Assembly (NCBI GenBank): GCA_012519255.1
Contig: JAAYQQ010000006.1
Span: forward strand, 1-36,347
Origin: Methanobacteriota archaeon
GTDB taxonomy: Archaea; Thermoplasmatota; Thermoplasmata; Methanomassiliicoccales; Methanomassiliicoccaceae
DNA length: 36,347 nt
Direction of reading: 5' to 3'
Below are positions 1 through 36,347 of the stretch, in pieces. The notes under the pieces are model-generated. The model saw nothing but the letters and a program-made list of their open reading frames with translations, was not told where the DNA came from and ran no database searches. Position 1 is the stretch's first letter. Every line of letters starts with the position of its first letter. Position numbers and translations under genes: made by a program.

Positions 1-261
1 CAATAACTTTTTCCATGAGGAAGAGTTGTCGGTGCCCTGGCCCCAATATTGTATAGTGAGCTTCAGGGCAATCCGCTCAATATAGAACTAGCGTCATGGC
101 CGTAAGAATGGTTGCAAGATAATCAGGCAGTTATCGTAAGTTGATTGTGCGGCATCGTGAGGGCGGACACATTTTCATAGATCCATTATGGCAGTATTAA
201 TTTTAATTATTCAGAATTTAGATGAGAACTATGTGCGGACTAAAAATAAAACTCCACCTGC

Positions 262-297
262 TGCCGAATATCGATGCGATGGCGGCATTTTATTCTT
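262..297 (+). terminator. Hairpin followed by T-rich tract
   Basis: A five-base stem (TGCCG at 262-266 with CGGCA at 283-287) encloses a smaller stem (ATCG/CGAT) and is followed by TTTTATTCTT. It could terminate a transcript entering from the left, or be a folded element in a long mtaC leader. The sequence alone does not decide between these. Confidence 0.35.
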
Positions 298-430
298 CCA
301 TACATTAATCTGGCACCCACGCTGCATATGTTGACGATCTTATGTAGATAGACTTCAAATTATTATTTTATTAGTAATATGATATCACCATCTCGATACT
401 GTCGACTCGCTTACATCTAACAGTTATCTA

Positions 431-440
431 CATATACAAA
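431..440 (+). promoter_or_regulatory. Possible TATA box of mtaCB
   Basis: The sequence ACATATACAA sits about 78 nt before the mtaC start codon. Archaeal TATA boxes lie about 26 nt upstream of the start site, which would give a leader of roughly 50 nt carrying GAGGTG at 503-508. Other AT-rich blocks near 365-380 are equally possible, so the call is tentative. Confidence 0.3.
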
Positions 441-513
441 GAATAGAAGTTTCAATAGTAGGGGCATTTGAAGGTGTCCCGTACCCTATAGGAGGTAGGG
501 TTGAGGTGCGAGC

Positions 514-1305
514 ATGTTAGACATAAAGAGTGTAAACTACGACAGGGTTTTGCGCCGCTATGATATACAAATGGAGGCGAAGGAAACCCCCGAAGAGCTA
601 GCTGCCAAGATGGTTCCAAAGGACCCGGTACTTAAAAAGGTAGCAGAGGACGTCGTTTTCATGCGCTACAAAAATGTGCAGGACGATGTTGCCGCTGCTT
701 TCCAGAACTATAGTCCTGAGGAAGTGATCGAGCAAGGCCTGATCAAGGGCATGGATGTGGTAGGTGAACTTTACGGAAGAGGCATTTACTACCTTCCCCA
801 CGTGATGGTGGCCGCCGATGCCATGGACCGAGGGGTAAAACTCTGCGAGTCCAAGATGACGGGGGCACGTGAAATGAGGGGTAAGGTCGTGATGCACGTC
901 GCCGAGGGCGATCCACACGATATAGGCAAGAATATTGCCGCTGTCCTTCTGAAGTCCAACGGCTACAATGTCATCGACATGGGCAGAGATGTCGCTATTG
1001 AGGATGTTGTAAAGACCGTGGAGAGCGAGACCCCAGAACTGGTCACTGGAACCGCATTGATGACTACTACCATGTCTGCGTTCCCCAAGATCGCGGACAT
1101 GCTCCAGGAGAAGGGAATTGACATCCCCTTCATCTGTGCTGGCGGTGCGGTGAACAGGGCGTATGTAGAATCATACCCGATGGGCATCTATGCCAACAAG
1201 GCTATTCAGGGGCCGGCCATTGCGGGCAAGGCCGTTGAAGGCTGGAACTGGAGGAAGCTGAGAGAGGACTGGGACGAGATCATCGGAGGCCCTGGAGCTA
1301 AATAA
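514..1305 (+). CDS. mtaC: Methanol corrinoid protein MtaC
   Basis: This 263-residue protein is the corrinoid carrier that receives the methyl group of methanol from MtaB and passes it to the coenzyme M methyltransferase MtaA. A helical cap domain (about residues 30-115) precedes a Rossmann-like B12-binding domain. The cobalt-ligand motif reads EGDPHDIGKN at 131-140, with His135 as the predicted lower ligand; the usual form is DxHxxG. A downstream GTALMTTT stretch and a GGA motif (the SxL and GG elements of B12 folds) are also present. GAGGTG at 503-508 is a fitting ribosome site. mtaB follows after 13 nt with its own strong ribosome site, the standard mtaCB operon. Other one-carbon corrinoid proteins are similar, but the MtaB partner makes methanol the best substrate call. 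Confidence 0.93.
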   Translation: MLDIKSVNYDRVLRRYDIQMEAKETPEELAAKMVPKDPVLKKVAEDVVFMRYKNVQDDVAAAFQNYSPEEVIEQGLIKGMDVVGELYGRGIYYLPHVMVAADAMDRGVKLCESKMTGAREMRGKVVMHVAEGDPHDIGKNIAAVLLKSNGYNVIDMGRDVAIEDVVKTVESETPELVTGTALMTTTMSAFPKIADMLQEKGIDIPFICAGGAVNRAYVESYPMGIYANKAIQGPAIAGKAVEGWNWRKLREDWDEIIGGPGAK

Positions 1306-1318
1306 GGAGGTGGAAAAA

Positions 1319-2722
1319 ATGGCAATAAAGAGATACACCAAAATGGAGTACGGCTCTCCTGATGAGATGGTCTTTGGCGAAGCCAGATATCCGGTCTCCT
1401 ATGGCCTTGGCCAGACGGTCGGTGCTGGCATAGTCGTGCCCGAGATTAACTTTGCTCCCAGGCCTGGGGCCGAGAAGAGCCCCGAGACCCTGAGGCGTGA
1501 GTACGTCGACTACATCACCAAGGATGTCCTTGACAGGGCCATCACCCTTGGATTCCCTGCGGTCCAGCTTGAGAATGAGCACATTTTCCAGATGGTCAAC
1601 GACCCTGAGCGCTTCGAGAAGCCCGTCGTCGCTGGTCAGAAGGAACTGATGCAAAAATACCATGATGAGTATGGCATTGCCCTATCCATCAGGCACACCA
1701 TAGCTGACCCACGACTTGCCGAAGAAGGTTTGAGGCCAGGCATGGATAAGAAGCACAGCTACCCCGAGAAGACCATTGAGGCCTTTGAGGTCGCTGCAGC
1801 GAATGGAGCCGATCTACTGTCCATCGAGACCATGGGCGGTAAGGAGGTTGCTGACTATGCCATTCTCAGACAGGACATAAGGGGATGGCTGTTTGGTATT
1901 GGCTATCTAGGCAGTCTGGACATGGAGTGGATATGGCCTCAGATAGTTGAAATCGCCAAGAAGAACAAGATTCGTGCCGGTGGCGATACCAACTGTGCTG
2001 GTGCCAATACATCCATGTTCATGGCCGGTGGCTACCTGGACAGAGATGTCCCCAGGACCTTCGCCGCCGTGACCAGGGCCATCGCTTCGGCGAGGACTCT
2101 GATTGCCTGGGAGGCTGGCGCCACTGGACCAGACAAGGACTGTGGCTACGAGGGCCCCATCCTGAAATCTATCGCCGGTAAGCCCACTGCCCAGGAAGGA
2201 AAGAACTGCCAGTGTGCCCACGCTGATCTGATGGGCAACCTGATTGCACAGGTCTGCGACCTGTGGTCCAACGAATCAGTAGAATATCACCCCGAGTTCG
2301 GTGGTTCCTCTGTCCAGTGCTGGCTTGGATCCATTGGCTACGAGGCTGCCCTGATGAACACTGCGAAGCAACTTAAGCAGGACAAGTTGCTCCGTGATCT
2401 GTACATGGCAACCGACCGGTACAGGAGTCCGGAAGGCTTCATCCTGGCTTACGACAACGCATACAAGATCGGGCAGGCCATCGTTGAGAATGGGAACGAT
2501 ATCTATCTGAGGGCCAAGGCGGCTGGCATGACCGCGGCAAGGCTGATCGAGGAAGAGAATGAGGCCGGTAGGCTGAGGCTGTCAAAGCACGAGCAGGATA
2601 TGCTTCGCAAGATAATTACCGACCTGAGCGCTCTCCCCGACGAGCAGTCCAAGTTCGTGGACCAGTGCCTCAAGGACTACAAGGATATCCCAATGTTCAA
2701 CCCGAAGAACTACGGCCTATAA
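1319..2722 (+). CDS. mtaB: Methanol:corrinoid methyltransferase MtaB
   Basis: This zinc enzyme activates methanol and methylates the Co(I) corrinoid of MtaC. The frame is open from a GTG at 1310, but GGAGGTG at 1306-1312 covers that codon, so the ATG at 1319 is the likely start (467 residues). Counted from that ATG, Glu170, Cys226 and Cys275 lie exactly six residues beyond the zinc ligands known in Methanosarcina barkeri MtaB (Glu164, Cys220, Cys269). They occur in SIETMGGKE, GGDTNCAGA and DKDCGYEGP. Length fits the family. The gene has no in-frame amber codon, as expected for MtaB, which unlike methylamine methyltransferases lacks pyrrolysine. It is followed by a T-rich termination region. 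Confidence 0.96.
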   Translation: MAIKRYTKMEYGSPDEMVFGEARYPVSYGLGQTVGAGIVVPEINFAPRPGAEKSPETLRREYVDYITKDVLDRAITLGFPAVQLENEHIFQMVNDPERFEKPVVAGQKELMQKYHDEYGIALSIRHTIADPRLAEEGLRPGMDKKHSYPEKTIEAFEVAAANGADLLSIETMGGKEVADYAILRQDIRGWLFGIGYLGSLDMEWIWPQIVEIAKKNKIRAGGDTNCAGANTSMFMAGGYLDRDVPRTFAAVTRAIASARTLIAWEAGATGPDKDCGYEGPILKSIAGKPTAQEGKNCQCAHADLMGNLIAQVCDLWSNESVEYHPEFGGSSVQCWLGSIGYEAALMNTAKQLKQDKLLRDLYMATDRYRSPEGFILAYDNAYKIGQAIVENGNDIYLRAKAAGMTAARLIEEENEAGRLRLSKHEQDMLRKIITDLSALPDEQSKFVDQCLKDYKDIPMFNPKNYGL

Positions 2723-2760
2723 AGCGCACTCTGGAGCCCACACAAACCCCTTTCCTTTAC

Positions 2761-2777
2761 TATTTTTTCATCTTTGT
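2761..2777 (+). terminator. Oligo-T terminator after mtaB
   Basis: TATTTTTTCATCTTTG begins about 38 nt after the mtaB stop codon. T-rich tracts are the typical archaeal termination signal. No strong hairpin precedes it. Confidence 0.5.
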
Positions 2778-3069
2778 TGAAAGCCCCTATATCATTGCGT
2801 ATTATGATGCTCTAAGGGGGGCGGGGTGAGGTCTACATGCTGGTCTGCAATGATGGGCAAAACAGCCCCCAGCAGCGTCTGCCAATAATGGCATTGTCTC
2901 TTGATATGACGTAAGCCGAAGGCTCAGGGACAGCAAGATTTACGCCTCGATCCCTGTCAGTCAGACTTCATGGCCTGATCAACCCTGCTGGATAATACAT
3001 TTGAGGGATGGCCCAGGCAAATGGCAGAATTTGTAGACCTGAATTATGAAGATCAAATGCCGCTCCCGA
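2778..3069. other. Gene-free stretch between convergent mtaB and ramA
   Basis: No credible coding frame is visible. It holds short inverted repeats such as AGCCGAAGGCT and a CAGGGA/TCCCTG pair (about 2926-2957). These could form a small structured element between the two convergent transcripts. I see no recognised RNA family. Confidence 0.4.
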
Positions 3070-4704
3070 TCAACTTCCCACCAGCCCCTTCTCAAGCTCT
3101 CGGAACTTGAAGCACTTCTTTGGACAGGCCCTTTCACATCTCATACAGGCAGTTCCGTTGCAAAGGTCAGAGGCGATCGATATTTCGAAACCAGAGGTGC
3201 CGCCCTGATGGACCTGTATGGCGTCCTCTGGACATTCCTTGACGCATCTTTCACATCCAGTGCATCCCTCAAAGCTCCCTTTGATATACAGCCCAATGTT
3301 GCGAAGCACCTTCAGGCCTTTATACCCTAGATCAGGTATGTCCCTCATCACCGTTCGGGTCACTTTGGCATTCTTGGTGGTGGTTGGCAGAGGCTGGATA
3401 TCAGATACCCGTAGCATCATGTTGTACATCTCGATTGGCATACCCTCCGTCCAATGCGCCAATTCCTGAATGAAGACCTTCTTAAAGGTCTCGTCGGAGG
3501 CGAACATGATGTGGTTTGCCCGTATGGATTTGGCAAGGGTCTGAAGCTCGTCCAGCAGTTCGGTGTCCCGGACCAGATCGGTGGCCATGGCTAGAGAGGT
3601 GTTGCCGAACTGATAGATCTGGCTGCAGGATGGAGGCAATAAGCCCACTCGCTGAGCCTTTAGGGCGTCCACGTATGTACCGGATGCGCCGCTCATATAC
3701 ATGATATCCAGTTCTTCGAATTTTATTCCGGCGTGTTCTAGTAGGGTGAAATGCCCCGCCCTCATGGCTCCGAATGCCTTGGCCGCCTCTACGATGTCAT
3801 TCTCTTCCAGCACGATGCCGTCCTGAAGATGGATACGATTGTCCAGGGTGGTGACATGTGGCATCTTGATGAGGCCATATTTTAGCCCTTCAGCGATGGC
3901 GGCGATGACGCCGGTGCCGGTGACCCCGACTGCCCGTCCGTGCATGGCTCCCTGCTCCATGACAACGCCGGTGTTGGGATCGACAGCATCTCCCTCTTTG
4001 GCCAGGATATCATCATCCAGGACAGTGCATCTCCAATCCAGTTCGACGTTGACATCACTGATCGCCCCCGGGGAGGCAAGCATGCCAGCCTTGATATGTT
4101 GTCCTTCGATGGCCGGGCCAGCTGCAGCCGATCCGGTAATTATCTCATCTCCCACCTTGAGGGCCATCTCCGCATTGGTCCCGTAGTCGGTCACCAGGAC
4201 GTCTTCCTTACGGTCCATCAATTTTGTCTTATACATCATGGCCAGAGCATCTGCTCCGATCTCATGTTTGATAGCTGGAGGGACATATATCTGGCATTTA
4301 TCCGGAAGATCCAGCCCCAGATCGACGGCGTTCAATATGGTTGCATCCCGTTTCTGCAACTCCACTCCTCGGGCCTTCAATGCATGCTCGCCTACAAAGG
4401 CAAGATCGCGAGTCTCGATGTTCTGAAACATGGACAACTGGATTGGATTGCCACAGATGGCCACCCTCTCCACCTTGGACAGGTCGATGTCCAGTAGATG
4501 CATGAGCCTGTTTGCCGTGTCGATGAGCAGTCGGTGGGCCAGGTCCTGCTGGACTTCGATGCAGAAGGTCAGGTGATCCATCACGTTGGCCCCAGGCACT
4601 GGATGCCTGACGGTTATGGCTGTGGATATGATCTGGTTATTACTCAGGTCCACAGCATGTTCCCGCATACCACTTGTCCCTACGTCAATGGAGATTCCGT
4701 ACAT
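3070..4704 (-). CDS. ramA: RamA-type corrinoid protein reductive activase
   Basis: This 544-residue iron-sulfur ATPase matches the family (RamA of M. barkeri is about 540 residues) that reduces inactive Co(II) corrinoid proteins to active Co(I) at the cost of ATP. The N-terminus (GISIDVGTSGMR) and the internal VTDYGTNAEMAL block are typical of the ASKHA-like activase core (DUF4445). The C-terminus carries two [4Fe-4S] motifs: Cys481-Cys484-Cys487-Cys491 (CTGCERCVKECP) and Cys515-Cys520-Cys523-Cys527 (CNGTACMRCERACP). It is the last gene of a minus-strand operon behind a G3E GTPase and a small His-tailed protein, 9 nt after the latter. It faces mtaCB, so activation of MtaC is the natural role. 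Methylamine corrinoid proteins encoded elsewhere could also be clients. Confidence 0.93.
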   Translation of the reverse strand: MYGISIDVGTSGMREHAVDLSNNQIISTAITVRHPVPGANVMDHLTFCIEVQQDLAHRLLIDTANRLMHLLDIDLSKVERVAICGNPIQLSMFQNIETRDLAFVGEHALKARGVELQKRDATILNAVDLGLDLPDKCQIYVPPAIKHEIGADALAMMYKTKLMDRKEDVLVTDYGTNAEMALKVGDEIITGSAAAGPAIEGQHIKAGMLASPGAISDVNVELDWRCTVLDDDILAKEGDAVDPNTGVVMEQGAMHGRAVGVTGTGVIAAIAEGLKYGLIKMPHVTTLDNRIHLQDGIVLEENDIVEAAKAFGAMRAGHFTLLEHAGIKFEELDIMYMSGASGTYVDALKAQRVGLLPPSCSQIYQFGNTSLAMATDLVRDTELLDELQTLAKSIRANHIMFASDETFKKVFIQELAHWTEGMPIEMYNMMLRVSDIQPLPTTTKNAKVTRTVMRDIPDLGYKGLKVLRNIGLYIKGSFEGCTGCERCVKECPEDAIQVHQGGTSGFEISIASDLCNGTACMRCERACPKKCFKFRELEKGLVGS

Positions 4705-4713
4705 CTTTTCCCC

Positions 4714-5121
4714 TCAATGTTCGTGCTTGTGCTCTAGGACATCTATTTTCAGCTTATGTTGAAGTGATCCCAGACTCCCTTCCATCAGCTGTTCCACCTC
4801 CTCATCGGTGAGGCCAATCACGGCGGCCATATACCTGATCTCACCGCTCTCGATGAGTTCGCCGGGCAGATCATTCTCTGTCTCCGGGCCCAGGTCTAGA
4901 TCCACAAGGTTGGCCTTGAGCGAACCGCCAGGAACGGTGAGGAAGACCTTGATGTGACCGATGAGGGCCCTTCCTGTCTGGTCCACCGCCTCCCCCATGG
5001 AACGCAGCATTCTCACGACCAGGGTGGCAAGTTCCTCGCGCCCCATTCCTTTGGGGGATTGAAACCTCAACCTAAGTCCGAATGAACTGGCTCCGGCCAT
5101 CTCTTTAGAATTTTCACTCAT
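4714..5121 (-). CDS. Small His-tailed protein between G3E GTPase and RamA
   Basis: I do not recognise the family with certainty. It has 135 residues if started at the ATG at 5121, chosen because GGAGG at 5128-5132 is 6 nt away; an in-frame ATG at 5127 abuts that site and is less likely. It overlaps the GTPase stop by 8 nt, so translation is probably coupled. The middle (GHIKVFLTVPGGSLKANLVDLD) resembles the strand-rich C-terminal domain that many CobW/P47K GTPases carry and that the neighbouring GTPase lacks. The C-terminus ends EHKHEH, a probable metal-binding tail. I infer a separately encoded accessory half of the GTPase, possibly acting in metal or corrinoid delivery to the methyltransferase system. 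No transmembrane segment is seen. Confidence 0.75.
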   Translation of the reverse strand: MSENSKEMAGASSFGLRLRFQSPKGMGREELATLVVRMLRSMGEAVDQTGRALIGHIKVFLTVPGGSLKANLVDLDLGPETENDLPGELIESGEIRYMAAVIGLTDEEVEQLMEGSLGSLQHKLKIDVLEHKHEH

Positions 5122-5713
5122 GAGCATCCTCCAGCAACTCTACGAGTTCCTCGACCCCCCTGCCCTCCCGAGCGGATACCGGTACTATGTATGAGGATGG
5201 ACTGATTTCTCGGACTGTTTCCTTGATCTTTCCTACAATCTCTGGTGAGACTATGTCTACTTTATTGATGGCCACGATATCTGAGCCTATTATCTGCCTG
5301 CTTAGAAATGGCCCTGCTTCTTCGAATAGCTTGGGCGCCCGGAATGCGTCGATGAGGCAGATGGCAATAGTGCGTTCCTCCCCTACCATGGACGTTCGAA
5401 TAATCTGATTGATCTTGGATGCCAAGGCAATTCCGGTTGGCTCAATAATTATCACGTCTGGCTTAAATTCCTCGGTGACGATGCGGAGGGTACTCTGGAG
5501 AGTTCCTGAGAGGGAGCAACAGATGCAGCCCTCTGATATCTCCACGCTTCGCAGGCCGCGCGACTCGATGACTGCTCCATCTACGCCCACCTCGCCTACC
5601 TCGTTCACGATAATGGCGACCCTCTTCCCCGCATCTCCCAGAGCGGTGCCGAGTCGAATAAGTAGTGTGGTCTTGCCACTACCTAGGAACCCGGCCAGTT
5701 GGCAAATTAACAT
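5114..5713 (-). CDS. G3E (CobW/P47K-type) GTPase, minimal form
   Basis: This 199-residue protein is a metal-chaperone-type GTPase. Walker A is GFLGSGKTT (8-16), the hallmark Cys cluster GCICC is at 62-66, EPTG is at 91-94, and the guanine-specificity motif NKVD is at 150-153. COG0523 proteins usually add a C-terminal domain of about 100 residues; here the chain ends right after the GTPase core (VSAREGRGVEEL). The next gene encodes a possible detached equivalent. Context (RamA downstream, MtaCB across) suggests help in loading zinc, cobalt or corrinoid, or in activating RamA, but this is inference. A TATA-like box at 5736-5745 lies about 27 nt before the ATG, so the transcript is probably leaderless. 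Confidence 0.88.
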   Translation of the reverse strand: MLICQLAGFLGSGKTTLLIRLGTALGDAGKRVAIIVNEVGEVGVDGAVIESRGLRSVEISEGCICCSLSGTLQSTLRIVTEEFKPDVIIIEPTGIALASKINQIIRTSMVGEERTIAICLIDAFRAPKLFEEAGPFLSRQIIGSDIVAINKVDIVSPEIVGKIKETVREISPSSYIVPVSAREGRGVEELVELLEDAHE

Positions 5714-5735
5714 TGATAGATTCTAGTGACATTTG

Positions 5736-5745
5736 AAAAATATAA
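5736..5745 (-). promoter_or_regulatory. TATA box of the GTPase-ramA operon
   Basis: Read on the minus strand the element is TTATATTTTT. Its centre is about 27 nt before the ATG at 5713, which places the transcription start at or next to the start codon. This is the expected spacing for a leaderless archaeal mRNA. Confidence 0.6.
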
Positions 5746-5795
5746 CATTTTGGACCGGATGTACACATAAGTGGGGACTTTATTGCACGTCTCCT

Positions 5796-6599
5796 TTAAC
5801 GCACATTAACTTTCTCTAGCAATGTATGGATATAATTCTCTATCTGAACGGTCATCAGATCTTCCGCTGGAATGACCCTAACGCCCGAGGCGTCTTCGAT
5901 AAAGTCGGCTTGTTTTTCTACACCATCATGGATTATTTTCATCCCGAAGTGAGTCAGGATCGCTGCTTCTGGATGGACCTCTGACACCAGCGTGGCGGCA
6001 TCTTCTGTGGACATATGCATGGGCACTCTGGATCCCAGGGGGCGTGTGAGATTAATGATCAGCACACGTGAGCCCCGGTGAGCCTGGATAAGTTCATCAT
6101 GGAGTCCCGTGTCGCTCACGTATGAAATGATGCCATTTGTAGTATGGAAGCGGAATCCCACTCCAGCAGGGTCGCCGTGTCTGGTGGGGGTGACATCAAT
6201 TCTCATCCCTGCAACATCGATCACTTCCCCATTACTTACCTGAATCACCTCTCGGGCAATAGCTTGGTGGTATGAAGACACCGCGGGAGTGAATCCATTC
6301 TCCCCCTTCAGTACTGACGTGGATCCCACCACTATGCCGGTCCGCTTGAAACCACCTCGGCACATGCCTTCAATGATCATCTCTGCATCGGCATAATGAT
6401 CAGGATGACAGTGTGATATGATCACCCCATCGGTTTGGGCGGGATCAAGGGCTAGATGGCACATATTAGCCAGTGCTGAGGGTCCGGGATCTATGTGAAG
6501 GCGGACATGGTCTTGCAGATAAATGCCCCCAGTAGAGCGGACTTGATATATGGTTGCGAATCGACCTCCCCCTGTTCCCAGGAATGTCAGTTTAGTCAT
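5796..6599 (-). CDS. MBL-fold metallo-hydrolase (RNase Z-like)
   Basis: This 267-residue protein has the metallo-beta-lactamase fold. The metal motif HCHPDH lies at 63-68 (HxHxDH), after the N-terminal FLGTGGGR turn. Later metal ligands are probably the His in TPTRHGDPAG, the Asp in YVSDTG, and the His in LTHFGMK. It belongs to the broad group that includes RNase Z and cyclic phosphodiesterases. The exosite that defines true tRNase Z is not obvious, so I do not call RNase Z. It is divergent from the deaminase gene with 77 nt between starts. Substrate unknown. Confidence 0.85.
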   Translation of the reverse strand: MTKLTFLGTGGGRFATIYQVRSTGGIYLQDHVRLHIDPGPSALANMCHLALDPAQTDGVIISHCHPDHYADAEMIIEGMCRGGFKRTGIVVGSTSVLKGENGFTPAVSSYHQAIAREVIQVSNGEVIDVAGMRIDVTPTRHGDPAGVGFRFHTTNGIISYVSDTGLHDELIQAHRGSRVLIINLTRPLGSRVPMHMSTEDAATLVSEVHPEAAILTHFGMKIIHDGVEKQADFIEDASGVRVIPAEDLMTVQIENYIHTLLEKVNVR

Positions 6600-6676
6600 T
6601 CATCTGAGTAAATGGCGTAGCTAGTAGTCTATCTTTCCCTTCAATAAGGAAAATTAATTACCGGAGGGAGATATGG

Positions 6677-7969
6677 ATGAGGTACATGCGCACACTCATC
6701 AAGGACGCCTATATTGTCACCCAGGACCCTTCTCGAGAGATCATCCAGGGAGATATCCTGGTTGAGGATGGTCTGATACTCAAGGTTGGAAAGGTCTATG
6801 ACTCCGCCGACCGTGAGATCGATGCCTCTGGCGACATTGTCATTCCGGGCCTCATCAATACTCACTGCCATGTTTCCATGGCTATTCTCAAAGGAATAGT
6901 CGACGATCTTCCATTTGATAGGTTCCTGGAACGGGTCTTCCAGGTGGATGAGAGGCGTACCGAGAAAGACATCCTAGCCGGAGCCCGGCAAGGCTGTGTG
7001 GAGATGCTGCGCAGCGGTACCACTACCTTCGTAGATCTATACTATGCTCAAGATATCATTGCCCGAGCGGTGGAGGAGATGGGTATCCGGGGCATTCTGG
7101 GGTGGGCAGTGCTGGATCCCGAGTTCACCACTCAGTCAGGAACCCCTATGGATAACTGCAAGCGCTTCCATCAGAGCCACAGGGGTAGTTCCAGGGTCGT
7201 ACCCGCGGTTGGTCTGCAAGGCGTCTACGTATGCTCAACCGAGACATTCCTGGATGCCAGGGAATATGCCCTTGCTAATGATCTATTACTTACATTTCAC
7301 CTCTCCGAGACGAGAAAGGAGGTGTCGGACTGCAAGAGGAAGGAGGGGAAGCGGCCAGCCGACTATCTAGATGGCATAGGCTTTCTGAATGACCATTGTC
7401 TGGCGGCCCACTCCGCCTGGCTGACCATGAATGAGGTACGCCAGCTTGCGGATGCCGGGACCAAGGTATCTTCCTGCCCGGTATCTAATATGAAACTTGC
7501 CACGGGAGGGGTAGCACCCATACCGGAGATGCTGCAAAACGACGTTACTGTATCTATAGGAACGGATGGATCTACCACCAACAATAGCCTGGATATGTTC
7601 GGGGAGATGAAAACCCTCGCCCTTCTGCAGAAGTCCAGCCGTTGGGATCCGGCTGTGTTGCCAGCCCAGAAGGTATTGGACCTTGCCACTATAGATGCCG
7701 CTCATGCGGTTCGTATGGGGGATAGTATCGGTTCTATAGAAGTAGGTAAGCGGGCTGATATGGTAATTCTAGATGGCGCGGCGGCAAATCTCAGACCACT
7801 GCGCCCCGATAATATCGTATCCAATCTAGTGTACTCTTCTTGTGGACTGAATGTAAAGACAGTACTATGCGATGGCGTAGTTGTGATGGAAGATCGCCAG
7901 CTCGTGTCGGTGGATGAAGAGGAGGTCCTGAACACTGCTGAAGAGGCCGCCCGCGAGCTTCTAGGTTGA
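6677..7969 (+). CDS. MTA/SAH/5'-deoxyadenosine deaminase
   Basis: This 430-residue amidohydrolase matches the MtaD/DadD family that deaminates S-adenosylhomocysteine, methylthioadenosine or 5'-deoxyadenosine. In methanogens this route recycles the by-products of SAM methylation and radical-SAM enzymes. Metal and catalytic residues are visible: His63 and His65 (NTHCHVSM), His208 with Glu211 (FHLSE), His245 (AAHSAWL) and Asp297 (GTDGS). The start at 6677 is 8 nt after GGAGGG (6663-6668); an ATG at 6686 is an alternative. Which nucleoside is preferred cannot be read from sequence. A guanine or cytosine deaminase role is less likely given the MtaD-type motifs. Confidence 0.9.
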   Translation: MRYMRTLIKDAYIVTQDPSREIIQGDILVEDGLILKVGKVYDSADREIDASGDIVIPGLINTHCHVSMAILKGIVDDLPFDRFLERVFQVDERRTEKDILAGARQGCVEMLRSGTTTFVDLYYAQDIIARAVEEMGIRGILGWAVLDPEFTTQSGTPMDNCKRFHQSHRGSSRVVPAVGLQGVYVCSTETFLDAREYALANDLLLTFHLSETRKEVSDCKRKEGKRPADYLDGIGFLNDHCLAAHSAWLTMNEVRQLADAGTKVSSCPVSNMKLATGGVAPIPEMLQNDVTVSIGTDGSTTNNSLDMFGEMKTLALLQKSSRWDPAVLPAQKVLDLATIDAAHAVRMGDSIGSIEVGKRADMVILDGAAANLRPLRPDNIVSNLVYSSCGLNVKTVLCDGVVVMEDRQLVSVDEEEVLNTAEEAARELLG

Positions 7970-8202
7970 GTCCTTCGAAGATCTCCCGCACCAGCCGAAT
8001 ATGTGGCAATATCATTTCTGATCTCATCCAGGCAGTAACATGTTCTGGCACTGGATAAAAGCGCGAAGATTCAGATCATTGGACGCATTTGCGACATATC
8101 CATAGATCATTCTCTGGGCCAGGCAGTTCAGTCTCAAATCGATGTAAGTATCTAACTCATTTCCAAGGCCCAAGCTCGTCGAGATGAAAAGAGAAAATGA
8201 GA
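7970..8202. other. Gap between deaminase gene and tRNA-Tyr
   Basis: No complete gene is seen. On the minus strand, a frame open from within the tRNA gene down to a stop at 8024-8026 reads like protein (for example GYVANASNDLNLRAF) but has no start codon. It may be chance or a fragment. Confidence 0.3.
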
Positions 8203-8315
8203 TGGTCCCGCCTCCCGGATTTGAACCGGGGGCCTGCTGATATCGGCGGCTGTGAACCGGTAGAACCGGAAACCCACTACAGTCAGCCGCTCTAGCCAGA
8301 CTGAGCTAAGGCGGG
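8203..8315 (-). tRNA. tRNA-Tyr(GTA) with intron
   Basis: On the minus strand the acceptor stem CCCGCCT (8309-8315) pairs with AGGCGGG (8207-8213). The discriminator is A and CCA is encoded (8203-8205). The first pair is C1-G72, the identity element of archaeal and eukaryotic tRNA-Tyr. Anticodon GTA is at 8278-8280 and the T arm (CCCGGTTCAAATCCGGG) is perfect. The mature tRNA is 78 nt after removal of a 35-nt intron between positions 37 and 38. A TATA-like element (minus strand TCTAAATACA, near 8340-8349) lies at the expected distance. Confidence 0.96.
8242..8276 (-). other. Intron in tRNA-Tyr
   Basis: The anticodon stem GCTGA/TCAGC only forms if about 35 nt are removed after G37. The intron contains a CCGGT/ACCGG hairpin, fitting an archaeal bulge-helix-bulge substrate of the splicing endonuclease. 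The exact ends may shift by one or two bases. Confidence 0.85.
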
Positions 8316-8430
8316 GCGTCACTCCTAATTGCGGATACTGTATTTAGACCTTGCCTATTGGGTGCAAGAGCTGGCTGCCTCTTGTGTTATGGACATGAGT
8401 CAAATCCTAACATAATAATTCCTCTGCTAA

Positions 8431-8442
8431 TTATTATATATA
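8431..8442 (+). promoter_or_regulatory. TATA box of the ribbon-helix-helix gene
   Basis: TTATTATATATAC is a strong archaeal TATA element. It predicts a transcription start near 8462, which rules out the upstream ATG at 8452 as translation start. Confidence 0.65.
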
Positions 8443-8468
8443 CATAGATTCATGACTTGTCCGACAAA

Positions 8469-8487
8469 AGAGGTCGGACCGACCTCT
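8469..8487 (+). promoter_or_regulatory. Perfect palindrome, likely operator
   Basis: AGAGGTCGG-A-CCGACCTCT is a perfect 9-bp inverted repeat around one base, with a further GTCCGAC half at 8459-8465. It sits a few bases after the predicted transcription start and before the start codon of a ribbon-helix-helix DNA-binding protein. That position fits autorepression by roadblock. Confidence 0.65.
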
Positions 8488-8508
8488 CATGTCCACTATG
8501 GTGCGAGG

Positions 8509-8748
8509 ATGGAAGAGCCAGAACTTGAGAAAGTGACCATACGCCTTCCTGTGCGATACATACGCGCATTGGACTTCCTAGTGAAAGTGGACGATTTTCC
8601 ATCCCGTTCGGAAGCGATCCGTTCGGCGATAAGGGACTTCATCTACGATCGAGTAGACGTGGTCATGGATAAGGTCAAGAGGATGGAGGAGGCTGAAAAG
8701 ACCCTCGCTGCCATGGAGATCTTCCAAGCCGAATACTTGAAAAAGTAA
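8509..8748 (+). CDS. Ribbon-helix-helix (CopG-type) regulator
   Basis: This 79-residue protein carries an N-terminal ribbon-helix-helix domain. The strand EKVTIRLPVRYIRAL is followed by a helix-turn-helix pair ending SRSEAIRSAIRDFI, the classic dimeric CopG/Arc/NikR-N signature. The rest is a charged helix (about 45-79) that may extend the dimer. The frame is open from an ATG at 8452, but the TATA box at 8431-8442 places transcription start after that codon, so I start at 8509. A perfect palindrome lies in the leader, suggesting autoregulation. No NikR-like metal domain is present. The regulon is unknown. An oligo-T tract follows the gene. Confidence 0.88.
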   Translation: MEEPELEKVTIRLPVRYIRALDFLVKVDDFPSRSEAIRSAIRDFIYDRVDVVMDKVKRMEEAEKTLAAMEIFQAEYLKK

Positions 8749-8814
8749 GCTTGAGGGCGCAGGGCTGCAAGAATGGGATGGGATGCACTTCAAGGCTCAC
8801 TTAGCCCCCCCCAT

Positions 8815-8829
8815 CTTTTTTATTTTTTA
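8815..8829 (+). terminator. Oligo-T terminator of the regulator gene
   Basis: TTTTTTATTTTTTAA follows a C-run 67 nt after the stop codon, a typical archaeal terminator. Confidence 0.65.
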
Positions 8830-8866
8830 ATTAGAAATGTGGTAAGAGGTTTGATCCGAGGCACGC

Positions 8867-9625
8867 TCAGCCGATGTAGCCGAGGTCCTCTCTCTTGGGC
8901 TCCACTGGGTTCTCGATCTCTTTCAGTTTGGAGGTGATGAGATCGATCTGTTCAGCCTTGGACTCAAGCTCGGAGAAGTCTATCTCCACATTGAGGATAG
9001 ATGCAAGTATCCGCAGGACGGCCTCGGCACCTTTGGGATCAACAAAATATCCAGAAGTCTCGCCCATTAGGCATACTGCATTTTGACCAGCTATCTTGCC
9101 CAGGCCTAGCAGGAGCCCACTTGCTCCGACGATGCCGGAGCCAGGCTCACCCTTAGAAAAGACGACCCCCTTGGCCGTCATCTCTTCCACAAGCTCTTTG
9201 GAGGTCGCAGCCCCGAGCACTCTCGGGCTCTCTACCATCTTACCTACGCCGTAGCCTCCTAGCGTGAACATTAGAGAAACATTGAACTTCTTGGCGATCT
9301 CAAGCACACTGCTGGAGAGCTCATATTGTCCTTCGGGTGTTAAGCCCTGGTAATCCCCGACTATAATAATGAGGTCGGGATGTTTTCCATCGGCCTTGGA
9401 ATAATAGAGCTCATTGTTAACAAGCTTAACAATCCCATCATCATCTAACATTACTTGAGGGGGAAAGTGGGCTGAATATATCTCTGCGAATTTCTTGGCC
9501 TTGAGCTGGTCGAGGAGGTGCTCTGCCGCCAGTTTGCCTACATTACCCACGCCGGGAAGCCCCTCAATAAGGATGGGCTTATTCAGGTCCGGTTCTTCGG
9601 AATAGATGATGGTAATTTTATCCAT
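8867..9625 (-). CDS. PAC2 family protein (proteasome assembly chaperone-like)
   Basis: This 252-residue protein matches the archaeal PAC2 (COG2047-type) family, related to eukaryotic proteasome assembly chaperone 2. Family landmarks include the N-terminal LIEGLPGVGNVGKLAAEHL block, IIIVGDYQ, TLGGYGVGK and the GASGLLLGLG loop near residue 170. The frame is open from a GTG at 9634, but AGGAG at 9634-9638 is a ribosome site 8 nt before the ATG at 9625. The start overlaps the end of nop10 by 8 nt. The gene is last in the L44e-S27e-aIF2alpha-Nop10-PAC2 operon, an arrangement common in Euryarchaeota. The molecular role in archaea is not firmly established. Confidence 0.9.
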   Translation of the reverse strand: MDKITIIYSEEPDLNKPILIEGLPGVGNVGKLAAEHLLDQLKAKKFAEIYSAHFPPQVMLDDDGIVKLVNNELYYSKADGKHPDLIIIVGDYQGLTPEGQYELSSSVLEIAKKFNVSLMFTLGGYGVGKMVESPRVLGAATSKELVEEMTAKGVVFSKGEPGSGIVGASGLLLGLGKIAGQNAVCLMGETSGYFVDPKGAEAVLRILASILNVEIDFSELESKAEQIDLITSKLKEIENPVEPKREDLGYIG

Positions 9626-9791
9626 GATTTCCACTCCTCTCCTTTCTCAGCCTTCGCCTATATACCCCATACCTGTCTTCGGGAGAGTATCTGGGGGGTA
9701 TGGGGACATCTGTTCTGCACTCACAATGGCTACACTTATCTAGTAGAGTGTATTCAATACATTGGGGACATTTTCTAAGAGAAGTCCGCAT
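9618..9791 (-). CDS. nop10: H/ACA ribonucleoprotein Nop10
   Basis: This 57-residue protein is the small zinc-ribbon subunit of the archaeal H/ACA particle that guides RNA pseudouridylation. The N-terminus (MRTSLRKCPQC) and CSHC at 20-23 give the C4 zinc site. The C-terminal PIPPRYSPEDRYGVYRR block is the signature that contacts Cbf5. It lies between aIF2alpha and PAC2, its usual place. GGAGA at about 9801-9806 precedes the ATG by about 9 nt, and the 3' end overlaps PAC2 by 8 nt. The gene is short and easily missed by length cut-offs. Confidence 0.95.
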   Translation of the reverse strand: MRTSLRKCPQCIEYTLLDKCSHCECRTDVPIPPRYSPEDRYGVYRRRLRKERSGNHG

Positions 9792-9855
9792 ACTTTTAGC
9801 TCTCCGTCAGGTGGTTAGATTACTTACAATATGAAGGATGCGGTTACGATTATAT

Positions 9856-10638
9856 TCATTTTCCCTCACGATGGAAGGAAGCTTCTCCTCCACACGACTG
9901 CAGGTTGGACATGATCTCTGTGGTCACTACCTTCATATCGTCCTCAGCAGTCTTATAATCTGGTGCAGTGACAATGACGCGATATCTGGGCGCACCTGTA
10001 TATTGAATCTTCACATTTTCCATGGCTGAGACAGTGTCAGATGCCAACGCGTCCCTAATTCGATCAACTCCGTCAGGTAGGGGACAGGTTAACTCCAGAT
10101 ATCCGCTTATCTGCACGGATGATGGCGTAACGTTTTCCTTGGCCACTTCGACGAAGGCTTCTATCCAATCTCCCGAGAAACCCTCTTCTTCTAGGATGCC
10201 CTTGTGTGTGGCAACCTGCTCGAAAGCGCCGAAAAGTGTCCCGAAATGATCCATCAGGTCATAGCCGAACTCCTCATATAGAGCAGTGGGTTCGCGATTC
10301 AATCGCTCGGCAATGATCTCCATGAGTTTCTCAGCCTTATTTTCATTCTTCCATTGTTGGATCTTCTCTCTCTTCTGGTGTTCATTTACCGTTTTGAGTG
10401 AGAGATCGATATGACCCTTGGATGGGTCCACGCCCAGGACCTTGCACACTATCTTCTGGCCTTCCCGGACGTAGTCTCGGATATACTTCACCCAGCCGGT
10501 GGCAACATCCCGAATGTGGATGAAACCCTCCTTCGCCCCATACTCATCAAGGGTGACGAAGGCCCCGAAGTTCTTAACGTTCTGGACTGTGCAGACGACC
10601 AGTTCGCTTTCTTCGGGGAACTCGCTGGTTCGGACCAT
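9856..10638 (-). CDS. eif2a: Translation initiation factor aIF2 subunit alpha
   Basis: This 260-residue protein is the alpha subunit of aIF2, which with beta and gamma delivers initiator tRNA to the small ribosomal subunit. The N-terminal S1/OB domain (about 10-85) shows GAFVTLDEYGAKEGFIHI and the HIDLSLKTV strand. The helical middle (about 90-170) and the alpha-beta C-terminal domain (about 175-255, ending with YRVIVTAPDYKTAE) match the family. Start ATG is 2 nt after the S27e stop, so the genes are co-transcribed. Nop10 follows after 64 nt. Length is typical. Confidence 0.96.
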   Translation of the reverse strand: MVRTSEFPEESELVVCTVQNVKNFGAFVTLDEYGAKEGFIHIRDVATGWVKYIRDYVREGQKIVCKVLGVDPSKGHIDLSLKTVNEHQKREKIQQWKNENKAEKLMEIIAERLNREPTALYEEFGYDLMDHFGTLFGAFEQVATHKGILEEEGFSGDWIEAFVEVAKENVTPSSVQISGYLELTCPLPDGVDRIRDALASDTVSAMENVKIQYTGAPRYRVIVTAPDYKTAEDDMKVVTTEIMSNLQSCGGEASFHREGK

Positions 10639-10640
10639 AT

Positions 10641-10820
10641 TTAATCAACAACCTCAACCAGCTCGCCGCGCAGTTCGCCCACGCCGCCTCTGGATTTGAC
10701 GAGTGTAGAGCCACAGACATTGCAGGTAATATTCATGGCGGGTTTCTTGAACGCCACTTGCTCATTGCTACAGTCTGGGCACTTTACTTTGATGAAATTT
10801 CCAGTCTTAGGTTCGGCCAT
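10641..10820 (-). CDS. rps27e: 30S ribosomal protein S27e
   Basis: This 59-residue zinc-ribbon ribosomal protein has the C4 site CPDC...CNVC and the typical GGVGELRGELVEVV ending. The frame is open from an ATG at 10829, but GGAGG at 10831-10835 sits directly against that codon and is correctly spaced for the ATG at 10820 (MAEPKTG). It follows L44e after 5 nt and precedes aIF2alpha by 2 nt. Confidence 0.95.
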   Translation of the reverse strand: MAEPKTGNFIKVKCPDCSNEQVAFKKPAMNITCNVCGSTLVKSRGGVGELRGELVEVVD

Positions 10821-10825
10821 TGAAA

Positions 10826-11104
10826 TCATTCCTCCAGTTCGAACTTCTTTGCCCTGAAGCAGGGTTTTTGATGGGCCTTCTTACAGGTCTTGCATCTATA
10901 CCTGAGAGCAATCCTCTTGGTTGGCTTTTCCCTGCCCTCGGGCTTGGGTCGGGGGAAACCGCCGTAACCGGAGGTCACACGTCTGAAACGCCTCTGCCCC
11001 CATTTCAGCTCACTGGCCTTCCTTTTTTTGACCCTCTCCACTTCATGGAGGGTGTGAACTTTACACGTTGGACAGTAGGTTTTGATATTGTGAGGCATCT
11101 TCAT
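10826..11104 (-). CDS. rpl44e: 50S ribosomal protein L44e
   Basis: This 92-residue basic protein of the large subunit starts [15 protein letters not shown] and has a second zinc pair in [11 protein letters not shown]; the [10 protein letters not shown] stretch is also typical. The open frame runs far upstream, but the ATG at 11104 gives the family N-terminus and lies 4 nt after AGGTGA; 11098 is an alternative. First gene of the L44e-S27e-aIF2alpha-Nop10-PAC2 operon. Confidence 0.95.
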
Positions 11105-11140
11105 GCTATCACCTAACGGAGTGAATTGTCCTAATACGCA

Positions 11141-11155
11141 ATTAATATTTAAACT
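11141..11155 (-). promoter_or_regulatory. TATA box of the L44e operon
   Basis: On the minus strand the element reads AGTTTAAATATTAAT. It predicts transcription start around 11122 and a short leader carrying the ribosome site. Confidence 0.55.
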
Positions 11156-11450
11156 ATTACTGTCTAGCCATCCGCTCTGAATGACCATCTGGATGGGGCA
11201 TATTCCCATCCTACTACATATGAAGAATATGTATTTTGTCGAAGAGGATATAGGGATGGAGCTGACAACGATCCGTGAGGTGATCGACAAACATCATTTG
11301 TCAATATTTTTAGTGTAATTTATGTGGATAATATTTAGGACGGCAGCTCCTTTCTCATATGTAAGGATTGAGAATATTAAATCTGACGAATAAAAGAATC
11401 TAGAGCTTATTTTCCAGACATCTGGACTGCAGCTATCAGAAATCGAAATC
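11156..11450. other. Gene-free divergent region between L44e operon and wHTH regulator
   Basis: No supported gene is visible. The left edge holds the L44e promoter. The right part is AT-rich with several ATCGAT/GATTAAT-type half repeats leading into the promoter of the regulator at 11490. Confidence 0.45.
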
Positions 11451-11460
11451 GATATATATG
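11451..11460 (+). promoter_or_regulatory. TATA box of the wHTH regulator
   Basis: GATATATATG lies about 35 nt before the ATG at 11490, giving a leader of around 9 nt. ATCGAAATCGAT just upstream and TTAATAATTGATTAA just downstream form imperfect inverted repeats that could be an operator. Confidence 0.55.
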
Positions 11461-11489
11461 ATGTGATTAATAATTGATTAAGATAAATT

Positions 11490-11861
11490 ATGAACGAACG
11501 GGGATTTACCAAGAAGGACGAGATGGTCGTCAAGCTCTTGATGCGCACGGGAATGCCCAAAAACGTCGCAAAGACCCTAGTCTTCCTCAGAAAGAAAGAG
11601 GAGACCACCTCTGTCGAGATCGAGATATCTACCGCATTGCGGCAACCTGAGGTCTCCATAGCGATGCAGGAATTACGCCGCCGTAAGTGGGTAACCAAAC
11701 GAGATATCAAGAAAGAGGGCAAAGGGCGGCCAGTCCATTCCTATAGGCTGGCCATTCCTTTCGATAGAATCATCGAGTTCATCGAGAAGGAAGAGAACAA
11801 AAAGATCGAGGACATCGAGAACAACATACGGGCGCTGAAGCAGGCTGCTCAGCAATCCTGA
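11490..11861 (+). CDS. Winged helix-turn-helix transcriptional regulator
   Basis: This 123-residue protein has a winged helix-turn-helix domain (about 25-95). The segment AKTLVFLRKKEETTSVEIE, the recognition helix around QPEVSIAMQELRRRKWV, and a wing with GKGRPVHSYRLA resemble ArsR/TrmB-like archaeal regulators such as the COG4738 group. A charged C-terminal helix (about 100-120) may serve dimerisation. No ligand domain is present. The 3' end overlaps the convergent rpiA gene by 13 bp. Target genes are unknown; the small size and repeats near its own promoter allow autoregulation. Confidence 0.85.
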   Translation: MNERGFTKKDEMVVKLLMRTGMPKNVAKTLVFLRKKEETTSVEIEISTALRQPEVSIAMQELRRRKWVTKRDIKKEGKGRPVHSYRLAIPFDRIIEFIEKEENKKIEDIENNIRALKQAAQQS

Positions 11862-12529
11862 GCTCGCCTCTTCACCTCGATCCCTTTATCCGTGCCAATC
11901 ACGACCAATGAGGCCAGGTCTAGGAATAGCCCGCTCTCCACAACGCCAGGGATGGCGTCAAGTTCGCCCTCTAGCCTTTTCGGATCTTCAATACCACCGA
12001 ACTTACAATCATAAATATAATTTGAGTTATCCGTCACGAATGGAGTGGCCCCACCGCGTAATGTGGCGGTGCATCCTAATTCCTCAATTGCATCCTTGGT
12101 CCGGCCATGGGAGAATGTGGCAACCTCTACAGGCAGAGGTACCCTTGTGCCGAGCTGTTCTACAATCTTGGATTCATCCACGATTATGATCTCCTGTCTG
12201 GAATGATATGCCACGATCTTCTCACGCAGCAATGCCCCTCCCAGGCCCTTGATCAAACGGAACTGTGGATCAACCTCATCTGCACCATCAATGGTCAGGT
12301 CCAACTCCTTGACCTCATCTAGCGTGGCCAGAGGTATGCCTAGGGAACGGGCCTGTCGTTCTGTCTCCAGGGAGGTGGGCACACCCACTAAGTGATACCC
12401 CTTTTGGACCAGCTTGCCAATCTCTTCCACAGCATACTTGGTAGTCGATCCCGTACCCAGCCCTAGAGTCATACCATCTTCGACAAACTCCACCGCTTTC
12501 TGGGCCGCCCGCCGCTTCTTAACGCTCAC
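11849..12529 (-). CDS. rpiA: Ribose-5-phosphate isomerase A
   Basis: This 226-residue enzyme interconverts ribose 5-phosphate and ribulose 5-phosphate in pentose supply for nucleotides. Family motifs are GLGTGSTTKY (23-32), TIDGADEVD with the catalytic Asp residues, KGLGGALLREKIV with the catalytic Glu, and DESK. Length is typical. Its ATG overlaps the stop of the creatininase-family gene by 4 nt, so the two are translationally coupled. It overlaps the convergent regulator by 13 bp. Confidence 0.96.
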   Translation of the reverse strand: MSVKKRRAAQKAVEFVEDGMTLGLGTGSTTKYAVEEIGKLVQKGYHLVGVPTSLETERQARSLGIPLATLDEVKELDLTIDGADEVDPQFRLIKGLGGALLREKIVAYHSRQEIIIVDESKIVEQLGTRVPLPVEVATFSHGRTKDAIEELGCTATLRGGATPFVTDNSNYIYDCKFGGIEDPKRLEGELDAIPGVVESGLFLDLASLVVIGTDKGIEVKRRAQDC

Positions 12530-13239
12530 AGTCTCCCTCCGAATGCCTCTTCGATCTCCCTTGTCAGTTGGTCTACGATGTATGAATTTATCTTCCTACC
12601 CAATTCTTCGGTGGCCTGATGGGCTGCTCCAACATAACCATCGGGCATGGAGGTTTCTGGATTCCGGACGATCATGAAACCATGGCTGACATATTTCCCC
12701 GCCCGCTCGGCTTTCTTAACAAGATCAGGCTCGATGGCCATCATCCTGGATGTCTCCACAAGCCCTCCATGGCCGTCTCCACTTTGGTCGATGGGATATT
12801 TCTCTGCTATGTCATAGTCACTTAGCACCATCACCTTGAGCTCAGGATGTGCCGTCACGGCGGCTGAGCTAGCCTGCCGGAGGGCTACCATATGGGAGGA
12901 ACCCGCATGGCCACTAAGAACCACTATTTTGTCAGCGCCGTTTTGCACTAGTGCTTCAAGAATATCCCTCACGACCTTCACGGTAGTATCGAAGCTAAGG
13001 GTCAACGTACCGGGCATGTTGCGAGTGGAATTGTGGAAAGCGTAGCGCAGGGGTGGAGCGACCAGACCCCCGATGCGTTCTGCCACTTCGTGTGCCACCG
13101 CCTCTGGCTGTGCCGAGTCGGTACGCAATGGCAGATGGGCGCCATGGGCCTCGGTGCCCCCTACTGGTAGAATCACAACCGGCCGCTTGGCCATAATATC
13201 CTTGAACTCAGTTGAACTCAGAGCATCGAGATGCATCAT
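12526..13239 (-). CDS. Creatininase-family amidohydrolase (ArfB-like candidate)
   Basis: This 237-residue protein belongs to the creatininase/MftE/ArfB family. Metal residues are visible in PVGGTEAHGAHLPLRTDS (Glu30, His32, His35, Asp41), followed by SGHAGSSH and DGHGGLVETS. In methanogens one member, ArfB, deformylates a pyrimidine intermediate on the path to riboflavin and F420. Pairing with rpiA, which acts on ribose phosphates, makes that role plausible but does not prove it. The start at 13239 overlaps the stop of the upstream zinc-ribbon gene (ATGA); ATG 13236 is equally usable. Creatininase itself is unlikely in this organism. Confidence 0.85.
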   Translation of the reverse strand: MMHLDALSSTEFKDIMAKRPVVILPVGGTEAHGAHLPLRTDSAQPEAVAHEVAERIGGLVAPPLRYAFHNSTRNMPGTLTLSFDTTVKVVRDILEALVQNGADKIVVLSGHAGSSHMVALRQASSAAVTAHPELKVMVLSDYDIAEKYPIDQSGDGHGGLVETSRMMAIEPDLVKKAERAGKYVSHGFMIVRNPETSMPDGYVGAAHQATEELGRKINSYIVDQLTREIEEAFGGRL

Positions 13240-13394
13240 TTACCCCCCTTCTTCGCTAGGTCAATGAGTTGCGTTGAGCATACGGGACATCTTCCGTGCT
13301 CAAGTGAGTCCCGGTCGAACTTGCTCTTCAACTCCTCGTTCACTCGCTCGATGTTCTCCCTCTTGAGGGTGCGATCACAGCGGGGGCAATACAT
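13236..13394 (-). CDS. Small zinc-ribbon protein
   Basis: This 52-residue protein begins MYCPRCDRTLKRENIE and has a second pair CPVC near residues 37-40, so it should bind one zinc through four cysteines. The middle is a charged helix. It ends KKGGK and overlaps the next gene by 4 nt, placing it first in the zinc ribbon-creatininase-rpiA operon. A TATA-like box (minus strand TTTTAATAATC) is centred about 27 nt upstream of the ATG, so the mRNA is probably leaderless. Function unknown. Confidence 0.78.
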   Translation of the reverse strand: MYCPRCDRTLKRENIERVNEELKSKFDRDSLEHGRCPVCSTQLIDLAKKGGK

Positions 13395-13415
13395 GGGCAA
13401 GCAACTGGCACACCG

Positions 13416-13426
13416 ATTATTAAAAT
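13416..13426 (-). promoter_or_regulatory. TATA box of the zinc ribbon-creatininase-rpiA operon
   Basis: TTTTAATAATC on the minus strand lies at the leaderless distance (centre about 27 nt) from the ATG at 13394. This supports both the small gene and its start. Confidence 0.55.
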
Positions 13427-13878
13427 TGGCGTTCCTTGACGGCCCCTAGCCATCGTCTGTCGGCTCATAATACCCATTCTATCGTGCTCCTGGGGCTGCA
13501 CATAATATCCTAAAGTAAGGAATGATATTCATCCTCGAGTCATGCGCACCTCACAACTCCAGTCTGATCTGATGGCCTCCATCACGCCCCAATTTGGTAT
13601 GTCATGCCAATTTTTTAGAAGCTGATGGCCCGACACCATTGCACCTTCTCCAGCGGATAAGATCCGGCCCCCCATCAGATTCTTCAATAGGGGTCATATC
13701 GTTCTATTATGGGGATTATGCACGCTCCCATATTGCCAAATCTTGTTGGACTCCCCCTGGCCCCGTTCTGCCAGAGCACATTCTTCAAAGTCGCTGTGGC
13801 TCGGTAGCAGAGATGTCAGCAAGGAGGGTAACAAACCATTGCCTCAATCCTTAAGTCTGTCGGCGAGTATGCTGTCCC
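13427..13878. other. Gene-free divergent region upstream of dph6
   Basis: Open frames here are short, poorly composed and lack ribosome sites, so I see no gene. CCTTAAG at about 13849-13855 is a weak TATA candidate for the Dph6 gene at 13879. Confidence 0.4.
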
Positions 13879-14559
13879 ATGCGCTTGGCCGTACTGTTCT
13901 CGGGAGGAAAGGACAGCACCTATGCTGCCTGGCTTATGGCTCAAATGGGCCATGAGATATCTACGCTGGTAAGCATAATCCCCTCCGATCCTCATTCATG
14001 GGTATTTCACACTCCCAACTTGCAGTTTCTATCTCAAATGGCCCAGGCCATGGATCTACCCATACTCACAGAGCAAAGCTCCGGCAAGGAAGAGAGTGAC
14101 CTGGAGGCGCTCCGCAGCGCTCTCAGTCGAACGGATGCCGAGGGGGTGGTCATGGGAGCTATCGCTTCAGACTATCAGTGGGACCGCATCAATGACGTCT
14201 GCCAAGAATTTGGCCTAAAGACCTTCGGCCCGCTGTGGCGCAAGGATCAGGAAATGCTCATGGAAGATATGGTTGCCTCAGGAATCAAGGCAATCCTCGT
14301 CCGTACTTCCGCTGAGGGTATGCACGCCGCCTGGCTTGGTCGTGAGCTCGATGCAGCGGCACTGGAAGAGCTCCGCCAGCTCGCTCGGCGTACTGGCATG
14401 AACATATCTGGAGAGGGGGGAGAGTATGAGACATTAGTGTTAGACTCACCACTTCACCGCCGGCGCCTCGTTCTTAGAGATTTCAGTGTGGAGATTTCCA
14501 GAGATGAGGGTAAGCTAATGATCCACGATTTGGGTTTGGAGGCAAAGAATGGCACATAG
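13879..14559 (+). CDS. dph6: Diphthine--ammonia ligase (Dph6-type ATPase)
   Basis: This 226-residue PP-loop protein matches archaeal Dph6, which uses ATP and ammonia to amidate diphthine on elongation factor 2. The PP-loop FSGGKDSTYAAW (SGGKDS at 8-13) begins the chain. Family marks include EGVVMGAIASDYQ, FGPLWRKDQ, and GEGGEYETLVLD, the last specific to this group. Length is standard for the archaeal single-domain form. The 3' end overlaps the methyltransferase by 11 nt, suggesting coupling. Start at 13879 has no strong ribosome site and may be leaderless. Confidence 0.94.
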   Translation: MRLAVLFSGGKDSTYAAWLMAQMGHEISTLVSIIPSDPHSWVFHTPNLQFLSQMAQAMDLPILTEQSSGKEESDLEALRSALSRTDAEGVVMGAIASDYQWDRINDVCQEFGLKTFGPLWRKDQEMLMEDMVASGIKAILVRTSAEGMHAAWLGRELDAAALEELRQLARRTGMNISGEGGEYETLVLDSPLHRRRLVLRDFSVEISRDEGKLMIHDLGLEAKNGT

Positions 14560-15115
14560 GTTCCCTGAACAAGAGCGGGCTCGGCTGAGAGACGAGCGCC
14601 GCCATAGGATTCAGCCAGCCGAAGAGATCATGGCGCGTATGGCGCTCAGGCCAGGTGAGACCGTAATTGATCTGGGCAGTGGGACGGGCTATCTCGCTGT
14701 TCCCATGGCCCACCGGACTGCCCGAGTCCTTGCTCTGGATGCCCAGCGGAAAATGCTCGAGACTATGCGCTCTACGGATCCCAATGTTGTCAATATCTTC
14801 CCAGTGTTGGCAGAGATTCCGCCCCTCCCCCTGACCAACGCTTCGTTCGATCGTGCCGTCTTCATAAATGTGCTACACGAGATAAATGAAAAAGATTTGC
14901 TGGTGAGGGAGCTGGAAAGGACGCTAAAGGAAGGGGGACGAGTTTCCATCGTCGACTTCCCCAGGCGGGAGACGAGCTCTGGGCCACCAGTTTCGGAGAG
15001 GATCGGGCCGGAGGCGGTCGTCGAGCTGTTCAAGGGCTTTCATGTTGTGGGTCGCTGGGATCTCAATGAGTATTATCAGCTGGAACTGGAGAAGGATTGG
15101 GCTCATCGGCAATAG
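14549..15115 (+). CDS. Class I SAM-dependent methyltransferase
   Basis: This 188-residue protein has a seven-strand methyltransferase fold. Motif I is VIDLGSGTGYLAV (about 39-51), an acidic ribose-binding strand is VLALDAQ, and INVLHEI and LKEGGRVSIVDF are later motifs. Substrate unknown. It overlaps dph6 by 11 nt, but diphthine's methyl groups are added by DphB, which is a different fold, so a diphthamide role is only a guess. Its last 53 bp overlap the convergent peroxiredoxin gene. Confidence 0.88.
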   Translation: MAHRFPEQERARLRDERRHRIQPAEEIMARMALRPGETVIDLGSGTGYLAVPMAHRTARVLALDAQRKMLETMRSTDPNVVNIFPVLAEIPPLPLTNASFDRAVFINVLHEINEKDLLVRELERTLKEGGRVSIVDFPRRETSSGPPVSERIGPEAVVELFKGFHVVGRWDLNEYYQLELEKDWAHRQ

Positions 15116-15587
15116 ATCGGCATAGGGATAACACCGCGTCATAATCAGGTTCTTGTGCCTGGATTATGTCGGGGGAGACCCATCGATATCGAATGATCCC
15201 CCGTTGATCTATAATGAATACTGCACGATTACTCCTGCCCCGGAGTGCCCCCTCCTCCCCGGCCAGCACGCCGTAGGCGACACTGACTTCTCCGCCATAG
15301 TCGGACAGTTGTGGAAAGGGCAGGTTCAACCGCTCTCTCCAGGCACTCAGCACGAATCGACTACTGGTAGTTATTCCCAAGATCTCTATGCTTGCCTTCT
15401 TAAAATCCTCATACATGCTCTTGAACTGTCTCATCTCCACCGCACACATCATTCCGAATGGGGAGGGATAGAAAGCGAGCACTACGATATGATTCCGCAG
15501 CAATTCGCTGAGCACGACCTCTCCGCCGTACGCTTCGGGGAGCTCGAAAGGGGGGGCAACATCCCCAGTCGACGGTTCTATGGCCAC
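15063..15587 (-). CDS. Peroxiredoxin (AhpC/TSA family) with altered active site
   Basis: This 174-residue thioredoxin-fold protein resembles BCP/AhpC peroxiredoxins that reduce peroxides. N-terminal DVAPPFELPEAYGGEVVLSEL and FYPSPFGMMC are typical. The peroxidatic cysteine is Cys48, but the conserved Thr/Ser three residues before it (PxxxTxxC) is Gly45 here. Arg120 in RSNRAVFIID may supply the active-site arginine, and Cys155 is a possible resolving residue. The changed motif may lower or alter activity. It overlaps the convergent methyltransferase gene by 53 bp. A non-peroxidase thioredoxin-like role is possible. Confidence 0.87.
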   Translation of the reverse strand: MAIEPSTGDVAPPFELPEAYGGEVVLSELLRNHIVVLAFYPSPFGMMCAVEMRQFKSMYEDFKKASIEILGITTSSRFVLSAWRERLNLPFPQLSDYGGEVSVAYGVLAGEEGALRGRSNRAVFIIDQRGIIRYRWVSPDIIQAQEPDYDAVLSLCRSIADEPNPSPVPADNTH

Positions 15588-15921
15588 AGAAACTAAATGG
15601 CCTTAGATGTAGAAATGTATTTGCCACTCACACGTTTTTCATCGCGTCTGATAATCTCGCGATGCTGAACGTTATTAAGGGCACAGATAGAACGGCATGG
15701 GAACTCGCCAATAGTGAAGGTCACGGTAATCCACTCCCGAGAGGTATTGAAAGAGATCATGCGTGAGCCAATCTGAGAAAGCTGAATATGGGGCGAATGA
15801 TGACAATATCCGGGAGCTATCAGTTCGGGAGTGCCCGATCATTTTTCCACTTATATCTCGTCGTGATGAGGTCCCGAGGCAATTTAGATATCTTTCTAGA
15901 ACATAAGGTCTTTCGATATCC
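15588..15921. other. Gene-free divergent promoter region
   Basis: No gene is seen. It holds promoters for the peroxiredoxin (minus) and the CBS protein (plus). TTAGATATCTTT near 15883-15894 is at a near-leaderless distance from the ATG at 15922, and CTTATATCTC near 15849-15858 is an alternative. Confidence 0.4.
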
Positions 15922-16320
15922 ATGGTCAAGTTAGTAAAGGATTTTATGATCGAGAAGAAGGAGATAGTCACTCCGGAAGACTCCGTTTCCAGTGCGATTG
16001 AGCTAATGATCGAGAATGATATTGGCAGCGTAGTAGTTGAGGATATCAAGAAAAACAAGGTAGTAGGAATATTCACGGAACGGGACATTCTGCGCCGTTT
16101 TATGAGCAATCGGGACCGGTTCGTCAATATGACGATAGCGGAGGTAATGACCAGTCCAGTCGTAACCGTGTCTGAGGATACTGCTTTGGCCGATGCCATC
16201 CGCCTTATGAAAAAGCATGATGTGAGCCGCCTTCCAGTTGTGGATGATAAGGGTAGCGTGGTAGGCATTCTGTTCTGGAAAAATATATTTGATATTTGTT
16301 GTTGTAACAAGGTGGAGTAA
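15922..16320 (+). CDS. CBS-domain pair protein
   Basis: This 132-residue protein consists of two CBS motifs forming one Bateman module. The first spans about 8-65 (VTPEDSVSSAIELM, GSVVVED, VVGIFTERDILRRF) and the second about 72-128 (VMTSPVVTVSEDTALADAIRLM, VSRLPVVDDKGSVVGIL). Such modules bind adenine nucleotides or SAM and regulate partners. It carries no fused effector domain. The C-terminus has an unusual CCC run (DICCCNKVE), a possible metal or redox site. No operon partner is adjacent. Confidence 0.92.
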   Translation: MVKLVKDFMIEKKEIVTPEDSVSSAIELMIENDIGSVVVEDIKKNKVVGIFTERDILRRFMSNRDRFVNMTIAEVMTSPVVTVSEDTALADAIRLMKKHDVSRLPVVDDKGSVVGILFWKNIFDICCCNKVE

Positions 16321-17048
16321 AGGTCTACCCCAATAATTATTCAATGAGCTGAGGGCTCGACAATTTATTGGCCATTGTAGTTAATAAATCGATGCCCGCC
16401 TGCCGGGGATGGACTTGTATTCTAATCCATGATATCTCATAGTTAGACCAAGCTAGATCGTTCAAACCGGCACTCGTTCAGGCCCCTCGAGGCGCCTAGG
16501 TCAGATCGTACAAGTTTGAGGAGAATGTATGGGCAATAGGCGCAGACCTTTCCTTAGATATTCTATATTGTTTCTCAGACAGATCTAGATCCAATACATG
16601 CCATGGCCGTTTGATTAGACGTAAGAGAAGATGAAGGGAGCATGCTCAAGGCGCACAAATCGTCATAGTCTGCATGAGTGCCCCATTCAACAGTCTCTGA
16701 AAATGGCCCTGCGAGGGTAGCATTCTAATCATGGGAGAGTATATGGGGCATCTCAGGCAACGTCTGCCATCGCCCGCCCCCTCTTGAGGGGACGATTTGA
16801 CATACATGTGATTGGAGCATTATGGATGGGCTCTTGCCTTAAGGTAAATCTTGCCTCAAAGTAAGGTACGCAAATAATGGCGCATATCAAGAAGCCATTA
16901 TCTGCTGCGACTATGCCCGGTCGTCATGAGTGTCTTAGCATGAATGCTCTTGTTAATTTTTTACCAGATGGCTTTTTTCTACACATAATGTTAAATTTGC
17001 GCTCCGGTTTAACCGTCCAAATCTATCATCTGCTACTGGGTGATCCTG
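16321..17048. other. 728-bp gene-free region upstream of the acyl-CoA synthetase
   Basis: No coding frame is convincing. Visible structure: a CCCCTC-TT-GAGGGG palindrome near 16780-16795, and two tandem copies of a TCTTGCCT(T/C)AA(A)GTAA-like element near 16831-16867. GGTGATC at 17039-17045 is the ribosome site of the next gene. The stretch is unusually long for this window and could hold an unrecognised RNA or a regulatory region. Confidence 0.45.
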
Positions 17049-19175
17049 ATGAAGTCCCTATTCGAACCAGAATCAATTGCGGTGGTCGGAGCTTCCAATG
17101 ACGAACGAAAGATAGGCCATATTGTTCTAAACAATCTTATCCAGTCCAATTTTGGCGGTAAGCTATATCCTATCAATCCAAAAGGTGGTGAGATCTTAGG
17201 ACGTCAAGCATATCCTTCTCTCACTGCGATTCCTGGCCCATTAGAACAGGCAGTCATATGCATTCCTAGTAAATACGTACCGGCTGTAATGGAAGAGGCG
17301 GGAGTCAAAGGCGTCAAGACTGTTATCATCATCACCGCGGGATTCAAGGAGCTTGGAAAGGAAGGAGCACTCCTAGAGCGCAGAGTAGGTGAAATTGCCA
17401 AGAAATATGGCATGAGGGTTCTCGGCCCAAATTGCATGGGCATCATGAACACACGTCACCGGATGAACGCCACCTTTACCAATATTCGGCCCGCGAACGG
17501 CTCGGTCGCCATCGCCTCACAATCGGGGGCGGTATGCAGCTCCATGCTGGACTGGTCAACTGAATCTCAAGTAGGCTTCTCAAATTTCATATCCGTGGGC
17601 AACAAGGTAGACATCGATGAGGCCGATCTCCTAGACTATTTGAAGGATGACCCGGCCACCAATGTCATTGGGATATATCTCGAAAGTGCAGATAGGGGCA
17701 GGGAATTCATGCGGCAGGCTCTCAAGACGAGCGCGGCGAAGCCGATAATTGTGCTAAAATCAGGAAGAACCAGCACCGGTTCAAAGGCCGCATCGTCCCA
17801 CACCGGGGCCTTGTCTGGAAGCGACAAGGTCTACGACGCTGCGTTCCGACAGGCCAACATCATCAGGGTAGATACACTGGATGAGATGTTTGACATCCTT
17901 CAGGTCTTTGCCCATATGCCCCTGCCCAAGGGTGATGGTCTGGCCATAATTACAAATGCTGGTGGCCATGGAGTAATGGCCGCGGATGCCTGCTCAGACT
18001 ACGGTCTGACCTTGGCCACCTTTGAGAAGGAAACTATCGAAAAACTGAAGTCGTACTTACCGCCAGCCGCCAACGTATACAATCCAGTCGACGTCCTGGG
18101 CGACGCCTCGGCAGCCAGATATGAATTTGCCATAAAGACGGTCATGGAAGATCCCAACGTGTCCTGCGTAGCCGTCCTCCTTGCGCCCCTGGACACTGTG
18201 GATGTCATGAAGGTGGCAGAGCTCATCGCGTCGTACTCTGGAAAAGTCGACATGCCCATTGTGGGAGCATTTGTGGGTGGCACAAAGACTCGTGAAGGGC
18301 TCAAATTATTACAGGAGTCCAAGGTCCCTTGCTACGACTCGCCGGATAAGGCCATCAGGGCACTAGGCGCCATGGTCCGATATAAGAAGATGCAAGAGGC
18401 AGCAGGCGACACCACTCCGGTTGAGATAGAGGGCGATAAACAGAAGGTAAGGGCGATCATCGACTCGGTCAGGAGGAGCGGGCGAACCACACTGAGCGAG
18501 AGCGAGGGAAAGGACATCCTCCGGGCATATGGGATATCCGTGCCTGATGAGGTGACCTGTAAGACTGCAGAAGAGGCAGCCAAGGCGGCTGCTAATATCG
18601 GCTTACCAGTCGTTATGAAGATAGACTCTCCGGATATTGCTCACAAGTCAGATGTGGGTGGCGTCGTCGTCGGTGTCAATTCGGAAGAGGATGTCCGGAT
18701 GCATTTCGAGCTGATGATGTCTAAGGTAAGGTCCCGCGTTCCTGGCGCCCACATAAACGGCGTCACCGTCTGCAAGATGGTGGAAGGGAAGGAGATCCTG
18801 ATCGGCATGACGCGGGATGAGCAGTTCGGGCCAGTCATCACCTTTGGACTTGGGGGCGTCTTTGTAGAGATAATGAAGGACGTGACTCAGTCTATAGCTC
18901 CTCTGACCAGAAACAACGTCGACACAATGATAAAATCTATCAGGTCATATCCCATTCTCACCGGTGCAAGAGGGGGGAAGGCCGCCGACATCAACTCACT
19001 AAAGGATGTGATCTTCCGAATAGCTCAGATATCTCTCGATTTCCCTGATGTATCTGAACTAGAGATCAATCCAATAATGGTGGGGGATGAGGGAAAGGGC
19101 ACATATGCGGTAGACGCCCTAGTAGTCTTAAGGAGGAAGGCCGATGAAGACGCTATATCTAAGCTCGGTGATTGA
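17049..19175 (+). CDS. acd: ADP-forming acetate/acyl-CoA synthetase (fused alpha-beta)
   Basis: This 708-residue enzyme converts acyl-CoA, ADP and phosphate to the acid, CoA and ATP, or runs in reverse. It is a fusion of the alpha and beta subunits that are separate in Pyrococcus. The order is CoA-binding domain (about 5-130), ligase domains (about 150-450), and ATP-grasp domain (about 480-705). The phosphorylated histidine is predicted at His251 in ASSHTGALSGSD. The frame is open from a GTG at 17040, but GGTGATC at 17039-17045 is a ribosome site for the ATG at 17049. It overlaps the DRTGG gene by 32 nt. The natural acyl substrate cannot be read from sequence. Confidence 0.93.
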   Translation: MKSLFEPESIAVVGASNDERKIGHIVLNNLIQSNFGGKLYPINPKGGEILGRQAYPSLTAIPGPLEQAVICIPSKYVPAVMEEAGVKGVKTVIIITAGFKELGKEGALLERRVGEIAKKYGMRVLGPNCMGIMNTRHRMNATFTNIRPANGSVAIASQSGAVCSSMLDWSTESQVGFSNFISVGNKVDIDEADLLDYLKDDPATNVIGIYLESADRGREFMRQALKTSAAKPIIVLKSGRTSTGSKAASSHTGALSGSDKVYDAAFRQANIIRVDTLDEMFDILQVFAHMPLPKGDGLAIITNAGGHGVMAADACSDYGLTLATFEKETIEKLKSYLPPAANVYNPVDVLGDASAARYEFAIKTVMEDPNVSCVAVLLAPLDTVDVMKVAELIASYSGKVDMPIVGAFVGGTKTREGLKLLQESKVPCYDSPDKAIRALGAMVRYKKMQEAAGDTTPVEIEGDKQKVRAIIDSVRRSGRTTLSESEGKDILRAYGISVPDEVTCKTAEEAAKAAANIGLPVVMKIDSPDIAHKSDVGGVVVGVNSEEDVRMHFELMMSKVRSRVPGAHINGVTVCKMVEGKEILIGMTRDEQFGPVITFGLGGVFVEIMKDVTQSIAPLTRNNVDTMIKSIRSYPILTGARGGKAADINSLKDVIFRIAQISLDFPDVSELEINPIMVGDEGKGTYAVDALVVLRRKADEDAISKLGD

Positions 19176-20145
19176 ATACTCGGGAAAGAGCGTGATCGCC
19201 CTTGGCTTGGCCAAGAACTTCAAGGAAAGGATGGGCTACTATAAGCCCTTCCGGGAGGAGGTCCTTTGTGTGGAGCGTCGGGTGGTCGACCGAGATGCCC
19301 ACATGATGAAGAAGGCGCTGGGTCTGGACGCAAGCGAAGAGATGCTTTCTCCTCTCAAGTATGATATCTTCAATCCCATCAGTATCGACAGCATCGTCGA
19401 GGGCTTCGACAAGGTCAAGGGGGATGCCGAATGTATGCTGGTGGAAGGCGCACAGCTCTTCAGCACCGGAGCCAGGCATCAGCTGGACGGCATGTCCATT
19501 GCCAGGGAACTCAATGCGGAAGTGGTCCTTGTTGCCCCTGGAACTCCCGAGGCCATAGACAAGATTCAGGTCTATCAGCGCCTGATGGATATGAATGGTC
19601 AAAATCTAAAGGGAGTCATACTGAATAAGTGCGATGATCCCAAGGTGAAGAAGCTGGTGGAGAGCGGGGGAACGACCGTTCTTGGTTGCATACCTTCGGT
19701 TGAGGAGCTCAATTATCTCCACGTTAAGGAGATCGCGGAGGGTCTCAACGCTGAGGTCCTCGCGGGTGAGGAGGGGCTAGATCGCAGCGTGGAGAAGGTA
19801 ATGGTCGGAGGGATGACAATGGAGTCAGCGATGAAGGAGATGCGCCGCCTGAATCGAAAGGCCCTGATCGCTGGAGGCGACCGTGCGGACATGCTTATGG
19901 CCGCCCTGTCCACTGACACTTCATGTCTAATATTGACTGGAGGACTGTATCCTGACAGCCCTATCCTGGTCAAGGCTGATGAATTAAAAGTGCCTGTTCT
20001 ACTGGTGGGGCATGGTACTCAGGTCGCCGCCGATATGTTGGACAACCTGATTGCCAGAATAGACCCATCCGATACAGCCAAGGTTGAACTTGTGGCTGAT
20101 CTGGTCCGCCGGCACGTTGATCTGAACAAGATCTGGGCTGACTGA
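19144..20145 (+). CDS. AAA/BioD-like plus DRTGG-domain protein
   Basis: This 333-residue protein resembles the N-terminal half of long phosphotransacetylases, without the catalytic half. A dethiobiotin synthetase-like P-loop domain (about 1-200) begins TLYLSSVIEYSGKSVIALGL and contains LVEGAQ and VILNKCDD. A DRTGG domain follows (about 215-320) with the motif variant AGGDRADML. AGGAGG at 19131-19136 precedes the ATG by 7 nt. The 32-nt overlap with the ADP-forming CoA synthetase suggests coupled translation and a shared task in acyl-CoA/acetate metabolism, probably regulatory. A strong hairpin terminator ends the pair. Confidence 0.86.
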   Translation: MKTLYLSSVIEYSGKSVIALGLAKNFKERMGYYKPFREEVLCVERRVVDRDAHMMKKALGLDASEEMLSPLKYDIFNPISIDSIVEGFDKVKGDAECMLVEGAQLFSTGARHQLDGMSIARELNAEVVLVAPGTPEAIDKIQVYQRLMDMNGQNLKGVILNKCDDPKVKKLVESGGTTVLGCIPSVEELNYLHVKEIAEGLNAEVLAGEEGLDRSVEKVMVGGMTMESAMKEMRRLNRKALIAGGDRADMLMAALSTDTSCLILTGGLYPDSPILVKADELKVPVLLVGHGTQVAADMLDNLIARIDPSDTAKVELVADLVRRHVDLNKIWAD

Positions 20146-20170
20146 GCCACTTTTTCAAACTCCTTTACTC

Positions 20171-20201
20171 ATCGCATCGATGACTCGATGCGATTGTTTT
20201 T
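20171..20201 (+). terminator. Hairpin-T terminator of the acd operon
   Basis: A perfect 10-bp stem (ATCGCATCGA at 20171-20180 with TCGATGCGAT at 20185-20194, loop TGAC) is followed directly by TGTTTTT. It begins 25 nt after the stop codon and looks like a bacterial-style intrinsic terminator. Confidence 0.8.
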
Positions 20202-20534
20202 CACTTTGCTACTATTGTAGGGTAACGCAGTGGGTTCTTGTTTGTCGGCACAATTTCTTCAATGTGATTAAACACCCTGGATTGTGTTAATGTGCGCTTG
20301 GGTGGATGAGCCAGCACATGTGTGAATCTTACAATCACTGTCGCTTGCCCGGTGATCAACCTCATTAACAAAGGGCCCGAAAGGGCATGTGGATACTCCT
20401 CACAATGGCCTCACTCGATACCCTGTTGCGTGTTACGATTTTTTAAAAAGTATTATTTATCTCATCCCACATGTATCGCCTGGATTGGGCTGCCCTCCAG
20501 GGACTGGCTCCAGAGAAGGTCATCAGGGATTTAA
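20202..20534. other. Leader region of the ABC transporter operon
   Basis: No gene is seen. It contains a near-palindrome (ATTAAACAC at 20267-20275 with GTGTTAAT at 20284-20291), a GCCC-GAAA-GGGC tetraloop hairpin near 20374-20385, and an AT-rich TATA candidate AGTATTATTTATCTC near 20447-20461. These suggest regulation of the importer, but I find no recognised riboswitch such as a B12 box. Confidence 0.4.
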
Positions 20535-21628
20535 ATGGAAAAACAGAAAGCTTACATATTGGCCGTGGTGGCGATCGTACTTATCGCCACAGTGGGTGCC
20601 GCCGTCATCCTGAACGACAACGGCAACGATGCGACTGGAACGGGGAGTGAGGTCACCGATGCGTTGGGGAGGACCGTAAACATTCCGGAAGAGATCGACT
20701 CAATCTTTTGCGTCGGAGCGTGCTCCCTCAGACTCGTGTCGTACTTTGACGCGGTAGACAAGGTGAACACGTTGGAGGCCGACGGCACCTTCAATACCCG
20801 CGAAGACCAGACATATTACCTTATCAATAAGGATAAGTTCTCCTCATTGCCCCGGACGGGGACCGACGCGGAGAGTATTGTTAAACTGAAACCAAGTATC
20901 ATCATCACGTCCACTGCGAATGACGCCGCGACAGCGAACGACCTGCAGTCCAAGACGGGGATCCCTGTCTACGCGATCAACGCGAACCTCGAGTTCGGGG
21001 AGAAGTTCTACAAGCAAATATCCTCGCTAGGGGCGTTGTTCGGAGAGGAGAAGAGGGCAGCGGAACTCAACAAGGGCATAGCCGACCTGATAGGGGACAT
21101 AACCTCCGAGGCGCTCGTCGACAGCCCCGTGACCGCATACGCCAGCGGTATGTTCTATTACGGGGCGCTTCCTTGCTAAAGGCATCCGGGAACTACTTGC
21201 CGTTCGATTACTCCAACCTCACTAATGCCATGGGGCCAGCCGATAACGGTCAACCGTACATGATTGAACTGGAAACGCTTATCAAGGCCAACCCGGACTA
21301 TTTCTTCATCGACAGCATCGGCCTGAGCGACTGCATCGCGTCCATTAATGGGTATATATTAGATGGCACCGGCCTGGAAGAGGTGTCCGCGATATCCCAT
21401 GACCGTATCTATTCCACGATGGTCTACAAGTGCTACGGCACGAACTGGGAGAACCAACTGATCAACACATACTTCGTGGCGTCCAAGGTCAACGGTGAAT
21501 CATACACCTGGATCTTCGAGGAGAAGGCCAACGAGATCCTCCATCTATTCCACCCACACGCCACGATAACCTATTCGGACATTGTCGACGGTCAGACTGG
21601 CAGCGGATGCGCCAAGGTGAGCCGGTAA
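20535..21628 (+). pseudogene. ABC importer substrate-binding protein, frameshifted
   Basis: The gene encodes a periplasmic-binding-type lipid- or membrane-anchored receptor of the FepB/BtuF class for iron chelates, haem or corrinoids. It has an N-terminal membrane helix (about residues 6-25), then VTDALGRTVNIPEEIDSI and VKLKPSIIITS, both typical. The first frame stops at 21177-21179 after GMFYYGALPC. The second half continues one frame away from about 21173 (LLKASGNYLPFD...) to the stop at 21626-21628. One missing base near 21165-21175 explains the break; restoring it gives about 364 residues. Both halves are otherwise intact, so it is a recent mutation, a sequencing error, or programmed slippage. 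No slippery run is visible. Confidence 0.85.
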
Positions 21629-21675
21629 ACTCCTTATCAAACCATTTCTTATCTCAGGGTTCGGGTGGTGGATGG

Positions 21676-22794
21676 ATGACTAGTGGTCTCACTGCCGATC
21701 ACGGCGGACAGGACGGTTTCGATATCTATGCGGATGCAGGCGAAGAGGGTTCCGGGATATCGGATAGATACATTGGCTACGTGAAAGGCAAGTGGCTCAT
21801 CATAACTGTCGGGCTGGTCATCCTTATCCTCTGTATCATCTTGGCCGCTCATAATGGCCCCATCGATATCTCGTTCGCTGATATCCTCAGGCACCTGTTC
21901 ACCCTTGACACGAGCGGACAGGGGGGCATCATCTGGAACATACGCATGGTGAGGATAATTGGCGCGGTGCTGGCCGGGGCCGGCCTCGCCGTCGCTGGCG
22001 TGGTAATGCAATGCATCTTGCGCAACCCCCTGGCCTCGCCGTACACCCTTGGCATCTCCAGCGCCGCGGCGTTCGGGGCATCGTTTGCCATCATTTTCCT
22101 GAGTGCCGGCTCCAGCACATCGTCCAACATCTCTATCAGCAACCCGTACGTCACTACCGCCAGTGCCTTTCTCTTCTCTCTTCTGGCCACCGCTGCGATC
22201 CTGCTGTTAACCAAGATCACCAAGGTGAGCGCGGAGACCATGGTTCTGGCCGGGTTGGCGATCAGCGCCATGTTCTCCGCCGGGCTGTCGTTCATGCAGT
22301 ATATCGCGACCGACTCTCAGCTGGGCAATATCATATTGTGGATGTTCGGGGATTTGGGCAAGGCCACCTGGTCATGGGATTTTCTGATACTCATCGTCTT
22401 TATCCCCGTCGCCCTGTATATATTCCACCGGCGATGGGACTACAACGCCATGGAGGCCGGTGAGGACAGCGCAAAGGGGCTGGGCGTGAACACGGAAAGG
22501 GAGCGAATGCTCGGAATGGTCCTTGCCTCGCTCCTCAGTGCCATAGTGGTCTCTTTCTTCGGCATAATAGCCTTCATCGGTTTGCTGGCCCCTCACATCG
22601 CCCGCATGATCATCGGAAGCGACCACCGGTACCTCATCCCGCTGTCCATAATCATCGGCGCCATCATCCTGATAATCGCGGATGGGGTCGGCCAGGTGGT
22701 GCTATATCCCTCGGTTGTTCCTGTGGGCATTATCACTTCGATGCTGGGCGGGCCTCTGTTTATATATCTGCTGATTAGGAGGTATAGAGATTGA
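21676..22794 (+). CDS. FecCD-family ABC transporter permease
   Basis: This 372-residue membrane protein is the permease of a metal-chelate or cobalamin importer (FecCD/BtuC family) with about ten hydrophobic segments. The family block AGAGLAVAGVVMQCILRNPLASPYTLGISS is clear, and FIGLLAPHIARMIIGSDHR and MLGGPLFIYLLIRR close the chain. An ATG at 21607 is in frame but lies inside the end of the binding-protein gene; I prefer 21676 with GGTGG about 7 nt upstream. Its last bases overlap the ATPase start (TTGA). Confidence 0.93.
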   Translation: MTSGLTADHGGQDGFDIYADAGEEGSGISDRYIGYVKGKWLIITVGLVILILCIILAAHNGPIDISFADILRHLFTLDTSGQGGIIWNIRMVRIIGAVLAGAGLAVAGVVMQCILRNPLASPYTLGISSAAAFGASFAIIFLSAGSSTSSNISISNPYVTTASAFLFSLLATAAILLLTKITKVSAETMVLAGLAISAMFSAGLSFMQYIATDSQLGNIILWMFGDLGKATWSWDFLILIVFIPVALYIFHRRWDYNAMEAGEDSAKGLGVNTERERMLGMVLASLLSAIVVSFFGIIAFIGLLAPHIARMIIGSDHRYLIPLSIIIGAIILIIADGVGQVVLYPSVVPVGIITSMLGGPLFIYLLIRRYRD

Positions 22795-23546
22795 CATTCT
22801 TCGATGTGAACGGAATCAAGTTCTCATACCGCAGCAAGAACGTGCTCGACGGCGTGACGTTCAGCATATGCGAGAACGACGTGGTGGCGATCCTCGGCCC
22901 CAATGGCGCAGGCAAGACCACTCTGATGAAGTGCCTGAACAGGATTCTTGTCCCCGATGGCGGTTCGGTCCTCATCGAGGGCTCCGATCTGCACATGATG
23001 AGCAGGAACGAGATCGCGAAGAATGTCAGCTACGTCGCCCAGAGAGGGGAGACATATAGGATGACAGTGTTTGACTCCGTCCTGCTGGGAAGGAAGCCGC
23101 ACCTCGAATGGGACTTCACCGAGAAAGACATACGTCTGGTGGAGAGAGTTCTGCACTTGTTGGGGCTGGACGAGATGGCCCTCAAGTACGTCGACGAGAT
23201 CAGCGGAGGGGAATACCAGCTCGTGCAGATCGCAAGGGTCCTGGCGCAACAACCTAGGATAATCCTCATGGATGAACCGACCAGCAATCTGGACCTCTCG
23301 AACCAGCACATGATCATGCATGTGATCAGGAACATAGTCAAAAGGAATCATATGGCTGCATTCTTGGCCATCCACGACCTCAATCTGGCCATTCGGCATT
23401 CGGACAAGTTCATCATGATGAAGGACGGGATCGTCTTCGCCGCGGGCGGTCACGAGGTAATTAACCGGGAAAACATGCGCGCGGTGTACAGCATAGACGC
23501 CTACATAGAGCAGGTGAGAGGGATACCGGTGGTCATCCCGGTTTGA
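22791..23546 (+). CDS. ABC transporter ATPase (FecE/BtuD type)
   Basis: This 251-residue protein powers the importer. Walker A is GPNGAGKTT (36-44), the Q-loop lies in YVAQRGETY, the signature is SGGEY (138-142), Walker B is ILMDE (158-162), and the switch His is in LAIHDLN. The start is TTG at 22791, supported by AGGAGGT at 22778-22784 and by overlap with the permease stop (TTGA). No ATG in frame would keep the first strand. The cargo class (iron chelate, haem, corrinoid) cannot be resolved from the ATPase. Confidence 0.95.
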   Translation: MTFFDVNGIKFSYRSKNVLDGVTFSICENDVVAILGPNGAGKTTLMKCLNRILVPDGGSVLIEGSDLHMMSRNEIAKNVSYVAQRGETYRMTVFDSVLLGRKPHLEWDFTEKDIRLVERVLHLLGLDEMALKYVDEISGGEYQLVQIARVLAQQPRIILMDEPTSNLDLSNQHMIMHVIRNIVKRNHMAAFLAIHDLNLAIRHSDKFIMMKDGIVFAAGGHEVINRENMRAVYSIDAYIEQVRGIPVVIPV

Positions 23547-23560
23547 TCGGAGACGGTTTC

Positions 23561-24175
23561 ATGCGAAGCAAGAATGTCAACCCGAAACAGAAGAGCTTCT
23601 TCAACGAGAAGGCAGACATATGGGACGAGATCTGCGTCCACGATCAGAAAAAGGTAGAATATATCGTCCGGAAGATCGGCGTGTTCGGTGACGAGAGGAT
23701 CCTTGACGTCGGCACAGGGACCGGGGTCATGATTCCACACTATATCAGACATTTGACCGGAGGAAGCGTCGTCGCTGTGGACTACTCGGAAAGGATGATC
23801 GAGATGGCGCGGTCTAAATTTCCAGAGAATGACTTCCCGATGATCTCTTACGTAGTCTCGGACCTGTACGATCTCAAGTATGAGAATGAGTTCGACCTCG
23901 TGGTATGCTATTCCTGCTTCCCTCACTTCGTGGACCAGCCTCTGGCCATTGAGATATTATCCCAGGCGTTGAAGAAAGGTGGGCGCCTGGTCGTAGCTCA
24001 CTCCGATTCGGCCAGGAAGATCAATGGCGTCCACATGTCTGGCGGGGTGGAGATATCCAACGACTTCCTGCCGTTGATGGGGGAGCTAAAGGACATGATG
24101 GCCGAGAACCACCTGGTAGTATCGTTTGAACAAGATGACGATGATTATTTTATCTGCATCGCCACCAAGGGTTGA
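23561..24175 (+). CDS. SAM-dependent methyltransferase linked to ABC importer
   Basis: This 204-residue class I methyltransferase has motif I ILDVGTGTGVMIP, VAVDYSERMIEMA, DLVVCYSCFPHF and LKKGGRLVVAHSDS. The N-terminus (KSFFNEKADIWDE) is a feature of small-molecule methyltransferases of the UbiE/arsenite type. The ATG at 23561 follows GGAGA at 23549-23553; the frame is open from a TTG at 23543 overlapping the ATPase stop. It is the last gene of the importer operon, so it may modify the imported compound or its chelator. This is inferred from context only. Confidence 0.87.
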   Translation: MRSKNVNPKQKSFFNEKADIWDEICVHDQKKVEYIVRKIGVFGDERILDVGTGTGVMIPHYIRHLTGGSVVAVDYSERMIEMARSKFPENDFPMISYVVSDLYDLKYENEFDLVVCYSCFPHFVDQPLAIEILSQALKKGGRLVVAHSDSARKINGVHMSGGVEISNDFLPLMGELKDMMAENHLVVSFEQDDDDYFICIATKG

Positions 24176-24229
24176 GCCTCGACGGCGTCCTATTCGCTCT
24201 TTGAGAAGGAGATGTCTGGATGAGAATTA

Positions 24230-24307
24230 TGGTGGGTCTGCCCGAATTTGAATCGGGGTCTAAGGCTCCCAAAGCCCCAAGGATGGACCAAGCTACCCTA
24301 CAGACCC
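24230..24307 (-). tRNA. tRNA-Pro(TGG)
   Basis: On the minus strand GGGTCTG (24301-24307) pairs with CAGACCC (24234-24240), with discriminator A and encoded CCA. The anticodon loop TTTGGGA gives anticodon TGG. The T arm (CCCCGATTCAAATTCGGG) folds, with a G-T pair. No intron. A TATA-like ACATTTATTTC near 24334-24344 lies upstream. No duplicated 3' end is seen in the window, so there is no evidence of an integration site. Confidence 0.94.
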
Positions 24308-24394
24308 GTTCCTAGCCGAGTAACGCGCCCTCTGAAATAAATGTTACTGTTTATTTGATGGATGTTGAGGGCCGGAATGCAGTTTTGCAAGTCT

Positions 24395-24402
24395 CTTTAT
24401 CT
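24395..24402 (+). promoter_or_regulatory. TATA-like box of the lipoprotein gene
   Basis: CTTTATCT is centred about 26 nt before the ATG at 24424. The spacing fits a leaderless transcript and supports that start over the ATG at 24355. Confidence 0.4.
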
Positions 24403-24423
24403 CAGTTTGCTATTGTTGATGGG

Positions 24424-25572
24424 ATGAAAAAGCTTGGCACGGCTCTCATCGCTCTATGTATAATCACAGTAGCTTTCGCCGGATGCCTCACCCTCGACTC
24501 ATCGCAGATGGGCTTCGACTCAGATTCAGTCTCCGCACCCGCTATCGTCAATGCCGATGTCGTAACCATACCCAAACCTCAGACGTTGACTCCCCCAGGT
24601 ACGGGTGTGTGCCTAACCTGGAACTGGAATATAACTGAAGACATCTACGCAGGTTATGGTGGCGCCCTGAGACTTACTGTGAATAATAACGACAATAATG
24701 GAAAATATTATGTATATTCATTTGGGCTGCGGTGGGATACTGATCAATCCACTTTTCGCAACTGCAGCGTTTACATCCCACCTGGCCAGTCTGCACAGCT
24801 TGGCCTACTGACCTTTAACGCTCCCTCAGAGGAAGGCATTCACTCATATAGGACGGTGCTAAAGATCGCCTCCTGGAATCACTGTACCAAGGCCTGGTAT
24901 GATCATGGTGAGGTGATTAGTGAAAAATGGCGATCTGTGGTGGTGAAATCTCTTGGAAATTCCTGCGAGTATAGGGTGGAGCACAATTTCCGCCCATATT
25001 ACAATGACGTCAATTCACGAGTGAACTATGGGGCCACCAGTGAAGCGATCGAAGAAATTAAGAATGCGCAGCCTGGCGAATATAACACTTTACAGGTGGC
25101 AGAAGCATATGAATGGGTGCGCAACAACATCGCATACAAGTCCGATGGTGACGTTGATTACTGGCAAAGCGCCGAAGAGACGCTGGAACTCCGAACAGGA
25201 GATTGCGAGGACCAGGCAATTCTCCTGGCCAGTATTATCGGCGCCCTTGGAGGCAACGCCAGAGTCAACATAATTCAATCCCATGCCTTTCCCACGGTCT
25301 TCGTGGGGACAACCTTTCAGGATATGTCAGATGTGAGATGCTCCATTGCCTCATATTATGGTCTCGGCCCTAACGAATTGAATGTAGCATATATGGAGGA
25401 TGATATGGGATACTGGTTGGTAATCGACACCACTGGCTTCCCCTATGCGGGAGGCATCCCGGCACAATCGGTGCCAACCTCGGCATCGGGAGATTGGACC
25501 ATCAAATCCGACTACATCTATCCCATCGATGCCACCGGCAAGACTTCTGGATTTTTCTTTGGTCTGTTTTAG
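24424..25572 (+). CDS. Lipoprotein with transglutaminase-like domain
   Basis: This 382-residue protein starts MKKLGTALIALCIITVAFAGC, a signal peptide with a lipobox ending at Cys21, so it should be lipid-anchored on the outer face of the membrane. A beta-rich region (about 60-185) precedes a transglutaminase-like domain (about 205-345). The triad Cys261 (RTGDCEDQ), His287 (SHAFPTV) and Asp335 (VIDTTG) matches transglutaminase/protease-like families. It may cross-link or cleave surface proteins; the large secreted protein nearby is a possible but unproven partner. The frame is open from 24355, but that N-terminus lacks a signal. Its stop overlaps the convergent epimerase by 4 bp. Confidence 0.86.
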   Translation: MKKLGTALIALCIITVAFAGCLTLDSSQMGFDSDSVSAPAIVNADVVTIPKPQTLTPPGTGVCLTWNWNITEDIYAGYGGALRLTVNNNDNNGKYYVYSFGLRWDTDQSTFRNCSVYIPPGQSAQLGLLTFNAPSEEGIHSYRTVLKIASWNHCTKAWYDHGEVISEKWRSVVVKSLGNSCEYRVEHNFRPYYNDVNSRVNYGATSEAIEEIKNAQPGEYNTLQVAEAYEWVRNNIAYKSDGDVDYWQSAEETLELRTGDCEDQAILLASIIGALGGNARVNIIQSHAFPTVFVGTTFQDMSDVRCSIASYYGLGPNELNVAYMEDDMGYWLVIDTTGFPYAGGIPAQSVPTSASGDWTIKSDYIYPIDATGKTSGFFFGLF

Positions 25573-26525
25573 GACAGGATCTCCCGCACCGCCTGGCGAA
25601 TGGCCTCGCGAGAGCTTAGGCGAGGATTCCAGCCCCTGGATTGGAGTTTCTCTACAGAAAGGAGCATTTTCTTAACGTCTCCAACCCAGCCACGGCCGCC
25701 TTTCACCCCGCCGGTCCAGCGATACTCTGCATCTGGCAGACCCATCTCTTCGGTGACGATGTCGGCAATATCCTTGACGGTCATCCAATCCTTGGAACCA
25801 ATGTTGTAGATCTCTACCTGTTCCTCGGAAGCCTCTGCCCCGGCAACCATGCCCTGGACACAGTCTTTGACATGCACGTATGACTTGATGGTTCCTGGCT
25901 CCGCGCCCAGGATCTCCAGACTGGAAGGATCTTCCCGGAGCTTGCGGATGAAATCGTGCAGTACATTATGCGTTGATCTGGTACCAACTACATTGGCGAA
26001 ACGATAGATGACGGCATTCTGGTCAAAGGTGTGACAGTAAGAGGCGATGAGGGCCTCGCAGGCGAGCTTCGATGCGCCGTACACCGATATGGGTACGAGT
26101 GGACCGTAGTTCTCGGGAGTCGGTATGATCTCAGTCTCTCCGTACACCGTGGAGGTGGACGGGAACATAATGTCCTCAACTTCGAGATCCTTCCCTGCTT
26201 CGAGGAGGCGGTACGTGACTTCTATATTCTGCTCAAAGTGGATATGCGTATTCTTCGCACCCAGGCGCACATCGGGGTTGGCGGCAAAATGACAGATCAC
26301 GTCAACGTCCTTGAGTGCAGGGACAAGATCCATGGTCAGTAGATCCCCCTCTATGAAGCTAAAGTCAGGATGAGTGAGCATATTGCTCATGAATTCCCTC
26401 TTCCCCGCTGAGAAATTGTCAACGCCTACAACCTTATTGCCTCGCTCGAGTAGTTCCTCTGCTAGATGACTAGCGATGAAACCGGCACAACCGGTGATTA
26501 GAATATTTCTGCCCCTAAGCTCCAT
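25569..26525 (-). CDS. NAD-dependent sugar nucleotide epimerase/dehydratase
   Basis: This 318-residue extended short-chain dehydrogenase resembles GalE-type UDP-sugar 4-epimerases used for surface glycans. The NAD-binding motif TGCAGFIASHL (11-21) is followed by DNFSAG. The catalytic set is the STSTVYG Ser/Thr (about 123-127) and Tyr149-Lys153 (YGASK). Length is typical. Its ATG overlaps the rdgB stop by 11 nt. The substrate cannot be told from sequence; UDP-glucose, UDP-GlcNAc and UDP-glucuronate are all possible. Confidence 0.9.
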   Translation of the reverse strand: MELRGRNILITGCAGFIASHLAEELLERGNKVVGVDNFSAGKREFMSNMLTHPDFSFIEGDLLTMDLVPALKDVDVICHFAANPDVRLGAKNTHIHFEQNIEVTYRLLEAGKDLEVEDIMFPSTSTVYGETEIIPTPENYGPLVPISVYGASKLACEALIASYCHTFDQNAVIYRFANVVGTRSTHNVLHDFIRKLREDPSSLEILGAEPGTIKSYVHVKDCVQGMVAGAEASEEQVEIYNIGSKDWMTVKDIADIVTEEMGLPDAEYRWTGGVKGGRGWVGDVKKMLLSVEKLQSRGWNPRLSSREAIRQAVREILS

Positions 26526-27078
26526 CTGACCTTCTCCTAAGCTCCTCGGAGAAGGCTCGGATGGCCCTCCCCCGATGGGAGATATTATTCTTCAACTCTA
26601 AGGACATTTCGGCAAAAGTAGTGGAGTGGCCAGAGGGGATAAAGATTGGATCGAAGCCAAATCCTCCGGTGCCGGCGGGACGCCGCGCTATCGTCCCCTC
26701 ACAACGCTCTATAGCAGTGAACTCTTCACCGTGCCAGGAACATCCGATGCAGCACTCAAAGTGAGCGCTACGGTCTTCTATACCTTCGAGGAGCGTGAGG
26801 ATGCCCTGATTACCCAATGTTCTCATTACATAGGCCGAGTAGACGCCGGGAAAGCCCTTGAGGGCATGTATGAATAGCCCAGAGTCATCGATAGCGAAGT
26901 TGCTGAATCCTCTGGTCTTGAGCTGAGTGAGGCAGGAGTGGACAACCTCCTGCAGTGTGTCCGCTTGGATCTCATCGCAGCCCTCTGCAGAATGATCAAC
27001 CTCTATATCCAGGGGCGCGAGGGCGGAACGGAACTCTGCCAGCTTGCCCTTGTTAGAGGTTATGAGGCACAATTTCAA
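26515..27078 (-). CDS. rdgB: XTP/dITP diphosphatase (RdgB/HAM1)
   Basis: This 187-residue house-cleaning pyrophosphatase hydrolyses deaminated purine nucleotides (dITP, XTP), keeping them out of DNA and RNA. Motifs are TSNKGKLAEF (7-16), IDDSGLFI, FPGVYSAYV, GFGFDPIFIP and the C-terminal NNISHRGRAI. It overlaps bud32 by 4 nt and the epimerase by 11 nt. Confidence 0.96.
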   Translation of the reverse strand: MKLCLITSNKGKLAEFRSALAPLDIEVDHSAEGCDEIQADTLQEVVHSCLTQLKTRGFSNFAIDDSGLFIHALKGFPGVYSAYVMRTLGNQGILTLLEGIEDRSAHFECCIGCSWHGEEFTAIERCEGTIARRPAGTGGFGFDPIFIPSGHSTTFAEMSLELKNNISHRGRAIRAFSEELRRRSDGA

Positions 27079-27689
27079 GTATATCTCCCCCGGGAGCTTA
27101 TCTCTCTCATCTTGCGTATGATCTCACCGCCTCCTTCGAAGTTCTCCCTGTACGCCTTGAGGATGAGGGGGAAGCGGTCGAGAAGTTCACTGTGCGCTGA
27201 TTGGAAGGCCTCCTTAAGCAGATGGAGGTCCACACCCATCTCCTCTACCGTCGCGCATCTGGCGCCCAGTGAGAAGTCAATGAACCACATGCGCCCCTTG
27301 CTTATGATCATGTTGGAGGTGGTAAGATCTCCATGGACGATGCCGTTGCGATGGAGGCAGGCGATAGAGCGCCCCATCTCTCGGAACAGCTCCTCCACTC
27401 TTTCTGGAGAGGATATGGCGAGATCATCCTTGACTCGCGGCCCCTTGATCTCTTCCATGATCATCTCTGCATTGGCAAAGTCGATGTCGTAGATGATTGG
27501 CGTGGGGACTCCAGCCTCGCGTGCCTCATGGATAAGGCGCGCTTCATTTCTCGTCCGCATGTTGCGAAGAGATAGATCTAGCTCAGGATGGCGATATGTC
27601 TTGGGCACTCTGCTCTTGACAACGATATCGCGCCCGAGCCATTGGCCTCGCCGGATCTCTGCCTCGGCCCCCTGCCGAATGAGCTGCAT
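27075..27689 (-). CDS. bud32: KEOPS kinase/ATPase Bud32
   Basis: This 204-residue protein kinase-like ATPase is the Bud32 subunit of KEOPS, which makes the t6A modification in tRNA with Kae1. ATP-site Lys25 lies in IVVKSR, the catalytic loop is HGDLTTSN (119-126) and the metal motif is DFSLG (138-142). In many euryarchaea Bud32 is fused to Kae1; here it stands alone and no Kae1 is in the window. The frame is open from a TTG at 27701, but an AT-rich box near 27712-27721 is about 27 nt from the ATG at 27689, fitting a leaderless start there. Confidence 0.93.
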   Translation of the reverse strand: MQLIRQGAEAEIRRGQWLGRDIVVKSRVPKTYRHPELDLSLRNMRTRNEARLIHEAREAGVPTPIIYDIDFANAEMIMEEIKGPRVKDDLAISSPERVEELFREMGRSIACLHRNGIVHGDLTTSNMIISKGRMWFIDFSLGARCATVEEMGVDLHLLKEAFQSAHSELLDRFPLILKAYRENFEGGGEIIRKMREISSRGRYT

Positions 27690-27731
27690 GAGAGTGAGCA
27701 AGGCCCCATCTATAGATAATCTTTTCAGAAC

Positions 27732-27753
27732 AAAAAAATAGATTGGGAAAAAG
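27732..27753 (-). terminator. Oligo-T terminator after the large secreted protein gene
   Basis: On the minus strand CCTTTTTCCCAATC is followed by TATTTTTTTG, starting just after the stop codon at 27756. Two T-tracts in tandem are typical of archaeal termination. The tract also lies just upstream of the bud32 promoter. Confidence 0.55.
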
Positions 27754-27755
27754 GT

Positions 27756-30700
27756 TTAGTCGCAGTGGCCCGGGCCTATGATGCCATTATTGTAGTCATC
27801 GAAGGTCTTCGCCCAGTTCGTGACCTGAGTCTGTTCACTCTTGGATAGCCCTCCCCAATCTCCCGCATCATGCTCGGCCAGGAAAGCGTCCACGGTATCG
27901 ATCAGTTCATCGACCGCAAGATCGCATGCGCCGTTGAGGATGTTCAACTTCGCAGCCAGCATCTGGGCGTAGAGCTGGTTGAACTTGTTCGCACCGCCGG
28001 CGTTGGCCAGTATGCTGCCTGCCTGGGCGGCAGTTGTCACGGCCACGCTCTTAGCGCCATTTGGCGTTCCTAGCCAAATGGTCCCGCCCGCTGCCTGGAT
28101 CAATGGAGAGATCTTGTCATCCTGAGGCCCAGGCCCGTCATGGTTCTTCCAGTACCCGATGGTGTAAGTGCATCCGCCACACTCGCACTCTGGTGTGTTG
28201 ATGACCACCGAGGCCTCATCCTCATGGGCATCCTTACTATCGTCCTCGACCAGCCTTGCGGTGTTGTTCAGATAGTAGGTCCCGCCACACTCCGCGTCCT
28301 CGTTGGTTACGGTGACGTCGCCCTCTATGATCACAACGCCCTGGGCATTGAGGTCGTTCTCATCAAGATGCCATGTACCTGGCTGGAAAAGATCCACATC
28401 GAATCCAGGAGGAATATCATCAAAGACATCGTTCAGGGTGGCAGTCTCATCGACCTCCTCTACCTGAGCGGTGGCGATGTTGAATTCCCCGGTGGCCTTG
28501 ACGCCCCATCTCTCGCCAGGGTGGCCATGGTAATTGGTCACCGTGGCGGAAGCAGTGTTCCTGAAGGCATACAGGCTCAAGTCGCTGGGCATATTTTCCT
28601 CACCAAGTGCGTCCAGGATGTCCTGGGTGATGTCCATGTTGTAACGGTAGACAAATGTCTCCCCTCCAGCAAGCATATCCTTCTGCGCAGTGAGATCCTG
28701 TGCCTGGAGCTCGATCCACTCTCCCCCGATGTTGATATATGCGGTGTCAAAGACCTGTAGATCTTCGGTGGCGAGCGGACCGCTATTGGTGACCGACACG
28801 GTGCCCCACAACTCGACTGTCACATCCTCCGATTCGATCGAACGAGTGGCGGTAAGGGTATACTTCAGGTACCCTGTTTCGCCCCCATCGAGTGTTAGAG
28901 CGGTCTGATTCACTCCCTTCGCAAGGCTCCAGTCATATCTGATGGTCTTATTCCACCCATAGTTGACAGTCCTGCTTATGGATAGGGTGATGCCCCTGTC
29001 ACACTCCGGCGTTTCTATGACCACCGAAGCTTTGTCCTTACGGATCTCGCCGGTATCATCCTCGACCAGTCGGGCGGTGTCGTTCACGTAATAGATCCTT
29101 CCGCACTCTGCGTCCTCGTTGGTAATGTTCTTGCAGAACCTGATGGTCTCAGGCCCTTCAAGGTACCACGGTCCCGCTATGATATCCATGTCGAAGCCGC
29201 GGGGGAAGGTCTCCAGGTCGGTCAGGGTGGCGGTCTCATCGATATACTCTACCTCTGGCTCGGGCAACGCGACCTCGATCTCATCCTCAATGAAGTAGAG
29301 GCCGTTCTGGTCCCTGAAATTGGTGATGCCCACATAGGCGCGGTTAACCATGCTCAGGGTTTGTTGGTCGGCAGTGTCGTCGTTTGGCCCGATCAAAATG
29401 CCCAGGAGGAATTCGGTGACATCGACGCTGTACCCATAGTCATGGCGCTCTCCAGAACCCAGGACGGGCTTTTCCTCGGTGCTGATTTCGAAGTCGAGGC
29501 TGTATTCAATACCATTGTACTCGACCACGAACACATCGGCGATGGTCAATCCCTCGGTGGGGCAACAGTTGGTATTGCGCACCCTAACGTAGCCTTCCAG
29601 CACGATCTTATCCACTATGTCAACGACCTTTCGGTCGGCATCTATGGTGTAGCAGATCCTTGCAGTCTGGCCTTTATCCAGGATGATATCTGCCGTCTGG
29701 ACGGCTATGGAATCAGGCTCCTGCCCATTGCCAAGCACTTCAAAGCTCTTCTCTACTGTCCAGTTATACTCGATTTTCTTCTCCCAGATAAGCTCGGCGC
29801 TCTTCTCCACCGAGATGGTGGTCTGACACGGGCATGGCCCGGTGACGAGGTTGACGTAAGCGCAATCTTCGCGGACCTCGCAACAGTCAAGCTCGGTCAA
29901 CGTTGCCTTGTTCCAGAGACAGCGTTCCTGCTCGCATCCAGCGCATAGGTTGGCGGCATCCACGCTGATGAGTATATCATCGGACCCATGGAGGATCCAG
30001 GGCCCGCTGTCTGTTGCCGTGCACTGGAAGTTCTCAGGGCACCACATCTCGTCGACGATCAAGGCGGTCTCATCTATCTCGATCAGACAGGGCTCTGCTG
30101 GCATGGTGAATGGGTCGTATGCAGGGACAGCATGCGCCACGCCATCAAAACCCTCATAGTTGGTTATGCTCACACAGGCCAGATTGCAGTACTCTGAGGC
30201 GGCGACAGCATCAAATGCATATTCGAAGAAATAGGCGTGCTCTTCTCCCGGCGCGAGTACGGGACGGGATGAAGTATCCACTTCAAATACGGCAACGTCG
30301 ACATAACTACAAACATTCTCATCATAGATCTGTATGTGATCCACGATGGCGAGGTTTTCAGTGGGGACGCTGCCAACATTCTTCACGCAGACGTATCCGC
30401 GCACGCCCATATGTTCAATATCTGTCGCCACGCAGCGTTCGGCCTTGATAAGGTAGTCAATAGTAACGCTCTGGCCCTTGGGAACCATCGCGTAGCCGAG
30501 ACGTCCAGCGTCGCTGACCGAGACCGCTTCGCTCTCAAGCACATTTTTTTCTATACTCCAATCATAGATCACCTCTCTTTCCCAGAATCCAGTTGATTCC
30601 TTGCTAGTAAGCAAGGTGGTGGTCCCATCCACATCTGGTGTGGTATCTCTTTTCGTTGATCCTGCTCGTTCCTCATGATTGTCTGGAGAGGGTGCTCCCT

Positions 30701-30800
30701 CCAAACCAACGACCGGGACATCTACTAGATATGCCACGGTCACGCCGAGGATCATTACTAGAGCTATCGCTAGGCTCAACGCTTTAACTCCTCTTCGCAT
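27756..30800 (-). CDS. Large secreted protein, triplicated module plus GYWKNH domain
   Basis: This 1014-residue protein has a signal/anchor helix (about 7-30) and three tandem modules of roughly 265 residues (about 67-330, 335-600, 609-872). Each begins with a related strand (FWEREVIYDWSIEK, IWEKKIEYNWTVEK, GWNKTIRYDWSLAK), has a VTN/ITN-type Ig-like core, an IDETA/VDETA motif, and closes with NxTARLVEDD or a related block. The C-terminus carries a TIGYWKNH motif (880-887), a domain known from other surface proteins with beta-rich repeats. Module 1 and parts of 2 are Cys-rich. The chain is very acidic with many Asn-X-Thr/Ser sites. It is probably an extracellular surface or adhesion protein; no C-terminal anchor is seen. 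GGTGATC precedes the ATG. Confidence 0.85.
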   Translation of the reverse strand: MRRGVKALSLAIALVMILGVTVAYLVDVPVVGLEGAPSPDNHEERAGSTKRDTTPDVDGTTTLLTSKESTGFWEREVIYDWSIEKNVLESEAVSVSDAGRLGYAMVPKGQSVTIDYLIKAERCVATDIEHMGVRGYVCVKNVGSVPTENLAIVDHIQIYDENVCSYVDVAVFEVDTSSRPVLAPGEEHAYFFEYAFDAVAASEYCNLACVSITNYEGFDGVAHAVPAYDPFTMPAEPCLIEIDETALIVDEMWCPENFQCTATDSGPWILHGSDDILISVDAANLCAGCEQERCLWNKATLTELDCCEVREDCAYVNLVTGPCPCQTTISVEKSAELIWEKKIEYNWTVEKSFEVLGNGQEPDSIAVQTADIILDKGQTARICYTIDADRKVVDIVDKIVLEGYVRVRNTNCCPTEGLTIADVFVVEYNGIEYSLDFEISTEEKPVLGSGERHDYGYSVDVTEFLLGILIGPNDDTADQQTLSMVNRAYVGITNFRDQNGLYFIEDEIEVALPEPEVEYIDETATLTDLETFPRGFDMDIIAGPWYLEGPETIRFCKNITNEDAECGRIYYVNDTARLVEDDTGEIRKDKASVVIETPECDRGITLSISRTVNYGWNKTIRYDWSLAKGVNQTALTLDGGETGYLKYTLTATRSIESEDVTVELWGTVSVTNSGPLATEDLQVFDTAYINIGGEWIELQAQDLTAQKDMLAGGETFVYRYNMDITQDILDALGEENMPSDLSLYAFRNTASATVTNYHGHPGERWGVKATGEFNIATAQVEEVDETATLNDVFDDIPPGFDVDLFQPGTWHLDENDLNAQGVVIIEGDVTVTNEDAECGGTYYLNNTARLVEDDSKDAHEDEASVVINTPECECGGCTYTIGYWKNHDGPGPQDDKISPLIQAAGGTIWLGTPNGAKSVAVTTAAQAGSILANAGGANKFNQLYAQMLAAKLNILNGACDLAVDELIDTVDAFLAEHDAGDWGGLSKSEQTQVTNWAKTFDDYNNGIIGPGHCD

Positions 30801-31170
30801 CTTCGATCACCCGAAGTCGCCGAAAAAATTTGGAAGATTTTGGGAAATTATTGGAACTAGGCCTTTATCAATCTATGTAATGATAATATTAAAACAAAAG
30901 ATATTGAGGTTGTTTTCTTCTTTATTCATTAAATAAATAGCTTGGGTTTATCCAGACGCTCAGATGCATGTGATTAAGGCAGTGGGGGAAGGCGTCTCGA
31001 GCTCGAGATGAGGCATCATCCGTTTTGATATGTGATGGCATCCGGTCGCCCACATTCATACTGTTATCTCCACCGTGGCGATGACCAATTGTCAAGAGTA
31101 TTCTAGCTGCCGTGGAAGAGACAGGGGGTCAGGGCAAGGATTATGACCAACCATATCTTACCTTCAAGCT
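30801..31170. other. Gene-free divergent promoter region
   Basis: No gene is seen. On the minus strand AT-rich boxes (TTTTAATATTATC near 30882-30897) precede the large secreted protein gene with a leader of about 60-70 nt. On the plus strand CATATCTTA near 31146-31154 lies at the leaderless distance from the radB ATG. Confidence 0.45.
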
Positions 31171-31842
31171 ATGGATAGGCTACCGTTTGGCTGCAGCACT
31201 CTAGACACCATGCTGGGAGGGGGCGTGGAGGCGGGGTGCCTGACACTATTCTATGGTGAATCCGGGACGGGTAAGACTACTCTTTGCCTAATACTCGCTC
31301 GGGATGTCGCCAGACAGGGCAAGAAGGTTATCTTTTTGGATACAGAAGGCGTGTCCCTAGACCGTCTCCAGCAGATCGCTGGAGATGACTTCGAGGCGGT
31401 GGCCAAGAATATATTATTCTCTGACTTGAGTAGCTTCGATGAGCAAGAAAGGATGGTGGATAAGGCCATCAAGCTGGCCGAGGGGAACGTAGATGTAGGA
31501 ATGATCATAGTCGATTCCATCAGCATGCATTACCGGCTGACCTCCCGTGAGGAAGATCGTGGGGAGCGCAAATCGCTAGCCGGGCAGTCAACCAAGTTGA
31601 CCAATCTGTCACGGGAAAAGGCGCTGCCAATTGTTGTGACTTCGCAGGTCTATACTGATGTAGAGACCGGCACATTCGAATCACTGGGAGGGCATGCTCT
31701 CCTCCACAACTCAAAGCTCATCATGCGTATCGACAAGCTCTCTTCCCATGGGCGGAGGAGAGCGGTGCTCATGAAGCACCGCAGTTTGCCAGAGGGCTTA
31801 ACCGCTGATTTTTGCCTGACCTCTGATGGTATTTCGTGTTAG
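31171..31842 (+). CDS. radB: DNA repair and recombination protein RadB
   Basis: This 223-residue RecA-fold ATPase is the euryarchaeal RadA paralogue RadB, thought to assist strand exchange. Walker A is GESGTGKTT (29-37) and Walker B is MIIVDS. The N-terminus (LPFGCSTLDTMLGGGVE) and the absence of RadA's helix-hairpin-helix domain fit RadB. Length is typical. A TATA-like element lies about 22-27 nt upstream, so the mRNA may be leaderless. Its stop overlaps the convergent prenyl synthase gene by 4 bp. Confidence 0.93.
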   Translation: MDRLPFGCSTLDTMLGGGVEAGCLTLFYGESGTGKTTLCLILARDVARQGKKVIFLDTEGVSLDRLQQIAGDDFEAVAKNILFSDLSSFDEQERMVDKAIKLAEGNVDVGMIIVDSISMHYRLTSREEDRGERKSLAGQSTKLTNLSREKALPIVVTSQVYTDVETGTFESLGGHALLHNSKLIMRIDKLSSHGRRRAVLMKHRSLPEGLTADFCLTSDGISC

Positions 31843-32834
31843 ATCTTCCGGCTCACCGAGTAATCGATGAGCCGAGATAGGAACTCGCGATCTGGGCCTG
31901 GCTCCAGCATCTCTAGCATTTTCTTACCCTGGGCAGCATGGTCCAGAGCAAGACGGCGCGCATACTCAATACTCCCGCAGTCATGGAGTGCCTGGATGGC
32001 ATTCTCTATGTCTTGAGTCCGGGCCTTGGAATTGCCCAGCGCGGCAAGCAGAGTCTGGCGTCGAGGATCGTCCTCCTTCAGTTCATGCAGGGCGTGAAGT
32101 ACGATAAGGGTGCGTTTTCCGTTGCGGATATCATTGCCCACAGGCTTGCCCAGGACTTTCTCTTCCCCAGTAAGGGCGAGAATATCATCCCACATCTGAA
32201 ATCCTGCACCCAGGTGACGAGCGTACTCACCCATCGCCTTGATCTGTTCCTCGGTACCTCCGGCAATGATGGCTCCACCCCTGGCGGCGCACTCGAACAG
32301 CACGGCAGTCTTCTTCCAGACCATGCGTTCGTAGTCCTCGATGGACAACTCGTCGGCGGGAATCCGTTCGAAGTCCATATCCTCTTGCTGCCCCTCAGCG
32401 ATCAGCCATACCGTGTGCGCTGTGAGCTTAAGGAGCCGGCGAGTGGAATGAGCGGGAACATCGACCTCGGAAAGGGCCTCGAATGCGCGGGCGAATAGAG
32501 CATCGCCAGCGATGATGGCGGTCGGCACGTCGAAAAGGACGTGTACCGCGGGTCGGCCTCTTCTCATGCTGTCGTTATCCATAACGTCGTCATGTACCAA
32601 TGTGAAATTGTGTATGATCTCGAGACTTGCTCCGAAGGGAATGGCCTTTTTGCCAGCTCCTCCGACTGCCTCTGCCACGGCCCCAGCGAGCACCGGGCGA
32701 AGTCTCTTTCCACCTGCAGTAGGGTAATGCTGAACGGCCAGGAGGAGCTTCTGATTCTCTCCCTCCTCCAGGTAGGACATGATCTGTTCGTCCACAGCCT
32801 TAGCCCTCTCACCAATCTCTGCAATTATGTCCAT
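31839..32834 (-). CDS. idsA: Geranylgeranyl diphosphate synthase (IdsA-type)
   Basis: This 331-residue trans-prenyl synthase condenses IPP with allylic diphosphates for archaeal ether lipids. The first Asp-rich motif is DDVMD (82-86), and GGKRLRP and GNDIRNGKRT are typical. The second motif reads DDILA, lacking the final Asp. Phe77 lies five residues before the first motif, the position where an aromatic residue sets C20 chain length in archaeal type I GGPP synthases. The gene starts 2 nt after the IDI-2 stop, in an operon with IPK and IDI-2. Confidence 0.94.
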   Translation of the reverse strand: MDIIAEIGERAKAVDEQIMSYLEEGENQKLLLAVQHYPTAGGKRLRPVLAGAVAEAVGGAGKKAIPFGASLEIIHNFTLVHDDVMDNDSMRRGRPAVHVLFDVPTAIIAGDALFARAFEALSEVDVPAHSTRRLLKLTAHTVWLIAEGQQEDMDFERIPADELSIEDYERMVWKKTAVLFECAARGGAIIAGGTEEQIKAMGEYARHLGAGFQMWDDILALTGEEKVLGKPVGNDIRNGKRTLIVLHALHELKEDDPRRQTLLAALGNSKARTQDIENAIQALHDCGSIEYARRLALDHAAQGKKMLEMLEPGPDREFLSRLIDYSVSRKI

Positions 32835-32836
32835 AC

Positions 32837-33898
32837 CTAGATCACCTCAAGTTCTAGACCCCACTCTCGGGTGGGTCCAGTGAATATCACTCTTTGTTTG
32901 CTCAGCTCCTGGAGAGTCGAGGACCCCGTGAGGAACATGGCTACTTTTAATTCTTCGGCAATGATGCGTAAACGCTCTTCCACAGCCTTGGCCGATTCCA
33001 GTGCGTCTTTTAGGACTGCCCTGGCGATGCCGGCGCAATTTGCTCCGACCGCTATGCTCTTGGCCGCCTGCAAGCCATTGGTGACGCCTCCGCTGGCGAT
33101 GATGGGAATGCCCACTTGAGCAAGGCGGACCGATATGGGCGCGGGAATGCCCCACTCGCCGAAGGTTGTACCGATTGCGGCGCAACGCTGATCGCCCATC
33201 CTAAGTGAACGGAAAGCTTCGACCTTGGCAAAGCTAGTCCCGCCAGTCCCGGAAATATCGAATCCCCTGATGCCGATGCCTTTGAGACGAATCGCCGTCT
33301 CTCTTGATATGCCTGCCCCTGTTTCCTTGGCCAGGCATGGCAGCTCGCGAGATAGCGAACGCATTGCTTCGAGACAGCCCCTGGCCCGAGTATCTCCCTC
33401 TGGCTGGGCGACCTCCTGTAAGTAGTTTAGATGGATTGCCAGCATATCTGCCCCTACCATATCCATGGCCTGTCGGGCCTCCTCGGCGCTGAATGCCTTC
33501 TGACGCATTTGTGGTATCAGCTGGGGCGCTCCGATGTTGCCGATGACTAGCGGGACATCATAGTCCTTGATAACGGTGTAACTCTTGAGATCTCCTCTTT
33601 CCAGGGCGGCCCTCTGACTGCCTACTCCAAGGGCCACGCCCAATTCGGCGCAGGCCTCAGCAAGGTTGCGATTGACCTTCTCTGCCACACTATATCCGCC
33701 GGTTAGGGCAGTAACCATGAGTGGCGCCCTGAGCTTCTTGCCAAATAGAATTGTAGAGGTATCGATCTCATCCAGATCCACTTCGGGAAGAGAATCGTGA
33801 ACAAGTCTAAGATCGTCCCAGTAATTGTGAGCGGCAAGCACATTCTCTTCCAGGCTGACCTGGATATGATCGGCCTTTCTCTTTTCTATTCCTTTCAT
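32837..33898 (-). CDS. fni: Isopentenyl-diphosphate isomerase type 2
   Basis: This 353-residue FMN enzyme interconverts IPP and DMAPP. Family landmarks are RKADHIQVSLEE at the N-terminus, TALTGGYSVAEKVN, ALGVGSQRAAL, the NLNYLQE-like HLNYLQEVAQPEGD, the FMN phosphate site DISGTGGTSF and ASGGVTNGLQAAKSIAVGA. The ATG overlaps the IPK stop by 4 nt. Together with IPK and the prenyl synthase this is a complete short isoprenoid operon. Confidence 0.96.
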   Translation of the reverse strand: MKGIEKRKADHIQVSLEENVLAAHNYWDDLRLVHDSLPEVDLDEIDTSTILFGKKLRAPLMVTALTGGYSVAEKVNRNLAEACAELGVALGVGSQRAALERGDLKSYTVIKDYDVPLVIGNIGAPQLIPQMRQKAFSAEEARQAMDMVGADMLAIHLNYLQEVAQPEGDTRARGCLEAMRSLSRELPCLAKETGAGISRETAIRLKGIGIRGFDISGTGGTSFAKVEAFRSLRMGDQRCAAIGTTFGEWGIPAPISVRLAQVGIPIIASGGVTNGLQAAKSIAVGANCAGIARAVLKDALESAKAVEERLRIIAEELKVAMFLTGSSTLQELSKQRVIFTGPTREWGLELEVI

Positions 33899-34674
33899 AC
33901 AGTACCACTCACCACTTTTGAGCCGACTACAGTCTCCCCTCTTAATGCTGCTTCCAGTCGCCCAGGGATGCCGCCGTTCAGAACGATCGCATCCCCTCCC
34001 CAGGAAGCGATACGCATCATCGTTTCGAGCTTCCCAAAGATGCTCCCGGTAACATCGGCACAGCGCTTGGTCCGGGGCAGAGCGTCGAGCGTTTCTCTGC
34101 TTACGGTCTCGATGAGTTCGGCATCGGGGTCACGGGCCGGGTCGGCGGTGAAGACGCCATCAACGTCGGAGCAGAAGATGACCCTCTCAGGCCGGAACTC
34201 CCGAGCGAGGCGTTCCATGAGCTGATCGCCAGAACATATGCCGAAACGACGCTCCCGATCTAGGACCACGTCGCCGAACGTTACTGGACACATGCCCAGT
34301 TCTAGGTATCGTCGGAACATCTCCACGTTGAGATCATCCAACTCTCCGCAGCGCAGCGATGCTACTGCTGAGGGAGGCAGCGATACACTGGGCAGGCCGC
34401 CTAAATTCAACACTTTAAGGACCTTGAGATCAAGCTCTCTAACATCCTCCATCACCTTGGCCACGCCAGCTATCTGAGAGATGTCACTAAATCCATGCTG
34501 AAGCTGGTGCTGAGCAGCTATAATGTGGCCGAAGGAGCCAGCTCCATGGACTAATATTATTTCCTTCTGGGCGGAGGTTATCTCATCGACGAGACGTGAC
34601 AGCACCTCCTCGCGGAAGGTGCGGTAGCGGACCTTATCGGTGATAACGCTGCCGCCGAGCTTGACCAGCATCAT
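33895..34674 (-). CDS. ipk: Isopentenyl phosphate kinase
   Basis: This 259-residue amino-acid-kinase-fold enzyme phosphorylates isopentenyl phosphate to IPP, the last step of the archaeal mevalonate pathway variant. MLVKLGGSVITDK gives the nucleotide loop, GAGSFGH carries the catalytic His (about 50), and FCSDVDGVFTADP is the late fold motif. The frame is open from a GTG at 34683; ATG at 34674 or 34671 is preferred. A TATA-like GTTTTAATAAGC near 34701-34712 suggests a short or absent leader. Confidence 0.94.
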   Translation of the reverse strand: MMLVKLGGSVITDKVRYRTFREEVLSRLVDEITSAQKEIILVHGAGSFGHIIAAQHQLQHGFSDISQIAGVAKVMEDVRELDLKVLKVLNLGGLPSVSLPPSAVASLRCGELDDLNVEMFRRYLELGMCPVTFGDVVLDRERRFGICSGDQLMERLAREFRPERVIFCSDVDGVFTADPARDPDAELIETVSRETLDALPRTKRCADVTGSIFGKLETMMRIASWGGDAIVLNGGIPGRLEAALRGETVVGSKVVSGTV

Positions 34675-34744
34675 CCGAATCACTGGAACATGGCCTGATG
34701 CTTATTAAAACATAGAGTTGTTTAACGAGATAGATAGGCGAACT

Positions 34745-35539
34745 TCAGAGATGGGTCCCGCACTTTCGGCAGAATTTATCTCCCTCTTCAACCTCGTTGG
34801 AGCATCCCGGGCAAATCTCTTTTTTCTTGGCGCCGCAGGTGAAGCAAAATTGATCTTTGTCAGCCATCTCAGCTCCACAGTGTGAGCAGTGAATTATTGG
34901 GGTAGATGAGATGGGCTCGGTGCAACATTCCAAGGTTCGCTTGGCCTTCATAGCCTGGCACAGGGCGCCTGTATAATCAGCTTCATCGAAACAATCTCTA
35001 GCCTTTTCAAGTATGCAGGCGGCCGCAGTCTTCCTGTTCTGTGGAGCGTCATCAAGCATGCATTGGGCCGACTCGATGATGAATTTTGATTCCAGGTAGT
35101 TAGCGGGAAGTTTCTTGACGGCGTGGGCAGGGACCCCGGCAGAACTGGCGTCCTCAGTATGATTACTGTCGACAGATGCCCCCTCCTCGGCGATGGTTTC
35201 AGATACAGGGGTTGCACCCATCTCTTTTTGGGGAGTATTATGCAGAGCGCGCTTGGCTTGATCTGCCAACTCTTTTGCTTCAGTGTACTGTCGACGCTGA
35301 TAGGCGCTTACTGCTTGATGTATAATAACGTCAGCCTCGGCAGTATCCCGTCCCTGCTGCTGCAGCGATTCGGCCACGGCCCTGACGGTGGCCACGGCAT
35401 TGTACGAATCATCTTGAATCAGACTCGCTTCGGTCTGGGCGTTACGTCTACCCCTAATGTACCTTAATTCGAGCAAAGCCAATGCGGTCATGAATATGAG
35501 AGCGGCCGCGATGATGAGATATTCATAGGTTATTTCCAT
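34745..35539 (-). CDS. Membrane-anchored double zinc-ribbon protein
   Basis: This 264-residue protein has one N-terminal membrane helix (about 5-25) followed by a basic stop (RYIRGRRN). Two related helical segments follow (about 45-95 and 150-205) with the repeated pattern of A-E-A-x-Q/A-K-R-A-L, resembling TPR-like helices. The C-terminus holds two zinc ribbons: CSHCGAEMADKDQFCFTCG and CPGCSNEVEEGDKFCRKCG. The frame is open from a GTG at 35548; the ATG at 35539 has GGTG about 8 nt upstream. The zinc ribbons face the cytoplasm if the N-terminus is outside. Function unknown; it is not obviously part of the isoprenoid operon. Confidence 0.82.
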   Translation of the reverse strand: MEITYEYLIIAAALIFMTALALLELRYIRGRRNAQTEASLIQDDSYNAVATVRAVAESLQQQGRDTAEADVIIHQAVSAYQRRQYTEAKELADQAKRALHNTPQKEMGATPVSETIAEEGASVDSNHTEDASSAGVPAHAVKKLPANYLESKFIIESAQCMLDDAPQNRKTAAACILEKARDCFDEADYTGALCQAMKAKRTLECCTEPISSTPIIHCSHCGAEMADKDQFCFTCGAKKKEICPGCSNEVEEGDKFCRKCGTHL

Positions 35540-35554
35540 GACTCGCACCAGGTG

Positions 35555-36239
35555 TCAGGTTGACAACGACGTGGCGATAATAAAATCTTTATTATTACAA
35601 TCTATTTTGAATATTATGGGGGTCAATAGTACTGCCAAGGGTCCGTGAAAACCCATCTCTTCACATCTGTGGTGACTAGCGCGGTACGTGGAGGTCATCT
35701 GGTTTCTATGTTCCATCATCAATGATCTAGCAGATAGGTTTGTAATGACGATCAAAGGGATGCCCCGTGCTTTTGTCAATTCAATTCCCATCGTAGTATG
35801 CTGATAGTTCGCAGCTAATTTTGGGACACGGAAGTGGATTTCTGCAACGATGAGAATTAGAAATTTACGAAATCGGGATTAAGAAAGCCCAGGGTTTCAA
35901 CCATGGGATGAATTGCAACAGAGGGGATGTTTTCGAGCAACCCACGGCACTCTTTAACATGCTCTGGCCGATTCGAACTCGGCCATTGTACCGATGTCCT
36001 TCAATGGGCATGCAGCTTTTGCATCGAACGTGCTTTCTCAGAAAGTACGGTTGACCACGCTGGCACGGAAGCATCGTTCGCAATTGCTTCCTGCCCTTCT
36101 TCGGAAGAAAGCGTCGGTCGATTATTATTATTATATTGGACCCAAACAACTTAGGCCCCTCATACAAACTCGCCTTAATTTCACATCGTGAGTATTATTC
36201 CATGTACAAAGTTGGCATTATGACTCGTAGATAATATGA
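35555..36239. other. Gene-free stretch before the 5S rRNA gene
   Basis: Open frames at 35555-35791 and 35865-36167 (minus) have odd composition and no ribosome site, so I do not call them genes. GGCCGA-TTCGAAC-TCGGCC at about 35966-35984 mimics a tRNA T arm but no tRNA can be folded around it. An ATT microsatellite lies near 36121-36134. Confidence 0.4.
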
Positions 36240-36250
36240 AAGTGAAAAAG
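36240..36250 (-). terminator. T-rich terminator of 5S rRNA
   Basis: Reading on the minus strand, CTTTTTCACTTTC follows directly after the 5S 3' end, as expected for an archaeal RNA terminator. Confidence 0.5.
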
Positions 36251-36251
36251 T

Positions 36252-36347
36252 GGCTGACAGCGTCTCGTGGTTCCCGCGGGCTCGCGCACCGCAGTACCGC
36301 ACGCAACGCGGGCGGGCTTAACTTCCGGGTTCGGATGGGACCGGGTG
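36252..36347 (-). rRNA. rrf: 5S ribosomal RNA, 3' part (cut by window end)
   Basis: On the minus strand the sequence CACCCGGTCCCATCCGAACC, then CCGGAAGTTAAGCCC, is the conserved helix III/loop region of 5S rRNA. GGTACTGCGGTG and CGCTGTCAGCC give the later helices and the 3' helix I strand. About 96 nt of an expected 120 or so are present; the 5' part lies beyond the window. No 16S or 23S gene is adjacent on this side. Confidence 0.95.

Follow-up and report, generated by a model that had tools for sequence, protein, structure and literature searches.

Gene organisation of the locus

The stretch of DNA analysed here, referred to below as the window, covers 36,347 nucleotides of a genome from the order Methanomassiliicoccales (assembly GCA_012519255.1, contig JAAYQQ010000006.1). 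On its minus strand it carries, in order of transcription, the genes for a metallo-beta-lactamase-fold hydrolase, a 199-aa GTPase, a 135-aa small protein and RamA. The genes mtaC and mtaB are found on the plus strand and are convergent with ramA. The genome itself amounts to 1.75 Mb in 149 contigs. The features of the locus are the following:

514..1305, plus strand: MtaC-like corrinoid protein (B12-binding domains; NF040669 308 bits, under the cut-off of 450)
1310..2722, plus strand: MtaB, zinc methanol:corrinoid methyltransferase, candidate client (NF040651 755 bits, cut-off 720)
3070..4704, minus strand: RamA, corrinoid-protein reductive activase, 544 aa (TIGR04270, PF14574 and Fer4 matches)
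4714..5121, minus strand: small protein (GHxK domain), 135 aa (orthologues, fused homologues, AF2 model)
4717..4734, minus strand: EHKHEH tail of the small protein, candidate metal-binding (roughly half of the homologues have His-rich stretches)
4948..4959, minus strand: GHIK motif (G-H-x-K) of the small protein (invariant in both small-protein alignments)
5114..5713, minus strand: G3E/COG0523-type GTPase, 199 aa, without C-terminal domain (PF02492)
5114..5121, minus strand: overlap of the GTPase and small-protein genes, 8 nt, ATGAGTGA (GTPase stop and small-protein start; from the sequence)
5255..5266, minus strand: G4 motif NKVD of the GTPase (from the sequence)
5516..5527, minus strand: CICC of the COG0523 metal-binding GCxCC motif of the GTPase (from the sequence)
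5669..5692, minus strand: G1/P-loop GFLGSGKT of the GTPase (from the sequence; invariant in the GTPase alignments except for one Ser)
5796..6599, minus strand: metallo-beta-lactamase-fold hydrolase (PF12706), co-directional with the trio of GTPase, small protein and RamA and upstream of it

RamA was assigned with TIGR04270 (745.9 bits, cut-off 500), and two 4Fe-4S motifs are present at its C-terminus. Alignment of MtaB to 2i2x showed that the Glu/Cys/Cys zinc-binding positions of M. barkeri MtaB, which we take to be the zinc ligands of that enzyme, are retained. As for the small protein, the first ATG lies at 5127 and would give 137 aa, and the next Met, at 5121, gives 135 aa. The start was placed at 5121 because the orthologues begin at that Met (MSEN/MSED/MNED). 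These results agree with the original prediction, made from the sequence, of a 135-residue protein with an 8-nt overlap and an EHKHEH tail, followed by RamA in the same operon.

The short GTPase

The GTPase alignment was used to scan a genome collection, and 80 named loci were obtained; L numbers in this text denote individual loci of the analysis. In the window GTPase, PF02492 extends over residues 5-176 (E 4.5e-36), and the protein stops soon after the end of this domain. The Pfam search found no CobW_C domain (PF07683) in the 199-aa protein and found one in each of two control GTPases (L093 and L096). The protein contains GFLGSGKT, GCICC, EPTG and NKVD, i.e., a G3E P-loop, an EPTG-type G3 and NKxD. 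GCICC occupies residues 62-66, and its Gly and three Cys are invariant across 31 aligned GTPases. The predicted GTPase with a set of G-motifs and GCICC, and no C-terminal domain, was therefore confirmed.

Several known G3E proteins resemble it in part. The CobW-related selenoprotein model NF041053 (195 aa) is equally short and matches the GTPase end to end, but the window protein remains under the cut-off (110.9 vs 180 bits) and has Cys instead of Sec. HypB and UreG are G3E GTPases without CobW_C that work with separate partner proteins. However, their partners (HypA, UreE/F/H) and clients are different, and the window GTPase reaches only 42.1 bits with the HypB model TIGR00073 (cut-off 121.2). 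MeaB/MMAA is a G3E GTPase that belongs to a B12 enzyme; it lacks GCxCC and carries a C-terminal extension of its own.

The likeness to MeaB bears on an alternative in which the pair works on the corrinoid: as a chaperone GTPase resembling MeaB, it would load or protect the corrinoid of MtaC, or help RamA with reductive activation. MeaB is also a G3E GTPase, which is in line with such a role, whereas the window GTPase scores just under the cut-off of the MeaB model PF03308 (22.7 vs 23.1 bits), far better as cobW, and carries the metal-binding motif of COG0523.

The small protein and the GHxK domain

No match to the small protein was obtained in Pfam, NCBIfam, PHROG or PDB sequence searches. In a single-sequence search it was detected in 126 of the 147 genomes of the order, and in all 40 loci inspected there its gene lies directly downstream of that of a G3E GTPase. 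Elsewhere, among all gathered loci, 43 of 63 GTPase/small-protein pairs overlap by exactly 4 nt, a usual sign of translational coupling. The wide occurrence of orthologues, their constant place behind the GTPase and the recurrent overlap argue against a chance open reading frame.

Four residues (G57, H58, K60 and G68) are invariant over 36 aligned homologues, and the first three also over 25 more distant ones. The window protein displays all traits of the family, namely the G-H-x-K motif, a predicted beta-alpha-beta-beta-beta-beta-alpha-beta core and a place behind a G3E GTPase, either as the next gene or within one fused protein. His-rich stretches are frequent in this family. At least four His per 15 residues were counted in 36 of 68 separate small proteins and at least six in 23 of 68, compared to 13% and 0.9% of control ORFs of similar length from the same loci, and to 1/76 and 0/76 of the partner GTPases. 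Long tails of His and Cys occur in some relatives (L070, L076, L079, L186); the tail of the window protein is short, and some orthologues have none, so that it is not a universal trait.

Fused and split forms

In most members of the branch, the GTPase and the GHxK domain form one chain or come from overlapping genes, and the window has the split form. A Nitrososphaeria MAG encodes both as one protein of 349 aa, in which the GHxK domain (E 9e-25) follows the GTPase at the C-terminal end. Further fusions were found in a Candidatus Methanomethylicota MAG, in Methanohalobium (352 aa), in a Victivallales MAG and in Methanimicrococcus, which has two tandem fused copies of 363 and 391 aa; weaker fused matches come from a Clostridiales MAG and a deltaproteobacterial MAG. 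A separate GHxK protein next to the GTPase is encoded in Acetobacterium, Oscillospiraceae, Actinomycetota and others. In Methanosarcinaceae, the domain occurs in 52 of 61 genomes, nearly always within frames of 340-450 aa, and in the phylum of this family it was found in 47 of the 295 genomes searched. In a Thermoplasmatota sample, 55/57 members of the window's order were positive vs 0/333 others.

A tree of 150 GTPase domains was built. The CobW_C-bearing GTPases form one clade (100/99) with no GHxK-partnered member inside. The GHxK GTPases fall outside this clade, and their fused or split state switches at least four times on the tree. The fused archaeal mta-linked GTPases group with the window's split type (95/75). 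Two tips, L173_8635 and L057_6342, were wrongly labelled as split (one is fused with a diverged motif and the other adjoins a true pair), which leaves the conclusion of the tree unaffected. That the GTPase and the GHxK domain have fused repeatedly, with the order of the two retained, argues strongly that they make up one working unit. Some members have His-rich linkers at the place where CobW_C proteins have them. Together with the fold matches described below, the fused homologues give good support to the original prediction that the small protein represents a C-terminal half detached from a COG0523-type metallochaperone. A split, two-subunit, COG0523-like metallochaperone architecture is thus very probable.

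Predicted fold and relation to CobW_C

An AlphaFold2 model of the small protein was computed from 25 alignment rows (mean pLDDT 90.9, pTM 0.82). A Foldseek search of the PDB with this model placed entries of E. coli YjiA at ranks 2, 4 and 6 of 350,542 chains, with E values of 3.5e-4, 1.2e-3 and 1.3e-3 and probabilities of 0.97-0.99; the TM-scores on query length are low (0.36-0.39), and the rmsd of the top YjiA match is 6.3. An unrelated fold had been named in advance as an outcome that would speak against the idea, and these ranks are the result of that comparison. No G3E protein other than YjiA appears among the best 50 matches, from which the matching part of YjiA should be its C-terminal domain. 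The fused Nitrososphaeria protein was modelled as well (pLDDT 86.6, pTM 0.60, relative placement of the domains predicted without confidence). Its alignment to YjiA comprises 363 columns, whereas those to HypB/UreG comprise about 200-216 columns and are confined to the GTPase domain.

YjiA (1NIJ, 4IXM) shares the GTPase domain and is the best PDB G3E match of both the isolated and the fused model. In contrast to the window pair, it is a single chain, its CobW_C domain has RxKG rather than GHxK, and its TM-score to the small domain is only 0.39. The sequence profiles did not bear out the idea that the small protein is CobW_C itself: Pfam detected this domain in none of 25 family members, and hhalign gave a colinear alignment, with K60 of GHxK close to the RxKG lysine of CobW_C, whose significance (P 0.003-0.03, probability about 2-10%) is too weak to claim homology. 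For this reason the name "GHxK domain in CobW_C position" was chosen. The domain is possibly a distant relative of CobW_C.

The same profile results and the low TM-scores fit another explanation, in which the small protein, e.g., as a regulatory subunit or client adaptor, is unrelated to CobW_C and not its structural counterpart, and just became fused or co-transcribed with short GTPases. Its position after the GTPase, which is that of CobW_C, the His-rich linkers of some members and the rank of YjiA, which spans both domains of the fused model, make this rather improbable. Even so, the pair would functionally still be a two-part G3E system.

Gene neighbourhoods and candidate clients

In the order of the window, the sequence GTPase, small protein, RamA was found in all 20 mta-type loci, with the hydrolase gene upstream of the trio in 19 and mtaB in view in 17. 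Synteny across the order covers even unrelated flanking genes, and adjacency within the order is consequently weak evidence. More distant genomes extend the survey of trio conservation that the original prediction had proposed. A trio not kept together in related genomes would have spoken against the idea, and the trio proved to be conserved. Among Methanosarcinaceae, eight loci (L195, L199, L201, L203, L204, L205, L210, L211) have RamA directly beside the fused protein; mtaB/mtaC lie within the fetched stretch in all of these except L205, and mta or other methyltransferase genes are near in L205 and the other RamA-adjoining loci alike. RamA is also near the fused protein in Nitrososphaeria, Methanomethylicota and Methanohalobium loci. 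For several fused copies of Methanosarcinaceae, no RamA or mta gene was found within about 7 kb.

Pairs of other groups have different neighbours. A second group adjoins MtaC-like corrinoid proteins, with a gene for a URO-D-family methyltransferase as well in the four loci inspected. The paralogue group L058-L075 had been considered as pyrrolysine methylamine clusters, and this was rejected after no such gene was found in four loci with TAG read as pyrrolysine; what these clusters contain is a URO-D-family methyltransferase gene next to that of a corrinoid protein. Bacterial pairs adjoin genes of the URO-D family, to which MtaA and MtbA belong; the zinc-site HxC is invariant in nine of these URO-D-family neighbours, and often no corrinoid or RamA gene is present within the fetched 9-16 kb. 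A third group, which includes the second pair of the window's own genome, adjoins the gene of a DNA topoisomerase I with a zinc ribbon (topA), and its neighbourhood has no corrinoid gene. Since paralogous pairs adjoin topA and sit elsewhere, the family is not confined to the corrinoid methyltransferase pathway, and the predicted exclusive dedication to corrinoid methyltransferases was not upheld. What these contexts have most generally in common is a neighbouring zinc protein; RamA is the neighbour most specific to the window's type.

Linkage is tighter to ramA than to mtaB, and this favours a role connected with the corrinoid or with RamA: RamA shares one operon with the pair in 20/20 mta-type loci and is the immediate neighbour of the eight fused Methanosarcinaceae proteins, and corrinoid-protein genes adjoin another large paralogue group. 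The bacterial and topA-linked pairs, with their frequent or general lack of corrinoid context, argue in the other direction, and taken with the MeaB comparison the corrinoid-side explanation seems unlikely.

Alternatively, the task of the pair could be to deliver or repair iron-sulfur clusters, or to handle a different metal (Ni, Co, Fe), with RamA or further pathway proteins as the clients. The two 4Fe-4S motifs of the adjacent RamA, a syntenic NikR-like regulator gene near the locus and the very long His/Cys tails of some relatives, which resemble nickel or zinc stores, would fit this possibility. However, the NikR-like gene is part of the order-wide synteny, and many pairs adjoin zinc methyltransferases without RamA. 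In addition, COG0523 proteins assayed elsewhere reportedly prefer Zn or Co (PMC7895991). This explanation is considered very doubtful.

Earlier work on COG0523 proteins in methanogens

The association of such GTPases with methyltransferase genes is already known, as it was published in 2009. According to that paper, most archaeal COG0523 proteins belong to subfamily 13 and are co-localised with mtaA, mtaB, mtaC and ramM; MA4382 was detected in methanol-grown cells, and a zinc-repressor site was predicted before MA4381 (Haas 2009; PMC2770081). The window family shares with this subfamily a CxCC-bearing G3E GTPase and its place next to Ram and methanol methyltransferase genes, and it shows the co-localisation with corrinoid methyltransferase genes that marks it. 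The fused Methanosarcinaceae proteins are probable members. In contrast to what is described here, the available part of the subfamily 13 account mentions no GHxK domain, no two-gene form and no Methanomassiliicoccales genome (PMC2770081).

A search of the open-licence literature found no report of the partner domain or of a split form, and both the GHxK partner domain and the split of the GTPase appear to be undescribed. The same literature held no later follow-up of the 2009 link for methylotrophic methanogens, and the terms GTPase, G3E, COG0523 and metallochaperone are absent from a 2023 preprint that deals with mlp (MtaA-like) clusters of bacteria.

Proposed function and significance

The pair probably serves the corrinoid methyltransferase system. 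Zinc is slightly favoured as the metal delivered, on account of the cofactor of the clients, the zinc-repressor link and the topA-linked paralogues. The likeliest role is zinc delivery to methyltransferases of the MtaB/MtaA type. As a whole, a split chaperone with the methanol methyltransferase system as its client, and preferably with MtaB as the recipient of zinc, is the best explanation and has a reasonable likelihood.

We infer contact between the subunits, metal binding, zinc and the identity of the client from the genes and models described above, and the mechanism can be pictured as follows. At its GCICC motif, and under nucleotide control, the GTPase subunit would take up a transition metal. 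The small subunit would sit in the place of CobW_C and cap the metal as CobW_C does, its His tail may hold or buffer metal and supply His ligands, and it may also dock to or recognise the client. GTP turnover would then release the metal into apo-MtaB or MtaA-type enzymes. Through a shared expression unit, the pair would be made in step with RamA, which reactivates the corrinoid of MtaC.

The original prediction of a split chaperone dedicated to methyltransferase activation is thus retained in part: the architecture is supported and the pathway is plausible, whereas the identification as CobW_C by sequence and the exclusive dedication are not borne out. We know of no route by which MtaB, MtaA and the corrinoid protein of methylotrophic methanogens acquire their metal. 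As Methanosarcinaceae carry the fused form, the chaperone question can be tested in a genetically tractable host.

With these results, an unassigned protein is recognised as the missing half of a COG0523 chaperone. They also provide names for the short GTPases and hypothetical His-rich proteins of archaea, acetogenic bacteria and gut bacteria, a large group to which annotation libraries assign nothing. Tentatively, the GHxK domain may mark an undescribed, ancient and repeatedly fused or split branch of two-part G3E metallochaperones, which might mature MtaB and MtaA/MtbA-like zinc methyltransferases in methylotrophic methanogens and anaerobic bacteria and on which methyl-based methanogenesis might depend under metal scarcity.

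Gene neighbourhoods of the GTPase pair

The following block lies in the window. Most f1/f6 genomes of the order Methanomassiliicoccales retain its gene order next to the methanol methyltransferase (mta)/RamA locus.

5796-9634: metallo-beta-lactamase hydrolase, amidohydrolase, NikR-like ribbon-helix-helix protein and 255-aa conserved protein

URO-D/corrinoid clusters containing a GTPase-GHxK pair harbour a protein doublet, as in locus L064, whose members are possibly alternative corrinoid activases.

L064:9697-13736: two consecutive hydantoinase/oxoprolinase-like ASKHA proteins

The window's own genome (G000) encodes a second pair, which converges on the gene (topA) for a zinc-ribbon DNA topoisomerase I. 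The small protein of this second pair has a terminal tail rich in His and Cys.

L167:16232-17355 (G000:C20): second GTPase and small protein

Such a pair also lies beside topA in other genomes (L177, L182), and this linkage probably extends to L087/L088, L181 and L183-L185.

Other genes in the window

Two overlapping, back-to-back ORFs look like a single periplasmic (FecB/BtuF-like) binding protein split by a frameshift or assembly error. Both this reading and that of the long repeat protein, probably a surface protein, come from inspecting the sequence alone.

20535-21179 and 21173-21628 (+): apparently broken FecB/BtuF-like ORFs, with genes for an ABC permease and ATPase next in order
27756-30800 (-): 1014-aa protein containing several long repeats that resemble one another, its N-terminal segment signal-like

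Tail and fusion variants

Several small-protein homologues carry His/Cys repeat tails of up to ~130 residues, possible metal stores.

L070:7644-8393, L076:7943-8740, L186:6467-7129: long-tailed homologues

An additional class of fused proteins was found in members of the order; several of these proteins have GGCFC in the metal motif, without the full GCxCC. In Methanimicrococcus, a tandem arrangement suggests duplication and specialisation of the fused gene.

L170:6288-7391, L172:6223-7344, L173:6806-9708, L176:6678-7751: fused GTPase-GHxK proteins, ~360-373 aa
L085:6722-9146: two fused GTPase-GHxK genes in tandem, Methanimicrococcus
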